DNA of 57,600 bases from an uncultured Rubrobacteraceae bacterium. Its GTDB lineage: Bacteria > Actinomycetota > Rubrobacteria > Rubrobacterales > Rubrobacteraceae. This document shows positions 1 through 57,600 of this stretch, piece by piece (position 1 is the first letter of the stretch; every line of letters starts with the position of its first letter). The notes below the pieces were generated by a model, which was not told the origin of the DNA, did no database searches, and was given only the letters and a program-made list of their open reading frames with translations. The position numbers and the translations under genes were made by a program. The stretch spans positions 1 to 57,600 of the forward strand of contig CADCVF010000001.1 of assembly GCA_902806095.1 (NCBI GenBank). The letters run 5' to 3'.

Positions 1-451
1 TGACGTGCCCGATCACGCCGAGGTCCCTGAACCTCTTTGTCAAGGAGCCGCGCGAGATGCCGTGCGCCGTGTTCAACCCCGCGATGACCGCCCCCGGCAC
101 CTCCAGCGAGGGGCTCAAATCTTCGGATATGTGCCTGCGGTACCTGGAGTACTTGAGGTTGTGGGCCTGCTCCCTGAGAAGCCCCACGAAGCCCAGGTTC
201 CTGGCGACGGCGCCGATCCAGCGGATGTCGTGGTTGCCGGGGATCACGAGGTACGGCGCTATCTCGCCCAGGGAGTCAAGGTACGCCCTGGCCTGCGTGA
301 ACTCCCGGTTCGTGCACCGCTGCGTGAGGTCGCCGGAGATGGCGATGGCGTCGGGCCCGACCCCCTCCAGAAAGTCCCTCAAGGCGTCGAGCCGCTCCGC
401 GACGGCAGGACGCCCGAAGTGAAGGTCCGAGACGTGCACCAGGGTAGTCAC
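1..451 (-). CDS. Metallophosphoesterase, 3' end cut by window edge
   Basis: Reading from a GTG at 451 toward position 1 gives 150 residues with no stop. Three calcineurin-like phosphoesterase signatures appear in order: VSDLHFG near the start (metal ligands D and H), SGDLTQR near residue 40, and PGNHDIRW near residue 73. These bind the two metal ions in this family, so the protein should be a phosphodiesterase or phosphatase; the substrate cannot be told. The carboxyl part, with the remaining histidine ligands, lies outside the window. The start is chosen because the conserved strand begins five residues later. The gene points away from the hydrolase at 495-1313 across a gap of about 40 bases on the same strand, so the two may be co-transcribed. 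Confidence 0.85.
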   Translation of the reverse strand, partial: MTTLVHVSDLHFGRPAVAERLDALRDFLEGVGPDAIAISGDLTQRCTNREFTQARAYLDSLGEIAPYLVIPGNHDIRWIGAVARNLGFVGLLREQAHNLKYSRYRRHISEDLSPSLEVPGAVIAGLNTAHGISRGSLTKRFRDLGVIGHV

Positions 452-494
452 GGGGCGGGATTCTACCTGACCGCGCCGGAACGGGAAACCCGCG

Positions 495-1313
495 TCATCC
501 CGCGGCCGCTGGGGTCCGCGCGCCTTCAAGGAACTCCGTGAGCGCCTCGTTGAACCCGCGCGAATCCTCCAGGTTCGAGAGGTGGCCGACGTTCGGCAGG
601 GTAACGTGACGCGCGTCCGGAATACCTGCGGCCATCTGGCCCATGACCTCGGGAGAGGAAATCGTGTCCTCCCCGCCGCCCACGACGAGGGTGGGGACGT
701 TTATTTCTCCCAGGGTCGCCGTCGAGTCCGGGCGCTCGCGCATGGCGCCCAAAGCCGCAACGGCGCCGTCCGGCGTGTTCTCCAGGATGATCGAGCGCAC
801 CCGCCCGACGAGCTCCTCGTTCTCGGCGCGGGTCTGGGGGGAGAGCAGGCGCTCCATCTGGAGGTCGACGAGTACCCCGATGCCCTCCTGCGCCACCCTG
901 AGGGCCATCTCCTTGCGCCCCTCCCGCGCCTCCTCGGTGTCCGCGTCGGGGCGCGTGTTCGCGAGGACGAGGCCGGAGATCCTCTCCGGGAAAGCCCTGA
1001 CGCACTCGAACGCCACGTAGCCGCCCATCGAGACGCCGCCGAGCACGACCCGCGGTATCTCCAGCCTGTCCAGGAGCGACCTGACGCAGCCCGCGTAGTA
1101 ACCGACGTCCGGCTGGGCCGGCGTGCGCGGCGACCGCCCGAAGCCGGGGAGGTCCGGCGCGATGACGCGGCGCGTGGCCGACAGGGCCTCCATCTGCGGC
1201 TCGAACATCTTGCCGTTGAGCGGGAAGGCGTGGAGCAGGAGCAGGGGGTCGGCGTCCCCCGCGCCCAGATCCCTGTACCACATCGCCACACCGGTGCTCC
1301 TGCTCTCCGCCAC
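495..1313 (-). CDS. Alpha/beta-fold hydrolase
   Basis: A 272-residue alpha/beta hydrolase. The nucleophile elbow GVSMGG carries the serine near residue 95, the acid is in GGGEDTI, and the histidine is in NVGHLSNLE close to the end. HAFPLNG near residue 28 is the usual oxyanion-loop region. It resembles the 3-oxoadipate enol-lactonase/BioH-like group, but the substrate is unknown. The GTG start at 1313 is chosen because AAAGGAG lies six bases upstream on the minus strand. A longer open frame reaching 1481 would start inside a dispersed inverted repeat and looks artificial. The product is probably cytoplasmic, as no signal peptide is visible. Confidence 0.82.
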   Translation of the reverse strand: MAESRSTGVAMWYRDLGAGDADPLLLLHAFPLNGKMFEPQMEALSATRRVIAPDLPGFGRSPRTPAQPDVGYYAGCVRSLLDRLEIPRVVLGGVSMGGYVAFECVRAFPERISGLVLANTRPDADTEEAREGRKEMALRVAQEGIGVLVDLQMERLLSPQTRAENEELVGRVRSIILENTPDGAVAALGAMRERPDSTATLGEINVPTLVVGGGEDTISSPEVMGQMAAGIPDARHVTLPNVGHLSNLEDSRGFNEALTEFLEGARTPAAAG

Positions 1314-1330
1314 GTCGTCTCCTTTGTTTG

Positions 1331-1473
1331 AGGCTTCAGGTGTCAGGCATAAGCCGTCAGCTCTTCGGTCCCAAGGCGGCTCTCCCCACGAAAACCACCG
1401 CCAATGGTAGCGTTTTCGTTGTGAGGTTTTCGTCTTTACGTTCCCTGATGCCCGTAGCCTGACACCTGACGAC
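1331..1473. repeat. Family A inverted repeat pair
   Basis: The 13-base word TCAGGTGTCAGGC at 1336-1348 has its exact reverse complement at 1457-1469. Related words (TTCAGG, GTCAGG, GCATCAG) recur at 21426, 30355, 34637 and 48337. The pair lies in the leader of the hydrolase gene, so a large hairpin in that leader is possible. It encodes nothing recognisable. Confidence 0.6.
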
Positions 1474-1606
1474 TGTTCCATCTCCTTTACGGACGGTACA
1501 TGATGATGGATGTGGAACGGGACCCGCGTTGCCCTAACATGTCCCGTGGGGCGTCGGTGAACCGGGATGGCCCGGTCGTGTCCGGCCCGAGGAAGGGGTG
1601 GTAAAG

Positions 1607-2221
1607 GTGTGGGAGAACTTGACGGGCGTGCTCGAGGGCGAGGTCGTGCGGCTGGAGCCGCTGGCGATGGGCCACGAGGAAGGGCTCTTCGAGGCCGCGC
1701 GGGACGAGAGGACCTGGCGGTGGTTGCCGCGCGGGGCGCCCGGGGATCTGGACGAGTTTCGGGGTTGGATGGAGGAGGCGCTGGCGCGGTCGGAGGCGGG
1801 GTTGGACGGCGCGTTCGCCACGGTGGATGCCCAGAGCGGAAGACCCATCGGTAGCACGCGGTACCTGGCGCTCAGGCCGGAGCATCGGGGGCTGGAGATC
1901 GGCTGGACCTGGCTCACGCCCTCGCGCTGGGGGACGGGCGCGAACGTCGAGGCCAAGCTCCTGATGCTCGAACACGCCTTTGAAAGGCTCGGCTGCATGA
2001 GGGTCGAGTTCAAGACCGACAGGCGCAACGAGCGCTCGCGAGAGGCGCTTGAGGCACTGCCGGCACGCTTTGAGGGCATCTTCCGCAAGCACATGATCGT
2101 GCGCGGCGACGCGGTGCGCGACTCTGCCTACTACAGCATCGTGGACGACGACTGGCCCGGGGTGCGGGCCAACCTCCGCGCACGGCTGGAGGGTCTCCGC
2201 GAGCGGAGGGAGCAGGGATGA
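1607..2221 (+). CDS. GNAT-family N-acetyltransferase (RimJ/RimL-like)
   Basis: A 204-residue protein of the GNAT acetyltransferase 3 type. VVRLEPLAMGHEEGLFEA near the start and the central stretch IGSTRYLALRPEHRGLEIGWTWL, followed by WGTGANVEAKLLMLEHAFE, match the acetyl-CoA-binding core seen in RimJ/RimL-like enzymes that acetylate amino termini or small molecules. The target is unknown. GTG 1607 is preferred over the in-frame GTG 1598 because the GAGGAAGGGG ribosome site ends about eight bases before it. The stop codon overlaps the ATG of the cupin gene, so the pair should be translationally coupled. Confidence 0.8.
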   Translation: MWENLTGVLEGEVVRLEPLAMGHEEGLFEAARDERTWRWLPRGAPGDLDEFRGWMEEALARSEAGLDGAFATVDAQSGRPIGSTRYLALRPEHRGLEIGWTWLTPSRWGTGANVEAKLLMLEHAFERLGCMRVEFKTDRRNERSREALEALPARFEGIFRKHMIVRGDAVRDSAYYSIVDDDWPGVRANLRARLEGLRERREQG

Positions 2222-2580
2222 GCGGGGATGCGAAGACGGGCGAAAGGCGGGCCACGGTCGCGGGGGCCATGGAGAGGCTGCCGGGTCCCGGCGGCGAGCG
2301 GTTCGCGAAGGTGATGGGCCACGGCACCATGGAGGTCGAGGTCTACGCCCCGCGAGGCCAAGATCCGCAGGAACCGCACACCAGGGACGAGCTGTACTTT
2401 GTGGTCTCGGGGAGCGGCCTGTTCGTAAACGGCCCGGGGCGCCACCGGTTCGGGCCCGGGGACGCGCTGTTCGTGCCCGCCGGCGTGGTGCACCGCTTCG
2501 AGGACTTTACGGACGACCTCGTCGTCTGGGTGGTCTTCTACGGCCCCGAGGGCGGGGAAGCGTCGGGGGAGGAAGCATGA
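2218..2580 (+). CDS. Small single-domain cupin protein
   Basis: A 120-residue protein that is almost entirely one cupin barrel. PHTRDELYFVVSGSGLF (about residues 53-69) carries cupin motif 1 and PGDALFVPAGVVHRFEDF (about 81-98) carries motif 2, whose histidine could bind a metal. No second domain is present, so it could be a small isomerase or dioxygenase-like enzyme or a binding protein. Its ATG overlaps the stop of the acetyltransferase, and its own stop overlaps the ATG of the zinc-ribbon gene. These three genes therefore form one tightly coupled operon. The function cannot be narrowed from sequence. Confidence 0.8.
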   Translation: MSGDAKTGERRATVAGAMERLPGPGGERFAKVMGHGTMEVEVYAPRGQDPQEPHTRDELYFVVSGSGLFVNGPGRHRFGPGDALFVPAGVVHRFEDFTDDLVVWVVFYGPEGGEASGEEA

Positions 2581-2756
2581 GCCTGGAGATGCGAGCCGGT
2601 TGCGAGCGGTGCGGGGAAGATCTCTGTTGGGGAGATCCCGCGTTTATCTGCAGCCACGAGTGCACCTTCTGCGCCGGATGCGCGGGGGAGATGGACCACA
2701 CCTGCCCCAACTGCGGCGGCGAGCTGGTGCGCCGGCCGAGAAGGGAGACGCCGTGA
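2577..2756 (+). CDS. DUF1272 small cysteine-rich protein
   Basis: A 59-residue protein starting MSLEMRAGCERCGEDL and ending CPNCGGELVRRPRR. Cysteine pairs at about 9/12, 25/29, 32/35 and 44/47 are arranged as in DUF1272 proteins, which are predicted small zinc-binding proteins of unknown role. Its length matches the family. It starts by ATGA overlap with the cupin gene and its stop overlaps a GTG that opens a fragment of a glutathione S-transferase. The family identification rests on remembered consensus and could be tested by a profile search. Confidence 0.78.
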   Translation: MSLEMRAGCERCGEDLCWGDPAFICSHECTFCAGCAGEMDHTCPNCGGELVRRPRRETP

Positions 2757-2815
2757 TCCCGCACGACTACCCGCCCTCGGGGAACGGCTACAAGGCAAGG
2801 CCCCTGCTGGCGTAG
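2753..2815 (+). pseudogene. Glutathione S-transferase remnant
   Basis: A GTG at 2753 overlaps the DUF1272 stop and opens 20 codons reading VIPHDYPPSGNGYKARPLLA before an in-frame TAG. HDYPPSGNGYK is the start of the thioredoxin-like domain of many glutathione S-transferases. The rest of the roughly 200-residue enzyme is absent: the sequence after 2815 has no continuation, and the MerR gene on the other strand ends 120 bases later. I infer an operon whose last gene was truncated, possibly when the block to its right was inserted. Being only 20 residues, chance resemblance is not excluded. Confidence 0.45.
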
Positions 2816-2844
2816 CCTGGCATCCCCTTCCGGGTCGTGGGAGT

Positions 2845-2864
2845 TTTGCGAACTTCGCCTGTGC
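2845..2864. repeat. 20-bp direct repeat, left copy
   Basis: TTTGCGAACTTCGCCTGTGC at 2845-2864 recurs exactly, in the same orientation, at 11070-11089. It begins 30 bases after the glutathione S-transferase remnant. The two copies bracket the accessory-looking block. It holds a small palindrome (GCGAACTTCGC), so it could also be a dispersed repeat unit. Confidence 0.6.
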
Positions 2865-2935
2865 TTCAAACTCGTCCTTTCGTGTTCCCAAGGACAGATC
2901 CGCCAGGCGTGATCGGCCGGCGGGTTGGCCGCACC

Positions 2936-3670
2936 TTATGCCCGCGGGGAGGCAAACGGGACGTTACCGCGGTCTTCCAGGTAGGCGGAGAGCTCGGCCG
3001 CCGCCGTGAGCATCGAGAGGCCGCGGGCGGTGAGCCGTGCGCGCCACCCGTCGAGGGTGGCTTCCAGCGGCCCTATCCCTCCGGCGTGCCGAACCCGTGC
3101 TATCAGGGGCGCGATCTGGCGCAGCAAGTATCCCCCGCGACGGAGTTGGTGGGCCAGGCGCGCGTCCCGGACGTCCTCGGCACCATACACGCGGTAGCCG
3201 GTCTCCGGGTCCCTCTGGGGCTCGACCAGCCCGGCCTTCTCCCACTTGCGCAAGGTCGCTGGCCCGATCCCCAGTTGCCGCGCGAGCCCCCCAATAAAGG
3301 TAACCCCGCCCCTAGGCGGGGCTTGGGGTTCCGAAGATGCGAGGTCTCGGAGTGCGGTTTCGACCGCTGCAAGGGTCTGCCGGTCCTGTTGCAGCTGCGC
3401 GTGACCCTCATCGAGCAAGGCGAGGGCGGTCTCTATGTCGTCGGTGTTCAAAGCCCGCATGATGCCCGCCGCGGTCTGGTGCCCGTGAGCCGGGACGAGG
3501 GCCACGAACGCGCGCAGGGCCCGAGCGTGCAGCGGGGTGTAGACCCGGTAGCCGCTGGGGGTGCGCTCCGAGTCCGGCAAGATGCCTTGCTCTTCGTAGT
3601 TCCTCACGGCCTGCGCGGACAACTCGTGTTCACGAGCAAGGTCCACCGGACGCAAACGCTTTTTGCCCAC
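2936..3670 (-). CDS. TioE-type MerR regulator with two MerR domains
   Basis: A 244-residue regulator built from two MerR-like winged-helix modules. The first starts at about residue 6 (RPVDLAREHELSAQAVRNYE, then GILPDSERTPSGYRVYTP). The second starts near residue 125 (FIGGLARQLGIGPATLRKWE, then GLVEPQRDPETGYRVYGAED). This tandem layout is typical of TioE-family regulators of actinobacteria. No cysteine pattern for metal sensing is seen, so a drug or other organic ligand is more likely. It is divergent from the erythromycin-esterase operon, and the 120-base space between them probably holds its operator, suggesting that it controls that operon. Regulator and operon together look like an acquired resistance cassette. 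Confidence 0.8.
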   Translation of the reverse strand: MGKKRLRPVDLAREHELSAQAVRNYEEQGILPDSERTPSGYRVYTPLHARALRAFVALVPAHGHQTAAGIMRALNTDDIETALALLDEGHAQLQQDRQTLAAVETALRDLASSEPQAPPRGGVTFIGGLARQLGIGPATLRKWEKAGLVEPQRDPETGYRVYGAEDVRDARLAHQLRRGGYLLRQIAPLIARVRHAGGIGPLEATLDGWRARLTARGLSMLTAAAELSAYLEDRGNVPFASPRA

Positions 3671-3745
3671 CTTTTACTCCCTTTTGAGGCTTACCAGCGT
3701 ATTTGCTCCCGTTTTGCACCAAAGTTTAAACGGAAGGTTCAACGA

Positions 3746-3751
3746 TACAAT
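3746..3751 (+). promoter_or_regulatory. Candidate -10 box of the esterase operon
   Basis: TACAAT at 3746-3751 lies about 39 bases before the ATG at 3790, which has a GGGAGG ribosome site. Just upstream is a near-repeated pair of words, AAGTTTAAACGG and AAGGTTCAACGA (about 3722-3745), a plausible binding region for the divergent MerR regulator. No strong -35 box is visible, as is usual for MerR-controlled promoters. Confidence 0.4.
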
Positions 3752-3789
3752 TGAGGGTATTGTGTGGTCAAGGAATGGGAGGCTTGTTT

Positions 3790-4053
3790 ATGTCCGCCGG
3801 ACCTTCACGCGGCGACCGGCCCGAGCAGAATCCCGGGGCCATGCGGCTCGTCATCGATCTGGACCTGGGCCTGCTGCCGAAAGATCCCGGCGCGGAACTG
3901 CGCCGCACCCTCGGGTTCTGGGCGGCCTGGCTGCCGAAGATGGACCTGACGCGGCCCGTCGAGCACGAGCTTCGCGACTCCGGCCAACGGGCAGTCGGCA
4001 CGCTGCGCCTGGTCGCCGCGAGCACGACGGACGAGTTTGGGGCTGATCGATGA
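3790..4053 (+). CDS. Hypothetical protein, first gene of esterase operon
   Basis: An 87-residue protein I do not recognise. The start ATG 3790 follows GGGAGG by seven bases. The body reads MRLVIDLDLGLLPKDPGAEL, then FWAAWLPKMDL and TLRLVAASTTDEFG. This alternation of strands and helices suggests a small soluble alpha/beta domain. It has no signal peptide, membrane helix or cysteine pattern. Its stop overlaps the ATG of the erythromycin-esterase-like gene, so the two are almost certainly made together. The position suggests a part in the same detoxification or immunity function, but the sequence does not show one. Confidence 0.62.
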   Translation: MSAGPSRGDRPEQNPGAMRLVIDLDLGLLPKDPGAELRRTLGFWAAWLPKMDLTRPVEHELRDSGQRAVGTLRLVAASTTDEFGADR

Positions 4054-5360
4054 GCGCCGGTTCGGCGGTCGGCGGGGGCTGGAGTTTTGACGGCGACGGG
4101 GGAGAAGATCCCGGGGCCGCGCTCGGAGGCTTTCTCGGCTCCCTGGGCGCGAAGCCCCGCCTCCTGGGTCTTGGCGAACCGATGCACGGGGAGGGGGAGT
4201 TCCCGCGGCTGCGCAACCGGGTGTTCCGGCAACTCGTCGAGCGCGAGGGGTACCGTTCGGTCGCGATCGAGAGCGACTGCCTAACCGCCCTGGCGGTGGA
4301 CGCCTACGTCGCTGGGGGAGAGGGCCCACTCGACAGGGTGATGGAGACCGGCTTTAGCCACGGATTCGGGAGGTTAAACGAGAACCGCCAACTCGTCGGT
4401 TGGATGAGGCAGTACAACCAGGATCGCGACGCGGCAGATCGGCTCAGGTTTTACGGCTTCGACGCGCCCATCGAGATCACGGAAGCCGCCAGCCCCCGCC
4501 GGGCGCTCACCGCGCTCTACCATTACCTCGCCACCAACCTCGAGGCCGCCCTGCTGCCGCGCGCACTGAAGACCATCGACGATCTGATCGGCGACGACGG
4601 GCGATGGACGGACCCCGAGGCCGCCATGGAGCCCTCCATGTCCATCGGGGCGTCCCACGAAGCCGGGGAGCTCCGCCTCGTTGCCGACGACCTTGTCGCC
4701 GCGCTCACCTCCGAATCGCCGCGGCTCATCGCCGCCACGTCGTACGAAGAGTGGCACCGCGCGTGCCTCTACGGACGCACGGCGGCCGGCCTGCTCCGCT
4801 ACCACGCCAGAATGGCCGACGGCTCCGGCTCTCGCGCCGCCCAGATCTCCCGATTGATGGCCCAGCGGGACGCGATGATGGCCGAAAACCTGCGGGCTAT
4901 AGCCGCCCAGGAGGCGCGGCGCGGACCCACGCTGGTCTTCGCCCAAAACCTGCACCTGCAAAAGAACCGGAGCGGTTGGCTCCTGCCCGTCGAATGGGGT
5001 GGTATGGAAGGAGAGACGCTCGTGTCGTGGTGGAGCGCCGGGGCGATCGCCGCCGCGCAGATGGGCGACCGGTACGCCTTCTTGGCCTCGGCTTTGGGCT
5101 CAGCGCCGGACCACGGACTCGGCGTCCCGGAGCCCGACACGCTCGAAGGGGCACTCTACGCTGCGGTGGCGGGTCGCTGCATCTTCAGCTCGAAGCTCTT
5201 GGACGCCGCCCTGCGCGACATGGCCACGGAGCTAACCCCGCGCACCGCTGCGTCGAACAACTACTTTCCCCTGGACCCCGACCGGCTCGACGGGACCGAT
5301 GGGGTGGTATTCATCAAGAACATTCTTGGGCGGGAAAAACGGGAACGGGCCGTCGAATGA
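4050..5360 (+). CDS. Erythromycin esterase family protein
   Basis: A 436-residue protein of the erythromycin-esterase/EreB-like family. The expected histidine-glutamate motif appears as GEPMHGEGEF near residues 42-51, followed by VAIESDC near 72-78. The second histidine motif, VFAQNLHLQK, is near residue 290. Known members open the macrolide lactone ring, but many homologues act on other unknown substrates, so resistance to macrolides is only a possibility. The gene is coupled at both ends by ATGA overlaps, to the small protein before it and the putative immunity protein after it. A divergent TioE-type MerR regulator lies upstream, which fits drug-inducible expression. Confidence 0.85.
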   Translation: MSAGSAVGGGWSFDGDGGEDPGAALGGFLGSLGAKPRLLGLGEPMHGEGEFPRLRNRVFRQLVEREGYRSVAIESDCLTALAVDAYVAGGEGPLDRVMETGFSHGFGRLNENRQLVGWMRQYNQDRDAADRLRFYGFDAPIEITEAASPRRALTALYHYLATNLEAALLPRALKTIDDLIGDDGRWTDPEAAMEPSMSIGASHEAGELRLVADDLVAALTSESPRLIAATSYEEWHRACLYGRTAAGLLRYHARMADGSGSRAAQISRLMAQRDAMMAENLRAIAAQEARRGPTLVFAQNLHLQKNRSGWLLPVEWGGMEGETLVSWWSAGAIAAAQMGDRYAFLASALGSAPDHGLGVPEPDTLEGALYAAVAGRCIFSSKLLDAALRDMATELTPRTAASNNYFPLDPDRLDGTDGVVFIKNILGREKRERAVE

Positions 5361-5869
5361 TCTTCGGTAAGCAGCGGGACCCTCGGCTCGTGACCGTGCG
5401 CCGGGGCGGCACCCTGCAGGACGCCGATCATCACCGCCTCGCGTTCTGGGCGGCCGATTGTGCCGAGCACGTGCTGCACCACTTCGAGCACGCGCGCCCC
5501 GGTGACGACCGGCCGCGCCGTGCGATCGAATTGGCGCGCGCCTGGGCGCGGGGTGAGATCACGATGACGCAGGCCCGCACGGCCGCCTTCGCCAATGCGG
5601 CGGCCCGAGAGGTGTCGGGTGCCGCAAAGCAAGCGGCTCTTGCCGCCGGTCAAGCCGTGGCGGTATCCCACGTGCCGGCTCATGAACTGGGCGCGGCGGC
5701 TTACGCGTTCAGGGCCGCACGCGCGGCGGCTCCTGAAGAGGAGCAAGAGCAGGCCGGTCGCCTAGAGTGCCAGTGGCAACGGGCACGGCTTCCCAGCGAG
5801 ATCCGAGAACTCGTGCTGGACGACCAGAGGTTGCGCAATGAGGTGTGCTGGTACGTATTCGATTGCTGA
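5357..5869 (+). CDS. Putative immunity protein (Imm5-like)
   Basis: A 170-residue protein with DPRLVTVRRGGTLQDADHH at the start and LAFWAADCAEHVLHHFE, DDRPRRAIELARAWARGE and alanine-rich helices after it. This matches a widespread actinobacterial family annotated as putative immunity protein, distantly like Imm5. It appears all-helical and soluble. No toxin gene is next to it; instead it closes the operon of the erythromycin-esterase homologue by an ATGA overlap. The immunity label is therefore inherited from the family and is not supported by context here. It may be a helical accessory protein to the esterase. Confidence 0.65.
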   Translation: MIFGKQRDPRLVTVRRGGTLQDADHHRLAFWAADCAEHVLHHFEHARPGDDRPRRAIELARAWARGEITMTQARTAAFANAAAREVSGAAKQAALAAGQAVAVSHVPAHELGAAAYAFRAARAAAPEEEQEQAGRLECQWQRARLPSEIRELVLDDQRLRNEVCWYVFDC

Positions 5870-6007
5870 CCGGCGCACGTTGGCCGGCGTGGGCGGTAGG
5901 GGCGGGGCCCAGCCGGATCTCCGCTTGCCCGCACTCGGGTGAATAGCAGGGGAGAAGATCACCGAGGTAACCTTGCCGTGATGTGTGGCACGCATGGCGC
6001 TCCGCGC

Positions 6008-6703
6008 TCATGCGCCGTAGGCGTCGTTGTAGTCCCACCACCCGTAGGGCGCAGTTTGCGGGTAGTCCTCGGGCGAGTCCTCCCAGTCCTCTTGGCGACC
6101 GAGCGCGGCCAGGTCCAGGTAGCTCCAAGTCGTGCCCATGGCCTCGTCGCCGCGGCTGTCGATGAAATAGGTGCGGTAGATCTGGTCACCCTCGCGGATG
6201 AACGCGTTGTGCCCGTGCCACTCGTCGACGCCGAAGTCCTTGTCCCAGTCGTCGGTGATCGTGTACCAGGGGATGTGCTCCCACCCGTGGCGCTCCTTCA
6301 ACTTCTGGAGCTCGGCCTGCGGTGCGCGCGAGGCGAACGCGAGCGTCACATCCCGCGCGTTCAGGTGGGCGGGGTGGGCGACCTGGTCCGCGACGAAGGA
6401 GCAGCCCACGCACGCCCGCTCGGGGTACGCGTCGCCACGCTCCGGGTTCGCGTAGGTGGTGACCTCCGGCCCGTAGAAGGCGCGGTAGACGATCAGCTGA
6501 CGGCGGCCCTCGAACAGGTCGGCAAGCGTGGCCGGCCCGTTCGGACCCTCGAAGCTGTACTCCTTCTCGACCGCCATCCACGGCATCCGGCGGCGCTCGG
6601 CCGCGAGTGCGTCACGGGCTCGAGTGTGCTCCTTCTCCTTGACGAGCAGATCCTCGCGGGCGCTCTTCCACTCCTCGGGGGAGACTACGGTGGGTGTGTT
6701 CAC
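6008..6703 (-). CDS. DUF899 thioredoxin-fold protein
   Basis: A 231-residue DUF899 protein. After a lysine/glutamate-rich amino end, MPWMAVEKEYSFEGP and ATLADLFEGRRQLIVYRAFYG introduce a thioredoxin-like fold; RACVGCSFVADQ (about residues 107-118) carries a CxxC pair where the redox site should be. The end, WSYLDLAALGRQEDW with a WWDYND tail, is typical of the family. Members are predicted dithiol oxidoreductases of unknown substrate. The GTG start at 6703 has AAGGAG upstream and overlaps the stop of the ArsR-family gene. Such ArsR-DUF899 pairs are common and suggest that the small regulator controls this gene. Confidence 0.83.
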   Translation of the reverse strand: MNTPTVVSPEEWKSAREDLLVKEKEHTRARDALAAERRRMPWMAVEKEYSFEGPNGPATLADLFEGRRQLIVYRAFYGPEVTTYANPERGDAYPERACVGCSFVADQVAHPAHLNARDVTLAFASRAPQAELQKLKERHGWEHIPWYTITDDWDKDFGVDEWHGHNAFIREGDQIYRTYFIDSRGDEAMGTTWSYLDLAALGRQEDWEDSPEDYPQTAPYGWWDYNDAYGA

Positions 6704-6996
6704 TTTGCTCCTTCCTCCTTCAGGTACTCCTCGACGACATCCATGAAGCGGCTCCAGACGGCCCGGTGGCGATCCATCCACTCTGCCACCTCGCGGAGCA
6801 CGTCGAGCTCGAGTGACAGGACGTGCGTGCGGCCCTCGACCGCACGCGTGACGACACCTGTCTCCTCGAGCACCTTCACGTGCTTGGTGATCGCCGGCTT
6901 GGATACGCCGAAGCCCGCGGTCGCATCGCCGACCCTCGCCGGCCCGGCGCCGAGCCGCTCCCTGTAGTCTACTCCTCGCGCAGTTGTCTGTGACAC
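6700..6996 (-). CDS. ArsR-family regulator with shortened amino end
   Basis: A 98-residue winged-helix protein. The recognition helix and wing are clear: FGVSKPAITKHVKVLEETGV, then VTRAVEGRTHVLSLELDVL. The carboxyl half (EWMDRHRAVWSRFMDVVEEY) matches regulators that partner DUF899 or SRPBCC proteins. The usual amino helix (a PTRRxIL-type stretch) is missing or altered: residues before GVSKPA are RERLGAGPARVGDATAG, which could reflect a frameshift or deletion. GTG 6996 is chosen for its AGGAGG at a good distance; the open frame extends to 7023. No metal-binding cysteines are present. It overlaps the DUF899 gene by GTGA and probably represses the pair. Confidence 0.7.
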   Translation of the reverse strand: MSQTTARGVDYRERLGAGPARVGDATAGFGVSKPAITKHVKVLEETGVVTRAVEGRTHVLSLELDVLREVAEWMDRHRAVWSRFMDVVEEYLKEEGAK

Positions 6997-7023
6997 TCGA
7001 GTGTCCTCCTGAACTCGGGACAC

Positions 7024-7497
7024 ATTACTGGATCGGGACCGTCCCGCAAATGTGGGGTCATGGCCAAACCTGGACGCTCCTATCCCTGTCTAGATGTCGG
7101 TTGTGAGGTTCATGCCCACAACTCCTTGACCAGGATTTGTCATATCAAACTTACCCCATCTATGACCGAAACACTACTGCCAATTTGAAGGCCAGCTACT
7201 TCTTCTGCGCCCACAACGGCCTTAGCATCAATCACAGCAGTCAACACAATAGCACCTCCTGGAAACGCGCAGCCGAGGGCCAGGCTTTTGGCCTCATGCT
7301 GCAACTAGATTTGCCCGTCGTAAACTAGGACATAATCCCGGCCGTGTGGGTCTCTCGTCGTCTCGTAGACCTTCGTAGAAAGCCGTTCACGCGAAGGTCC
7401 CCTAAGAGTCAACCCGCGAAGGTCACGGAAACGTGCTTCCACACGCTCGGGTGGATAAGGGCAGGAAGAATGGGCGAGGTTGATAGACTTCAAACTT
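7024..7497. other. Intergenic stretch with weak small-ORF signals
   Basis: About 470 bases with no gene I can name. It is poorer in GC than its surroundings between about 7100 and 7280. On the minus strand there are two tiny coupled frames (listed separately) and a longer open frame at 7305-7526 that ends RDPHGRDYVLVYDGQI. The last reads as plausible protein but has no recognised family, and its 5' end overlaps the methyltransferase start. The stretch may be a gene remnant. Confidence 0.35.
7140..7247 (-). CDS. Candidate 35-residue small protein
   Basis: GTG 7247 is preceded by AGGAGG seven bases upstream, the best-placed ribosome site in this intergenic stretch. It opens 35 codons reading VLTAVIDAKAVVGAEEVAGL and ending SVSVIDGVSLI. 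The TGA stop at 7140-7142 overlaps an ATG at 7143 that opens a second frame of 17 codons ending at 7090. I do not recognise either peptide. The strong ribosome site and ATGA overlap argue for translation, and the small size and missing homology argue against. It could equally be the decayed start of a longer gene. Confidence 0.3.
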   Translation of the reverse strand: MLTAVIDAKAVVGAEEVAGLQIGSSVSVIDGVSLI

Positions 7498-8268
7498 ATG
7501 AACGACCATGATGTAGAGGCGGACAACGGGCCGATTTTTGGCGAGTTCTCCGATCCCCGGCTCGTCGAGATCTACGACACGGTCAATCCGATCGATGAGT
7601 ACGAAACGTTCTATCTGGATCTCGCGGCGAAGCTGTCGGCAGCGACGATCGTCGATATCGGATGTGGTACCGGGCTGCTAACCTGCGAGTTGGCCAAACG
7701 CGGCCACCGCCTGATCGGCGTGGAGCCATCGAACGCGATGCTCGAGGTGGCCCGGCGCCGTGCTTGCGGCGACGATGTGGAATGGATCGAAGGGGACGCG
7801 CTTGGCCTACGCGAAGTCGGGGCCGACCTCGCCATCATGACCGGCCACGTAGCCCAGATCATCAGGGACGATGAGGTCTGGTCCGCGACTCTCGCGGCCA
7901 TCCGTGAGGTGTTGGGTCCTGGCGGACGCGTGGCATTCGAGAGCCGTAATCCTCTCGCCCGGCCGTGGACCGCCTGGACCCCGCAGGCATCCCACCGCAC
8001 GGTCGAAGACGAGGTAGTCGGGCCGGTCGAGGTGTGGATTCAGGACCTGGAGGTCGACGGTGATCTGGCACGGTACGAGATCCATTACCTCTTTGCGAGG
8101 TCCGACGAAGAGCTGGTGTCGCACGCCGAGCTGAAGTTCCGCACCAGGGCGGAGCTGAGCAGATCTCTATCGGATGCTGGCTTCTGGGTGGAGTGCGTCT
8201 TCGAGGACTGGGATGGTGGTCCGGCCGACGCAGCGAGCCGCGAACTGATCTTCGTCGCAGCCACGTAG
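7498..8268 (+). CDS. Class I SAM-dependent methyltransferase
   Basis: A 256-residue methyltransferase. Motif I, TIVDIGCGTGLLTCELAKRG, lies near residues 49-68. The acidic residue closing the next strand is in RLIGVEPSNAM, and WIEGDALGL gives the following loop. The family acts on small molecules or proteins; MTGHVAQIIRDDEVW and the carboxyl FEDWDGG stretch resemble ubiquinone/menaquinone-type or drug methyltransferases, without deciding between them. The start is uncertain: ATG 7498 is given, but an in-frame TTG at 7480 is possible and neither has a good ribosome site. The gene stands alone. Confidence 0.8.
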   Translation: MNDHDVEADNGPIFGEFSDPRLVEIYDTVNPIDEYETFYLDLAAKLSAATIVDIGCGTGLLTCELAKRGHRLIGVEPSNAMLEVARRRACGDDVEWIEGDALGLREVGADLAIMTGHVAQIIRDDEVWSATLAAIREVLGPGGRVAFESRNPLARPWTAWTPQASHRTVEDEVVGPVEVWIQDLEVDGDLARYEIHYLFARSDEELVSHAELKFRTRAELSRSLSDAGFWVECVFEDWDGGPADAASRELIFVAAT

Positions 8269-8418
8269 GCGAAGCTCGCAGAAGCCCCATTTCCACGACC
8301 ATCCACTGACGCAAGGCACATGTAATGAAGCTAATTCACCCGAGTGAGTGGAGGTAGAATCTCAGGAGTTCGGCGAAAAGCGTAAAATGGCCGGAGGTTG
8401 CTAACTCGACCCTTCCAT

Positions 8419-8889
8419 ATGCACCTCTTGTTCGATGGCCGAGCGCTGGGGGCCATGGCCGCGCACGTGCTAGCGCTGTTCGTTATCATCTCCCAGCCTG
8501 TTGCGTCTCTGGCCTGGCTCGGTGGTGCACACGCCACCCCGGAGCAGGCCGCCCTTCATGAAGGGGCCGTCGCCCAAGGGCATAACCACCATCACGGCAC
8601 GTTGGGGCATCACGAACACCAGCCCGAGCACAGAGACGACAAGACGGATGTCCACTCCTCCCGATCCATACTCGGACCGGAGTTCGCCTCCGCGGCACCC
8701 TACGCAGGCCTTTTCCAGGACCTACTCCAGACCCTCCTCCAGGCGATGTTGGCCGTGTTGCCAGACGCACGCTCATCTGACGAACACACACGCCGCGCTT
8801 CGCTGGCGATGAACTTCCCATCTCAGCACTCGCCCACGGTCCCGAACAGGCCCCCGATCCTACTCTCCCTTACCCTCACCATCGTGTAG
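8419..8889 (+). CDS. Histidine-rich exported or membrane protein of copper locus
   Basis: About 156 residues. A hydrophobic amino segment, LGAMAAHVLALFVIISQPVA, could be a signal peptide or anchor. It is followed by a histidine-rich stretch (residues about 55-80: HNHHHGTLGHHEHQPEHRDD) and a second hydrophobic region, LFQDLLQTLLQAMLAVLP. Histidine clusters of this kind bind copper, zinc or nickel. The next genes encode YcnI and a CopC-CopD fusion, so a role in periplasmic or surface copper handling is the best guess. I cannot assign a family. The start is uncertain between TTG 8398, ATG 8419 and ATG 8455. Confidence 0.6.
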   Translation: MHLLFDGRALGAMAAHVLALFVIISQPVASLAWLGGAHATPEQAALHEGAVAQGHNHHHGTLGHHEHQPEHRDDKTDVHSSRSILGPEFASAAPYAGLFQDLLQTLLQAMLAVLPDARSSDEHTRRASLAMNFPSQHSPTVPNRPPILLSLTLTIV

Positions 8890-8965
8890 CAGATGCAGCC
8901 CGACTTCGACCCGGCGACGATGCATCTCGTCCGGCCGAGCGAGGGCGCATCAAGAGGAGGAGTAG

Positions 8966-9601
8966 ATGAAGCGACTGTTGTTTGTCGTGAGCGGCGTGCT
9001 CGGCGTCGGCGCTATGCTCGCCGTGTCCGCCCCGGCATGGGCCCACGTGGTCGTCTCCCCGGAGGAGGTGACGGCCGGCGACTACGAGACCCTTACCATC
9101 TCGGTTCCGACAGAGAAGGAGATACCGACCACGGAGATCCGGGTAGAGGTGCCCGAGGGATTCTTGCTCTCCGGGGTGCAGCCCGTGCCCGGGTGGGAGC
9201 ACGCCTTCGAGGAGGACGGCGGTGTTGTGACGGCTGTGACCTTCTCCGGCGGGGAGATAAGCCAGCGGGAGTTCCAGCAGTTCCTCGTGCAGGCCCAGGC
9301 CCCCGAGGAACCAGGCGAGTACCCGTGGAAGGCGATCCAGACCTACGAGGACGGCAGCGTGGTGGAGTGGACCGGCGCCCCCGATTCCGAGGAGCCAGCC
9401 TCTGTGATCGAGGTGGTCTCCGGCGGATCTGAGGATCCCCCGTCCAGCCCACAGCCGTCGGAAGCGAGGGCCTCCGAAAGGGCGGGTGGCGAAGCGGAGG
9501 TCCTTGCAGATACGGGAGGGACGAACCTGGCCGTCTACGCAGGGCTTGGCCTGGTTGGACTGGTGGTTTCGGCTCTACTAGCGCGACGCCTTCTAGGGTA
9601 G
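8966..9601 (+). CDS. ycnI: YcnI-family copper-binding membrane protein
   Basis: A 211-residue DUF1775/YcnI protein. A signal peptide ends in SAPAWA, leaving a mature protein that begins with histidine ([17 protein letters not shown]). In YcnI the new amino-terminal histidine and a nearby tryptophan hold Cu(II). The beta-sandwich continues through [17 protein letters not shown] and [19 protein letters not shown] low-complexity linker (about 155-185) leads to one carboxyl membrane helix, [20 protein letters not shown]. The ATG follows an AGGAGGAG ribosome site. It lies three bases before the CopC-CopD gene, and the two are commonly paired for copper uptake or insertion. Confidence 0.88.
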
Positions 9602-9604
9602 AGG

Positions 9605-11011
9605 ATGCCGAAAAGGGCAGCGAGGGGGCGCGCCGCGCTCCTCGCGGGGCTGGCCACCGCCTGGCTCGTGCTGGCTTGCGCACCGGCACTCGCCCATGCG
9701 AACCTCGTGGAGGCCTCTCCACCGCGGGGGGACAAGGTATCCAAGCCCCCCGAGCGGGTCGAGCTGCGGTTCAGCGAGCCCGTGGACGCGGAGTTCGACC
9801 CTGTGGTCGTGCGCGCCGCCAGCGGTGCTCGCGTTGACGCGCATGATGCCCGCGTGGACCCTGAAGATGCGAGGGTCGTGCTGGCGGACCTCGAGAGGAT
9901 GCCCGCCGGCTCATACACCGTAGAGTGGCGGGTCACCTCCATAGATGGGCACGTCGTGGATGGGCGATACGCCTTCATCGTGGCGCCCTCAGGAGAAGAC
10001 CTGCCGTCTGAAGATACCGGGGACACCTCCGCCGCAGGGATGCACAGCGGACACCATGCCGGGCACCACGGGGGAGGTGCTGGGAGAGTAGCATCCACCG
10101 ACCGGCGAGAGCCCGTCCCTGAGCCAGCCGCAAGTCGCGCCGCAAGTATCGAACACGGGCTCGGACTCGCCGCGACCGCGTTCCTCGCCGGCCTGGCGCC
10201 GTTCGCGGCCGTGGTGTGGCTTCCTGCCAGCAGGCAGTCGGGCGTCGGCCGCGCCGCGATCCGCTCTTTCGGGGTGCTCGCAAGTAGCCTGCTCCTGGCG
10301 CTCGCCGTCGCTGGCGTGGGCGAGCTGTCCTCCTACGCGGTGCGGGCCTCCGGGGATCCCCTAAGCACCGGGCTGTTCTGGCAAACGCTCTTCGACAGCA
10401 GGGTCGGCGCTGTCTGGCTGGCCCGGCTCGGCCTGGCGCTGCTTGCGGCCGCTGCGATCACCGCGGCTGCGGCGACGAGGCGCACCTGGCCGTGGTGGGC
10501 GGCGATCGGAACGAGCGCCTTGCTCATAACAACGCTGACCGGGTCAAGCCACGCTGCCGCCACGGGCCGCCTCTTGCCACTCCTGGCGGACTGGACCCAC
10601 GCCATGGCAGCGGCGGTCTGGATGGGCGGCTTGCTGGGCTTCGCCGTCGCCCTGTGCTCCGGAGCGTTTCGGAGCCTGGCCCCCGATATCCGGACCAATC
10701 TGCGCGAACGTTCGGTGCGCCGCTTCTCGGCGGTGGCCACATTCGCCGTGGTGGTGCTCGCCTGCACGGGCCTGTACGCGGCCATCCTCCACGTTCCGCA
10801 CCCGCAAGCGTTGCTCGCCGTACCCTACGGCCGCGCCCTCCTGGTGAAGCTCGCCCTGCTGACCTTGCTGCTCGCCGTGGGCGCGTCTAACCTCCTGCTG
10901 CGCGGCCGCGGGCCGTTCGGTCGGCTGGTCGTCCTCGAGCTGCTCCTGGCGCTCGGGTTGTTCGTGGCCACGGGCTTCCTGACCAGCCTGCCGCCTGCGA
11001 GCGGCGCTTAG
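9605..11011 (+). CDS. CopC-CopD fusion copper transport protein
   Basis: A 468-residue fusion. A signal peptide ends ALAHA. The mature CopC domain begins with [18 protein letters not shown] and includes [11 protein letters not shown] and [20 protein letters not shown] histidine-rich linker (about 141-157: [14 protein letters not shown]) joins it to a CopD domain with about eight membrane helices (roughly residues 180-468), where [20 protein letters not shown] carries the conserved histidines. CopC binds periplasmic copper and CopD is thought to bring it into the cell. The linker may be an extra metal-binding site. It is co-directional with YcnI after a three-base gap and is the last gene before a downstream 20-bp repeat. 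Confidence 0.9.
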
Positions 11012-11069
11012 CAAGTGCGGACCTGGCCTCTGTGGAGCCTACGAATTAAGGTGCGTCGAAAGTGCTTTC

Positions 11070-11089
11070 TTTGCGAACTTCGCCTGTGC
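11070..11089. repeat. 20-bp direct repeat, right copy
   Basis: Exact second copy of the sequence at 2845-2864, same orientation, 59 bases after the CopC-CopD stop. On its right lies a decayed methyltransferase fragment, just as a decayed fragment lies beside the left copy. Confidence 0.6.
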
Positions 11090-11119
11090 CAGATTCTTGG
11101 ACATTCGGATGGCTATGAT

Positions 11120-11275
11120 CTACGCCCAGCGGCGCACCCTAGCCTTGTAGCTCAGATACTCCTCCCCGAAAGTGCGCTCCAGGTAACGCTCTTCGCGCCC
11201 GATCACCTCGCGCTGAATCACATACACCACCAGCGGAAGCAATAAGATGGCCCAGAGCGAGTTCCTTCGGTATGG
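11120..11275 (-). pseudogene. Remnant of isoprenylcysteine methyltransferase-family protein
   Basis: Immediately after the stop of the Mth938-like gene, the minus strand stays open for 51 codons. It reads PYRRNSLWAILLLPLVVYVI and then REERYLERTFGEEYLSYKAR before a TAG. This is the carboxyl end of membrane methyltransferases of the isoprenylcysteine carboxyl methyltransferase/phospholipid methyltransferase type: a last hydrophobic helix, then the conserved EERYLE..FGEEY motif. No start codon, ribosome site or amino-terminal helices remain. PYR joined directly to RNSLW suggests an internal deletion as well. I read it as a gene relic at the edge of the accessory block. Confidence 0.6.
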
Positions 11276-11647
11276 TCAGCAGGTCGAGTGGATGAGCGCT
11301 CCTACTTTCTCGGTCTCACGCAACTCGTCGTAGAGGCGGGCAGCCTCTACGGTCTGTGCAACGTGCGCGGGGACCTCCCTCTCTTCCAGCATCCTGAGGG
11401 TCTCGGGCGCGACATCGAGACGCTCGTGGAAGCCTCTGGAGAGGATAACGACAGTCGAGCCGCGTTCCAGCAACCTCTCCACGTCTGCCGGCTGTATGCC
11501 GGGATCGTGGCTCGTACCTGTCTCCTTCCAATCCCATTCTTCCGCGCCTCCAGGGTATAGCCTGGCGTCCTTGAAGGCACCGTTCTCGGTCTCGAGGCGG
11601 CCCCAGGAGAGCCTGGTTATCCGTGGAGAGTGCGTTGTCCGATCCAT
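11276..11647 (-). CDS. Mth938-like domain protein
   Basis: A 123-residue protein. It begins TTHSPRITRLSWGRLE, continues KDARLYPGGAEEWDWKETGT and GIQPADVERLLERG, and ends VGALIHSTC. These are the hallmarks of the Mth938/NDUFAF3-like fold, a small alpha/beta domain of unknown biochemical role in bacteria. The length matches the family exactly. The start ATG 11647 is taken because conserved sequence begins a few residues later; the open frame runs further upstream through the neighbouring gene and is not real there. It lies 19 bases downstream of the Asp23 gene on the same strand. Confidence 0.8.
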   Translation of the reverse strand: MDRTTHSPRITRLSWGRLETENGAFKDARLYPGGAEEWDWKETGTSHDPGIQPADVERLLERGSTVVILSRGFHERLDVAPETLRMLEEREVPAHVAQTVEAARLYDELRETEKVGALIHSTC

Positions 11648-11666
11648 ACCGCTCACCGCGAGAGTT

Positions 11667-12494
11667 CTAGCTGTCTTCGGTGCGGCTGCGGCGCCTGGCG
11701 CGCTCCTCCGCGCGGCGCCTCCGCCGCGCCTCTGCAGCCGTCTCCGTCTGCTCGGAAGTCTCGTCCTCTGCGGGAGCCTCCGCCTCGGTCTCTGCGCGTG
11801 CCTCTGGCTCCTCGGAAGTTTCCGACGCTTCGCCCGCCGGCTGTTCCTCTGTCCTCGTGTCGCTGGAACGCAGCTCCGTGGTCCCTTCTTCGGGTGGGCC
11901 ATCCTCCGTGCTGGCCTCTTCTTCAGGAGGAGTCTCGGTCTCGGTCTGGCTGCTCGTCTCTACCTGCGTGGTCTCGCGCTCGCTGGCGTTGGGATCTGGC
12001 TCGCTCACAGGTATCGTTGGCTGCGCTGGGGCGGTAGCCGTCTCCTCCTCGGAAACCTCGTCGCGCTCCGTCGTTGTGCTTCCCGACCCGATGCGGCGTC
12101 TCTCTTCCTTCTCGGGGAAGGTGATGTCCGTTATCGTGGCGTTCAGCTCCTTGATCCTGAGCCCCGTCAGATTCTGGATGCGCTCCGTGATCCTGCGCCG
12201 CACCTCCTCGACGGTCTGGAGGATGTTCTTGTCGTATTCGATCCCCATCTTGAGGTCTATGGCCGCCTCCGTCCTTCCGACCTCGACGGAGATCCCGCTG
12301 GTCTTGCCCTCCGAACCCGTCAGGCTCCCCAGTACCCCACTGGCGGTCCTCGAAGCACCCCCGCCCATGTGGACGCCATCAACCTCCTGCGCCGCCATGC
12401 CGGCTATAGAGGTGACTACGGTGTCACTGATTATCGTGGCCCCGCGATCGCTCAGGAGCGGGCTTTCACTGCTCTGCTGTCCTGACTCGCTCAT
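11667..12494 (-). CDS. Asp23/Gls24 family envelope stress protein with acidic tail
   Basis: A 275-residue protein. Residues 1 to about 130 form an Asp23/Gls24 domain: GATIISDTVVTSIAGMAAQE, GISVEVGRTEAAIDLKMGIE and IQNLTGLRIKELNATITDI. This domain is linked to cell-envelope stress in Gram-positive bacteria. The rest is a low-complexity tail very rich in Glu, Thr and Ser (about 135-250), closing in an arginine-rich stretch (EARRRRRAEERARRRSRTED). Such a tail could bind surfaces or nucleic acid. ATG 12494 follows AGGAGG closely. The gene is divergent from the amino-acid transporter operon. Confidence 0.85.
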   Translation of the reverse strand: MSESGQQSSESPLLSDRGATIISDTVVTSIAGMAAQEVDGVHMGGGASRTASGVLGSLTGSEGKTSGISVEVGRTEAAIDLKMGIEYDKNILQTVEEVRRRITERIQNLTGLRIKELNATITDITFPEKEERRRIGSGSTTTERDEVSEEETATAPAQPTIPVSEPDPNASERETTQVETSSQTETETPPEEEASTEDGPPEEGTTELRSSDTRTEEQPAGEASETSEEPEARAETEAEAPAEDETSEQTETAAEARRRRRAEERARRRSRTEDS

Positions 12495-12602
12495 CTCTCC
12501 TCCTTCGACCAGGTTCGCTAAAGTGTTCCCCGAACAGCCCCGTCGAAACCAGAATACCAGCATCCGCACCGCGAAGGCCCCAGGCGGATGGCAAGTGGTC
12601 GA

Positions 12603-12631
12603 TTGCAACGCTGCACGGGCGCTCCTATACT
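12603..12631 (+). promoter_or_regulatory. Sigma-70-type promoter of amino-acid ABC operon
   Basis: TTGCAA (12603-12608), a 17-base spacer and TATACT (12626-12631) make one of the best housekeeping-type promoters in the window. The predicted start is near 12638, about 60 bases before the GTG of the substrate-binding protein. Confidence 0.65.
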
Positions 12632-12643
12632 TGCTCCCTATAC

Positions 12644-12664
12644 GATGGTCCGGACCGGTCCATC
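12644..12664. promoter_or_regulatory. Candidate operator, 21-bp near-palindrome
   Basis: GATGGTCCGG and CCGGTCCATC flank a central A. The arms match as an inverted repeat except at one position pair. The site begins just after the predicted transcript start of the amino-acid transporter operon, where a bound repressor would block transcription. No regulator gene is adjacent. Confidence 0.5.
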
Positions 12665-12699
12665 GGTTTTCGTCTGGAGAGTAGATCGGAGAGAGGCAC

Positions 12700-13524
12700 G
12701 TGAGAGAGCGAATTATCCTGAGCGGGCTCCTCTCCGCGGTTCTGCTGCTCGCCAGCTGCGGAGGACCCTCAGCGGAGTCGGGTCCTTCCGATAAGTGCGA
12801 ATTGGCCAACCCGCCGCTCTTCGAGAAGGGCGGGCTGACGGTCGCCACGGACAAGCCTGCCTATCCGCCGTGGTTCAAAGGAAATCCCAAGAACTACTCG
12901 GGGTACGAGGGCGATGTGGCGAGTGAGATCGCAGAGCGTATGGACCTCCCTATAAAGTGGACCGTCGAGCCCTTCAACAAGTCCTACGCCCCAGGCAACA
13001 AAGACTTCGACTTCGACATAAACCAGATCACCATAACCCCACAACGTGAGCAGGTCGTCGACTTCTCGAACGGCTACTTCGACAACGCCCAGGGCGTGCT
13101 CGTGATGAAAGATTCCCCCGCCGCCGGCGCGAAGAGCGTCTCCGACCTGAAGGACCTGACCATCGGCGCCCAGGTCGGCACGACAGGCCTCGATTTCGTC
13201 AACGAGACGATAAAGCCGGCCGCGGACCCCAAGGTCTACGACAGTACCAACGACGCGAAGTCCGCACTGGAGAGTGGCCAGATCGACGTCTTCGTCACCG
13301 ACCTTGTGACAACGGTCTACCTGCGCGACTTCGAGATAGACGGCTCGACCGTAGTCGGGAAGTACCCGCGCAACGAGCAGTTCGGAATGCTCTTCGAGCA
13401 GGGCAACCCGCTCGTCGGCTGCGTAAACGAGGTCCTAGGCGAGATGAAGACCGACGGGACCCTCGATGAGCTGGAGCAGAAGCACCTGCAGCAGTTCCTG
13501 GACGTCCCCACCCTAGAGAAGTAG
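12700..13524 (+). CDS. Amino-acid ABC transporter substrate-binding lipoprotein
   Basis: A 274-residue family 3 solute-binding protein. The lipobox LLASC places the modified cysteine at about residue 20, so it is anchored to the outer face of the membrane. GLTVATDKPAYPPWF, YEGDVASEIAERMDLPIKW and FDINQITITPQREQVVDFSN are the ligand-binding lobes of polar amino-acid binders, and VGTTGLDFV opens the second lobe. The exact amino acid is unknown. The start is GTG 12700 after GAGAGG. Permease and ATPase genes follow directly, giving a complete importer under one promoter. Confidence 0.9.
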   Translation: MRERIILSGLLSAVLLLASCGGPSAESGPSDKCELANPPLFEKGGLTVATDKPAYPPWFKGNPKNYSGYEGDVASEIAERMDLPIKWTVEPFNKSYAPGNKDFDFDINQITITPQREQVVDFSNGYFDNAQGVLVMKDSPAAGAKSVSDLKDLTIGAQVGTTGLDFVNETIKPAADPKVYDSTNDAKSALESGQIDVFVTDLVTTVYLRDFEIDGSTVVGKYPRNEQFGMLFEQGNPLVGCVNEVLGEMKTDGTLDELEQKHLQQFLDVPTLEK

Positions 13525-13525
13525 C

Positions 13526-14398
13526 GTGATGGAGGGAGGCCCTGCCGCCCCGGGACCGTCCGCGGGTCGGGGCTCGCGGGCCCTCGGAAACCGGGCGGTG
13601 CTCGTGTCGAGCGCGAGCACCGTACTGTTCTTCGCGATCATCGCGGTAGTCTTAGTGCTCGCGCCGGGGAGCGGGATCGTGGCCAAGCGGTTTTTCGACC
13701 CGTCGCACCTCTGGGACTCTCTCGTCGGCTCCGAGGGCTTGCCTTCGGTCCTCGGTGCGTTCTGGCTCAACGTGCAGATCTTCACGGTCTCCGAAGTCTT
13801 TATCCTGATCCTGGCCCTCGTCATAGCCGTGGTCAGGGGGATACCAGGGCCTGTTTTCTTCCCTTTCAGGCTGGTCGCTGTGGCTTACACGGACCTCTTC
13901 AGGGGGGTGCCCTTGATCCTGGTCCTGTACATGATCGGGTTCGGCGTGCCTGGCCTCGACCTCGGCTTCATCTCCTACCTCCCCGACGTGGCATACGGTG
14001 TGATCTCACTCGTCCTCGTCTACTCGGCCTACGTCGCCGAGGTCTACCGGGCCGGCATCGAGTCCGTGCACGAGAGCCAGAACGCGGCGGCCCGCTCTCT
14101 TGGACTAACGCGCTGGCAATCCTTGAGGTTCGTGGTCCTGCCGCAGGCGATAAGGCGCGTTATACCGCCACTTCTCAACGACTTTATAGGGTTGCAGAAG
14201 GACACGGCGCTCGTCTCGGTGCTCGGCTCCATCGAGGCTGCGAGGGCGGCCCAGATCTACGGCGCCTCGGAGTTCAACTACGCGAGCTACGTGGTAGCGG
14301 CCCTCCTTTTCGTCCTCATCACCATCCCACTCGCCCGCTTTACGGACCGTCTGATCGCCCGCGACAAACGCCGCCGAGAGGCAGGAGCACTGGCATGA
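13526..14398 (+). CDS. Amino-acid ABC transporter permease
   Basis: A 290-residue polar amino-acid permease with a hydrophilic amino end, a first helix (STVLFFAIIAVVLVLA), an unusual periplasmic insertion (about 50-75), and the core helices. FRGVPLILVLYMIGFGVPG is typical of the HisMQ/GlnP group. The EAA loop that touches the ATPase reads SVHESQNAAARSLGLTRWQS. The GTG start is two bases after the binding-protein stop, with an in-frame ATG next to it. Its stop overlaps the ATG of the ATPase gene. Only one permease gene is present, so a homodimer is expected. Confidence 0.9.
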   Translation: MMEGGPAAPGPSAGRGSRALGNRAVLVSSASTVLFFAIIAVVLVLAPGSGIVAKRFFDPSHLWDSLVGSEGLPSVLGAFWLNVQIFTVSEVFILILALVIAVVRGIPGPVFFPFRLVAVAYTDLFRGVPLILVLYMIGFGVPGLDLGFISYLPDVAYGVISLVLVYSAYVAEVYRAGIESVHESQNAAARSLGLTRWQSLRFVVLPQAIRRVIPPLLNDFIGLQKDTALVSVLGSIEAARAAQIYGASEFNYASYVVAALLFVLITIPLARFTDRLIARDKRRREAGALA

Positions 14399-15147
14399 AC
14401 GAACATCCCGCACTCCTCCTCGAAGGCGTCCACAAATCCTTCGGGGAGAACGAGGTTCTGAAGGGGATAGACCTGAAGGTCGCGCCGCACGAGGTGGTAT
14501 GCCTGATCGGGGCCTCAGGCTCTGGCAAATCCACGCTGCTCAAGTGTGTCAACCTCGTCGAGCCGATAGACGCAGGCAGGGTCGTCGTGGACGGGGAAGA
14601 GATCACCGAAAGAGGCGTCGACGCGAACCGCATCAGGCGCCGAATAGGCATCGTCTACCAGGCTTTCAACCTCTTTCCCCACATGACGGTCCTGCGCAAC
14701 GTCACCCTCGCCCCCCGCGAAGCCTTGGGGACAAACCGCGCCGAGGCCGAGAAGAATGCCGGCGATCTCCTACAACGTTTCGGGCTCCTGGACAAGCGGG
14801 ACGAGTATCCCGACAGGCTCTCGGGCGGCCAGCAGCAGCGGGTAGCCATAGTGAGGGCGCTCGCGATGCGCCCTCACCTCATGCTTCTCGACGAGGTAAC
14901 CAGCGCCCTAGACCCCGAACTTGTCGCCGAGGTCCTCGCCGTCATCAGGGAGCTGGCGCGTGAAGGGATGACAATGCTTATCGCGACCCATGAGATGAGC
15001 TTCGCCCGCGACATCGCAGACCGCGTATGCTTCCTCGAAGCGGGCCGAATCCTCGAACAGGGTCCGCCCGAGAGTATCTTCACCGCTCCCGAAAACTCCC
15101 GCACCCGCCAGTTCCTCGGACGCATCATCGAGGCTGGCCGATTGTAG
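14395..15147 (+). CDS. Amino-acid ABC transporter ATPase
   Basis: A 250-residue ATPase with Walker A GASGSGKST (about residues 39-47), Q-loop VYQAFNLF, signature LSGGQQQR and Walker B LMLLDEVTSALDPE, and switch histidine in ATHEMSFA. The DEVTSALD form is usual for polar amino-acid importers of the GlnQ/HisP kind. It couples ATP use to import by the preceding permease and lipoprotein. The start overlaps the permease stop by ATGA. It is the last gene of the operon. Confidence 0.92.
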   Translation: MNEHPALLLEGVHKSFGENEVLKGIDLKVAPHEVVCLIGASGSGKSTLLKCVNLVEPIDAGRVVVDGEEITERGVDANRIRRRIGIVYQAFNLFPHMTVLRNVTLAPREALGTNRAEAEKNAGDLLQRFGLLDKRDEYPDRLSGGQQQRVAIVRALAMRPHLMLLDEVTSALDPELVAEVLAVIRELAREGMTMLIATHEMSFARDIADRVCFLEAGRILEQGPPESIFTAPENSRTRQFLGRIIEAGRL

Positions 15148-15168
15148 GCCCACCGTATGTGGTGGTGC

Positions 15169-15183
15169 TTTTGTGTGTGGTGC
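15169..15183. repeat. 15-bp repeated word, copy 1
   Basis: TTTTGTGTGTGGTGC occurs here and again at 23793-23807, both times in intergenic DNA on the plus strand. Context differs, and purpose is unknown. Confidence 0.35.
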
Positions 15184-15233
15184 ACGAAATGGTCCGAAAG
15201 TTGTAGCACGGGGATCGTGAGAGATGGTACTAT

Positions 15234-15330
15234 GACCCTGGTTGTTGCACCTCGACTAGGAGGAAAGGGTCCAGTGGACTAGCTAGCCAACAACCATCTG
15301 TGGACCCTGGTGGTCCGCGGACCGGGTCGG
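15234..15330 (+). ncRNA. Structured intergenic region, candidate small RNA
   Basis: TGGTTGTTG (15239-15247) pairs perfectly with CAACAACCA (15288-15296). Inside the loop are an AGGAGG and a nested palindrome GTCCAGTGGAC. GGGTCC (15268-15273) could instead pair with GGACCC at 15302-15307, so two exclusive folds exist. No open reading frame lies downstream on this strand, and the next gene converges on it. A small RNA, or a transcript end of the ABC operon, is possible. Confidence 0.3.
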
Positions 15331-15385
15331 TAGTCGTTCGCTATAAGAGCGGCTCTCCGGCCCGGATATTTTTTAGAGCTGTCAG

Positions 15386-15574
15386 CTATTTGAAACGGTA
15401 TTGGCGGTACATGCTGGCGCTCTCGTCTACGTCGGCTTCGGTGACGTGGGTGCGGCCTCTCGAAGTCACCCTGTCCTCGATGCGCTTGCGGATAAAGCGG
15501 CGCATCAGGAACGGGCTGCGCTTTATCCTGCGGTCGGCCTCTGGGTCCCAGGTGATCTCTTTCGTCTCAGCCAT
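15386..15574 (-). CDS. Small PCP_red-domain protein
   Basis: A 62-residue protein reading ITWDPEADRRIKRSPFLMRR, then FIRKRIEDRVTSRGRTHVTE and ADVDES. This is the helical domain known from the end of the protochlorophyllide reductase B subunit (PCP_red). It is common as a stand-alone small protein in bacteria that make no chlorophyll, where its role is unknown. The basic surface and size would allow nucleic-acid or protein binding. It sits about 50 bases upstream of nothing on its own strand and converges with the ABC importer operon. No chlorophyll genes are in the window. Confidence 0.72.
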   Translation of the reverse strand: MAETKEITWDPEADRRIKRSPFLMRRFIRKRIEDRVTSRGRTHVTEADVDESASMYRQYRFK

Positions 15575-15627
15575 GCTCTCTCCTCCGAGTTTACACAGGG
15601 GATTATATTCTCGCGCTCCCTGGCGTG

Positions 15628-16503
15628 TCAGCCGCGATCTGGGCTTGCGGCCCTGTAGACGGCCGCCATGTCGTCTTCACCGTGGCCAGCCTGTATCGCT
15701 TCGTCGAAGAGGGTTGTTACGGCCTCGGCGATCCGCAAGTGCAGGTCGTGATCCCTTGCGGAGTCGAGAACGAGGGCCGCGTCTTTGCGGGCGAGGTTGG
15801 CCGAGAAGCTGGTGGGAAAGTTTTCCTCGATCATCATGCTACCTTTCAACTGGGCGTAGGGTAGCCCGAGCGGTCCGCCCTCGATGGTCTCGAGGAACTT
15901 CGCGGGGTCCACACCGGTCGCCTCTGCGAAAGCTACGGTTTCGGCCAGTACACCGAGCAGGCCCACGATCCAGTTGTTGACCACGAGTTTGAGGCGGCTC
16001 CCCTCACCAGCCTCGTCGAGCCACACGGTCTTGCTTCCTAAAGCATCGAAGACCTGCTCGCTCCGCTCCCTGACCTCCTCGGGCCCCGAAGCGAGCACGA
16101 TGAGCTGGCCCTGCTCAGCGGGCTGCTTCGTCCCGAGGACCGGCGCGTCGACGTAGGCAACCCCACGATCAGCAGCCAGCCTGTGGAGACGCTCGGTGCC
16201 GCCCTCCCCCACCGTGCTCATCTGTAGCCATACGCCGTCTTCGGCCAGCTCAGAGAGTACATCTCCTCCGACGGCTTCCTCTACAGCGTCAGCGTCAGCG
16301 AGCATGGTCAGGATGAAGTCTGCGCCCCTGGCTGCGTCCGCTGGATTGTCGGCGACCTCCGCGCCATCTTTCACCAGCGGTTCTGCCTTCTCGCGCGAGC
16401 GGTTCCAGGCGCGAACGTCCATGCCGGCGGAGAGGAGGTTGCGCGCCATCGCGGAGCCCATGATCCCGGTCCCCAAGACCGCTACCTTCGTGTCGTCAGC
16501 CAT
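15628..16503 (-). CDS. NAD(P)-dependent oxidoreductase, beta-hydroxyacid dehydrogenase family
   Basis: A 291-residue enzyme of the 3-hydroxyisobutyrate dehydrogenase/6-phosphogluconate dehydrogenase-like family. The nucleotide-binding motif is VAVLGTGIMGSAMARNLL (residues 8-25). Substrate-site motif VDAPVLGTKQPAEQGQL lies near 117-133. The catalytic lysine should be in GEGSRLKLVVNNWI near 168-181, the usual GxGxxxKxxNN pattern. VWNRS is replaced by AWNRSREKA, where arginine after asparagine favours NADP. The physiological substrate cannot be told; succinic semialdehyde or glyoxylate-type hydroxyacids are common. It stands alone, divergent from the ABC exporter to its right. Confidence 0.85.
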   Translation of the reverse strand: MADDTKVAVLGTGIMGSAMARNLLSAGMDVRAWNRSREKAEPLVKDGAEVADNPADAARGADFILTMLADADAVEEAVGGDVLSELAEDGVWLQMSTVGEGGTERLHRLAADRGVAYVDAPVLGTKQPAEQGQLIVLASGPEEVRERSEQVFDALGSKTVWLDEAGEGSRLKLVVNNWIVGLLGVLAETVAFAEATGVDPAKFLETIEGGPLGLPYAQLKGSMMIEENFPTSFSANLARKDAALVLDSARDHDLHLRIAEAVTTLFDEAIQAGHGEDDMAAVYRAASPDRG

Positions 16504-16598
16504 CCGTCCTCCTGTCTATGAATCGTCCGTACTTACCATACTCCACTACAGAGCAAACTCGGGTGATGCGTCTGACAACCGACCTGCGGGGAGGGCGC

Positions 16599-16604
16599 TA
16601 CAAT
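16599..16604 (+). promoter_or_regulatory. -10 box placing transcript start at ATG 16614
   Basis: TACAAT ends ten bases before the A of ATG 16614, and no ribosome site lies between them. The predicted start falls within a few bases of that ATG, so the ABC ATPase mRNA may be leaderless. The -35 element is weak. Confidence 0.45.
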
Positions 16605-16613
16605 TCTCGTGCC

Positions 16614-17576
16614 ATGAGATCGAATACCGGGAACACCCCGCCGGCCCTGGAAGCGATGAAGATAAGCCGCCTCTACAAGAGCAGCGGGCGCGGGGTCTCG
16701 GACGTTAGTCTCTCCGTCGCCCCCGGCGAGGTCTTCGGACTTATGGGGCCGAACGGTTCGGGTAAGAGCACTCTACTGCGCGTCCTCTCGACGGCCATCC
16801 CTCCAGACTCCGGCGGGTTCCGTGTGTGCGGGATGGACGGCTTGACACAGAAGCGGAAGGTCCGCGCCAGCATGGGCCTGATGGTCGACCGTCCGACGCA
16901 CTACGATGACCTCACGGGCCGGGCGAACGCTTATTTCTTCGCACGCTCTTACGGGATGGAGGAGGCCAAGGCCGAGGGGGCGCTCGCTGAGCTCTTCGAC
17001 TACTTCGACCTGGCTGAGTACGCGGACGACAGGGTCAAGACCTACTCGTACGGTATGGGCAAGAAGCTAGCCCTCATAGAAGCTATGGCGCACGGGCCTG
17101 AGGTTCTGCTCTTGGACGAGCCCTCGCTCGGGCTCGACTACACCTCGCAGCTCGCGTACCAGGGCAGGATCAGGGACCTGGCAGACGAAGGCGTCGCTAT
17201 CCTGCTCGCGAGCAACCAGGTCGACGAGGTCGAATCCCTGTGCGACAGGGCGGCTTTCTTGCACCGCGGTAAGGTCGTCGCCGAGGGAACGCCGGAGGAT
17301 CTCATCTCCCGCGTCGAAGGTGTCAGGCGCATCGTGGCGACGTTGCGCAACCCCGTGGAGTACGGCTCACTTACCGAGGTCGGCGGTGTACAGCGCGTCG
17401 TTCCCGAGGGACGAGACCTCATCATCCACTGCGAGGAACGTCCGGGCATAGTCGCCGACGTAGTGGCCGGTGTCGTCCGCTCGGGCGGGGACATCGTGAA
17501 CTTGTCGGTACAGAGGCCCAATCTGGAGGACGTGTTCGTGCAACTTACCGGGGAGGCGCTCAAGGATGAGGTTTGA
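16614..17576 (+). CDS. ABC-2 exporter ATPase
   Basis: A 320-residue ATPase with Walker A GPNGSGKST (about residues 45-53), a signature reduced to YSYGMGKKLALIEA in place of LSGGxxxR, and Walker B EVLLLDEPSLGLD. The altered signature is typical of DrrA/CcmA-like exporters. After the ATPase core (to about 230) a carboxyl extension (IVATLRNPVEYGSL to LEDVFVQLTGEAL) matches the DUF4162-like tail of such ATPases. ATG 16614 is chosen because the -10 box lies just upstream; ATG 16656 is an alternative. The gene overlaps the permease by eleven bases. Confidence 0.85.
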   Translation: MRSNTGNTPPALEAMKISRLYKSSGRGVSDVSLSVAPGEVFGLMGPNGSGKSTLLRVLSTAIPPDSGGFRVCGMDGLTQKRKVRASMGLMVDRPTHYDDLTGRANAYFFARSYGMEEAKAEGALAELFDYFDLAEYADDRVKTYSYGMGKKLALIEAMAHGPEVLLLDEPSLGLDYTSQLAYQGRIRDLADEGVAILLASNQVDEVESLCDRAAFLHRGKVVAEGTPEDLISRVEGVRRIVATLRNPVEYGSLTEVGGVQRVVPEGRDLIIHCEERPGIVADVVAGVVRSGGDIVNLSVQRPNLEDVFVQLTGEALKDEV

Positions 17577-18288
17577 TCCCCCGGACACCTATTGGAAGAA
17601 GGACGTCGCATTGTTCTTCTCCAGGAGGTTCGCGCTAATACTGAAGATGCTCTACCCCATTGCCATAATCGTGCCCGTCGCGGCGAGCGGTATGCCGGCT
17701 AAGTACGCGGCAGCCGTCATAGGCATCGTTGCGGTGATGGCAGGGACCTTCGGAGCCGGTGAGAGCCTGACTGTAGACCTGAACGACGGCATCCTGATGC
17801 GCGTGGCCCTGACCCCGCTCTCCCCTTACAGGCTCGTCTTCGAGATCCTCGCCGTCAACGCCGTGCTCGACCTGGTGCAGCTACTGCCGGCGCTCCTGAT
17901 CGTCTACCTTCTGCATCCTGTCCCGATAGTCTGGATGCTCGCGGCCACTATTACCGTCTTCGCGACGCTCGTTACAGCGAACTGCATCGGCATCTTTATC
18001 GCCAACTTCACCTCATCGCCAGCAGATGTGCTGCTGTACGCGACGGCCATCCTGTTTCCCTTGATCTACGTTTCGGGCTTCTTCCGCAACCAGCATCCTA
18101 CGGGTGTTCTCCAGACGCTCCGAGGCTTCGTCCCCTTCTCCTACACCGACGACGCCCTGAAGACGGTCTTCGGGCTTACCACGGGCACGACCCCGCTGGA
18201 GATCTTTATCTATCCCACCATCATCTGCGCCGTCCTTGCTTTTGCCGTCTGCCTGACAGCACCCCGCCTTCTATCCCAGCGTCTGTAG
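17566..18288 (+). CDS. ABC-2 type exporter permease
   Basis: A 240-residue membrane protein with about six helices, including ILKMLYPIAIIVPVAASGM, ILAVNAVLDLVQLLPALLIV, MLAATITVFATLVTANCIGI and IFIYPTIICAVLAFAVCL. ALTPLSPYRLVFEIL between helices 2 and 3 is the usual cytosolic loop of ABC-2 permeases. It should pair with the ATPase encoded just before to export a lipid, drug or polysaccharide. The ATG at 17566 lies inside the end of the ATPase gene. A hairpin terminator follows at 18348-18363. Confidence 0.82.
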   Translation: MRFDPPDTYWKKDVALFFSRRFALILKMLYPIAIIVPVAASGMPAKYAAAVIGIVAVMAGTFGAGESLTVDLNDGILMRVALTPLSPYRLVFEILAVNAVLDLVQLLPALLIVYLLHPVPIVWMLAATITVFATLVTANCIGIFIANFTSSPADVLLYATAILFPLIYVSGFFRNQHPTGVLQTLRGFVPFSYTDDALKTVFGLTTGTTPLEIFIYPTIICAVLAFAVCLTAPRLLSQRL

Positions 18289-18347
18289 CGCCGGGGTCGG
18301 CGGGGGCTGAACCGGCAGGTGTAATCCGGGCGGTTTTGGGTGGCGTT

Positions 18348-18363
18348 CCCCGCTTGGGCGGGG
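18348..18363 (+). terminator. Hairpin terminator after ABC-2 exporter
   Basis: CCCCGC and GCGGGG enclose a four-base loop, followed by AGTTTCT. It lies between the exporter permease and cstA, on the same strand as both, and should separate their transcripts. Confidence 0.6.
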
Positions 18364-18443
18364 AGTTTCTCATCTGATACCATGTTCCGCTATGATAGGA
18401 TTCATATGCTTCGGTACGGCCTTAGGGAAGGGTGTGAGGAGAC

Positions 18444-20573
18444 ATGAGTAACAGTCTTCGTCGGTACGGGATCTGGGTCGTCATCGCCCTCGTGGGGGCG
18501 TTGTGCTGGGGGATTCTGGCCCTCTCGCGCGGAGAGACGGTCAACGCCGGCTGGCTGCTTTTTGCAGCGCTGGCCTCCTACGCCATAGCCTTCAGGTTCT
18601 ACGCGCGTTTCATTCAGAACAGGGTACTCGGGACCGATGACTCGCGGGCGACGCCGGCGGAGCGACTGAACAACGGGCGCGACTTCGAGCCCATGGACCG
18701 GCGGGTCCTGTTCGGGCACCACTTCGCCGCCATCGCGGGGGCCGGGCCGCTCGTGGGGCCGGTGCTGGCCGCGCAGATGGGGTTCTTGCCTGGAACGATC
18801 TGGATCATCGTCGGCGTCATACTCGCCGGCGCCGTGCAGGACATGACGACGCTGTTTTTCTCCATGCGAAGGGATGGAAAGTCCCTCGGTCAGATGGCGA
18901 GGGAGGAGATAGGGCCCGTTGGTGGGGCTGCGGCCCTTATCGCGGTGCTCTCTATTATGGTCATACTGCTCGCCGTGCTGGCGCTCGTCGTCGTGCTCGC
19001 GCTCGCCGAGTCCCCGTGGGGTTCTTTCTCGCTCGCCATGACCATCCCTATCGCGGTGCTCATGGGCGTCTACCTGCGGTTCCTGAGGCCGGGACGGGTG
19101 CTCGAGGTCTCGCTCATCGGGGTGGGGCTGTTGTTCCTGGCAATCATCGGCGGCGGTTGGATCTCCGAGTCCTCGCCTTACGCTGGCTTCTGGACGTTCA
19201 GTCCGAACCAGATCGTCTTCGCCATAATCGCCTACGGCTTTATTGCCTCGGTCCTCCCGGTGTGGATTCTTCTCGCCCCCCGCGACTACCTCTCGACCTT
19301 CATGAAGATCGGCACCATAGGCCTGCTCGCCGTCGGCATCGCCCTCACCCTGCCGGCCATGCAGATGCCCAGGACGACGGAGTTCGCCTTCAACGGCCAG
19401 GGGCCGGTCTTCGCCGGCGCTCTCTTCCCCTTCGTGTTCATCACCATAGCGTGCGGGGCGCTCTCGGGTTTCCACTCGCTCATCGCCTCGGGCACGACCC
19501 CGAAGCTGATCCAGAAAGAGTCTCAGGTGCGCGTGATCGGCTACGGGGCGATGCTCACGGAGTCGTTCGTGGCGGTGATGGCCATGATCGCAGCGTGCAT
19601 CCTGGACCCGGGCGTTTACTTCGCCATGAACGCCAACCCGGCCCTCCTCGGCGACAGCGTCCAATCGGCGTCCCAGGCCGTGGGCGGCTTCGGGTTCTCC
19701 GTGAGCCCCGAGACGCTCAACCAGACCGCCCAGAGGGTTGGTGAAGATTCCATTATCGGCAGGACCGGCGGGGCACCCACCCTCGCGGTGGGGATGAGCC
19801 AGATCCTCGCTGGCCTGACCGGCATCTTCGGGGCCTCGCTGCAGGCTTTCTGGTACCACTTCGCCATCATGTTCGAGGCCCTGTTCATCCTGACGACCGT
19901 CGACGCGGGCACCAGGGTCGGAAGGTTCATGCTCCAGGACCTCATCGGCAACGTGTACAGGCCCTTCGCCCGCCCCTCATGGCTGCCCGGCAACCTGATC
20001 GCCAGCGCCCTCATAGTCGCGGGGTGGGGATACTTCCTCTACGCCGGCGTGAACGACCCCTTGGGCGGCATCAACCAGCTCTTCCCCCTGTTCGGCATAG
20101 CCAACCAGCTCCTCGCCGCCGTCGCCCTTACAGTCGGCACGACCATCCTCATAAAGATGGGCAAGCTCCGCTACGCCTGGGTAACGGCGCTACCGCTCGC
20201 CTGGGACGCGGCGGTCACGCTCACGGCGAGCTACCAGAAGATCTTCTCTACCGACCCCGCCATCGGTTTCTTCGCCCAGCGGGCGGCCGCCCAGCAGTCC
20301 CTCCAGGCCGGCAAGCTGAACGACGTCATGCTGGCCCTGAAAGCCGAAAGCCTGCAGGACGCGCGCCAGATCCTGATCAACACCACGGTCGACGGCGTGC
20401 TCTCCATACTCTTTGCGGTCATGATCATCGTCGTGATCGCGGACGCTTCCCGTGTGTGGTACGGCCTGATCTGGGGCCGTAAGGAGCCCGAGTTGAGCGA
20501 GGCGCCCTACGAGGAATCGCACCTCGACTCTGAGGGCAACGAGATAGAACGCGAGCCCGTGGGGGCAAGGTAG
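18444..20573 (+). CDS. cstA: Carbon starvation protein CstA (pyruvate/peptide transporter)
   Basis: A 709-residue membrane protein with about 16 to 18 hydrophobic helices and the CstA signatures: DRRVLFGHHFAAIAGAGPLV, GPVLAAQMGFLPGTIWIIVG, AGAVQDM and SGFHSLIASGTTPKLI. CstA family members import pyruvate or peptides when carbon is scarce. Length and motif order match full-length family members, and the hydrophilic carboxyl tail (EAPYEESHLDSEGNEIE) is in the cytosol. ATG 18444 follows GAGGAG. The small DUF466 partner gene begins six bases after the stop, the usual pairing. Confidence 0.93.
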   Translation: MSNSLRRYGIWVVIALVGALCWGILALSRGETVNAGWLLFAALASYAIAFRFYARFIQNRVLGTDDSRATPAERLNNGRDFEPMDRRVLFGHHFAAIAGAGPLVGPVLAAQMGFLPGTIWIIVGVILAGAVQDMTTLFFSMRRDGKSLGQMAREEIGPVGGAAALIAVLSIMVILLAVLALVVVLALAESPWGSFSLAMTIPIAVLMGVYLRFLRPGRVLEVSLIGVGLLFLAIIGGGWISESSPYAGFWTFSPNQIVFAIIAYGFIASVLPVWILLAPRDYLSTFMKIGTIGLLAVGIALTLPAMQMPRTTEFAFNGQGPVFAGALFPFVFITIACGALSGFHSLIASGTTPKLIQKESQVRVIGYGAMLTESFVAVMAMIAACILDPGVYFAMNANPALLGDSVQSASQAVGGFGFSVSPETLNQTAQRVGEDSIIGRTGGAPTLAVGMSQILAGLTGIFGASLQAFWYHFAIMFEALFILTTVDAGTRVGRFMLQDLIGNVYRPFARPSWLPGNLIASALIVAGWGYFLYAGVNDPLGGINQLFPLFGIANQLLAAVALTVGTTILIKMGKLRYAWVTALPLAWDAAVTLTASYQKIFSTDPAIGFFAQRAAAQQSLQAGKLNDVMLALKAESLQDARQILINTTVDGVLSILFAVMIIVVIADASRVWYGLIWGRKEPELSEAPYEESHLDSEGNEIEREPVGAR

Positions 20574-20579
20574 GAAGGT

Positions 20580-20762
20580 ATGGCGAACCCTGTACGGTCT
20601 ATCTGGGACTACCTGAAGGAGATCTCCGGCGAAAACGCCTACGACCGCTATCTGACGGTCCACGCCGCGACCCATCCAGGCAAACCGCCTATGAGTCGCG
20701 GCGAATACTATCGCGCCCGCCAGGACGAGAAATACGCCAACCCGGGCAGCCGATGTCCGTGA
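20580..20762 (+). CDS. YbdD/YjiX-family small protein (DUF466)
   Basis: A 60-residue protein with IWDYLKEISGENAYDRYL, HPGKPPMSRGEYYRARQDEK and a carboxyl cysteine two from the end. These are the conserved parts of YbdD/YjiX, the small soluble proteins encoded after CstA-type pyruvate transporters and needed for their transport activity in Escherichia coli. Length and position fit exactly. It is six bases after cstA with GGAAGG-like sequence as ribosome site, so the two are co-expressed. Confidence 0.85.
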   Translation: MANPVRSIWDYLKEISGENAYDRYLTVHAATHPGKPPMSRGEYYRARQDEKYANPGSRCP

Positions 20763-20832
20763 TAAGGTCTCTCTGGCGGGCCGGTCGGTCCGCGAGGCTG
20801 TAATTCGAAAGCGGCTTCGGGCCATTGAATCG

Positions 20833-20861
20833 TTTAGGACGGACGCGCGTTACGCTACACT
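20833..20861 (+). promoter_or_regulatory. Promoter of leaderless Uma2 gene
   Basis: TTTAGG (20833-20838), a 17-base spacer and TACACT (20856-20861) end six bases before ATG 20868. The predicted transcript start coincides with the A of ATG, and no ribosome site is present. The mRNA is probably leaderless. Confidence 0.5.
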
Positions 20862-20867
20862 ATACGC

Positions 20868-21425
20868 ATGGCAGAGTGCGTCAAACCCCACGACTCCCTT
20901 ACAGTCGATGAGTACCTGAAGCTCGAAGAGTCGGCCACGGTCCGCCACGAGTACGTCGGCGGCGAGATCTTCGCGATGGTCGGCGCTACGAAGCGGCACA
21001 ACAGGATCATCGTCAACATCACCGGCCGTCTCTGGGGGGCCGCACGCGGCGGCGATTGTCGGGTGTATTCTGAGAGTGTCAAGCTGCGCGTATCGGACGA
21101 CGTCATCTACTATCCGGACGTGATGGTAGCCTGCGGTCCCGAGGGGAATGACCCGCTCGTCGAAGACGACCCTTGTCTGGTAGTAGAGGTGGTGTCGCCT
21201 AGCACCGAGACGACAGACCGACGCGAGAAGCTCGCGGCCTACAAGCGCATGACCGGCCTCAGAGGGTACCTAATCGTCTCCCCAGATCAGAGATGGGTCG
21301 AGAGCCACCTCCGAGGCGAGGACGGCGTATGGCGTCGGGGCGATCTCGTTGACGAGGGACGTTTCTCCGTCCCCTGCCCGGAGGCAGAGTTATCCCTGGC
21401 AGAGATCTACGAGGGTTTGGATTAA
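20868..21425 (+). CDS. Uma2-family restriction endonuclease-fold protein
   Basis: A 185-residue DUF820/Uma2 protein. LTVDEYLKLEESATVRHEYV and GGEIFAMVGATKRHNRIIVN open the domain. The PD-(D/E)XK-type nuclease core is visible as VIYYPDVMVACG (aspartate), CLVVEVVSPSTETTDRREKL (the E and the downstream K) and YKRMTGLRGYLIV. These proteins are common in several copies in cyanobacteria, Chloroflexi and some actinobacteria, and their biological role is unknown; DNA cleavage is inferred from the fold only. It stands alone and ends in a family A repeat. Confidence 0.85.
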   Translation: MAECVKPHDSLTVDEYLKLEESATVRHEYVGGEIFAMVGATKRHNRIIVNITGRLWGAARGGDCRVYSESVKLRVSDDVIYYPDVMVACGPEGNDPLVEDDPCLVVEVVSPSTETTDRREKLAAYKRMTGLRGYLIVSPDQRWVESHLRGEDGVWRRGDLVDEGRFSVPCPEAELSLAEIYEGLD

Positions 21426-21483
21426 GGCTTCAGGCATCAGCCGTCAGCAAAGACCTGATATCTGAAGCCTGTAACCTGATGCC
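21426..21483. repeat. Family A repeat after Uma2 gene
   Basis: GGCTTCAG (21426-21433) and GGCATCAG (21433-21440) are each matched by their reverse complements, CTGAAGCC (21462-21469) and CTGATGCC (21476-21483). The pairs are interleaved, so two competing hairpins are possible. The element lies between two converging genes and could end transcription from both sides. Confidence 0.55.
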
Positions 21484-21486
21484 TCT

Positions 21487-22329
21487 CTACCCGCTCCGCT
21501 TGAGCTTTCCGGTCCGCTTAGCGTAGCTCTCGCCGAGGTGGAAGACGAAGAGCCCCATCGGCACGAAGACCGCGCCCATTACGAGTAGCGGCCAGATGCT
21601 GCCCCACAGTTGCGAGAGGCCAACGCCGCCCAGGAGCGCAGCGCGGGATCCTTCGAGCGCGTACGTAACCGGAGAGAACTGCGCCATCACCTGCATCCAC
21701 TCGGGGAGCACATTGATGGGATAGTAGACACCCGAGACGAGGAGCAATAGGGCCGAGACGATGTACGTCACCTGCTGGCCCTTCTCGGGCGAGAGCAGCG
21801 GCATAACGGCGGCTACTACCCCGAAGCCAACGAGCGAGATGCTGCACACGGCGAGGACGACCAGGGCGGCCCAGTAGTTGGCCTCCGAGAGGTCGAGGTC
21901 GAACGCCAGCATGGCGACGCCGAGGACGATCGCGGTGCGTATGATACCGTAGACGACTGCGTAGACGCCCATGCCGAGAAGGTGGGTGACCCGGCTCGTC
22001 GGGCTCATGAACGTGTACTCTATCGTCCCCTCCCACCGCTCCCACTGCACCGTCTCGGAGAGGATGTCGAAGATCATCGACAGGTAGCTCCAGATCAACG
22101 CCCCGATGAGCAAGAATGTCATGTACTCCTGGATGTTGATGGCCTCGGCACCGGGCCGCTGGGCCGCCCCTGCCCCGATGAAGGTTATGGACATGGCGTT
22201 GACGGTGGTGAAGGTCAGCCAGACGACCTCCCACATGAAGTACCGTTTGGTCAGAAAGTAGTTCCGTTGTACGTAGCCCCAGACTGCGATCATCTCGACC
22301 AGCCATCTGGGCTTGAGCCTGTTGTGCAT
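21487..22329 (-). CDS. ABC-2 exporter permease (attenuator-controlled operon)
   Basis: A 280-residue membrane protein with about six helices: IQEYMTFLLIGALIWSYLSM, YAVVYGIIRTAIVLGVAMLA, WAALVVLAVCSISLVGFGVV, VTYIVSALLLLVSGVYYPI and LWGSIWPLLVMGAVFVPMGL. The layout and the stretch FSPVTYALEGSRAALLGG near the last loop are those of ABC-2 permeases such as DrrB-like drug exporters. It starts two bases after the stop of its ATPase gene. With the small protein gene at 23160-23381 it forms a three-gene operon whose leader seems to hold a terminator. Confidence 0.85.
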   Translation of the reverse strand: MHNRLKPRWLVEMIAVWGYVQRNYFLTKRYFMWEVVWLTFTTVNAMSITFIGAGAAQRPGAEAINIQEYMTFLLIGALIWSYLSMIFDILSETVQWERWEGTIEYTFMSPTSRVTHLLGMGVYAVVYGIIRTAIVLGVAMLAFDLDLSEANYWAALVVLAVCSISLVGFGVVAAVMPLLSPEKGQQVTYIVSALLLLVSGVYYPINVLPEWMQVMAQFSPVTYALEGSRAALLGGVGLSQLWGSIWPLLVMGAVFVPMGLFVFHLGESYAKRTGKLKRSG

Positions 22330-22331
22330 CT

Positions 22332-23117
22332 CTAATCTCCTTCTGCACTGGCCTCTTCTACGGAGTAGCCCGTCGCGGCCATAAACGTCTCCTCCATCGT
22401 AGGCACCCGCCCGTTCGTGGCGTAGCGGCGTTTGAGCTCTTCTGACTCTTCGAGGGCCAGTATCTTCCCGTCCATCATGATGCCGACGCGGTCGCAGAGC
22501 TCCTCGGCCTCGCCCATGTCGTGGGTGCAGAGCAGGATCGAGGAGTCGTGGGCTTCGCGTATCCTGCGAATAAACGCCTGCACATCCTTCTTGCTCCTCG
22601 GATCCAGTCCCGTCGTCGGCTCGTCGAGGAGCATCAGGACGGGGCTTGTCAGCAAAGCTCTTGCGAGCGCTATCTTCTGCTGCATCCCGCGGCTCAAGTG
22701 CTCCATGGGCTCGGTGGCGCGTTTCTGGGCGAAGCCGATGTTGTCGAGGATCTCCTTTATCCTTGGCCGCGCTTCGGCGCTGGTCACGCCATAGAGCTTG
22801 GCCCCGTAGAGCAGATTCTCCATCGCCGAGAGCTTCTTGAAGAAGCTGGCCTCGACGCTGACCCTATTCATGCTGCGCTGCACCTGCTTGGGATGGCGCG
22901 TGGCGTCGACTCCGAAGACCTCGACCTCCCCCTTGTCAGGGAGGACGAGCGTGGAAATGACACGCACCAGCGTGCTCTTCCCGCTCCCGTTGGGCCCGAG
23001 GATGCCGACGACCTCACCTTTCCCAACCGTGAGCGAGACCGAGTCGAGGGCGCGTACCACCTCCCCGCGCCGCTTCTTGAAACTCTTCTCTACTCCTCTT
23101 AACTCTAATGCCTTCAT
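22332..23117 (-). CDS. ABC-2 exporter ATPase (attenuator-controlled operon)
   Basis: A 261-residue ATPase with Walker A GPNGSGKST (about residues 40-48), signature LSRGMQQKIALARAL, Walker B VLMLLDEPTTGLDPRS and switch histidine in LLCTHDMGEAEEL. The pattern is that of exporter ATPases of the DrrA/NatA type. ATG 23117 is chosen because AGGAGG sits seven bases upstream; the frame is open slightly further. It energises the permease encoded two bases downstream. The substrate is not visible, but the leader arrangement upstream would suit a ribosome-targeting drug. Confidence 0.88.
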   Translation of the reverse strand: MKALELRGVEKSFKKRRGEVVRALDSVSLTVGKGEVVGILGPNGSGKSTLVRVISTLVLPDKGEVEVFGVDATRHPKQVQRSMNRVSVEASFFKKLSAMENLLYGAKLYGVTSAEARPRIKEILDNIGFAQKRATEPMEHLSRGMQQKIALARALLTSPVLMLLDEPTTGLDPRSKKDVQAFIRRIREAHDSSILLCTHDMGEAEELCDRVGIMMDGKILALEESEELKRRYATNGRVPTMEETFMAATGYSVEEASAEGD

Positions 23118-23159
23118 AACCACACCTCCTGTGAAACTCTGCCCTGAGCGGCGCCTGCC

Positions 23160-23381
23160 CTACAGGCGCCCCCTGGCCTCCAGCCTCTCCCAGACTACTC
23201 GCCAGGTCTCCTCGCTCTCGGCGGCTATCGCCAGGTCGAAGAGCCTGCGCGCCACCCTGGCCCTCAAGGAGGGTTGTCCGGGGGACCGCGCGTATCTCCC
23301 GCGCTCGGCCACCCTTTCGGCGAGGTCTTGCTCACGGGCTGCCCGGTCCTGTGCCAACACGTAGTGCCAGTCGTTGAACAT
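23160..23381 (-). CDS. Small basic helical protein heading exporter operon
   Basis: A 73-residue protein, unrecognised. It starts MFNDWHYVLAQDRAAREQDL and continues with basic, probably helical sequence (ARVARRLFDLAIAAESEETW). No cysteines or membrane helix are present. ATG 23381 follows AAGGAG by seven bases; the frame extends to 23483 but without another ribosome site. It lies 42 bases upstream of the exporter ATPase gene and downstream of the promoter, leader frame and terminator hairpin. It may be a regulator or a coupling peptide of the operon. Confidence 0.6.
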   Translation of the reverse strand: MFNDWHYVLAQDRAAREQDLAERVAERGRYARSPGQPSLRARVARRLFDLAIAAESEETWRVVWERLEARGRL

Positions 23382-23489
23382 CTCTCTGTCTCCTTCTTTC
23401 GTCTCTTCCTCGCGCCCTGGAAGGGCTGATACCGTCCATATTGGGATCGGAGTCGGAGACCATCGCCCGCTCTTATCGAGCAACGCTCG

Positions 23490-23519
23490 AGGCCCCCGGT
23501 CCGCTCGGACCGGGGGCCT
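23490..23519 (-). terminator. Perfect 14-bp hairpin in exporter leader (attenuator candidate)
   Basis: AGGCCCCCGGTCCG and CGGACCGGGGGCCT enclose a two-base loop. No gene ends at this site on either strand. On the minus strand it lies after a strong promoter and a short leader frame, and before the exporter operon. A second small hairpin, CGAGC-GTT-GCTCG, follows directly. No run of U follows, so termination is inferred from stability and position. Confidence 0.6.
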
Positions 23520-23548
23520 CTTCTGAGAAGTTTGGTGGAGCTAGAAGC

Positions 23549-23635
23549 TCACGTTCTCATCGCGACCTCGCGGACCTCGGGACGCACCTCTCCCCCGAAC
23601 ACCGGAATCCCTATGTTCGTGCGACGGATGTGCAT
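23549..23635 (-). CDS. Candidate 28-residue leader peptide
   Basis: ATG 23635 opens 28 codons encoding MHIRRTNIGIPVFGGEVRPE and ending VREVAMRT, with TGA at 23549. AAGGA lies a few bases upstream. The frame starts about 35 bases after the predicted transcript start and ends about 30 bases before the left arm of the hairpin at 23490-23519. Its GGTCCG near the 3' end repeats a word of the hairpin's first arm, so ribosome position could change pairing. No run of one amino acid's codons is present, so drug-induced stalling is more likely than amino-acid sensing. This is inferred only. Confidence 0.4.
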   Translation of the reverse strand: MHIRRTNIGIPVFGGEVRPEVREVAMRT

Positions 23636-23676
23636 CAATCCTTCGGTCCTTTGCGCGACAACAACATTGCTAGAGA

Positions 23677-23705
23677 ACTCTACTCTGCTATCAGGAACTT
23701 GTCAA
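23677..23705 (-). promoter_or_regulatory. Strong promoter of exporter leader
   Basis: On the minus strand, TTGACA (23705-23700), a 17-base spacer and TAGAGT (23682-23677) form a near-consensus housekeeping promoter. The start should be near 23670, giving an RNA of about 180 bases if it ends at the hairpin at 23490-23519. Confidence 0.65.
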
Positions 23706-23732
23706 CGATTTCACTTAATTTTTCTTAATGCA

Positions 23733-23791
23733 AGCTGGTCAGCAACTCAGCACGCTCCAGCCATCGGCTTCCGCTTGTCAGCCAGTCAGCA
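23733..23791. repeat. Family B repeat, locus 1
   Basis: Flank words GGTCAGCAACTCAGCACGC and CTTGTCAGCCAGTCAGC enclose a core that can pair as AGCC-ATC-GGCT. It is the leftmost of eight loci sharing these flanks. Confidence 0.6.
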
Positions 23792-23792
23792 T

Positions 23793-23807
23793 TTTTGTGT
23801 GTGGTGC
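23793..23807. repeat. 15-bp repeated word, copy 2
   Basis: Exact copy of the word at 15169-15183, here directly after a family B repeat and about 77 bases before the ATG at 23884. Confidence 0.35.
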
Positions 23808-23883
23808 CCGTTTGGCCGAGGACGACAGGACCTGAGAGAATGACGTTCCTGATGCGAGTGGTAGTTTTGGAGAAGGATTTCTT

Positions 23884-25356
23884 ATGACCGAGATGAAAGC
23901 GACGACAGAGGAGCAGATCGCCCGCGTCACTATCTCCGCCGACGCCGGGTTTCTTCCGCCGGTGGGCGAGTTCGTAAAGCAGATGACCCGCCGGCTAGGC
24001 TTGAGGGATGCAGAGCATGTGGACCGGGCTGTCGAACTGGTGTGCATGAACGTCATCGAGCTCGCCTTCGGGCCCGAAGAGGAGGGGGCTTTGGAGGTGC
24101 AAGTCCTGCGCCGGGCGGGCCTCGTGGTCGTGGCGGTCGAAGACCAGGGGCTGCCTTTCGATTACAAACGCCTGGAAGACGGGGAGGATCGAACCGTGCT
24201 CGAGATACTTCACGGGTCCTTCGACGAGACCCGCTTCATAAACCTCGGCCGAAGCGGTAACAGGGTCGAGCTACTCAAGCACCTTCCTCACAACGACGTC
24301 AGGGATCATCTCCCCGAGGATGAGCACCGTAGAACCCTGGAAGCCACCGCCGTGCCCGAAGATATCCCTCTGGAGATTCGCATGATGCGCCCTGAGGAAT
24401 CCTTCGAGCTTTCGCGCTGTGTCTACCGCTCCTACGGCTACAGTTACGACTGGGACTATATCTACTATCCCGAAAGGATCAGGGAGCTTCAGGAGAAAGG
24501 TCTTATGGTCTCCTGCGTCGCGGTGACGCCTGAGGGCGAGTTCGTGGGACATCTAGCCATTACCCTAGATCATCCCGCCTCGCCTGTCGGGGAGGCCGGG
24601 CAGGCGGTCGTGGACCCGCGGTTTCGTGGACACCATCTGTTCCCGAAGATGAAGACCTTCATGGCAGAGTGGGCCGGGGAGGCCGGCATGTACGGGCTCT
24701 ACAGCGAGGCGACCGCCGTTCATCCATACAGTCAGAGAGGCAATCTTCATCTCGGCGCGAGGGAGACAGGCTTCTTGCTCGGCTATATACCTGCGTCCGT
24801 CTCGTACAAGCAGATCGGCGAGGAGAGGGAAGGGCGTCGCGGGTCCGTCGCCCTGTTCTACATGCGCGTCAGAGGCGAACCGGAGCGGGAGATCTACCCT
24901 CCCGCACCTTATCTGGAAGCGGTCAGGCGCGTCGTCGAGCACAATGGGCTGCGGCGTGTCATCGGAGAGATCCCTGACCCGGCGCTACAGCACTCCCTGA
25001 TGAGCGTCGAGGTGCGTCAAGACCACAACCTCGCCTTCGTGCGGATCGATGAACCTGGGGCTGACCTGGAGGAGCTGGTCCGCACTCATCTGCGCGATCT
25101 CTCCCTGCACCGGGTGGATTGCGTCTACGTAGATCTTCCTCTCTCCCACCCAGCAACGTCGAGCGCCGCTGCCGGGCTGGAGAACCTCGGGGTGTTCTTC
25201 GGGGGGATCATCCCCGAAGCCCACCCAGGAGGAGGAGACGTGCTCCGGCTCCAGTACCTGAACAACATCGAGATCCAGCCCGGCGACGTCAGCACGGCCT
25301 CGGACTTCGGGGAGGAACTCCTTGGCATGATCTTTCGGCAGAGTTCCCTTCCATGA
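23884..25356 (+). CDS. Anti-sigma-like HATPase fused to GNAT acetyltransferase
   Basis: A 490-residue fusion. Residues 1 to about 140 form an RsbW-type ATPase: LVCMNVIELAFGPEEEGALE carries the N-box asparagine, VAVEDQGLPFDYKRL the G1-box aspartate, and FINLGRSGNRVELLKHLP the ATP-lid end. Residues from about 160 to 330 resemble a GNAT domain (IRMMRPEESFELSRCVYRSY, VSCVAVTPEGEFVGHLAITL, QAVVDPRFRGHHLFPKMKTF, the last replacing the usual R/Q-x-x-G/A acetyl-CoA loop). Residues 330-490 are a further, unassigned region, perhaps a second divergent GNAT-like half. ATG 23884 follows a GGAGAAGG ribosome site. It stands alone. It could link phosphorylation or anti-sigma binding to acetylation. Confidence 0.75.
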   Translation: MTEMKATTEEQIARVTISADAGFLPPVGEFVKQMTRRLGLRDAEHVDRAVELVCMNVIELAFGPEEEGALEVQVLRRAGLVVVAVEDQGLPFDYKRLEDGEDRTVLEILHGSFDETRFINLGRSGNRVELLKHLPHNDVRDHLPEDEHRRTLEATAVPEDIPLEIRMMRPEESFELSRCVYRSYGYSYDWDYIYYPERIRELQEKGLMVSCVAVTPEGEFVGHLAITLDHPASPVGEAGQAVVDPRFRGHHLFPKMKTFMAEWAGEAGMYGLYSEATAVHPYSQRGNLHLGARETGFLLGYIPASVSYKQIGEEREGRRGSVALFYMRVRGEPEREIYPPAPYLEAVRRVVEHNGLRRVIGEIPDPALQHSLMSVEVRQDHNLAFVRIDEPGADLEELVRTHLRDLSLHRVDCVYVDLPLSHPATSSAAAGLENLGVFFGGIIPEAHPGGGDVLRLQYLNNIEIQPGDVSTASDFGEELLGMIFRQSSLP

Positions 25357-25371
25357 GATCGCGCCCGCGGG

Positions 25372-25836
25372 TCAGGCGACCGTGAGGTCCAATTCGCTGG
25401 AGATCTCGATACTCCCTTTTACTGAAGCTGCCACCGGACAGCTATCGGCGTAGACTTCGAGGACCCTCTCTATGGTCTCGCGGTCGCTTTCGTCTGCGGT
25501 AAGGTGGAGGGTCTGTTTGATTCGCTTGATGACGAGCACCTTGCTCTCGACCTCGATCTCTCCGACCGTCTCGGCGTGGAGGTTCTCGAACGACACCTGA
25601 CGCGCTGCCAGCGCGCCCGAAAAGGTGCCGAGCAGTCAGCCGCCCGCGGCTGCGACCACATAGTCGAGCGTGGTGTCGTAGGGTTCGACATCCTCTGGAG
25701 AGACGCCGTAGTGTTCGGCGACCTCGCTGTGGACGCCGAACACTACAGGATCATCCTGAACAGGCAGATACGCGTGGCGGATCTTACCCTCCACCGGCTC
25801 CACCTTCACCTCCGAGACGTACTTTACTCCTGACAC
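25372..25836 (-). CDS. OsmC-family peroxidase with in-frame UGA (probable selenoprotein)
   Basis: Reading through one TGA at 25638-25636 gives 154 residues, the normal size of an OsmC/Ohr-like protein. The part before it ends LDYVVAAAGG; the part after it reads LLGTFSGALAARQVSFENLH in the same frame. UGA is codon 67, exactly where the family has its reactive cysteine, and the second cysteine is kept at about 133 (YADSCPVAAS). A hairpin 18 bases past the UGA fits the bacterial SECIS rules. OsmC-like proteins are a known selenoprotein family, so selenocysteine is the best reading. The product would reduce organic or fatty-acid hydroperoxides in the cytosol. Standard gene finders would split it into two fragments (25636-25836 and 25372-25596). 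Confidence 0.85.
25599..25617 (-). promoter_or_regulatory. Candidate bacterial SECIS hairpin
   Basis: On the mRNA, GGCGCGCU-GGC-AGCGCGUC forms an eight-pair stem with one G-U pair and a three-base loop. The loop begins 26 bases after the UGA and its first two bases are G. Known bacterial SECIS elements have the loop roughly 16-37 bases downstream and a G among the first two loop bases. Confidence 0.65.
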
Positions 25837-25881
25837 GCTCTCCTCCTCTCCTCTGTGTGTCCACAGTATACAAGCCCCTCT

Positions 25882-26136
25882 CTAGTGTGCGCTGGGTGGC
25901 GCCCGTCTCCCGCGCAAGGCGGAGAAGATGCCCCAGAGGCTCACCAGCGCCCAGGTACCTTCCAGAAGCAGGAAGCCCAGTTGCTGGTCTATGACGGCAA
26001 CCACCGTCAGCACTGCCGAGCCCAGGAAATTGGCTACTGAGTACCAGAGGTTAGAGGGCTGTATCCAACCAAACAGGTTGGCGGCGAAGGCGGCGAGTAT
26101 AGCCAGCGCGCCGAGAACCGAGATCACCTGCAGCAC
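25882..26136 (-). CDS. CBU_0592-type small membrane protein
   Basis: An 84-residue protein with three hydrophobic segments: VISVLGALAILAAFAANLFG, LWYSVANFLGSAVLTVVAVI and FLLLEGTWALVSLWGIFSAL. The sequence WIQPSNLWYSVANFLGSA and the segment spacing match the CBU_0592 family of bacterial inner-membrane proteins of unknown function. It is on the same strand as the AhpD-like gene and starts 22 bases after its stop, so the two may share a transcript. Nothing else identifies its role. Confidence 0.7.
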   Translation of the reverse strand: MLQVISVLGALAILAAFAANLFGWIQPSNLWYSVANFLGSAVLTVVAVIDQQLGFLLLEGTWALVSLWGIFSALRGRRAPPSAH

Positions 26137-26157
26137 AGAGGTGTACCTCCCGAAGTT

Positions 26158-26757
26158 CTATCTCGCCAGCGCGTGGTACTCCTCGTTCGGGATCATGCCG
26201 CAAGCCAGCGACATGCGGTTGGTGAAGTTATACATGCTTGCGATCTCTACTATATCCCAGACTTCCTCCTCGGTCAGCCCGTAACCCTTGAGGTGTTCGA
26301 GGTCTTCCGGATCGCAATCCAGCGGGCGCTCGGTGATCTTGACGGCGAAGTCCAGGATGGCCGTGCGGCGCTCGTCGAGGCCTGCCCTCCTGTGATCCAG
26401 CGTGATGCGGTCGGCGAGGATGGGGTCGCCGAGGGCCTGGCGAAGGGCGGCGCCGTGGGCGACCAGGCAGTAGAGGCAGCCGTTCGCCATCGAGACGGCG
26501 ACAGCGATCATCTCCCTCTCAGCAGCGTCCAGGTTCTGGGTTGGCTCGTGGAGCTGGCGGTAGTGGGCGAACCAGGCGGAGAGCCGCTCGGGACGATAAC
26601 TATAGGCCCTGAAGACGTTGGGCACGAACCCGACCATCTCTCGCGCCTTCCGAAAGAGTCCCCGCAACCCCTCCGGCAGCTCGGACTCTTCGGGGACGGA
26701 GAACCAGCTAATGGGCACGCCAGTCCCCTTGCGCGAGATGTGCTCGACCTCAGTCAT
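26158..26757 (-). CDS. Peroxidase-related AhpD/carboxymuconolactone decarboxylase-like protein
   Basis: A 199-residue protein of the peroxidase-related branch of the AhpD-like superfamily. The all-helical core contains [20 protein letters not shown] with the redox pair CxxC and the following histidine (AHGAALR), the proton-relay arrangement of AhpD. The carboxyl [16 protein letters not shown] is typical of this branch. It should cycle as a dithiol peroxidase or peroxidase partner. The neighbouring OsmC-type gene points to a peroxide-defence cluster. The ATG follows its upstream aldo/keto reductase gene by nine bases, so they are probably co-transcribed. Confidence 0.85.
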
Positions 26758-26766
26758 CGACGCCTC

Positions 26767-27756
<990 letters not shown>

Positions 27757-27934
27757 AGATCTCTCCTCTAGCCTGGGGCACTCTGATACACCCGTCGAGT
27801 TTATTACACAATCCAGGCACTGGCTGCGGACCCTGGTTGATCAAGGCGTGCACGAGAGGACCATTGCGTGTGAGAATAGGAGGTCTCGACAGGCTCGTGC
27901 GAAGCTGCGTGGTCAGAGAAGGAGGAGCGTCGAT

Positions 27935-28426
27935 TTGCGTGACGTGGCCGTCAGGGGCTGCGAACCGGAAGATTACAAGGCCGTGCACCTCATCTACTCC
28001 TCCCCGCGAGCCATGGCCGAAACGCTCGGTCTTCCGTTCTCCTCGGAGCAGGCATGGCGCGAAGAGCTGGCCCGAGGGCGGGACGACAACTTCTCTATGG
28101 TGGCCTGCGTACAGGGCGAGGTCGTAGGGCACCTGGATCTCAGTGTCTACATGAACCCAAGAACACGGCACTCGGGACACTTCGGGATAGCGGTTAGGGA
28201 CGACTGGCAGGGAAGGGGCGTAGGCACAGAGTTGATGAAGGCTTGCCTGGACCTCGCAGACAACTGGTTGGACCTCAGGAGGTTGGATCTCCGGGTCTAC
28301 GTGGATAATGCGCCAGCAATAGCCCTCTACAAGAAGTTCGGATTCGAGATAGAGGGGACCCACAGGTGGTTCGCTCTAGGCAACGGCGAGTACGTCGATG
28401 CCCACGTCATGGCCCGTCTGCGGTGA
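27935..28426 (+). CDS. GNAT-family N-acetyltransferase
   Basis: A 163-residue GNAT enzyme. AVRGCEPEDYKAVHLIYSSP opens the domain; GEVVGHLDLSVYMNPRTRHS forms the central strands; the acetyl-CoA loop is DDWQGRGVGTELMKACLDLA; and VYVDNAPAIALYKKFGFEIE closes it. The pattern resembles PhnO/RimI-like and spermidine-acetyltransferase enzymes. A TTG start at 27935 is chosen since AGGAGG lies nine bases upstream; GTG 27944 is an alternative, and the open frame upstream shows no family resemblance. It is divergent from the aldo/keto reductase operon. Confidence 0.8.
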   Translation: MRDVAVRGCEPEDYKAVHLIYSSPRAMAETLGLPFSSEQAWREELARGRDDNFSMVACVQGEVVGHLDLSVYMNPRTRHSGHFGIAVRDDWQGRGVGTELMKACLDLADNWLDLRRLDLRVYVDNAPAIALYKKFGFEIEGTHRWFALGNGEYVDAHVMARLR

Positions 28427-28494
28427 GTGACTTCCAGCTCTCTGGGTGGAGTGCGATCCTCTGGCGCCTGGCATGATCTACGAAAGTAAAGAGA

Positions 28495-28710
28495 TCAGCC
28501 CACCAGCGGCCCGAGTTGGTAGACGTGCCCCCAGGGATGGAACACGATCTCCTCGCCACCCCCGACCAACTCCTCCCGGCTGACGGTGATGCCGACCTGA
28601 TCCAGGTTGAGGAGGGTAGCCTCTTCTTGCGCAGTCCTATCAGCCGTGACTATGGTGATGATTCGTACCCGTTGCCCGACCCACGAGCCGGGTACTTGCT
28701 CCTCTTCCAT
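28495..28710 (-). CDS. Hypothetical small protein
   Basis: A 71-residue protein I do not recognise. It reads VPGSWVGQRVRIITIVTADR, then ATLLNLDQVGITVSREELVG and EEIVFHPWGHVYQLGPL. The pattern of short strands, with VRIITI, GITVSRE and EEIVFHPW, resembles a small beta-barrel of the LSM or Hfq-like kind, but that is only an impression. ATG 28710 follows AGG-rich sequence. It has no partner on its strand within 130 bases. Confidence 0.5.
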   Translation of the reverse strand: MEEEQVPGSWVGQRVRIITIVTADRTAQEEATLLNLDQVGITVSREELVGGGEEIVFHPWGHVYQLGPLVG

Positions 28711-28847
28711 CTCAGCCTCCCCTATGAGCCTACAACACCCGCAGGGTATCAGAAGGCCGGAGAGACGTGCTGCGACGAGCTTGCGGTTCTCCCGTAGCGC
28801 ACCGGTTTGTCTCGTCCGTGGCCAGGGTATTCATGACCGGACTCGAG

Positions 28848-29201
28848 CTAGCGCTCCGTTCTCTCCGGCAGGTAGCCCATAACGGCGCGCAGGCCGAAGT
28901 CTCCGGGCAGGTCCGAGGTGAAGCGGCGGACACCGAAGGTCTTGCTGGCGTCGAGCTTTATCTCGCGCCCGGCGAGGTGCGGGAAGATGGCGTGTGCGGC
29001 GTAGATGGGATCCTCACCCTTCAGGCGGACGAGGCCCTTGCGCTTCCTGAGACCCTCCTCGCCAGCGGCGTAGAGGCTCGCCTCTCCAGCCCCCGCGCAG
29101 CAGATGGCCAACCTGTGCCAGTCGAGGACCAGCGCCTCGCCAGGACGCAACATCCGCCGGGCCGCTGATGTCAGACGAACATCGAAGGAATAACGCTCCA
29201 T
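28848..29201 (-). CDS. Hypothetical protein
   Basis: A 117-residue protein, unrecognised. It begins MERYSFDVRLTSAARRMLRP and continues GEALVLDWHRLAICCAGAGE, then DPIYAAHAIFPHLAGREIKL and FTSDLPGDFGLRAVMGYL. Two adjacent cysteines and several histidines are present but no known metal motif. It looks soluble. It stands alone, followed by a perfect 24-bp palindrome upstream of its start on the far side (29219-29242). Confidence 0.5.
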   Translation of the reverse strand: MERYSFDVRLTSAARRMLRPGEALVLDWHRLAICCAGAGEASLYAAGEEGLRKRKGLVRLKGEDPIYAAHAIFPHLAGREIKLDASKTFGVRRFTSDLPGDFGLRAVMGYLPERTER

Positions 29202-29218
29202 GCCATCATTTTACCCAT

Positions 29219-29242
29219 AAGGGCGGTTCGCGAACCGCCCTT
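29219..29242. repeat. Family C palindrome, complete copy
   Basis: A perfect 24-bp palindrome with half-site AAGGGCGGTTCG. It lies between the start of the gene at 28848-29201 and the stop of the aldo/keto reductase at 29247, where it could end the latter's transcript. Degenerate copies occur at 44523, 50047 and 50506. Confidence 0.65.
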
Positions 29243-29246
29243 GCAC

Positions 29247-30242
29247 CTAGACTCGTTGGGCGTTGCGGATGAAACGGTATGGGTAGACGTCTTCGAGGGC
29301 GCTCGCCTCGGAGAGATCCTCCACCTGCTCTCCCGTCAACTCCCAGCCGCTCGCGCCGATGTTGTCTTCGAGTTGTTCCACTGTGCGGGCGCCGATGATC
29401 GGTGCGGTGACGCCATCTTGCCGCAGGAGCCAGTTCAGCGAGATCTGGGCGTAGGACTTGCCCATCTCATCGGAGATCCTTCCTACAACATCGAGCGCGG
29501 CCCAGTTGCGCCCTGTGGCGCGGCGGTCCCAGTATTCCTCCATCGACTCCACGGCGCCCGCGATGCGCGAGTCCTCGGGCGGGTCCTCGTCGCGGCGGTA
29601 TTTCCCGGAGAGGAAGCCGCCGCCTAAGGGGCTCCAGGGGATCACACCGAGCCCCTCCTCCACGCAGACGGGCAAGACCTCCCGCTCGATATTGCGCTCG
29701 ACGAGCGAGTATTGCGGCTGCAGGCAAACGAACCTCTCGAAGCCGTTTGCCTCGCTCGTATCCAGGCTCCTCATCAGTTGCCAGCCCGTAAAGTTGGAGA
29801 CGCCTATATAGCGCACTTTGCCGCTCCTGACCAGGTCGGAGAGGGCGGAGAGGGTCTCTTCGAGTGGCGTGGCCTCGTCCCAGCAGTGCACCTGGTAGAG
29901 ATCTATATAGTCCGTGCCGAGGCGCCTGAGGCTGTCCTCGCATCCCTGCATTATGTGTTTGCGCGAGAGGCCGACATCGTTCGGGCCCTCTCCCATAGGG
30001 AACCGGACCTTCGTGGCCAGGACGACTTCGTCGCGGACATCCCTCAGTGCACTGCCTGTTATCTCCTCGGAGATACCGTTGGAGTAGACGTCGGCGGTGT
30101 CAACGAAGTTGCCTCCGGCCTCCAGGAAGCGGCCGACGATCTCTCTGGAAGTCTCCTCGTCGGCCTCCTGTCCGAAGGTCATGCACCCCAGGCACAGCTC
30201 GGAGACCATCAGACCCGTGTTCCCAAGACGTGCGTACTCCAT
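29247..30242 (-). CDS. Aldo/keto reductase
   Basis: A 331-residue aldo/keto reductase. Aspartate and tyrosine are in [15 protein letters not shown], lysine in [13 protein letters not shown], histidine in [13 protein letters not shown], and the NADP(H) loop in [15 protein letters not shown]. It is closest in style to the AKR11/12 group and to the enzyme at 26767-27756, but they share only family-level similarity. ATG 30242 is chosen for its AGGAGCAGGGT ribosome site; the open frame reaches 30329. Substrate unknown. It is flanked by palindromic repeats on both sides. Confidence 0.9.
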
Positions 30243-30354
30243 ACCCTGCTCCTCTCGGATCTCCACCATCGAAAGGCCGTACTTTAACATACGGGGTCCA
30301 ACCACTTTCGTACTGCTCGCCGCTCTCATCTTTCGTAGCAGGGATGTGAACTGA

Positions 30355-30448
30355 AGGCAACAGGTTTCAGGCTTCAGGATTTTTCCCTGGGAACGGGCGT
30401 ACTACGAATCACGCCATGAACCCTGCTGATGCCTGAAACCTGTTGCCT
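30355..30448. repeat. Family A repeat with 18-bp perfect inverted arms
   Basis: AGGCAACAGGTTTCAGGC (30355-30372) has its exact reverse complement at 30431-30448. The 58 bases between hold TTCAGGAT and a short palindrome. The right arm contains part of the nadE stop codon (30447-30449), so the nadE mRNA would end within the hairpin. Confidence 0.7.
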
Positions 30449-32171
30449 ACGCTTCGTCGTTGCGTTCGAAGTAGCGGTTGGTGATTGGCATACGCCTGTC
30501 GCGGCCGAAGGCCCGGCCCGTGACTTTTATGCCTGTCGGGGCCTGGCGGCGCTTGTACTCGGCCCTGTCCACGAGTTGCACGATGCGTCGCACGTCGTCT
30601 TCGTCGAAGCTTGAGGCCACGATCTCGGCCACCCCCCTGTCCTCCTCGATGTAGGCCTCCAGGATAGGGTCGAGGACCTCGTAGGGCGGCAGGGAGTCCG
30701 TGTCGCGCTGGTCCTCGCGCAGTTCGGCGGTGGGCTCTTTGGTGAGGACCGAGTCGGGGATGACCTCGCGGTTCTTCCTCTCGTTGAAGTGCCGCGCAAC
30801 CCTGTATACGAGGTTCTTGGGCACGTCCTTTATGACCGCGAAACCGCCGGCAGAGTCGCCGTAGAGCGTCGAGTAGCCCACGCTCATCTCGCTCTTGTTG
30901 CCCGTAGAGAGGACGATCCAACCGAACTTGTTGGAGAGGGCCATCAGGATATTCCCCCTGATGCGACTCTGCAAATTCTCCTCCGTCACGTCCTCGGGGA
31001 GCCCCTTGAAGGCGCCTTTCATCATCTCCCTGTAGGCGTCGAAGGCTGGCCCGATGGGGATGGTCTGGGTGTCTATACCGAGGCTCTTGGCGAGCGCCGC
31101 TGCGTCGGTGTTGCTCCCCTCCGAGGTGTAGCGGCTAGGCATGAGGACGCCGGTGAGATTCTCGGGACCGAGGGCCTCGACAGCGACGGCGGCGGCCAGA
31201 GACGAATCTATGCCGCCCGAGAGACCGAGCACGGCCCGCGAGAATCCGTTCTTGCGGAAGTAGTCACCGAGGCCGAGCACGAGAGCTTCGAGCACCTCGC
31301 CTTCCTCCGACAGTGAAGACTCGACCCTCGATTCGACCGGCTCCAGCGCGGCCGGCTCGTATGCAGGAACCCTTATTGTCTCTGGCTTACGATCTGTGTT
31401 CTCCTTGCGGGGCCTCGGGTCATGAAGGCGTTGCATGAGCGAGTGATCCGGGTACAGGTCGACGAGCAGCAGGTCTTCTTTGAACTGGCGGGCCCGCGCC
31501 ACGAGCCTGCCCTCGGGGTCGAAGACGACGGAGTGGCCGTCGAAGACGAGCTCGTCCTGGCCGCCCGTGAGGTTGCAGAACACGACGTAGCAGCCGTAGT
31601 CCGAAGCCCGCACGCCTAGCATCCTCTCCCTGGCGGCGCCCTTCCGCCTGTGGTAAGGGGAGGCCGAGATGTTGAGTAGGACGCTCGCCCCGCCGAGGGC
31701 CTGCTCGCGGGCCGGGCCGCCGGGGTACCAGATGTCCTCGCACACGCTCACCCCGACGAGGGCGTCGCCGATATCGAGGATCGGGGCGCCAGAACCCTCC
31801 CTGAAGTAGCGATTCTCGTCGAAGACGCCGTAGTTGGGCAGGTAGTGTTTGTGGTAGCGATGCAGCACCTCGCCGCCGGATACCACGGCGCAGGCGTTGT
31901 ACAGGTCGGCGTCCAGGTCAACGAAGCCCACGGCGGCCACCACGTTCTCGGGCACCCGCCCGGCGAACTCGTGGAGCGCCCTCATATTCTCCTCGATAAA
32001 GCTTCGGCGCATGAGAAGGTCCTCGGGCGGATAGCCGGGGATGGTCAGCTCGGGGTAGGCGACTAGATCTGCGCCCGAATCGGTCGCCCGCTCCAGGGTG
32101 TCGGCCATCTTCTCGACGTTCCCCCAGATATCTCCGACGGTGGTGTTGATCTGGGCCAGCGCAACCCTCAT
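30447..32171 (-). CDS. nadE: Glutamine-dependent NAD+ synthetase
   Basis: A 574-residue two-domain enzyme that makes NAD from deamido-NAD using glutamine. The amino domain (1 to about 270) is a nitrilase-type amidase with glutamate in AYPELTIPGYPPEDLL, lysine in YHKHYLPNYGVFDE and cysteine in VGVSVCEDIWYPGG. The synthetase domain has the P-loop LGLSGGIDSSLAAAVAVEAL near 305-325 and STGNKSEMSVGYSTLYGD near 450. The length is that of bacterial glutamine-dependent enzymes. The ATG start begins with the amidase strand MRVALAQINTTVGD. Confidence 0.95.
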   Translation of the reverse strand: MRVALAQINTTVGDIWGNVEKMADTLERATDSGADLVAYPELTIPGYPPEDLLMRRSFIEENMRALHEFAGRVPENVVAAVGFVDLDADLYNACAVVSGGEVLHRYHKHYLPNYGVFDENRYFREGSGAPILDIGDALVGVSVCEDIWYPGGPAREQALGGASVLLNISASPYHRRKGAARERMLGVRASDYGCYVVFCNLTGGQDELVFDGHSVVFDPEGRLVARARQFKEDLLLVDLYPDHSLMQRLHDPRPRKENTDRKPETIRVPAYEPAALEPVESRVESSLSEEGEVLEALVLGLGDYFRKNGFSRAVLGLSGGIDSSLAAAVAVEALGPENLTGVLMPSRYTSEGSNTDAAALAKSLGIDTQTIPIGPAFDAYREMMKGAFKGLPEDVTEENLQSRIRGNILMALSNKFGWIVLSTGNKSEMSVGYSTLYGDSAGGFAVIKDVPKNLVYRVARHFNERKNREVIPDSVLTKEPTAELREDQRDTDSLPPYEVLDPILEAYIEEDRGVAEIVASSFDEDDVRRIVQLVDRAEYKRRQAPTGIKVTGRAFGRDRRMPITNRYFERNDEA

Positions 32172-32248
32172 GCACTAAATATATCGCGCCTTGCAGGTTC
32201 GTGCCCGTAGGGCGTCGCCTGCTGGCATCCGGCCTGGCCAACCTTCGG

Positions 32249-32254
32249 TAGAAT
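32249..32254 (+). promoter_or_regulatory. -10 box placing transcript start at ATG 32263
   Basis: TAGAAT ends eight bases before ATG 32263, with no ribosome site between. The transcript start should fall at or beside the ATG, as for 16614 and 20868. The -35 region is weak. Confidence 0.4.
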
Positions 32255-32262
32255 TCCGCGCG

Positions 32263-32691
32263 ATGGTCGCCCGAAAGCGCACCCCCGCGGATGCAGGAGC
32301 TCTGGCCGCAGGCCTCCTCGTCGACGCCTGCCGGCCGCATTCCGAAGACTCGTTGCGGCTGGAGGTGGTCAGGGACCTGGCGCTAGACCTCGGGCGCCGG
32401 CTCGAGATCCTCGCAGAAGAAGACTTCGCCGCCGACTCCCTCATAGAAGCCACGCTGGCGTGCGCCGATCTTGCCACCCTCGCCGCCTGCAACCATACTG
32501 CTCTCCCCGATGATGAAAAGCCTCTCGCAGCGGCGGCCACGCACCTGGCAGCCGGAGCCACGCGTGCCCTCATCTCCCTCGTCGAGTCAGAGACGGGAAC
32601 TCTGGACGAAGCCCACGCCGAGAATACGCTAAAGGACGCGCGCAGCGCGGGCTGGCGGGCCGACCTGGGCGTGAGTCAGCTAGTCAGCTAG
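32263..32691 (+). CDS. Hypothetical helical protein ending in repeat DNA
   Basis: A 142-residue, alanine- and leucine-rich, probably all-helical protein, unrecognised. Parts read DAGALAAGLLVDACRPHSED, RLEVVRDLALDLGRRLEILA and LIEATLACADLATLAACNHT. The last codons, GTGAGTCAGCTAGTCAGCTAG, are family B repeat sequence, so the end VSQLVS and the stop codon come from the repeat. The original carboxyl end may be lost or extended. The start is probably leaderless. It is divergent from nadE. Confidence 0.5.
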   Translation: MVARKRTPADAGALAAGLLVDACRPHSEDSLRLEVVRDLALDLGRRLEILAEEDFAADSLIEATLACADLATLAACNHTALPDDEKPLAAAATHLAAGATRALISLVESETGTLDEAHAENTLKDARSAGWRADLGVSQLVS

Positions 32692-32735
32692 TCAGCACGC
32701 TACGCCCTTCGGGCTTCACTTGTCAGCATCTCAGC
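32671..32735. repeat. Family B repeat, locus 2
   Basis: Three CTAGTCAG-like words run into TCAGCACGCTA, then GCCC-TTC-GGGC and CTTGTCAGCATCTCAGC. The left part is translated as the end of the gene at 32263-32691. Confidence 0.65.
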
Positions 32736-32774
32736 TGCGTGATTCGTGGTAGGTAGATACCTTCGCCAGTGGCT

Positions 32775-33401
32775 TTAGAAGATAGGGACCGGCTGCATTC
32801 CCGACAGATGTCGACGTGCCGCTCCTGCCACGCTGCTCAGGTAGCCTTCTTCCTTCGGTACGAACTCATTGAGGTGTATCCGCGTCGCCGAGGCTCTGCC
32901 GTCGGCGTACTCGCGGGCGGGGGCCGACCCCCTCTCGTAGAGTGACTGCACGTCGTCGAGGTCGAGTCGGAACACGGCGTCGACCTCCTCCTTCTGGAGG
33001 CGCAGGTCCTCCGGGGGTGTGGCGTCGAACACGAGGAAGACATCGTGCAGCTCTTTGTCGCAGCCGCCGGGTATCTCCTGCTCGACCCTGCGGGTTCCGA
33101 GGGGGACGAGTCTCTCGGGCGCTATCCGCAGGCCGAGCTCCTCCTCGACCTCTCGCAGGCCGTCCAGCGTCTTCTCGCCTGCTGCGAGGTGCCCTGCTGC
33201 GGTAACGTCGAGATAGTTCGGCCAGGTGTCTTTCGTGGCGGCGCGCCGCTGGAGGAGCAGGTAGGACCCTCGTGGGTCGGAACCGCAGATCCAACAGTGA
33301 AAACAACGGTGCAACAACCCCAGCCGGTGCGCCTCGCTCTTCAGAACGACCTCCCCCGTCGGCCGCCCCGACTCATCCAGAATATCCAGCAGCTCATCCA
33401 C
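32775..33401 (-). CDS. Nudix hydrolase, isopentenyl-diphosphate isomerase-like
   Basis: A 208-residue Nudix protein. It opens MDELLDILDESGRPTGEVVL and HRCFHCWI, a beginning shared with isopentenyl-diphosphate isomerase and YfcD-like hydrolases. The Nudix box is GHLAAGEKTLDGLREVEEEL near 87-107, and the upstream TWPNYLDVTAAGH is also isomerase-like. The conserved isomerase cysteine region seems absent, so a pyrophosphohydrolase acting on a nucleotide or sugar derivative is more likely. It is flanked by family B repeats on both sides. Confidence 0.8.
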   Translation of the reverse strand: MDELLDILDESGRPTGEVVLKSEAHRLGLLHRCFHCWICGSDPRGSYLLLQRRAATKDTWPNYLDVTAAGHLAAGEKTLDGLREVEEELGLRIAPERLVPLGTRRVEQEIPGGCDKELHDVFLVFDATPPEDLRLQKEEVDAVFRLDLDDVQSLYERGSAPAREYADGRASATRIHLNEFVPKEEGYLSSVAGAARRHLSGMQPVPIF

Positions 33402-33416
33402 ACGAACAAGAGTAGC

Positions 33417-33580
33417 ATTTCAGCTAGTCAGCATGTCAGCACGCCGCCAGGCTTCGCCAGGCGGCTCGTCAGCTTGTCAGCCGGGACTTGCATACACGGA
33501 GGCTGAAGTGCTGAAATGCTGACAAGCGCCCCTCAGGGCGCGTGCTGACAAGGCGGCGTAGCCGCCGGGTTGAAATGCTG
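33417..33580. repeat. Family B repeat, locus 3 (longest)
   Basis: At least three hairpin modules in a row: CCGCCAGGC-TTC-GCCAGGCGG, GCGCCC-CTCA-GGGCGC (about 33527-33541) and GGCGGC-GTA-GCCGCC. Flanks are AGCTAGTCAGCATGTCAGC, CTGAAATGCTGACAAGC and CGTGCTGACAAG. The run fills most of the space before the TTG start at 33600 and stops just short of its ribosome site. Confidence 0.7.
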
Positions 33581-33599
33581 CCGACGAAGGAGGCACTCC

Positions 33600-34634
33600 T
33601 TGACCACGGTCGTCGTAACGAGCTACTTCGAGGAAGAGTACATCCGTCGCATTCGGGAGGTGGACGAACGGTTGCGGGTACTCTACAGGGAGGATCTGGT
33701 CCCGCCTCCGCGGTGGCCTGGGGACCACGCGGGGCCGGAAGAATGGGAAAGAACGCCTGAGAACGAGGAGGAGTTTCTTTCCATGCTCTCCGAGGCCGAG
33801 GTCCTCTACGACTTCCCCCGTGGGCATGTTAATGATCTCGCAGAGGCCGCACCTGGACTCCAGTGGGTGCAGGGGAGCATGGCGGGGGCCGGGGAGGTGG
33901 CGCAGAAGGCGGGCCTCCAGGACACTGACGTCGTCGTTACGACGGCCAGCGGAATCTACTCGGGACCACTCGCTGAGTTCGTGCTGATGGCGATGCTCCA
34001 GCACGCCAAGGACCTCGACCACCTCCGCAGCGACAAGGCGGGGAGGATCTGGCGTCAGGGGGCGGTGGGGACCCTAGAGAACAAGACGCTCTGCGTCGTC
34101 GGGATGGGGAGTATCGGTCGAGCCATTGCGGGGCTGGCGCGGCCCTTCGGTATGCGCATCGTCGGCGTCAAGCGCACGGTGCGCGAGGTCGACGAAGCGT
34201 GGGAATATGCCGACGAGCTGTACCCGACGGCGGAGTTGCGCAGCGCTTTAGGCGAGGCCGACTACGTCGCTGTTACGCTCCCAGGCACCCCCGAGACGCA
34301 GCGCCTGATCGACGCCGAGGCGCTGGCCGCGACCAGACAGGGGGCGTACTTCGCCAACGTGGGGAGGGGTTCCGTCGTCGACGAGCGCAGCCTCGTCGAG
34401 GCGCTCGAGAGCGGCCATCTCTCAGGAGCTGCGCTCGACGTGTTCGAAGTCGAGCCTCTGCCTGAGGAGAGTTCTTTATGGGAGCTCGATAACGTCATCG
34501 TCAGCGCCCACACAACCGACGTCGTGCCTGAACTGATCAACGCCGCGCAGACCGACCTCTTCTGCGAAAACCTGCGCCGCTACCTTGCCGGCGAGGAGCT
34601 GCTGAACGTGCTTGACAAACGGCTATTGTACTAG
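33600..34634 (+). CDS. D-2-hydroxyacid dehydrogenase
   Basis: A 344-residue member of the D-isomer-specific 2-hydroxyacid dehydrogenase family. The NAD-binding motif is LCVVGMGSIGRAIAGLARPF near 154-173. The active-site arginine should be in ANVGRGSVVDERSLVEAL, glutamate in ALDVFEVEPLPEESSLW, and the histidine position is VIVSAHTTDVVPE. The amino domain (about 1-110) is longer and more divergent than usual. The TTG start is supported by AAGGAGG six bases upstream. Substrate and direction are unknown. It stands alone after a family B repeat. Confidence 0.87.
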   Translation: MTTVVVTSYFEEEYIRRIREVDERLRVLYREDLVPPPRWPGDHAGPEEWERTPENEEEFLSMLSEAEVLYDFPRGHVNDLAEAAPGLQWVQGSMAGAGEVAQKAGLQDTDVVVTTASGIYSGPLAEFVLMAMLQHAKDLDHLRSDKAGRIWRQGAVGTLENKTLCVVGMGSIGRAIAGLARPFGMRIVGVKRTVREVDEAWEYADELYPTAELRSALGEADYVAVTLPGTPETQRLIDAEALAATRQGAYFANVGRGSVVDERSLVEALESGHLSGAALDVFEVEPLPEESSLWELDNVIVSAHTTDVVPELINAAQTDLFCENLRRYLAGEELLNVLDKRLLY

Positions 34635-34636
34635 GG

Positions 34637-34688
34637 TGGCATCAGGTTTCGGGCAACAGGATTTGTCTGCAAACCCATCCTGCCTGTG
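34637..34688. repeat. Family A fragment and hairpin after dehydrogenase
   Basis: GGCATCAGGTTTCGGGCAACAGG matches family A words seen at 30355. CAGGAT (34657-34662) and ATCCTG (34677-34682) can then pair across a short loop. It may end the dehydrogenase transcript. Confidence 0.4.
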
Positions 34689-34758
34689 GTGTCTCCTACG
34701 GTAGACTACCAGGAGGAAGACGGGTGGAGGATCACCGGCCGCAGATGCGTGGCAGGCG

Positions 34759-34830
34759 CTACGCGAAAGAGACGTAGATCGCGACCGCAACGGCGGTGAG
34801 CACGATGCACATTATGAGCATCTCTCTCAA
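34759..34830 (-). CDS. Candidate 23-residue single-helix membrane peptide
   Basis: A TTG at 34830 (or ATG at 34821) opens a frame reading LREMLIMCIVLTAVAVAIYV and ending SFA. It is almost entirely one hydrophobic helix. The ribosome-like sequence GAGGGGGG lies just upstream, within and after the stop of the ABC exporter gene (34844). The gap from that stop is 13 bases, so translation by re-initiation is possible. Tiny membrane peptides often bind transporters, but this one is unrecognised and could be chance. Confidence 0.35.
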   Translation of the reverse strand: MREMLIMCIVLTAVAVAIYVSFA

Positions 34831-34843
34831 GGGTCACCCCCCT

Positions 34844-36679
34844 CTAAGGCTGCACGGGGTCGCGCTCTTGCAGGAAGTACAGCCTCGCGTAGAGGCCGCC
34901 TGAGGAGACGAGGTCTTCGTGGGCGCCTGCCTCGGCGACGCCGCCGTCTTCGATCACGAGGATCGAATCTACGCTCCTGACCAGCCTGAGCTCGTGGGCG
35001 ATGACGAACGTGGTGCGTCCTTCTGTAAGGGCCCTCCAGCTCTCCTCGACGGCCGCTGCGGCCTCGGCGTCGAGGCCTGACTGGGGCTCGTCCAGGATCA
35101 GGATGGGGGTATCCCTGAGCATGGCCCGCGCGATGGAGATGCGCTGCCTCTGTCCGCCGCTCAAGCTCTCACCGCGTTCGGAGAGCACGGTGTCGTAGCC
35201 TTCTGGCAGCGCCCGGATAAAGTCGTCGGCCCCAGCGAGCTCGGCTATGGCCTCGATATCCCCGCGGGACGACCCAGGCCGCCCGTAGGCTATGTTCTCG
35301 GCGACCGTCGCCCGGAAGAGCAGGGGGTCCTGCGGCACGAAGGTTATGGAATCGCGCAAGGACTTGAGGGTGAAATCCTTTACGTCTTCCCCGTCGATGA
35401 GGACTCTTCCCTCTTGCGGGTCGTAGAGGCGGGCGATGAGGCTCGTTACAGTGGTCTTGCCCGCTCCGCTCACCCCCACGAGCGCGACCCTGCTCCCCGC
35501 TTCCACGTCGAAATCCACACCGCCAAGGACCTCCCCGGCCTCGTCCTCGTAGGCGAAGCGCACGTCCTCGAAGGTAACCCGGCCTTCGAAGGCTGGCGCG
35601 GAACGGGCTCCTGGCAGATCTTTCACTGTAGGCTCAGCGTTAAGGAGGTCGATGATGCGCTCGCCGGAGACGAGTGAGGTGCCGATCTGGTTGACCTGCC
35701 GGCTCAGGGCCCAAAGTGGCGAGAGGAAAAGGGCCAGGTAGGCGACGAAGACGGTAAGGTCGCCCAAAGAGAGGGCGCCGGACAGAACCTGCCTGGCCCC
35801 GAAGTACACTACCAGCGCCGTACCGAGTCCCCCTACGATCCCGAGGACGGTGCTGAACTTCGCCTCTATCATCGCGCTGTCAACGCTGGCCCTGAGGGAC
35901 TCTTTGCTCTCGGTCCTGAAGCGCTCCATCTCGTCGTCCTCGCGGGCGAAGATCTTGACGGCCCTTATGCCGATTATCGCCTCCTGCATGACGCTGGCGA
36001 TGGCCCCCTCCCTCGCCCTCACAATACGCATCCGCTGCACGAGCGCCCTCCTGTAGCGGCTGACGGCGAGGAAGAGGAAAGGTACCGTGACGAGGGCGAG
36101 GAGGGTCAGTTGCCAGTCGAGCCAGAGCATGACGACCATCATCCCGAGCAGGATCGTGACTGAGGAGAACACCTCGACCACAGAGTCGACCAGCATGGTG
36201 CGGACCTCTTTCACGTCGCTCGTGACGCGGGTAATGGTGTCCCCGGTGCGCTTGCTGCCGTGGTAGTCGAGTCCTAGGGCGTGGACCTTCGCGTACAGGG
36301 CCTCGCGCATGTCGAAGACGGTCTCCTGCCCGAGCCTCTGGAGCAGGTAGCGCCTGAAGGAGGCTACGCTCCTCGTCACCGTGAAGATCAAAACGATAAG
36401 GAATGCTATCCCAGCGAGGAGTAGCGCTTTGTCGGCCAGTAGATCTGGCAGTCCTTTTGGGAGCGGCTTATTGTCGGTCAGCACGTAGTCGATGATCAGG
36501 GCGAGCGGCCACGGCTGCGCGAGGCTCGTCACCGTCTCAAGCAGCAACACGCCTAGCGCCAGCAGAAGCCCGGCGCGGCGGGGCCTCAAGAACGGTGTAA
36601 AGTTGGAGAGGGTCTCACCGGTGCGCCTCAGCCCGGCGCGAAGTTCCTTCAATCTTTTCACCCGTATAGGATACCGCAC
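34844..36679 (-). CDS. ABC exporter, fused membrane and ATPase domains
   Basis: A 611-residue half-transporter of the MsbA/multidrug type. About six helices fill residues 35-320 (LLLALGVLLLETVTSLAQPW, ALLLAGIAFLIVLIFTVTRS and others). The ATPase has Walker A GVSGAGKTT near 390, signature LSGGQRQR near 500, Walker B ILILDEPQSGLD, and the switch histidine in FVIAHELRLVRSVD. DEPQSGLD replaces the common DEPTSALD. It should work as a homodimer exporting lipid or drugs. The start is GTG 36679; a -10-like TATCCT just inside suggests that GTG 36661 could be a leaderless start instead. Confidence 0.9.
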   Translation of the reverse strand: MRYPIRVKRLKELRAGLRRTGETLSNFTPFLRPRRAGLLLALGVLLLETVTSLAQPWPLALIIDYVLTDNKPLPKGLPDLLADKALLLAGIAFLIVLIFTVTRSVASFRRYLLQRLGQETVFDMREALYAKVHALGLDYHGSKRTGDTITRVTSDVKEVRTMLVDSVVEVFSSVTILLGMMVVMLWLDWQLTLLALVTVPFLFLAVSRYRRALVQRMRIVRAREGAIASVMQEAIIGIRAVKIFAREDDEMERFRTESKESLRASVDSAMIEAKFSTVLGIVGGLGTALVVYFGARQVLSGALSLGDLTVFVAYLALFLSPLWALSRQVNQIGTSLVSGERIIDLLNAEPTVKDLPGARSAPAFEGRVTFEDVRFAYEDEAGEVLGGVDFDVEAGSRVALVGVSGAGKTTVTSLIARLYDPQEGRVLIDGEDVKDFTLKSLRDSITFVPQDPLLFRATVAENIAYGRPGSSRGDIEAIAELAGADDFIRALPEGYDTVLSERGESLSGGQRQRISIARAMLRDTPILILDEPQSGLDAEAAAAVEESWRALTEGRTTFVIAHELRLVRSVDSILVIEDGGVAEAGAHEDLVSSGGLYARLYFLQERDPVQP

Positions 36680-36689
36680 CGTCCGCGGG

Positions 36690-36695
36690 TAGAAT
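36690..36695 (+). promoter_or_regulatory. -10 box of pseudo-receiver/Nudix pair
   Basis: TAGAAT is followed about 35 bases later by GTG 36731 with GGAGG upstream. It overlaps back to back with the promoter region of the divergent ABC exporter, so the two may affect each other. Confidence 0.4.
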
Positions 36696-36730
36696 GTGCG
36701 AACTTACCCAACTACTGCACGGAGGCGAAC

Positions 36731-37123
36731 GTGTCGAGAAAAGTCCTTGCGGCCGTAGAAGACCTTCTGTTCAGGAGCAAGATCTCCGAGACGGCCTCGA
36801 CCCTCGGTATCGAGGCGGCATTCCCCCGCAACTCCCGGCGATTGCTCGAGGCCCTGCGCGAGTCCCCACCCGACCTGCTCGTCCTCGACCTCAACTCCGC
36901 CCGCTTCGAACCGCTGACGCTCCTGAGGAGCGTGAGGTCTGATGAAGCGACACGCGAAGTTCTTACGGTCGGCTTCCTCTCCCACGTCCAGAAAGACCTC
37001 GCCGTCGCCGCGCGGGAGGCCGGATGCGACCGCGTCGTCGCCCGCAGCGCTTTCACGAAAAACCTTCCGCATATACTCGCCGGCAGCACCCCCGACACCA
37101 TCGACGAGGCCAGTGTTGGCTGA
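36731..37123 (+). CDS. Degenerate response-regulator receiver domain
   Basis: A 130-residue stand-alone receiver-like domain. KVLAAVEDLLFRSKISETAS and ESPPDLLVLDLNSARFEPLT follow the fold, and the aspartate in LVLDLN is where the phosphorylation site should be. VLTVGFLSHVQKDLAVAARE and GCDRVVARSAFTKNLPHIL follow, but the conserved lysine before the last helix is replaced. It may be a pseudo-receiver that works without phosphorylation. There is no output domain. The start GTG 36731 has GGAGG upstream. Its end overlaps the Nudix gene, so the two are coupled. Confidence 0.65.
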   Translation: MSRKVLAAVEDLLFRSKISETASTLGIEAAFPRNSRRLLEALRESPPDLLVLDLNSARFEPLTLLRSVRSDEATREVLTVGFLSHVQKDLAVAAREAGCDRVVARSAFTKNLPHILAGSTPDTIDEASVG

Positions 37124-37664
37124 GGGCGAGGGGTGGAAGCGTCTCGGTAGCGAGAGGCTCATGGAGAACCCGTATTTCTCGTTACGCTCGGAGCGGCTGC
37201 GGCTCCCCGACGGTGGGATCAAAGACCCCTACTACGTCATCGAACGCCCCGACGCGGCGATCATCTTCCCACTCACCGAGAGCGGCGAGGTCGTCCTCGT
37301 CAACCAGTACCGTCCTCCGCTCGAGATGATGGAGCTCGGCCTGCCAGCAGGGCTCGTCGAAGAGGGCGAGAGGCCGGAGGAAGCGGCACGCCGCGAGCTC
37401 TCGGAGGAGACAGGCTACACCGGCGGCGATTGGGAACTTCTAGGCTCCCTGGCCTCCTCCCCCAGCCTCAAGGACAATTGGGCCTACCTCTTCCTGGCCC
37501 GCGGTGTCGAGGAGACCACACCGCCCGACCCCGACGAGCACGAGCTCGTGGAGGTGGTTCGCGTTCCCGTGAAAGAACTACTGAACCTCGTCCACCAGGG
37601 CAAGATAGTCAGTTCCAGCGGAGTCGCCGCGATAATGCTAGCCCTCGAGCGGTTGCAGGTGTAG
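37113..37664 (+). CDS. Nudix hydrolase, ADP-ribose pyrophosphatase type
   Basis: A 183-residue Nudix enzyme. MENPYFSLRSERLRLPDGG and YVIERPDAAIIFPLTESGEV precede the core, RPPLEMMELGLPAGLVEEGE leads into the Nudix box (about GLVEEGERPEEAARRELSEE, then TG), and LASSPSLKDNWAYLFLARGV follows. This is the arrangement of ADP-ribose pyrophosphatases, which split ADP-ribose to AMP and ribose phosphate. It starts at GTG 37113 or TTG 37116 inside the end of the pseudo-receiver gene. A hairpin terminator follows at 37675. Confidence 0.85.
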   Translation: MLAEGEGWKRLGSERLMENPYFSLRSERLRLPDGGIKDPYYVIERPDAAIIFPLTESGEVVLVNQYRPPLEMMELGLPAGLVEEGERPEEAARRELSEETGYTGGDWELLGSLASSPSLKDNWAYLFLARGVEETTPPDPDEHELVEVVRVPVKELLNLVHQGKIVSSSGVAAIMLALERLQV

Positions 37665-37674
37665 GCAAAGAAAA

Positions 37675-37699
37675 AGCCCGGAACTCAACGCTCCGGGCT
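37675..37699 (+). terminator. Hairpin terminator after Nudix gene
   Basis: AGCCCGGA and TCCGGGCT pair across a nine-base loop, starting 11 bases after the stop codon and preceded by a run of A. On the other strand that run of A becomes U, so it may also stop transcripts from the right. Confidence 0.65.
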
Positions 37700-37710
37700 C
37701 CCTATATCCG

Positions 37711-37778
37711 TAAGCTGACAAGCTGAAGTGCTGACCGGCTGAAATGCTTGCAAAGAGGTCAAAACCTCTTTGCAAACC
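37711..37778. repeat. Family B repeat, locus 4, with 12-bp hairpin
   Basis: AAGCTGACAAGCTGAAGTGC and CTGAAATGC lead into a perfect hairpin, TTGCAAAGAGGT (37748-37759) with ACCTCTTTGCAA (37764-37775). It ends two bases before the stop of the Fe-S carrier gene and may serve as its terminator. The CTGAAATGC-TTGCAA junction is repeated at locus 8. Confidence 0.7.
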
Positions 37779-37779
37779 C

Positions 37780-38124
37780 CTAGCAGGTAAAGGAGCTACC
37801 GCAGCCGCAGCCGCCCTGGACGTTGGGGTTGTTGACGGCGAAACCGGCGCCCATGAGGCCGTCCACGTAGTCGAACTCCGAGCCCATGATGTAAGGAACG
37901 CTCATGGCGTCGATGAGCATCCTGACGCCCTTGGCCTCGAAGACCTCGTCGTCGTCGGCGATCTCGTCGTCGAAGTAGATGCTGTACTGGAAGCCAGAGC
38001 AGCCCCCAGGCCTGACGCCGATGCGCAGCGCGAGGTCTTCCTCGCCTTCCTGGGCCATGAGGGTCTTGACCTTCTCGGCGGCGTTGTCGGTGATATTGAC
38101 TATGGTCGCTTGCTTCTGCTCCAT
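37780..38124 (-). CDS. A-type iron-sulfur carrier protein (IscA/ErpA/HesB family)
   Basis: A 114-residue A-type Fe-S carrier. The three cysteine ligands are in RPGGCSGFQYSIYFDDE (about residue 43) and NVQGGCGCGSSFTC at the end (CGC plus a final cysteine). ITDNAAEKVKTLMAQEGEED and MGSEFDYVDGLMGAGFAVNN are standard family stretches. It receives and hands over [2Fe-2S] or [4Fe-4S] clusters in the cytosol. ATG 38124 is supported by GGGAGG six bases upstream. Some HesB-like relatives carry selenocysteine; this one has ordinary cysteine codons. No isc or suf genes are adjacent. Confidence 0.9.
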   Translation of the reverse strand: MEQKQATIVNITDNAAEKVKTLMAQEGEEDLALRIGVRPGGCSGFQYSIYFDDEIADDDEVFEAKGVRMLIDAMSVPYIMGSEFDYVDGLMGAGFAVNNPNVQGGCGCGSSFTC

Positions 38125-38188
38125 CAGCACCTCCCGTGCTGTAGTCTGCTTTTGGTTACGCAAATTATTACACCCCCAACCGTATACT

Positions 38189-40444
38189 TCAACGCCGCTT
38201 TCGCAAGGTCCAACGAAGCCTTCCACGCAGCGCCTTGTCGAGTCGCGCCCTCCTGGCCGAGATGTCCTTCCTCGACCTGGCGAGCAGCGAGGACGGGTTG
38301 ACGGCCCCTAGCATCCTTCTCCAGCGGGGCAGGATCTCGTAGGCCCGCAAGGCCTCCCTGTAAGCCGAGGCCACGTCGTCTCTTTCACCGCCCGCGGAAT
38401 AGAGGTGGTCCGAGTAGGCCAGGGCGAATCGTGTCATCGGGGCCTCCTCAACGCCGGCAGCCCCGGCGAGGATGAGTACCCTCTCGGTGGGGGTCAGCGC
38501 GGGCGAGTCGGCCACGATGCTCCTGTTCGGCGGCAGCACGTCGCGCAGCCGGCCTGTGAGGTCTCTGTAGAGGTCCTCTGGCCTGCCGCGGGCGAGGAGC
38601 GCCCTCTTGGAGAGGGGTACAGCCGCCGCGAGCAGCAAGGCCACGAGCACGAACAGGGGCCATGCCGGAATGTTGTTCTCCCCGGAGCGGCCCGTGGCGG
38701 GACCCTGGTTGGCAAGGTCCTGGTTCTGCTCTCTGGGGTTCTGCTGAGCCCGGCTTTGCGCGAGCTGGCTCCTGTCAAGGTTGTTCTCGGCAGCCTGGAT
38801 CCCGCTGGCCGGCGGAAGCTCCGGCCGCGGGGCATTGGCCTCCATCGCGTCTGGCATGGAGAAGCCCGGCGTCGGGTTGAATGGGTACCAGCCGACACCT
38901 GGGAAGTAGGCCTCTACCCAGGTGTGCATGTTGCTGCCCGTCACGAGGTACTCTCCCTCGCTCACCTCTTCACCCGAGGTGGCCCCGTAGACGACCCGCG
39001 AGGGCACGTTCATGTCGCGCAGGAGGAGCGCCATAGAGGTCGAGAACTGGGTACAGAAGCCCTCCTTGCTTTCACCCAGGAACTCTTCTATTGCCTTATC
39101 CGCCCTGCGGTAGCTCACATCGAGGTTGTAGGTGAAGCCGCCGTCGTAGATCAGGTACTGCTCGATCGCGCGCGCCCTGTCGTAGGGCGTCGATGGTTCG
39201 TATTCGCGTTGGATCCTCTCCGCCGTCTCGTGGACCACGGGCGGCGTGTCTTCGGGAAGCTGGAGGAACTTGTCGTCCACCGCTGAGGGGTAATCGTTGC
39301 CAGCCCCCCTTAGCTGTGCCGCGGTCGGCTGCGGTATCTCCGAGGTCACATCGTAGAAGTCGCCCTCTTCGAAGGGCTCATCCATCGACCATGAGCCGTC
39401 GGAGTTCTCGGTCGCCCCCAGAAACTCGGAGGTTCGAACGATCTTGTACCCCCCGAAGACGAGGTCCGTCTGGGCGTTGAGGACCTGCACCCTCTGGAGC
39501 ACGGGGCGGGTCTCTACGCCTGGGGCTATCTCCTCCCCGTCGTCGACCGCAGCCTGTGTGGTGTCCGACCATCGGACGCCGTCGAAGTAGTCCATGGTCC
39601 CGCCGCGCCACAGGAGCGGCTCGGAGCTTCGGATCCGCAGGAGCTCGGCCTCCCTCCCGGCCGTAAGGTAGTCTCCGACGTCGGCCTGTACGCCGAGCCT
39701 GGAGGTGCCGCCCGTCCCTATGCGGGTCCAATCTATCATTCCGGTGCTGACCGTATCGTCGGAGAAGGGCATCCTCGGCACGAAGAGCACCAGCGCGACC
39801 ACGACGGCCCCAGCCACGACCGCGGGGCGGCCGGGCCCGATGGGCCCGGCCACGCCCGTGGAGAGAAACAATCCGACGGCGCACACCAGGAAAACGAAAA
39901 AGAAGGGTCCTGCACCATCCTCGAAGCTGATGGTCGAAAGAACGCCTATGGTGAGCCCCAGAACCGCCACGGAGATGACGGGGCTCTCCTCGTAAAGGGT
40001 GGCCGAGGTTGAGAAGGCCACCAGGATCATGACCAGGGGCACGAGCACGACGAAGAGCCCTGGTGCGAGATCGTAGGGTATGGGCTGGACGTACATGGTG
40101 TTCGCCGCGCCGTAGACATCGGCCCATACAACCCCGGAAAACTCCTGCCAACCCGAGACCGAGAGGAGGTCAGTACCGTACACCGCGGCCATCGTATAGA
40201 CGGCTATAGCAGGGAAGAGGAGCACGAATCGCCACCTGCCCGCCGAGCCGATCAGCGCCGCCACGGCCGCGGCGAGGAGCATGGGCAACAAGGCCTTGTG
40301 TCCGGCTATGATCGTGACCACGGAGAGATCTCCGAAACCACCATCGGCGCCGTCGTAAGTCTCGCCGGTGAACAGGATGCTGAAGGCGCTGCCGGTAGCC
40401 AGCGCCGCGCCGTAGAGCCACAATCTCGTCCCTAATCCACTCAC
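38189..40444 (-). CDS. TgpA-like transglutaminase with membrane domain
   Basis: A 751-residue protein. About eight helices (residues 5-245) form a DUF3488/TgpA membrane domain, an extracytoplasmic region follows, and the transglutaminase core holds cysteine in SKEGFCTQFSTSMALLLRDM and histidine in TGSNMHTWVEAYFPGVGWYP. The third position reads FNPTPG, asparagine where aspartate is usual. After a Gln/Asn-rich linker (about 590-650) comes one more helix (WPLFVLVALLLAAAVPL) and a cytosolic DUF4129-like end. It starts by GTGA overlap with the DUF58 gene. MoxR, DUF58 and TgpA together are a common set linked to envelope assembly. Confidence 0.88.
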   Translation of the reverse strand: MSGLGTRLWLYGAALATGSAFSILFTGETYDGADGGFGDLSVVTIIAGHKALLPMLLAAAVAALIGSAGRWRFVLLFPAIAVYTMAAVYGTDLLSVSGWQEFSGVVWADVYGAANTMYVQPIPYDLAPGLFVVLVPLVMILVAFSTSATLYEESPVISVAVLGLTIGVLSTISFEDGAGPFFFVFLVCAVGLFLSTGVAGPIGPGRPAVVAGAVVVALVLFVPRMPFSDDTVSTGMIDWTRIGTGGTSRLGVQADVGDYLTAGREAELLRIRSSEPLLWRGGTMDYFDGVRWSDTTQAAVDDGEEIAPGVETRPVLQRVQVLNAQTDLVFGGYKIVRTSEFLGATENSDGSWSMDEPFEEGDFYDVTSEIPQPTAAQLRGAGNDYPSAVDDKFLQLPEDTPPVVHETAERIQREYEPSTPYDRARAIEQYLIYDGGFTYNLDVSYRRADKAIEEFLGESKEGFCTQFSTSMALLLRDMNVPSRVVYGATSGEEVSEGEYLVTGSNMHTWVEAYFPGVGWYPFNPTPGFSMPDAMEANAPRPELPPASGIQAAENNLDRSQLAQSRAQQNPREQNQDLANQGPATGRSGENNIPAWPLFVLVALLLAAAVPLSKRALLARGRPEDLYRDLTGRLRDVLPPNRSIVADSPALTPTERVLILAGAAGVEEAPMTRFALAYSDHLYSAGGERDDVASAYREALRAYEILPRWRRMLGAVNPSSLLARSRKDISARRARLDKALRGRLRWTLRKRR

Positions 40445-41688
40445 CGCACCGCCTCGACCCCCCTGGCGCCCGAGAGTCCTGCCACCCCCGCCGGGTGGCC
40501 AACGACGCGGACCGTGGCCCCGGCCGCTTCCAGTCTGCCCACTCTCTCGAAGAACTCCGCCTCCCTGCCCTGTGAGGCGTCCCCCGGCACGCGGGGCGTC
40601 CTGTAAGTGTGGGTCGCGAGCGCGACCACGATCACCGAGAGACCAAGCTCCTTGAGCTTGCGGACGCAACGGGGCAACTCTTCGTCGCGGGTACGCGAGA
40701 CGAGGACGACACCCTCCCCGAGCCCTCCCCGCTCCCCGAGCACAGTCTCCCCAAGGCGACGGATCCCGTCGGCGCGAGCCGTCGCGAGGAGCCTCATCGC
40801 CTCCCAGTAGGAATCCTCGTCGGATCCAAAACCCGTGTCGGTGTTGCTACTGCCCGTGGCGAGCAGCCTGAAAGGCAGGCTCTCCCTGGCAAGGTGAGTG
40901 AGCACCGACGCCGCCGCCGAGAGGGCGTCCTCGACTTCGTCTTCCTGAGTCCTCATCCCCTCCTTGCGCAGGTCCAGGGCCACAGTATGACGCCTCGGAG
41001 CCTGGAGGGAGAACTCCTTGACGAAAAGTTCTCCCGTGCGCGCCAGGCTCTTCCAGTGGATGTGACGCCTGTCATCGCCCCTGCGGTACTCCCTGAGGTT
41101 CGCGAACTCCTCCCCCCGCCGCCCACGAGACCCTGTGGTGCCGGCCTCCACGTTCCCGCCCCGCAAGGGGAAGCCCCTGAGCTCGTGGACCCGCGGGTAG
41201 ACGACCACCTCCATTGTCTCCCAGACCTTCCTGGCGAACCGGAGCAGCCCGAAGGGATCTGCCACCCTGACCTCCGCCGGGCCAAGCGTGTAGACGCCCC
41301 TGCGCGCGAAGGTGAGGGGAACCTCGCTCCTGCTCTTCTCCCTCGTCGCCGAAAAATCGAAGCTACGCGGACCCGGAAGACGGTCAACTACACTCGCCTT
41401 CGTCGCGCCGAACCGCGAGCGCTCGAGCAGGAGGCGCAACGTCGCTGGGCTGCCGGCCGTGATGCGGCTGCCGGGGGGCAGGGCGCGCGAGTATCGGAGG
41501 CCTCTGGAGGCCATTACCCCGAGAGCCAGGGAAGCGAGAGGCAGGAGCAGCAGCGCGTAGGCAAGCTGGTGGAACTGGGTCGTGCCGATCAGACGCGCAA
41601 CGACCAGCGTTATGACCCCGGCAGAGAGCGCCTGCCAGCCGCGGGCCGTCGGCCTGACGGAGAGCCGCGAGGCGCCCCTCCCAGACAA
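40441..41688 (-). CDS. DUF58 protein
   Basis: A 415-residue DUF58 protein. Two amino helices (LSAGVITLVVARLIGT and LAYALLLLPLASLALGV) anchor it. FANLREYRRGDDRRHIHWKS, the defining DUF58 motif, lies near residue 195, followed by a von Willebrand A-like fold (RRHTVALDLRKEG). It works with MoxR ATPases in metal insertion or assembly of envelope complexes; the precise target is unknown. The TTG start at 41688 lies seven bases downstream of the MoxR stop with AAGGG before it. Its stop overlaps the transglutaminase start. Confidence 0.88.
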   Translation of the reverse strand: MSGRGASRLSVRPTARGWQALSAGVITLVVARLIGTTQFHQLAYALLLLPLASLALGVMASRGLRYSRALPPGSRITAGSPATLRLLLERSRFGATKASVVDRLPGPRSFDFSATREKSRSEVPLTFARRGVYTLGPAEVRVADPFGLLRFARKVWETMEVVVYPRVHELRGFPLRGGNVEAGTTGSRGRRGEEFANLREYRRGDDRRHIHWKSLARTGELFVKEFSLQAPRRHTVALDLRKEGMRTQEDEVEDALSAAASVLTHLARESLPFRLLATGSSNTDTGFGSDEDSYWEAMRLLATARADGIRRLGETVLGERGGLGEGVVLVSRTRDEELPRCVRKLKELGLSVIVVALATHTYRTPRVPGDASQGREAEFFERVGRLEAAGATVRVVGHPAGVAGLSGARGVEAVR

Positions 41689-41694
41689 GCGCCC

Positions 41695-42648
41695 TTACAC
41701 CGCCTCGGTGACTGGCACGGAGCGCAGGATATCCCGCACGATCCCGCTGGTGGTTTCGTCGGGCCCGAAGCCATCTTCGGAGCCGGTGGCCGAGGGTATG
41801 ATCCTGTGCGAGAGCACGCTGGAGGCCATCGCCTTGACGTCGTCGGGCGCGCAGTACGAGCGTCCGTTCGCCGCAGCCCGCGCCCTCGAAGCGGCCAGTA
41901 GCATCCGGCTTGCGCGGGGGGAAGCGCCGAGATAGACGTCCTCGTGCACCCGGGTCGCCGAAGTCACGGAGACGACGTACCTGAGGACGGCCTCGCTCGT
42001 GTAGATCTCCTCGACCACGCGGCGCATCTGTAGGAACTCCTCGACCGCGACCACGGGAGCGAGGTCGGCGACAGGATCCTGGGAGAGCTTGAGCATCTCG
42101 GTCTCTGCGTCCTCATCGGGGTAGCCGACCCGCATCTTGATAATGAACCGGTCGAGCTCGGCGTGCGGCAGGGGGTAGGTGCCTTCGTGCTCGACGGGGT
42201 TCTGGGTGGCGACCACGCAGAACGGCTGCGAGAGGTGGCGCGTTACACCGTCTACCGTCACCGAGCCCTCCTCCATCGCCTCGAGCAGCGCGCTCTGAGT
42301 CTTGGGGCTGGCGCGGTTGATCTCATCCGCAAGCACCACGTTGGCGAAGACGGGCCCGGCCCAGAACTCGAAGTCCCCCTCGCCCTGGTTGTAGACGTTG
42401 AGGCCAGTCACGTCGGCCGGCAAAAGGTCGGGTGTGAACTGTATCCTGCGAAACTCGGCCCTTAGCGAACGGGCCAGCGACTTGGCCAGAAGCGTCTTGC
42501 CAACACCGGGTACATCCTCTATCAGGACGTGCCCGCCCGCGAGCATGGCCACCACGGCCAGGAAGACACCCTCGCGCTTGCCAGAAACAGCCCGCTCGAC
42601 GTTCCCGACAATGCGTTCTACCCTCTCCGCAAAATCGTTGTGGTCCAA
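41695..42648 (-). CDS. MoxR-family AAA+ ATPase
   Basis: A 317-residue MoxR ATPase. Walker A is HVLIEDVPGVGKTLLAKSLA near residues 35-54, Walker B is FANVVLADEINRASPKTQSA near 103-122, sensor 1 is FCVVATQNPVEHEGTYPLP, and the arginine finger region is AELDRFIIKMRVGYP. MoxR proteins act as chaperones that partner with VWA-domain proteins such as the DUF58 protein encoded next. It is the first gene of the three-gene cluster. Upstream lies a long region with family B repeats. Confidence 0.92.
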   Translation of the reverse strand: MDHNDFAERVERIVGNVERAVSGKREGVFLAVVAMLAGGHVLIEDVPGVGKTLLAKSLARSLRAEFRRIQFTPDLLPADVTGLNVYNQGEGDFEFWAGPVFANVVLADEINRASPKTQSALLEAMEEGSVTVDGVTRHLSQPFCVVATQNPVEHEGTYPLPHAELDRFIIKMRVGYPDEDAETEMLKLSQDPVADLAPVVAVEEFLQMRRVVEEIYTSEAVLRYVVSVTSATRVHEDVYLGASPRASRMLLAASRARAAANGRSYCAPDDVKAMASSVLSHRIIPSATGSEDGFGPDETTSGIVRDILRSVPVTEAV

Positions 42649-42700
42649 AGAAGTCCTGTCTATGTACTCGGATAACAGAGGGAATTATAGCTCATAGTAA

Positions 42701-42778
42701 TCAGCACGCCGCTTCGCGGCTTGTCAGCACGCTCAGGCCTTCGGCCTTCGCTTGTCAGCATTTCAGCTTGTCAGCCAG
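42701..42778. repeat. Family B repeat, locus 5 (two modules)
   Basis: Module one is TCAGCACG, then CCGC-TTC-GCGG, then CTTGTCAGC. Module two is TCAGCACGCTC, then AGGCC-TTC-GGCCT, then TCGCTTGTCAGC. The two share flanks and loop TTC but have unrelated stems. This is the clearest example of the family rule. Confidence 0.75.
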
Positions 42779-42883
42779 TCCTGGCCAACTGCAGCTGTAC
42801 ATGAGCAACGCTTCCACAGAACGGCTCGTCTGGTGCTGCGGGTGGCGAACCGTCGAGGTCTTGCTGAAAGCCGTCGAAGGCGG

Positions 42884-42926
42884 CGTGCTGAAGTGCTGAC
42901 AAGCCTGCGAAGCAGGCGTGCTGACT
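42884..42926. repeat. Family B repeat, locus 6
   Basis: In the opposite orientation: GTGCTGAAGTGCTGACAA, then GCCTGC-GAA-GCAGGC (42903-42917), then GTGCTGAC. It ends at the stop codon of the HNH gene. The loop GAA is the reverse complement of the TTC loop at locus 5. Confidence 0.7.
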
Positions 42927-42928
42927 GT

Positions 42929-43468
42929 CTAGGAGGCCGTCAGGCCTCCGTAGAACTGGTCTACGTAGCGGCGCTGGACCTCATTGAGCTCGCGCGAGTA
43001 CCACACCATAACTACGTAGCGCGGCTCTTTTGGTGTGCTCTTGGGGTACATGCCGCATTCCATCGGCAGGCGGTTGCCTTTCCTCGCGTTGCACTTGGTG
43101 CACGCGGTCACGACGTTGTCCCAGGTGTTCGCGCCGCCGCGCGAGATCGGCTTGACGTGGTCGCGGGTCAGACGGTCGCGGCGTCCGAGGTCGTTTCGGT
43201 GCTTCGAGCAGTACTGGCAACGGTAGTTATCGCGGGCGAAGAGGATCGCGTTCGTCACGTGCTTGCGCAGGCGGCGGGGTATCTCGACGTACTTGACGAG
43301 CCGGATCACGAGCGGGTAGGGGTACTCGGCCCGCTCCGACCGGAAGCGGCGATCCAGGTTCGCCTCGACGATCTCGGCCTTTTCGGAGACGACGAGGACG
43401 ATAGCCCTCTTGACCGTCACCAGGGCCACGGGCTCATAGCTCGCGTTGAGCGTCAAGCATCGTGCCAC
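42929..43468 (-). CDS. HNH endonuclease
   Basis: A 179-residue HNH nuclease. The HNH core is at about 95-150: CQYCSKHRNDLG (first CxxC), RLTRDHVKPISRGGANTWDN (the DH and N of the motif) and VVTACTKCNARKGNRLPMEC (second CxxC). The amino third, MARCLTLNASYEPVALVTVK, is typical of the actinobacterial and cyanobacterial HNH5-type group. It is a stand-alone gene, not near restriction or phage genes, and its function is unknown; a DNA-processing role is inferred from the fold. The start MARCLTLNASYEP is conserved in the group. Confidence 0.88.
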   Translation of the reverse strand: MARCLTLNASYEPVALVTVKRAIVLVVSEKAEIVEANLDRRFRSERAEYPYPLVIRLVKYVEIPRRLRKHVTNAILFARDNYRCQYCSKHRNDLGRRDRLTRDHVKPISRGGANTWDNVVTACTKCNARKGNRLPMECGMYPKSTPKEPRYVVMVWYSRELNEVQRRYVDQFYGGLTAS

Positions 43469-43490
43469 GCCGAGATCTTAACATAAGTGT

Positions 43491-43512
43491 AAGCATTTCA
43501 GCTTGTCAGCTA
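43491..43512. repeat. Family B fragment, locus 7
   Basis: AAGCATTTCAGCTTGTCAGC without a hairpin core. It lies between the HNH promoter region and the end of the DUF1611 gene. Confidence 0.5.
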
Positions 43513-43538
43513 GGGGGTCGATGCCTCTGTGAATTGCT

Positions 43539-44588
43539 TTAGAGGCCTATGGCCTTGCTTTTGGACGCTTCGAGTACGGCTTCGAGGATGGGTGCGGCCG
43601 AACCTCTAAAGGGATCGGCGGTGGGAAGACCTGTCTCGTCGGCTACGGCGGAGATGAGTTCCTGGGATTCCTTTTCGTCCAACCGTGCGGTGTTGAGGCT
43701 AACGGCGACGACTGGCGCTGGTTTGATGAGGGATGCGACCTCCTCGTAGAGGCGGGCCACGCTGGCCGGGGAAGGGCGGGGGACGCCCCTGAAGACCTCT
43801 TCTTGCGGGTCGGCGGAGCAAAGGATCAGGCAGTCGGGGCAGGAGCCGTGCATGAGGCCAAGCGTCACCCCCGAGTACGCCGGATGTCCCAGGGAGCCCT
43901 GGCCCTCGACGAGGATGAGGTCGGGCGAGGTCTTTGCCGCTTCGAGCACCAGTTGCTCTGAGGCGCCCGCGATGAAGTCCGAGACAACGGCGTCGACGCA
44001 GATGCCCCAGCCCGCGATGATTACGCCTGTCTGTCCCGTAGGGACGAATTCGGCTGAGAGGCCCGCCTCCCTGGCGGAGCGTCCGATCTCCAGGGTCGCC
44101 GTCATCTTGCCGATGGCGCTGTCCGTCCCTACGGTGAGCGCGACCTTTGGCCCTACCTCGAAGCCCTCCCCCGAGAAGAGCGGGATGCCCTCTGGCGGCT
44201 CCCGCACGTCCCAGACGGCTTTAGCGGGAAACTCGGGTGCGAGCCGCTGGTGGAGGCCGCTGACGATCTCGAGCCCCGCTTCCGCCGCATCGCGCAGGGT
44301 CTCCATCCACTCCGCGGGGAGCCTCCCGCCTGCTGGGGCGAGTCCGACAAGTACTGAAGTCGGCGAGAACTCGAGGGCCTCTTCGAGCGTCCCGACTATC
44401 GGCGCGTCACGCCCGAGGCCGGGCAAGACGTCGGCCACACGCTGCCCTGCGAGCGTCGAGTCCATGATGACCACCACCTCGTCCTTACCGTAGCGGACGA
44501 GGCCGTGTGCCGTCTTGGCGGAGCGGTTCGCGAACCAGCCCTCGGCAAGGATAGCGTACCGTCGCTCCGGAGCCCCGGTATCGATCAT
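43539..44588 (-). CDS. DUF1611 protein, DgcN-like N-acetyltransferase candidate
   Basis: A 349-residue DUF1611 protein. The amino half is a Rossmann-like domain (VVVIMDSTLAGQRVADVLPG). The carboxyl half has a P-loop-like stretch, LTVGTDSAIGKMTATLEIGR, then GLSAEFVPTGQTGVIIAGWG and ILVEGQGSLGHPAYSG. DUF1611 includes DgcN, which N-acetylates D-glutamate in marine bacteria and archaea and works with the epimerase DgcA. The next upstream gene is an epimerase of that kind, overlapping by ATGA, so the same pathway is likely but not proven; other DUF1611 roles remain open. A degenerate palindrome lies inside the coding region at 44523-44536. Confidence 0.75.
   Translation of the reverse strand: MIDTGAPERRYAILAEGWFANRSAKTAHGLVRYGKDEVVVIMDSTLAGQRVADVLPGLGRDAPIVGTLEEALEFSPTSVLVGLAPAGGRLPAEWMETLRDAAEAGLEIVSGLHQRLAPEFPAKAVWDVREPPEGIPLFSGEGFEVGPKVALTVGTDSAIGKMTATLEIGRSAREAGLSAEFVPTGQTGVIIAGWGICVDAVVSDFIAGASEQLVLEAAKTSPDLILVEGQGSLGHPAYSGVTLGLMHGSCPDCLILCSADPQEEVFRGVPRPSPASVARLYEEVASLIKPAPVVAVSLNTARLDEKESQELISAVADETGLPTADPFRGSAAPILEAVLEASKSKAIGL
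44523..44536. repeat. Family C-like palindrome core inside DUF1611 gene
   Basis: GCGGTTCGCGAACC includes the 12-bp palindrome core of family C (29219-29242). Translated on the minus strand it gives part of GWFANRSAK. At this length chance is possible. Confidence 0.3.
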
Positions 44589-45580
44589 AGCGGGTCCACC
44601 CCGAGGCCAGGCTCCTCGGACAGAAGGATGCGGCCGTTCTCGTAGATGGGTCCCGAATAGGGATCGTCGGCGAGGAGCATCGCGCCGTCGAGGTCGACGA
44701 AGTCGACGAGGCCCGAGATCTGGGCCGCTGCCGCGATGCCGAGCGAGGTCTCGACCATGCAGCCGAGCATTACGAGCATCCCGTGGGCGCGGGCCGTGTG
44801 GATCATCTCCAGCGCGCGCCGGATCCCACCGCACTTGGCGAGCTTGACGTTGACCCCGCTGACACTTCCTGCGAGACTAGGAACGTCCCCGGCCGTGATG
44901 GCACTCTCGTCTGAGATCAGCGGTACCGGAGAAGCCGCCTCCGTCACTTTCTGGAAGGACTCGAAACCGGCGGAGGCGGGGATGGGTTGTTCGATCATGC
45001 CGACACCTATCTCCTTCAGCTCCGCCACGACCTCCACGGCCTCCTCGGGGGAGAAGGCCTCATTAGCGTCCACCCAGAGATCCGCCTCCGATGACTCCCT
45101 CACGGCCCGGAGTGTCTCGATTTCGTCCCACCCTCCGACCTTTACCTTCAGGATCGGATGCGCCCGCAGCCTCTTCGCGTAGGCGACGGTCGTCTCCCTG
45201 TCGCCTATGCCCAGGGTGAAGGCCGAGACGGATTCCGGCCTGGCGAGCCCGAGCAAACGATAGACAGGCACGCCGAGCCTCCTTGCCACGAGGTCGTGCA
45301 TGGCGTTGTCGAGAGCCGTTAGCGCAGAAGGGGGCATCGCGCCGTTGCGCGCGAGGGCGCCCTCGATGTCCCAGGGGTCCATGACCTCGACGCCCTCTAG
45401 AGCTGTTGCCACCCCTTCCGCGTCCTGGCCGTAGTGGCTGGTGGGGGCTGCCTCGCCCCTTCCCGTGAAGCCCTCTTCAGAGATCTCCAAGATTACCCGT
45501 TCGAAGGTGTCTGCCGAGCTGCGGGCGATCGCGAAGGTACGCTCGGTGTGCACCCTCACGGTCTTTACGCTCGTCTCCAC
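44585..45580 (-). CDS. Dipeptide epimerase / DgcA-like racemase, enolase superfamily
   Basis: A 331-residue muconate-lactonizing-type enolase-superfamily enzyme. The catalytic KxK is HPILKVKVGG near 150-160. Metal ligands follow in order: DLWVDANEA, MIEQPIPAS and LISDESAIT. The second base lysine is in GVNVKLAKCGGIRRALEMI, and LVMLGCMVETSLGIAAAA is the dipeptide-epimerase signature. It could epimerise L-Ala-D/L-Glu from cell-wall turnover or, as DgcA, N-acetyl-D-glutamate; the overlapping DUF1611 gene favours the latter. GTG 45580 is chosen for GAGGAGGG seven bases upstream. Confidence 0.85.
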   Translation of the reverse strand: METSVKTVRVHTERTFAIARSSADTFERVILEISEEGFTGRGEAAPTSHYGQDAEGVATALEGVEVMDPWDIEGALARNGAMPPSALTALDNAMHDLVARRLGVPVYRLLGLARPESVSAFTLGIGDRETTVAYAKRLRAHPILKVKVGGWDEIETLRAVRESSEADLWVDANEAFSPEEAVEVVAELKEIGVGMIEQPIPASAGFESFQKVTEAASPVPLISDESAITAGDVPSLAGSVSGVNVKLAKCGGIRRALEMIHTARAHGMLVMLGCMVETSLGIAAAAQISGLVDFVDLDGAMLLADDPYSGPIYENGRILLSEEPGLGVDPL

Positions 45581-45737
45581 GTCAGCACCCTCCTCCACAC
45601 TAGCCCGGATAGCATTGTAGCGGCGGCGGGCGCGTCCTTCCTCCTCGATCCCGGTCTCGTGTTGTTTGTGGCAGTCCAGGCGGTTTAGAGAGTAGTATGA
45701 GTGTCAGGATAACCGGAAAAGGGAAACGGGGGTACGA

Positions 45738-45977
45738 ATGGCTGTAGACCTGTCGTTGTTCAACAACTCGGTGAGCACGCTGCTCGACCATCTCACCCGC
45801 CACTACGGCGAGGACGCGAAGCTCGAGACGTACGTAATCTGCGCGAGGGTGAGGAGCGCGACGATACCGGGAGGAAGCGGGATCAACTGGATAGTAAATC
45901 CTGGCGGCGAGGAACTCGCCGGCGGGTTACTGCGTGAGGTACTGAAGGCCGTGGAGGGTAATGGAGACCTGTCGTGA
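45738..45977 (+). CDS. Hypothetical protein
   Basis: A 79-residue protein, unrecognised: MAVDLSLFNNSVSTLLDHLT, then RHYGEDAKLETYVICARVRS and PGGSGINWIVNPGGEELAGG. It appears to be a small soluble alpha/beta protein. It is divergent from the epimerase gene, and 114 bases separate it from the sigma-factor ATG. Coding bias and a sensible reading frame support it; the ribosome site (GGGGG) is weak. Confidence 0.55.
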   Translation: MAVDLSLFNNSVSTLLDHLTRHYGEDAKLETYVICARVRSATIPGGSGINWIVNPGGEELAGGLLREVLKAVEGNGDLS

Positions 45978-46091
45978 ACGTCTCTTGATGATGACCGTTG
46001 CCAGAGGCCAGCAAGACCCTTGCGAGACTCCGCTCCGGCATCCTGGCTGTCTTCGCTGCGCATGGAGACCTCCGAGAGAGGAAAACTCCTG

Positions 46092-46676
46092 ATGAGCACC
46101 GAAGAGCGGGCACTGATCGCACGCGCCTCCCGCGGCGACGTCGAGGCGTTCTCGAAGCTGGTCCACGCCCATTCGGCCCTCGTGCGCGGGGTGACGCTTC
46201 GCATGCTGGGAGGCCAGGAGGCCCAGGACGCGAGCCAGGAGGTCTGGGTCAAGGTCTGGGCGAACATGAAGAGCTTCAGGGGAGACAGCGCTTTTTCTAC
46301 CTGGCTTTACAGGGTCACGGTCAATACCTGTCTTAGCGTCAGACGCAAAGAGTCGCGCCGCAGCACGCGCGAGGTCGACGAGGAGATGGCGCATCTCTCT
46401 GAGTCTTCGGGCGGCGACGGTGATCCCGAGGAGGCCGCGCTCGACGCGGAACGCCGCAGGGAGATCCAGGTTGCCCTCGGCAACGTCAGGGCCGAGCATC
46501 GCGCAGCCATGGTAATGCGTCACATGGAGGGCCTCTCCTGCGCCGAGGTCTCCGAGGCGCTCGGCGTCCCCGACGGCACGGTCAAGGGATGGGCCAGCAG
46601 GGGAAGGGCCGCCATGCTGGCCGCGCTGACCCAGGGCTCCGCGGAGCCAATTATCCGCCCCACCAAACAGACCTGA
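46092..46676 (+). CDS. ECF-type sigma factor
   Basis: A 194-residue sigma factor with regions 2 and 4 only. Region 2 runs from SRGDVEAFSKLVHAHSALV through AQDASQEVWVKVWANMKSFR and STWLYRVTVNTCLSVRRKES. Region 4 is EHRAAMVMRHMEGLSCAEVS, EALGVPDGTVKGWASRGRAA. It directs RNA polymerase to alternative promoters, probably in stress. No anti-sigma gene adjoins it, which is unusual; a two-component pair follows after a terminator. ATG 46092 is taken; ATG 46062 is an in-frame alternative. Confidence 0.88.
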   Translation: MSTEERALIARASRGDVEAFSKLVHAHSALVRGVTLRMLGGQEAQDASQEVWVKVWANMKSFRGDSAFSTWLYRVTVNTCLSVRRKESRRSTREVDEEMAHLSESSGGDGDPEEAALDAERRREIQVALGNVRAEHRAAMVMRHMEGLSCAEVSEALGVPDGTVKGWASRGRAAMLAALTQGSAEPIIRPTKQT

Positions 46677-46707
46677 AGGCGGGCCCATCAGAGCGCCGCT
46701 GATGACG

Positions 46708-46726
46708 CCGGAGCCCCCGGCTCCGG
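46708..46726 (+). terminator. Hairpin terminator after sigma-factor gene
   Basis: CCGGAGCC-CCC-GGCTCCGG is an eight-pair stem with a three-base loop, 31 bases after the sigma-factor stop. It isolates the sigma gene from the two-component promoter that follows. Confidence 0.65.
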
Positions 46727-46734
46727 GCACCTCT

Positions 46735-46783
46735 GTTAAAACGGGGTTAAAAGAATGAACCCCGTAAGAGCAGCATCTATACT
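46735..46783 (+). promoter_or_regulatory. Pho-box-like promoter of two-component operon
   Basis: GTTAAAA at 46735-46741 is repeated at 46746-46752, a direct repeat with the 11-base period bound by PhoB/OmpR-type regulators. A -10 box TATACT lies at 46778-46783; the second repeat ends just before where the -35 box would be (46755-46760, poor match). GGGGTT and AACCCC (46743-46763) also form an inverted repeat. Activation by the encoded regulator itself is likely. Confidence 0.5.
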
Positions 46784-46822
46784 GGCTGTAGCCCAGGGCC
46801 GGATCCGACAGGAGTGGATGCT

Positions 46823-47551
46823 TTGATAACCAGTACGGCGGAGATCCTGATAATCGAGGACGACGAGGTGATCATGGGCACCCTTGCCTACAATCTCTCG
46901 CGCAATGGCTTCGGGGTGAGCCAGGCGACAAGCGGCGCAGACGCCTTGAGGATGGCGAGGAAGTTGAGGCCAGACCTGATCCTACTCGACATCATGCTCC
47001 CTGGTGAGTCCGGGATAGAAGTGTGCGAGAGGATTCGCGAGCGCGACCAGAGCGTGATGATCGTGATGATCACGGCCAAGGACGCCGAGGAGGACAAGGT
47101 TCGCGGGTTCGAGGCCGGCGCCGACGACTACGTGACGAAACCTTTCGGCATGAAGGAGCTGGTCGCCCGCATAAACGCGAACCTGAAACGCAGTGAGACG
47201 GGCGGCCGGGGCAAGATCATCGAGGCCGGGGACCTGCAACTCGACACGAAAAACTTCACGGCCCGTGCCGGGGGAGAGTCGCTGGAGTTGCGCCTGAAGG
47301 AGTTCGAGCTACTCGCCGCCCTCGCCTCCACCCCCGGCGAGCTGAGGAGCCGCGAAGAGCTCGCCAAGGAGGTCTGGGGGCATGCCGGCGTCGGTTCCTC
47401 TCGCACGATAGACGTGCACATACGCAGGATACGGGCCGCCCTGGAGGAGAAGTCCTCCTACGACTACGTCCACACAGCTCGGGGCCTGGGTTACCGTTTC
47501 GAGCCGAGGCCAAGGCGCCAGGCCGAATCTCTGTCAGAACGCCGGGAGTAG
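46823..47551 (+). CDS. OmpR/PhoB-type response regulator
   Basis: A 242-residue regulator. The receiver has the acidic pair in ILIIEDDEVIMG, the phosphorylated aspartate in PDLILLDIMLPGESGIEV, threonine in VMIVMITAKDAE and lysine in DDYVTKPFGMKEL. The winged-helix output domain begins near residue 135 (LELRLKEFELLAALASTPGE) and ends SRTIDVHIRRIRAALE, VHTARGLGYRFEP. A TTG start at 46823 is chosen because AGGAG lies eight bases upstream; GTG 46814 overlaps that ribosome site. The kinase gene begins directly after the stop. Confidence 0.9.
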   Translation: MITSTAEILIIEDDEVIMGTLAYNLSRNGFGVSQATSGADALRMARKLRPDLILLDIMLPGESGIEVCERIRERDQSVMIVMITAKDAEEDKVRGFEAGADDYVTKPFGMKELVARINANLKRSETGGRGKIIEAGDLQLDTKNFTARAGGESLELRLKEFELLAALASTPGELRSREELAKEVWGHAGVGSSRTIDVHIRRIRAALEEKSSYDYVHTARGLGYRFEPRPRRQAESLSERRE

Positions 47552-48304
47552 ATGGTGGCGCTGGAGAGGCACAACGGTACCCCTCACGTCAGCCCCGATG
47601 AACTCCAGAGGGTCAACAAGATCCGGCGCGACTTCGTCGCCAACGTCTCCCACGAGCTCAAAACACCCGCGACGAGCCTGAAGCTACTGGCCGAGAGCCT
47701 GGAGGAGACCCTCGACGAGGACCCCGTCCAGGCGCGCCTCTTCGCCGCGCAACTCAAGAAGGAGACCGAACGTCTCGCCCACCTCATAACGGACCTCCTC
47801 GACTTGACACGCCTAGAGAGCCAGGAGACCATCGACTATCCCACCATCGTCGACGTGCGCAGCGTCCTGATGACCGTGCTCGCCCGTATGAGACGCGTCG
47901 CCCGTAAGAAAGACATCACCCTCCAGTGGAAACGATTCGGCAAGGCGGCCGAGTACACTGTCTACGGCGACGAGACTCAACTGACCTCTATGTTCACAAA
48001 TCTTGTAGATAATGCCGTTAAGTACACGCCCCCAGGGGGCAGGGTCGAGGTGGTCGGCGGCTCAGAAGACTCAGAGATAACGACTCGTATCTCCGACACC
48101 GGCATCGGCATCCCCGAGGGGAAGATCCCTCGCATCTTCGAGCGTTTCTACAGGGTGGACAAGGCCCGCTCCAAGGCTACCGGCGGAACGGGGCTAGGCC
48201 TCTCGATCGTGAGGCACATAGCCCAGAACCACGGCGGCCGGGTCACCGTCGAGAGTACGCTGGGTGAAGGGTCCACCTTCACCGTGTACCTGCCGCGCGC
48301 GTAG
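47552..48304 (+). CDS. Soluble sensor histidine kinase without sensor domain
   Basis: A 250-residue histidine kinase that consists only of the two catalytic parts. The phosphorylated histidine is in RRDFVANVSHELKTPATSLK near residue 36. The ATPase has N-box MFTNLVDNAVKYTPPGGRV, G1 ISDTGIGIPEGKIPRIFERF and G2 TGGTGLGLSIVRHIAQNHGG. PhoR-type kinases normally carry membrane helices and a PAS domain before this core; none are present, and only about 25 residues precede the histidine region. The signal must come from another protein. The ATG is adjacent to the regulator's stop. Confidence 0.9.
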   Translation: MVALERHNGTPHVSPDELQRVNKIRRDFVANVSHELKTPATSLKLLAESLEETLDEDPVQARLFAAQLKKETERLAHLITDLLDLTRLESQETIDYPTIVDVRSVLMTVLARMRRVARKKDITLQWKRFGKAAEYTVYGDETQLTSMFTNLVDNAVKYTPPGGRVEVVGGSEDSEITTRISDTGIGIPEGKIPRIFERFYRVDKARSKATGGTGLGLSIVRHIAQNHGGRVTVESTLGEGSTFTVYLPRA

Positions 48305-48336
48305 AGTAATTCGCCTTGCCACCCACGGCTACGGGC

Positions 48337-48353
48337 ATCAGGTTTCAGTGCCG
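48337..48353. repeat. Family A fragment
   Basis: GGCATCAGGTTTCAG matches family A arms elsewhere. It lies between the converging kinase and thiL genes. Confidence 0.4.
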
Positions 48354-48355
48354 GC

Positions 48356-49282
48356 TCAGGTGAAGTGGTTCCAGCCGGTCAATCCGTCGACCGACTCACC
48401 TCCGCGCTCGAAGATGACATCGCTATCAGTAATCTGCCCGATCAGGGTAAGGGGGACTTCGACGCTGTTTGCCAGCGTGCCCAGGAGGGGCTCGGGGGCG
48501 CAGATCAGGAGCTCGTAATCCTCACCCCCTGTTGCCGCAAGGAACTCAGGGTCGTGCCCGAGAGACTCTGCGAGCTCTCTTGTATCGTCCTTGATGGGTA
48601 GGAGATCCAGGTCCACGATACATCCCACCCCGTCGCACACGTGTCGTACGTCCGAAGCGAGGCCGTCGGAGAGGTCTATCATGGCGCCAGCACCGAGCCT
48701 GGCAGCGGCGCGTCCGGCTTCGAGCCTCGGTTCCGGCCGCAAACACCTGCTGATGAGGCGTTCTTGGCCGGTCATGCCTCTCTCGAGGGCGAGTAGGCCG
48801 AGCGCCGAGGCACCGAGCTCGCCCGTGACCGCTAGAGAGTCGCCTGGGCTCGCCCCCGAGCGCAGTACAGGCTGCGTGGCCAGTTCCCCGAGGATCGCCA
48901 CGTCCACCGTGAGGACGTCTGCGCGGGTCGTGTCACCACCGAGCGGATAGACGCCGAACCTCTCGCAGGCCTCTACGACACCCGCAAAGCAGCGCAGCGC
49001 GGTCTCCGGAGCAGGCGCTCCCCCCGAGGTCAGGACGAACCTTGGGGTCCCCCCCATCGCCGCAACATCCGAGGCGTTGACAGCGACCGCCTTGTAGCCG
49101 ACGTCCTCGGGCGTGGCCCAATCTTCGAAGTGGTGGCCCGAGACGAGCATATCTGAGGCGGCTACCCACCTCCTGTCCCCGATCTCCAAAACGGCGCAGT
49201 CATCCCCGAGGGGTACGAGCACCTCAGGGGGCGCTGGAGGCAGGAGCGTCGAGATCCTACGTATAACCTCGAGCTCGTTCAA
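48356..49282 (-). CDS. thiL: Thiamine-monophosphate kinase
   Basis: A 308-residue ThiL of the AIR-synthase fold. VPLGDDCAVLEIGDRRWVAA binds metal and phosphate, DMLVSGHHFEDWATPEDVGY and KAVAVNASDVAAMGGTPRFV are hallmark ThiL stretches, and MIDLSDGLASDVRHVCDG and FLAATGGEDYELLICAP complete the site. It phosphorylates thiamine monophosphate to the active diphosphate. It is the last gene of a run on the minus strand that starts at a TPP riboswitch and includes thiT and thiamine pyrophosphokinase. It overlaps the membrane-protein gene before it by four bases. Confidence 0.93.
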   Translation of the reverse strand: MNELEVIRRISTLLPPAPPEVLVPLGDDCAVLEIGDRRWVAASDMLVSGHHFEDWATPEDVGYKAVAVNASDVAAMGGTPRFVLTSGGAPAPETALRCFAGVVEACERFGVYPLGGDTTRADVLTVDVAILGELATQPVLRSGASPGDSLAVTGELGASALGLLALERGMTGQERLISRCLRPEPRLEAGRAAARLGAGAMIDLSDGLASDVRHVCDGVGCIVDLDLLPIKDDTRELAESLGHDPEFLAATGGEDYELLICAPEPLLGTLANSVEVPLTLIGQITDSDVIFERGGESVDGLTGWNHFT

Positions 49283-49653
49283 CGACGCTCTTTGCCGAAC
49301 CAGCCGCGGGGATCGAGGAACCTCCTGTAGCGCCGAAACACCTCACGCCCGAGCGCCAACGCCGCAACCCAGAAGGCTACCTCTCCCAGGACCACGAAGG
49401 CCGAACTCGTCCAGGCCTTCTGCGCGGCGGAGAGCGGGGTTAGCAGTACGGCTGGGGCCGCTACCCAGAACAAGATCGCGGCCACAAGTAGGATTATTCC
49501 AAGGACCCGTGCCAGGCTGGCACTTTTCGGACCGCGAGGCTCTTCGTCCGCTCTTTGCCTGTGCTCCTGCTCGTTTATGGTTGCATCTCCCTGACGGCTC
49601 TCCAGAGAACGTCTGACTCTCTTTTCGTATACCAGGTACGCAGCGAGCGCCAC
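49279..49653 (-). CDS. Small two-helix membrane protein ('transporter suffix' type)
   Basis: About 124 residues; the conserved part is the last 85. Two helices, ARVLGIILLVAAILFWVAAP and WTSSAFVVLGEVAFWVAALA, are followed by ALGREVFRRYRRFLDPRGWF. This matches a family annotated as transporter suffix domain proteins, small membrane proteins of unknown function. The start is doubtful. GTG 49653 is given but has a weak ribosome site, and the frame overlaps the end of the Nudix gene by 79 bases. No ATG, GTG or TTG lies closer to the helices. Its stop overlaps the thiL start. Confidence 0.6.
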   Translation of the reverse strand: MALAAYLVYEKRVRRSLESRQGDATINEQEHRQRADEEPRGPKSASLARVLGIILLVAAILFWVAAPAVLLTPLSAAQKAWTSSAFVVLGEVAFWVAALALGREVFRRYRRFLDPRGWFGKERR

Positions 49654-50492
49654 TCGGTTTCCGTGACCCACACAGAAGCGTCGTGGGCCGCGGCCTCCGG
49701 TTCTATCTCTTCTCCTCGATGCTTTGCCAGAAAGCCCACGCCGGCGTAGAGCTCGGGATCGTCAGGGTTATGCCAGGGCTCGACCCTGGCCCACCAGGGG
49801 TCTTCGATCCCGGTCCGCACGCCGGTCTCTTCGTAGAGCTCGCGGCCGGCGCAGGCTTCGAAGTCCTCGCCTTCTTCGAGCATACCGCCGGGGTTCTCCC
49901 AGAGGCCCACGGGCGGTTTGCGGCGCCTTAATAGTAGCACCCGCGGCTCGGCGTCTTCGAGGTCCACGAGCACCGCTCCCGCCCCGAGGTTGGCCGGGAC
50001 CACGCCGGTGTCCTCGCGGGGTTCGAGAGGTGGGGGCGGTTCGTGTAAGGGCGGTTTGCGAACTGCCGCTACAGGCCCGGCGATGCGCTGGATGTTCTCG
50101 TGGCTCCACCAGCTCGGCAGCGACATCCACTCCCCGAGGGTTACCCACCTGTGGTCCAAGTGCTCCTCAGAGAGACGGACTTCTCCTCTACCTACTCGTC
50201 CTGCGTAGGTAACGGAGGCCAGCCGTCTCTTGCTCGGCGCCTCGCCGACCCAGGTGGCGATGATGCGCTGGGGAGGGATTAGGATGCCGGTCTCTTCGTA
50301 GAGCTCACGGACGGCACCCTCCTCGAAGCTCTCGCCTGGCTGGAGACGTCCGGCCGGCGGCTCCCAGGTACCCGTCGGGCGCTGGAGCAGGAGCATGCGG
50401 CCGTCCTCCCTGATAGGCAGGAGGCCGGAGACGAGATCCGCCTTCAAAGCGTGCCCGTACCGAAGATTTCGGGTCTGCCGTGCACGCGGCAA
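49575..50492 (-). CDS. Tandem two-domain Nudix hydrolase in thiamine operon
   Basis: A 305-residue protein with two complete Nudix domains. Box one is GRLQPGESFEEGAVRELYEE (about residues 48-67) and box two GGMLEEGEDFEACAGRELYE (about 203-222). Both keep the catalytic glutamates. The domains are joined by a proline-rich linker (KPPLHEPPPPLEPRED) that is partly encoded by a degenerate family C palindrome (50047-50069). It lies in the TPP-riboswitch operon. Some Nudix enzymes destroy damaged thiamine diphosphates, so a clean-up role for thiamine derivatives is a reasonable inference, but the sequence does not prove it. Confidence 0.88.
   Translation of the reverse strand: MPRARQTRNLRYGHALKADLVSGLLPIREDGRMLLLQRPTGTWEPPAGRLQPGESFEEGAVRELYEETGILIPPQRIIATWVGEAPSKRRLASVTYAGRVGRGEVRLSEEHLDHRWVTLGEWMSLPSWWSHENIQRIAGPVAAVRKPPLHEPPPPLEPREDTGVVPANLGAGAVLVDLEDAEPRVLLLRRRKPPVGLWENPGGMLEEGEDFEACAGRELYEETGVRTGIEDPWWARVEPWHNPDDPELYAGVGFLAKHRGEEIEPEAAAHDASVWVTETEWRSLRTWYTKRESDVLWRAVREMQP
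50047..50069. repeat. Family C palindrome, degenerate copy in Nudix linker
   Basis: AAGGGCGGTTTGCGAACTGC followed by CGC matches the complete copy at 29219-29242 at most positions. It lies within the coding frame of the tandem Nudix gene, between the two domains, and is translated as part of AVRKPPLH. Confidence 0.5.
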
Positions 50493-50505
50493 GTATATGG
50501 TCCGT

Positions 50506-50528
50506 AAGGGCGCTTCGCGAACCGTCCC
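50506..50528. repeat. Family C palindrome, degenerate copy before Nudix gene
   Basis: AAGGGCGCTTCGCGAACCGT followed by CCC matches the complete copy with a few changes. It lies between the DUF2071 stop (50532) and the start of the Nudix gene (50492), inside the operon. Confidence 0.5.
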
Positions 50529-50531
50529 GGC

Positions 50532-51299
50532 CTACGAGGTCACCCGTCGTGGTAGCCAAGCGAGTACGTCCAGACGTTTGGAGAAATGAAGGATCGGGTC
50601 TGTCTCAGGTGTCTCAAGACCTATCTGCTGCGTCATAGCGAGCGTGTGTATCTCGGCCTCGGCGGGCTGGAGGGGCCAGAGATGGTGGTGGACTTCTCCG
50701 CGGCGGACGTTGCCCCTCCTGTCCGCACTGTAGAGGCAGTAGCGCTCGGTCAGAAAGTTCTCGATGGACCCCTGATCTCTCTCGAAAGGTTCCCCCACGG
50801 GGCTGTAGCGGGCCGCGAATTCGGCCTCAGGGGCACCCCTGTGTGTCCTCACGCTCCTGTAGTCGATCTCGTCGCCTGAGGCGTGGCAGGACATCTCGGC
50901 GTCGAAGTAAGGCAGGTGGAATGTGGCGCGGGCGAGGCGCACGGCTACGCGGCTGTGGGCGTCGAGGGAGAAGAACCAGACGCCGGGCCTGCCTTCCGCC
51001 GTCACGTAGGTGCGGAGGTTTATCTCGGGGAAGTGCGAGAGCCCCGGGACGGCTGGTAGGAAGTGGGGCCTTACGCCGATCATATCGAAAGGTACGATGC
51101 CGAGCCAGGCGCTGCCTTCGAAGGTGTCGATGCTCAGGGTTGGCGGCACGAGGGGCCTGAGATCTTCCACTTCGACGGGCCAGTGCATGAAGAGCAGGTC
51201 CCGCCAGCTCATCCCGAGGGCCCACGGACCAGAGGGAATGGGGTAGGGGCGGTGCTCTATCCTGCCAAGAACCGTCTCGGGTCGAAAAGCCTTACGCAT
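50532..51299 (-). CDS. DUF2071 (YqjF-like) protein
   Basis: A 255-residue DUF2071 protein. WRDLLFMHWPVEVEDLRPLV and PPTLSIDTFEGSAWLGIVPF open it; VRPHFLPAVPGLSHFPEINL, RTYVTAEGRPGVWFFSLDAH and ATFHLPYFDAEMSCHASGDE are its conserved middle. Such YqjF-like proteins form a beta-rich acetoacetate-decarboxylase-like fold of unknown activity. It lies between thiamine pyrophosphokinase and the tandem Nudix gene on the same strand, so it may be expressed with the thiamine genes without being part of the pathway. Confidence 0.85.
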   Translation of the reverse strand: MRKAFRPETVLGRIEHRPYPIPSGPWALGMSWRDLLFMHWPVEVEDLRPLVPPTLSIDTFEGSAWLGIVPFDMIGVRPHFLPAVPGLSHFPEINLRTYVTAEGRPGVWFFSLDAHSRVAVRLARATFHLPYFDAEMSCHASGDEIDYRSVRTHRGAPEAEFAARYSPVGEPFERDQGSIENFLTERYCLYSADRRGNVRRGEVHHHLWPLQPAEAEIHTLAMTQQIGLETPETDPILHFSKRLDVLAWLPRRVTS

Positions 51300-51348
51300 A
51301 AGCGACGCCTATCTTAGGCTCTGCCAGCGCCGGAGTCCGTATACCCTG

Positions 51349-51993
51349 TCACGGGCTTTCGGTCTCTTGCACCACGAGGAGTGCGCCTTTCCCCACGCTT
51401 ACCCTTGCCTCGTTGCCGATCAGCTCGTTGTGGAACCCGAGGGTGTCTCCGGGCTCCAGGATGGCGTTCTCCAGCGGATACTCCATACCTTCGAGGGTCA
51501 CGCCGGCGGCAGGACCGGATAGGGGGAAAATCGAGACGCTATCCTGCCACGCTCCCTCCACCTTCCTCGAGCCGCCTTCGATCACGAACATCCGCCCCCA
51601 GTCCGCCACGACGGTGGAACGAAGGCCGATCCTCTCGGCGACGAGCAGGATGTGCGAGACGGCGAAGAGGGCTCCTGGCCTCCCCCCCATTGCGCAGAGC
51701 AGGTCGGCCGCTGTCGCCCCCCGCTCCCTGGCGGCAAGTACCGCGAGATGGCCGTCCATCTTGTCTTTCTTCACCGGATGGCGCTCCAGGGAGGCCCCGC
51801 GCCCCTCGACTTCCCGCGCGAGGTCTTCTCCCAACGAATCCAAATCCCCGACGACGAGGTCAGGCACGACCCCGGCCTCCAGCGCGTACCTGGCCCCGCC
51901 GTCGGCGGCGACTACCAGGTCTGCGCGTCCTGCGGCGCGCCTGAGCAGGTCCAGAGAGTCGGGAGAGCCGTTCAGGAAGATTGCGGCCAGCAC
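51349..51993 (-). CDS. Thiamine pyrophosphokinase
   Basis: A 214-residue thiamine pyrophosphokinase, converting thiamine plus ATP to thiamine diphosphate. LVVAADGGARYALEAGVVPD and LVVGDLDSLGEDL carry the family's catalytic aspartates, HPVKKDKMDGHLAVLAARER is the K-D-x-x-D region, and MGGRPGALFAVSHILLV is the glycine-rich loop. The KDKMD variant has methionine where threonine is usual. GTG 51993 starts one base after the thiT stop, so translation is probably coupled. Together with thiT it gives a salvage route for external thiamine. Confidence 0.88.
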   Translation of the reverse strand: MLAAIFLNGSPDSLDLLRRAAGRADLVVAADGGARYALEAGVVPDLVVGDLDSLGEDLAREVEGRGASLERHPVKKDKMDGHLAVLAARERGATAADLLCAMGGRPGALFAVSHILLVAERIGLRSTVVADWGRMFVIEGGSRKVEGAWQDSVSIFPLSGPAAGVTLEGMEYPLENAILEPGDTLGFHNELIGNEARVSVGKGALLVVQETESP

Positions 51994-51994
51994 G

Positions 51995-52552
51995 CTACGA
52001 GGTTTTCGAGCGCTGATAGTGCAGCTGTCTTGGCGAAGGCTGCGCACCTTCGAGCGCCTTCAGCAACACCACCGTGACCACGATAGCGATGCCAAGGCTT
52101 GGGACCAGGTACGCCGCGTTGTAGGCCGCCGAGTAGAGGTAAGGGTTCCAGCCCTCCGGCGCGAAGGAGGCGAAGAAGACCACACCCGAGAGGAAGTGGC
52201 ATGAGAAGCGCGCCAGGACGGCCACTGTGGCGCCCAGGATCGCACCCCGCACCGTGGGCTTGAAGAGTCCCGCGAGGCCCAGGGCGCCGAAGGCCAGAGG
52301 GTAGTCAAGGAGAAACTGCACGGGATGTACCACGTAAGGATCTATGGCGAGATCGAGCAGACCGTAAGCCGTCCCAGCGACGATGCCTACCTTCCAGCCT
52401 TGCCTGAGGGCGAGGAGTATCAAGGGGATCATCTCCAGCGAGACAGAGCCGCCGAACGGCATCTTGAAGAGCACGAAGAATCCCAGAACGAACGCCAATG
52501 CTACGGCGAGCGCCGCCTCGGTCAGTACCCTGGTGTCTCTGAAGGCGTTCAT
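51995..52552 (-). CDS. thiT: Thiamine-specific ECF transporter S component
   Basis: A 185-residue membrane protein of the ThiT family. Helices include LTEAALAVALAFVLGFFVLF, PLILLALRQGWKVGIVAGTA, GLLDLAIDPYVVHPVQFLLD and SLGIAIVVTVVLLKALEG. The motif GLLDLAIDPYVVHPVQFLLDY is the thiamine-binding and membrane loop, and YSAAYNAAYLVPSL is the other binding stretch. It captures thiamine and works with a shared energy-coupling module not found in this window. ATG 52552 follows AGGAGG by eight bases, downstream of a TPP riboswitch. Confidence 0.92.
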   Translation of the reverse strand: MNAFRDTRVLTEAALAVALAFVLGFFVLFKMPFGGSVSLEMIPLILLALRQGWKVGIVAGTAYGLLDLAIDPYVVHPVQFLLDYPLAFGALGLAGLFKPTVRGAILGATVAVLARFSCHFLSGVVFFASFAPEGWNPYLYSAAYNAAYLVPSLGIAIVVTVVLLKALEGAQPSPRQLHYQRSKTS

Positions 52553-52599
52553 ACGCGCACCCTCCTTCCGGTCTGCGGGGATGCGCCGATAAGAGATTC

Positions 52600-52690
52600 C
52601 GAGATCTCCCTGCGCCGGCATTACCCGGATCAGGTACAGCGGGTCGGCACCTGTGTGCCCTCTCAGCCTCACGGCTCCCCGGTCTTTGTG
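52600..52690 (-). promoter_or_regulatory. TPP riboswitch (THI element)
   Basis: On the minus strand the conserved parts occur in order: GGGGAGCC, GGCTGAGAGGG, ACCTGATCCGGGTAATGCCG and CGCAGGGAGA. This is the thiamine-diphosphate aptamer. It lies about 50 bases before the thiT start, and the ribosome site of thiT is just beyond it, so thiamine diphosphate should switch off the thiamine operon. Confidence 0.95.
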
Positions 52691-52696
52691 GCGCTC

Positions 52697-53257
52697 TTAG
52701 TGTAACCCACCACCGTAAACAGCACCACAGTTTGCACCCCAGAGCAACCCGAGCACGGTGGCGGCGTCGGTGATCCCACCCTCAGACACCAGGTGCAAAG
52801 CCTCCCCGAGTGGTACTTCCACCACCTGTATAAACTCAGTGGGCTCGGGCCGCGGACCACGCTCGTCCCTGACCGCCGTGCACCTGAACAGGTGACAGAC
52901 CTCCGTGCTCCGTCCCGTGCTCGTATGCATGGAGACCAGGTGCTCTAATCCTCGCGCCCTGTAGCCCGTCTCTTCGAAGAGCTCCCTACGCGCCGCCCGC
53001 TCGGGCTCCTCGCCCGCATCGACCCCACCACTCGGCAGCTCCAGCGTGAAGGCATCCAGAGGCTGCCTCCACTGGCGCACGAGCACCACGTCTCCCCCTT
53101 CCGTGACGGGCACTACAGCGGCGAACCCGCCGCTCTCCAGGACGCCGTACTCGATCCGCGCCCCGCCCGGTAGTTCAACTTCGTCCACCCGGAAAGCGCA
53201 CCACGGACTCCGATGCACGTACTCCCTTCCGAGCGTCCGCCAGCTACCATCTTCCAT
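52697..53257 (-). CDS. Nudix hydrolase, ADP-ribose pyrophosphatase type
   Basis: A 186-residue Nudix enzyme. LGREYVHRSPWCAFRVDEVE and LPGGARIEYGVLESGGFAAV lead into RQWRQPLDAFTLELPSGGVD; the Nudix box runs GGVDAGEEPERAARRELFEE, then TG. STGRSTEVCHLFRCTAV follows. The arrangement is that of ADP-ribose pyrophosphatases and close relatives. It ends just before the riboswitch, on the same strand. It could therefore read through into the thiamine operon, or the riboswitch promoter may lie inside it. It is the third single Nudix gene in the window. Confidence 0.87.
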   Translation of the reverse strand: MEDGSWRTLGREYVHRSPWCAFRVDEVELPGGARIEYGVLESGGFAAVVPVTEGGDVVLVRQWRQPLDAFTLELPSGGVDAGEEPERAARRELFEETGYRARGLEHLVSMHTSTGRSTEVCHLFRCTAVRDERGPRPEPTEFIQVVEVPLGEALHLVSEGGITDAATVLGLLWGANCGAVYGGGLH

Positions 53258-53280
53258 GCGGGAGAGTATAGAGCGGTACG

Positions 53281-53317
53281 CTCGTAGAGGCGGGGTTTGA
53301 AACCCCGCCTCTACGAG
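53281..53317. repeat. Family D palindrome, 18-bp arms
   Basis: CTCGTAGAGGCGGGGTTT (53281-53298) and its exact reverse complement (53300-53317) flank one base. It lies 24 bases upstream of the Nudix start and at the edge of a family B run. No second copy is in the window. Confidence 0.6.
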
Positions 53318-53328
53318 CTACCACCATT

Positions 53329-53430
53329 CTGAAATGCTGACAAGGCGGCAAAGCCGCCGTGCTGACAAGCGAAGGCTTAAGCCGGAGCGTGCTGAAATGC
53401 TTGCAATGGGGTCTTTGACCCCTTTGCAAC
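53329..53430. repeat. Family B repeat, locus 8
   Basis: TCTGAAATGCTGACAA, then GGCGGC-AAA-GCCGCC (53344-53358), GTGCTGACAAGC, a GGCTTAAGCC core and GTGCTGAAATGC. It ends in a hairpin, TTGCAATGGGGTC with GACCCCTTTGCAA (53401-53429, one mismatch). It reaches the stop codon of the ferredoxin gene and may be its terminator, just as locus 4 is for the Fe-S carrier. Confidence 0.7.
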
Positions 53431-53664
53431 CTACTCGAAGTAGTCGGCGGCCTTTGTGGTGTAGCTCTCCATGTCGTCGGGGACTTCGTCCTCGGGGAAG
53501 ATAGCCTCGACCGGGCACTCGGGTTCGCAGGCGCCGCAATCGATGCACTCTTCCGGGTTGATCATGAAGTGGTCACCGGCGTCGTAGATGCAGTCGACCG
53601 GGCAGACCTCGACGCAACTCTGGTCCTTGGTGCCGATACACGGCTCCGTGATCACATAGGTCAA
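53431..53664 (-). CDS. 7Fe-type ferredoxin
   Basis: A 77-residue ferredoxin: [20 protein letters not shown], then [20 protein letters not shown] and [20 protein letters not shown]. The first cysteine set (positions about 9, 17, 21) is spaced for a [3Fe-4S] cluster and CIDCGAC...CP for a [4Fe-4S] cluster, as in actinobacterial 7Fe ferredoxins of the FdxA type. It carries electrons at low potential, for example to cytochrome P450 or reductases. It stands alone, with the ATG after a GGAGGCCC ribosome site. Confidence 0.9.
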
Positions 53665-53815
53665 AAGGGCCTCCTCTCTGAACGTCTCGTAGCGGCTTTA
53701 TACCAGCCAGCCTCCACCCTCAACACCCGCCGTTGATTAGTGTCATCGCAGTACATGACCCCGATCATACGGCCGTGTGATCCTGGTCAAAAACCGCCCT
53801 TGCTGCGAGCCGTTC

Positions 53816-54568
53816 TCAGGTACGGGAGCGGAGTTCGGCGGGCTGGAGTATGGTTATGGTCTTGCTGCCGAGGTCGAGGATGCCTTCTTTGGCGAGGCGC
53901 GAGAGGGCACGTGAGAGGGCCTCGCGCGAGATCCCCGTCGCCTCGGCCATCTCCTGCCGGCTCAAGGAAGGCGCGAAGACGACGCCCCTCTTGGTGACGC
54001 GGCCCTCCTCTGTTGCGAGGTTCAGGAGCATCCGCGCCACCCTCTGTGGGGCGCTACGGAAGACCAGGTCACCGACGAGGTCTTCCAGCTCGCGGGTCCT
54101 CGCTGCCAGCGCCCTGGAGATCCTGACGGCGCCGCCGGGGAAGCGGCCCATGATCTCGAACAGGTCGTCGCGGAAGACAGCGTAGAGCACGCAGTCGGTA
54201 AGTGCCGTGGCTCCCTGGGTCTGGGTCCGGCCTTCGAGGGCCGCCCCGAGGCCGAGCACGGAGCCGTCGCCGACAACGCCGAGGATCTGATCCCGCGCCT
54301 TCGGCCCGCCCCAGGAACGGTAGAGCTTCACGCGCCCCTCGCCGACGAAGTACACGGCCCCAGAGGGCTCGCCCTCCCTGTAAAGGGCGGTGTCTGCGCC
54401 GAGCTCTAGCACCTCGGCCGCTATCGCGAGACCCTGGAAGAATCCCTCTTCGAGTCCTTCGAAAAGCTCGAACTCCTTGAGCCCGTCCAGCTTTGTCAGG
54501 TGTTCGACCGCCCGGCAGCGCGCGCCCGGCAACCGCGCCCAGGAAGGTGGCGCGTTCTCACCGTACAT
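53816..54568 (-). CDS. Crp/Fnr-family transcription regulator
   Basis: A 250-residue regulator. The cyclic-nucleotide-like domain is at about 35-150 (YREGEPSGAVYFVGEGRVKL, GDGSVLGLGAALEGRTQTQG). A long dimer helix follows, then the winged helix LSRQEMAEATGISREALSRA, LSRLAKEGILDLG. No cysteine set for an FNR Fe-S cluster is seen: the few cysteines are near the amino end and mid-domain, not in a cluster motif. The ligand is unknown. Its start lies 42 bases from the stop of the serine recombinase, so integration of that element has occurred just upstream and may have replaced its promoter region. Confidence 0.88.
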   Translation of the reverse strand: MYGENAPPSWARLPGARCRAVEHLTKLDGLKEFELFEGLEEGFFQGLAIAAEVLELGADTALYREGEPSGAVYFVGEGRVKLYRSWGGPKARDQILGVVGDGSVLGLGAALEGRTQTQGATALTDCVLYAVFRDDLFEIMGRFPGGAVRISRALAARTRELEDLVGDLVFRSAPQRVARMLLNLATEEGRVTKRGVVFAPSLSRQEMAEATGISREALSRALSRLAKEGILDLGSKTITILQPAELRSRT

Positions 54569-54609
54569 CGTCTCTTGTTCCTTCCGGCTCCCGTAGTCTC
54601 ACATACCCT

Positions 54610-56310
54610 TTATACGCTAAGTGAGGAAAGTTTGCTATCCGACGAACCCATCTCCGCTTCTTCCGCCACCTGCGCGAAGACGCCCGTGATCTCCAGGGGC
54701 CAGTCCGGTCGGAAGCGGACACCGAGCCTGAGCAGCTTGTAGATCTGGTGGCGCTCCTCTGGCAAGAGGTCCTCCAAGGCCCCACCGACCATGCCCGCGT
54801 AGGACTCCATCAGGGCGTCTCTATCATGCTCCAGGCGCCGAAGTGCCTCGCCCCTAGCCCGCGCCGTTTCCAGTTCGCGCTCGGCGGTCTCCCGAACCTC
54901 CTCCAGCTCCGAGAGCGCCGTGACCAGTTCCTCGTCCGTCATGTGGCCCTTCGCGGCGAGCCTGTGATAGCCGCGCCTCTCGACCTCGACCTCGGTCGTC
55001 TTCCTCGACCAGAACTCCGCGTCTCTCCGCGGGTCCCGTCCGGCGTCGGTCCGCTCTTCCTCTATGAGCCGGTCGATTCCCGCCCTTATCCGCTCGGGGT
55101 CACGCAACAGCCCGCGCACGAACCCCCACACCTGCTCCTCGATCTGCTCCGCCCGCAGGAATTTCCTGTTAGAGCAGTCCCGGCTCGGCCCCGTATTGTA
55201 GCGGGAGCGGCAGCTGTAGTAGTGAAACCGCCCGCCGCTCTTCTTCTTGTGGGCGCTGTTGGGCCTCAAGGTGTGCCCGCACTCGTCGCAACGCAGGACG
55301 CCGCCGGAGAGTTCCCAGAAACGTTTGGCCGCCTTCGAGGGCTTGCGCGCGTTGTCCTTGAGGCTCTGCCTCGCCGCCTCCACGACCTCCCACGACACGC
55401 CGGCTTCGGGCACCGGCACGAAGATCCATTCCTCCCTGGGGCGCGGCGTGTTGTTGTAGCGAACCTTGAACTCGCTGGCCGCCTCGTCCCAGACCTTGCG
55501 CCGCGTGGTCTTGCGCGTGTTCCACGTCCACAGTCCGTAACTGGCTCCTTTGTCCAGGTGGGCCGCGACCCCAGGCTCCACCAGCACCGCGACCTCCTCG
55601 TAGGTGTGTGGGGCATAAAGCTCGCTCCTAATGATGTTCCTGACGGTGGTGTGGTTCCACCGACCGATCCCGGAGGGCGCCAGTATGCCGTCCTGCTCCA
55701 AGGAGATACGCACGGAACGAACCGACACTCCTTCCGCTACTGAGCGGAATATCCTCCGCACCACCTCCATCTCCGGCTCGGACACCTCAAGGGCGTTGCC
55801 GTCCTCACTGGCTCGGTAACCGTATGCGCCCCGCCTCCGCTTTATGATTAGGCCACTCCTGCACTTCTCCAGGAGTCCGTCTTGCGTGCGCCTGGCGATC
55901 TCTTCTCGCTCCCATTCGGCGAACTCGTCCTGCATCGCGTCCCCGAAGCGGTTGCCGGTGTCGTCAAGGGCAATGAGCTTGACCCCCAGCTCCCCGAGAT
56001 CCTGATCCCAAAGGAGCCGGTAGAGCCGGCTCCGGAAGAGCCTGTTGCGCTTCTTGGCGAGCACGACGTCTATCATGCCGCTCTCCGCTAGTTCCATCAC
56101 GCGCCTGAGGCCGGGTCGGTGCGGGTCCGCGCCGCTGTGCCCGTCGTCCACGGCCTCCTCGACCACCACGTAGCCTTTGCGGGTCGTATAAGCGCGGAGC
56201 TCCCTGAGCTGGTCCGGTATCGAATATCCTTTCATCTGCTCCTCGGTGGATACGCGGGCGTAGAGTATTGCCCTCTTGAACCTTTCGCCGTTGCTCCGCT
56301 TCTTACTCAC
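54610..56310 (-). CDS. Large serine recombinase (integrase)
   Basis: A 566-residue large serine recombinase. The catalytic serine is in AILYARVSTEEQMKGYSIPD near residue 22; conserved arginines are in LAKKRNRLFRSRLYRLL. The recombinase domain runs from about 160 (GAYGYRASEDGNALEVSEPE) and the zinc ribbon is LRCDECGHTLRPN with YYSCRSRYNTGPSRDCSN. A coiled-coil tail (about 440-530) ends at the stop. Such enzymes integrate phages and islands between short att sites and need a directionality factor to excise. The gene lies at the edge of an element whose cargo continues rightward past the window. Confidence 0.93.
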   Translation of the reverse strand: MSKKRSNGERFKRAILYARVSTEEQMKGYSIPDQLRELRAYTTRKGYVVVEEAVDDGHSGADPHRPGLRRVMELAESGMIDVVLAKKRNRLFRSRLYRLLWDQDLGELGVKLIALDDTGNRFGDAMQDEFAEWEREEIARRTQDGLLEKCRSGLIIKRRRGAYGYRASEDGNALEVSEPEMEVVRRIFRSVAEGVSVRSVRISLEQDGILAPSGIGRWNHTTVRNIIRSELYAPHTYEEVAVLVEPGVAAHLDKGASYGLWTWNTRKTTRRKVWDEAASEFKVRYNNTPRPREEWIFVPVPEAGVSWEVVEAARQSLKDNARKPSKAAKRFWELSGGVLRCDECGHTLRPNSAHKKKSGGRFHYYSCRSRYNTGPSRDCSNRKFLRAEQIEEQVWGFVRGLLRDPERIRAGIDRLIEEERTDAGRDPRRDAEFWSRKTTEVEVERRGYHRLAAKGHMTDEELVTALSELEEVRETAERELETARARGEALRRLEHDRDALMESYAGMVGGALEDLLPEERHQIYKLLRLGVRFRPDWPLEITGVFAQVAEEAEMGSSDSKLSSLSV

Positions 56311-56496
56311 CCTCCTGCGCCTCCTTTATCGACTCGTTAGACAAATTATGCTACAACTATCAATCTATACTATATCAATATAACATATTAAGGCGGTTAT
56401 TTCACTATTATCCGGCACAATTCTTGTAAGGAGGCAAGAGAAAGCCCCGGCGCGGCTGGAACCCGCCCAGGGCATGGCCCATAAGGAGCAAAGCTT
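56311..56496. other. AT-rich promoter region of integrated element
   Basis: The stretch 56335-56420 is markedly richer in A and T than the rest of the window (for example CTATACTATATCAATATAAC). It lies between the divergent recombinase and the small-gene chain and probably holds promoters for both. CAATTC, GTAAGGAGG and a GC-rich segment follow at 56420-56480. No palindromic operator is obvious. Confidence 0.5.
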
Positions 56497-56877
56497 ATGG
56501 ACGATTCTAGTGTAACGCGCGAGGCCCACCACACTGCCCCGCGTTGCCTTCTGAAGCTCCATGAGAAGGCAAACGGCTCCGAACTAGACGGCGAAGGCAT
56601 ACAGGCGTGGCTGGAGTGGGAGTGGGAGGCGATGCGCTGGCGCGTGCCCGTGGAGATCTCCAGGGAGGACCTGGAGATGCTGGTGGAGCGAAGCACCGTG
56701 GTATTAGAGCGGGAGAAGCACCGCCTGATCCACGAGGGCGACTGGCGCAGGTGGGGAGCCAGGGGTGGTAGGGAGACCTTGAGGCGCTACGGCCCGCGGT
56801 GGTTCGCCCTGCTCGCTCGCAGGAGATGGGGCCGGATCAGCCCGAAGGAGCTAGAGGCGGCGAGGGTGCTCAGGTGA
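56497..56877 (+). CDS. Hypothetical protein of integrated element
   Basis: A 126-residue protein, rich in tryptophan, arginine and glutamate: CLLKLHEKANGSELDGEGIQ, AWLEWEWEAMRWRVPVEISR, EKHRLIHEGDWRRWGARGGR and RWFALLARRRWGRISPKELE. It looks helical and basic, as small DNA-associated proteins of mobile elements often are. I do not recognise a family. ATG 56497 follows AAGGAGC by seven bases. Its stop overlaps the ATG of the next small frame. A directionality factor for the recombinase could be encoded in this position, but nothing specific shows it. Confidence 0.6.
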   Translation: MDDSSVTREAHHTAPRCLLKLHEKANGSELDGEGIQAWLEWEWEAMRWRVPVEISREDLEMLVERSTVVLEREKHRLIHEGDWRRWGARGGRETLRRYGPRWFALLARRRWGRISPKELEAARVLR

Positions 56878-56972
56878 TGGGCATCGCTCAGGGAGGTGGT
56901 GTTGAAGTTACCGGCCCGAACGTCGCTTCAAAGCCCCTCAGAATCATCTTCAAGGCGAGGAGGGAACGATGA
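56877..56972 (+). CDS. 31-residue coupled small protein
   Basis: ATG 56877 overlaps the stop of the previous gene, and its own TGA at 56970-56972 overlaps the ATG of the next gene. It encodes MGIAQGGGVEVTGPNVASKP then LRIIFKARRER. Overlap at both ends argues that it is translated, or at least that ribosomes cross it to couple its neighbours. No family is recognised. It is too short for most gene finders. Confidence 0.45.
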   Translation: MGIAQGGGVEVTGPNVASKPLRIIFKARRER

Positions 56973-57241
56973 CGGCGCCTCTCCCCCTCGGTCGGGTGGT
57001 GGCCACTCCTGGGGCTTTGAAATTGCTCATGGATATAGAGGAGGACCCGTTCGGCTACATCGCCCGCCATGCCGCAGGGGACTGGGGAGAGCTCTGCGCC
57101 TTCGACCGCCGCCAGAACGAGATCGCCCTGCGCGAGGGCTACCGAGTCCTCAGCTCCTACCCAATAGGAGAGAAGTGCGTCTGGATCATCACCGAAGCCG
57201 ACCGCTCCATCACCACCATTCTTCTTCCAGAGGAGTACTGA
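56969..57241 (+). CDS. Conserved mobile-element protein
   Basis: A 90-residue protein: PLPLGRVVATPGALKLLMDI, FGYIARHAAGDWGELCAFDR, RQNEIALREGYRVLSSYPIG and WIITEADRSITTILLPEEY. The GDWGELC...N..AL..G.R.LS.Y and WIITEADRS.TT.LLPEEY motifs define a conserved family found widely on plasmids and integrative elements; its function is unknown. It starts after GAGGAGGG and overlaps genes on both sides. Its presence confirms that this end of the window is an acquired element. Confidence 0.75.
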   Translation: MTAPLPLGRVVATPGALKLLMDIEEDPFGYIARHAAGDWGELCAFDRRQNEIALREGYRVLSSYPIGEKCVWIITEADRSITTILLPEEY

Positions 57242-57513
57242 TGAGCTGCGAGCTGTGTGGCGGGGGAGACATGTGGATCAAGACTTGCCGCACCCCTGAA
57301 GGCTCTCGCCTGATAGTGTGCGACGAGTGCTACGGGGAGAACGCCTCCGTCCTGGTGATCGTGCCAGGCGACAGCACGGTGACGGCCAGGTGCGACCACT
57401 GCTGGTGCTACGGCAATCCTAGAGAGTTCGCGGAGGTCAGTCCAGGAGGTCGCAAGAACGCCTACTCGGGGACGTGCAGTGCGTGTGCAGAGGAAGCCGA
57501 GGACCATCACTAG
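57241..57513 (+). CDS. Small zinc-ribbon-like protein of integrated element
   Basis: A 90-residue cysteine-rich protein. Cysteine pairs are in MSCELCGGGDMW, LIVCDECYGENA, ARCDHCWCYGNP and YSGTCSACAEEAEDHH, enough for two zinc sites. Such small zinc-ribbon proteins are common cargo on mobile elements and may bind DNA or partner proteins; function unknown. ATG 57241 overlaps the stop of the preceding gene by one base. After its stop the last 87 bases of the window hold nothing I can identify. Confidence 0.65.
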   Translation: MSCELCGGGDMWIKTCRTPEGSRLIVCDECYGENASVLVIVPGDSTVTARCDHCWCYGNPREFAEVSPGGRKNAYSGTCSACAEEAEDHH

Positions 57514-57600
57514 TGCACAATCAGGCGACCTCCTGTGGAATGGATAGATGCTCGTAATGTGGACAACCGAAAACCTTACAAACTCTGTCGGCGAGCTCGT

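Follow-up and report, generated by a model that had tools for sequence, protein, structure and literature searches.

Does the TGA that interrupts an OsmC-family gene of this uncultured Rubrobacteraceae bacterium end translation, or is it read as selenocysteine (Sec)? Within the window, by which we mean the whole stretch of 57,600 nucleotides analysed, the gene occupies 25372..25836 on the reverse strand. A GTG start codon at 25836-25834, with the Shine-Dalgarno sequence AGGAGG (25842..25847, reverse strand) lying 5 nucleotides upstream, opens a frame of 66 codons that meets a TGA at 25638-25636 (25636..25638, reverse strand) and then continues for 87 codons to a TGA stop at 25374-25372. The internal TGA is the only one in the frame; read through, it is codon 67 of a 154-residue protein whose second cysteine is residue 133. 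The preliminary description had claimed a single TGA in an otherwise complete OsmC-like frame with an intact second cysteine at about this position, and its coordinates and numbering were right; it also expected automatic annotation to split the gene, and standard open reading frame calling does yield two fragments, of 66 aa (25636-25836) and 74 aa (25372-25596). The read-through product matches the Pfam OsmC domain (PF02566) over residues 58-147 with an E-value of 8.3e-13 and 49 bits (cut-off 27.5 bits), and this match spans the TGA.

A scan for TGA-bridged frames over the whole window, judged by eye, gave no second convincing selenoprotein candidate. At about 11125-11280 on the reverse strand a frame continues past the stop of a gene ending IHSTC and resembles the C-terminal end of an isoprenylcysteine methyltransferase-like protein; this continuation is probably a fragment or a chance frame. 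The window also holds a TPP riboswitch at 52589-52691 on the reverse strand (69.4 bits).

Relatives of the protein were sought in 84,980 species genomes, which gave 75 loci of 44-92% identity, and all 75 have TGA at the position of codon 67. Their hosts are Rubrobacteraceae, Chloroflexota (Dehalococcoidia including SAR202, Caldilineaceae and Thermomicrobiales), other actinobacteria, and metagenome-assembled genomes (MAGs) labelled Acidobacteria, Poribacteria and Deltaproteobacteria. The protein shares 45-85% identity with 31 representative homologues and is conserved both N- and C-terminal of the UGA codon; the residues after the Sec position (U) are LLG, LTG, MTG, LAG or MIG in every locus. 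With 75/75 loci from several phyla agreeing in the TGA, its presence in the frame is not due to chance. Within the order, 27 of the 39 genomes have an OsmC match, with one TGA in each full-length copy. A search of a plasmid collection for relatives found none. One Rubrobacter-type copy of 71% identity (L026; JACCRT010000012.1, 2533-2991) lies in a MAG labelled Acidobacteria, by either a mislabelled bin or transfer. Two irregular copies were also observed: in G028 (L127) the pieces of a broken gene fall in separate matches in three frames, and in G033 a second, broken copy (L130) carries TGA plus TAA/TAG.

The distribution of the Sec and Cys forms was surveyed across 296 genomes of the phylum. 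The TGA form occurs in 31 of them (the G028 copy being in broken pieces), and stop-free forms occur in four, all of one family (f14), whose six genes have Cys exactly at the UGA position. SelA is encoded in 29 of the 31 TGA-form genomes, the two exceptions being drafts of 82% and 93% completeness, and in none of the four Cys-form genomes; the chance of such a split is 15/52360, or about 3e-4, by a hand calculation that ignores relatedness. In the tree, the Cys forms fall in one group, which is joined by two divergent Sec forms. Alignment of homologues at codon 67, which the preliminary description had proposed as a check, gives UGA in the relatives and Cys in the orthologues of SelA-less genomes. 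These observations bear on two rival readings of the TGA, as a nonsense mutation in a pseudogene or as a sequencing error. The host genome is a draft of 85 contigs, and the broken copies in a few relatives (G028, G033) would agree with such an explanation; against it stand the recurrence of TGA at one codon across phyla, the conservation of the protein to either side, and the presence of Cys, not Sec, where SelA is missing. Pseudogene and sequencing error were rejected on the cross-phylum conservation of the TGA, and we regard their probability as negligible.

Sec decoding calls attention to the rest of the genome, a 3.83 Mb draft of 98.6% completeness. It contains a tRNA-Sec scoring 64.3 bits (cut-off 47), for which ARAGORN gives the anticodon tca (UCA), together with selA (7.7e-122) and a selB that includes the C-terminal winged-helix domain; selA, selB and the tRNA-Sec gene are contiguous, in that order, on one contig (C85). 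Four formate-dehydrogenase-like genes carry an in-frame TGA, each within the motif where one is expected (SCNRAUHAASV, ARIUHSSTV). Because it has tRNA-Sec, selA, selB and these four genes, we conclude that the host genome decodes Sec. The four genes (L184, L185, L187 and L188) form two similar clusters on separate contigs (C25 and C12), which reflect either duplication or mixed strains. A search for further Sec proteins among glutaredoxins found none with TGA.

Thus the machinery anticipated by the preliminary description was recovered as regards the UCA tRNA-Sec, selA and selB, but selD was not found over the cut-off of 125 bits in the 85 contigs, where the weak matches reached 48 and 27 bits. 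A selD gene is present in 31/39 genomes of the order, with one in-frame TGA in each full-length copy, and Rubrobacter xylanophilus is credited with five selenoproteins, SelD among them (PMC1794560). In at least one draft (G007) the selD match starts at the first base of its contig, and in another (G009) only the first part of the gene is found; comparison of the selD flanks in two relatives showed no shared neighbours. The absence of selD from the host draft is probably an assembly gap.

The sequence directly 3′ of the UGA contains a putative bacterial SECIS element (25587..25634, reverse strand) with a predicted folding energy of -25 kcal/mol, synonymous constraint over codons +1 to +12 and conserved apical pairing. 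Its apical hairpin, GGCGCGCU-GGC-AGCGCGUC (25599-25617, reverse strand), places the loop 26 nucleotides from the UGA and has a G in the small apical loop. All six apical pairs are retained in 26 of 28 family sequences, against 3% expected from synonymous sampling, and among 29 family sequences two that share a residue also share its codon with a probability of 0.80-1.0 over codons +7 to +12, compared with 0.26-0.78 upstream of the UGA. The stability of the whole region is not unusual (z of -1.12 against dinucleotide shuffles, mean z of -0.45 against synonymous shuffles), and it is no stabler than its synonymous shuffles because all of these are GC-rich; we therefore set the weak folding-energy z-scores aside and relied on position-specific apical pairing and codon choice. 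In the other phyla the apical hairpin has two main forms, GCG-CTG-GAR-GCG (29/50) and GCC-CTT-GAG-GCN (19/50), and adjacent codons thus vary in concert. At codons +8 to +11 of non-Rubrobacter loci (e.g. L035 and L065) this coupling is seen as the pairs GCG-CTG and GCC-CTT. The six Cys forms retain just 2-5 of the six apical pairs. The aligned codons indicate that selection among synonymous codons maintains the GC-rich hairpin behind the UGA, as would be expected of a bacterial SECIS element.

An AlphaFold model of the protein, made from a 32-row alignment, has a mean pLDDT of 87. OsmC/Ohr or OsmC-like proteins fill the first 32 places among its structural matches, led by 2onf with a Z-score of 14.4 and followed by E. 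coli, Thermus and other structures; in sequence, the protein is 9-17% identical to solved OsmC/Ohr chains. In a profile alignment two cysteines of 2onf fall on residues 67 and 133, in keeping with the earlier assignment of codon 67 to the peroxidatic cysteine of OsmC/Ohr proteins. Sec67 and Cys133 are invariant in the family, as are Arg20 and Glu41, which perhaps correspond to the Arg/Glu pair of Ohr. The predicted fold is that of OsmC/Ohr, and the UGA and Cys133 take the two active-site cysteine positions.

Could the UGA instead specify an ordinary amino acid, through recoding to Trp or Cys or through near-cognate readthrough? Reassignment of UGA throughout the genome was rejected because UGA is also the normal stop codon of the OsmC gene itself. 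The selA-selB-tRNA-Sec cluster, the constraint on the SECIS-like hairpin and the correspondence of the UGA to the catalytic Cys likewise argue against any ordinary residue, and we consider this reading very improbable. Taken together, the conserved UGA, the decoding machinery, the Cys of SelA-less orthologues and the constrained hairpin support the earlier proposal that the UGA is read as selenocysteine. We place at about 95% the probability that the product is a thiol/selenol peroxidase of the OsmC family whose UGA 67 is read as Sec by way of SelB, tRNA-Sec(UCA) and a SECIS hairpin.

We propose that SelB and tRNA-Sec(UCA) would decode codon 67 under the direction of the hairpin, which starts a few nucleotides past it, so that Sec would be physically inserted at residue 67. 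Its selenol would then attack an organic hydroperoxide, the presumed substrate, and Cys133 would serve as the resolving residue for position 67, in the manner of the two cysteines of OsmC and Ohr. Selenium may make the protein a more reactive peroxidase. It is very probable that the bacterium produces a small protein for defence against peroxides, with selenocysteine at its reactive site.

The surroundings of the gene bear on the choice of substrate. OsmC is the last member of a probable four-gene run on the reverse strand, which begins with an aldo/keto reductase (26767..27756) and continues with an AhpD-like gene (26158..26757; CMD family, TIGR01926 peroxidase-related), whose CLYC motif has Cys and not Sec, and with an 84-residue probable membrane protein (25882..26136) that lies upstream of OsmC and has no Pfam match; a gene similar to the last adjoins OsmC in one further locus (L012). 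Among 16 Rubrobacter-type loci, many of them cut by contig ends, an aldo/keto reductase is near OsmC in nine and an AhpD-like gene in four. In other phyla no AhpD-like gene was found beside OsmC, and the aldo/keto reductases there are weaker matches, all of them at a distance of several kilobases. The peroxide-defence neighbourhood of the preliminary description is thus real as to the AhpD-like protein and the aldo/keto reductase, but it is conserved within Rubrobacteraceae only. This restriction, and the identity of just 9-17% to solved chains, would suit a protein that contains Sec but is not an organic-hydroperoxide peroxidase, its substrate being instead, for example, persulfides or a disulfide partner. 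Set against this are the invariance of both active-site cysteine positions, as Sec67 and Cys133, and the AhpD-like protein and reductases that are the neighbours here; we view a different substrate as possible, though rather unlikely. The finding draws attention to a widespread OsmC subgroup whose genes are split by standard annotation, and the Sec and Cys forms of this probable peroxide-defence enzyme make a matched pair on which the benefit of selenium can be tested.

Comparison with known systems indicates where this protein belongs. The solved OsmC/Ohr peroxidases 2onf, 1ukk, 1nye and 1n2f share its predicted fold (Z 11.8-14.4) and the two active-site cysteine positions at 12-17% identity, and differ in having Cys where the present protein has Sec. 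OsmC-like selenoproteins are known in bacteria, as the preliminary description stated. They were described from the Sargasso Sea in 2005 and later from the GOS data and in reviews, in every case with a UxxT motif (PMC1088965, PMC2398784, PMC13188914). The present family resembles it in its OsmC domain (PF02566/COG1765), in Sec at the catalytic Cys position, in a SECIS after the UGA and in having Cys homologues. It is set apart by its motif, which is U-L-L-G-T or U-L/M-T-G-T (UxxG); UxxT is found in none of the 75 loci, all of which are UxxG. The literature searched by term, as distinct from the Sargasso sequences themselves, gave no name for a UxxG subfamily. The NCBIfam model NF041052 (OsmC_like_Se, 'OsmC-related (seleno)protein') belongs to the same superfamily and matches our protein weakly (3.7e-07; 30.1 bits, below the curated cut-off of 95); it matches 12 of 32 family members, all weakly (best E-value 1.2e-07), and its strongest member in the phylum (L168) is CxxT. 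The UxxG motif, the score of 30 against 95 bits and the CxxT of that strongest member therefore make a second OsmC selenoprotein subfamily probable. We lean towards regarding UxxG as a separate subfamily still awaiting curation, which extends from Rubrobacteraceae to Chloroflexota (including SAR202) and several further phyla and occurs mostly in the Sec form; the Cys forms observed here all belong to one actinobacterial family that lacks SelA, and standard gene calling divides the gene into two fragments. With this gene Rubrobacteraceae gain a soundly supported selenoprotein of a broadly known kind and, arguably, of a new subfamily.
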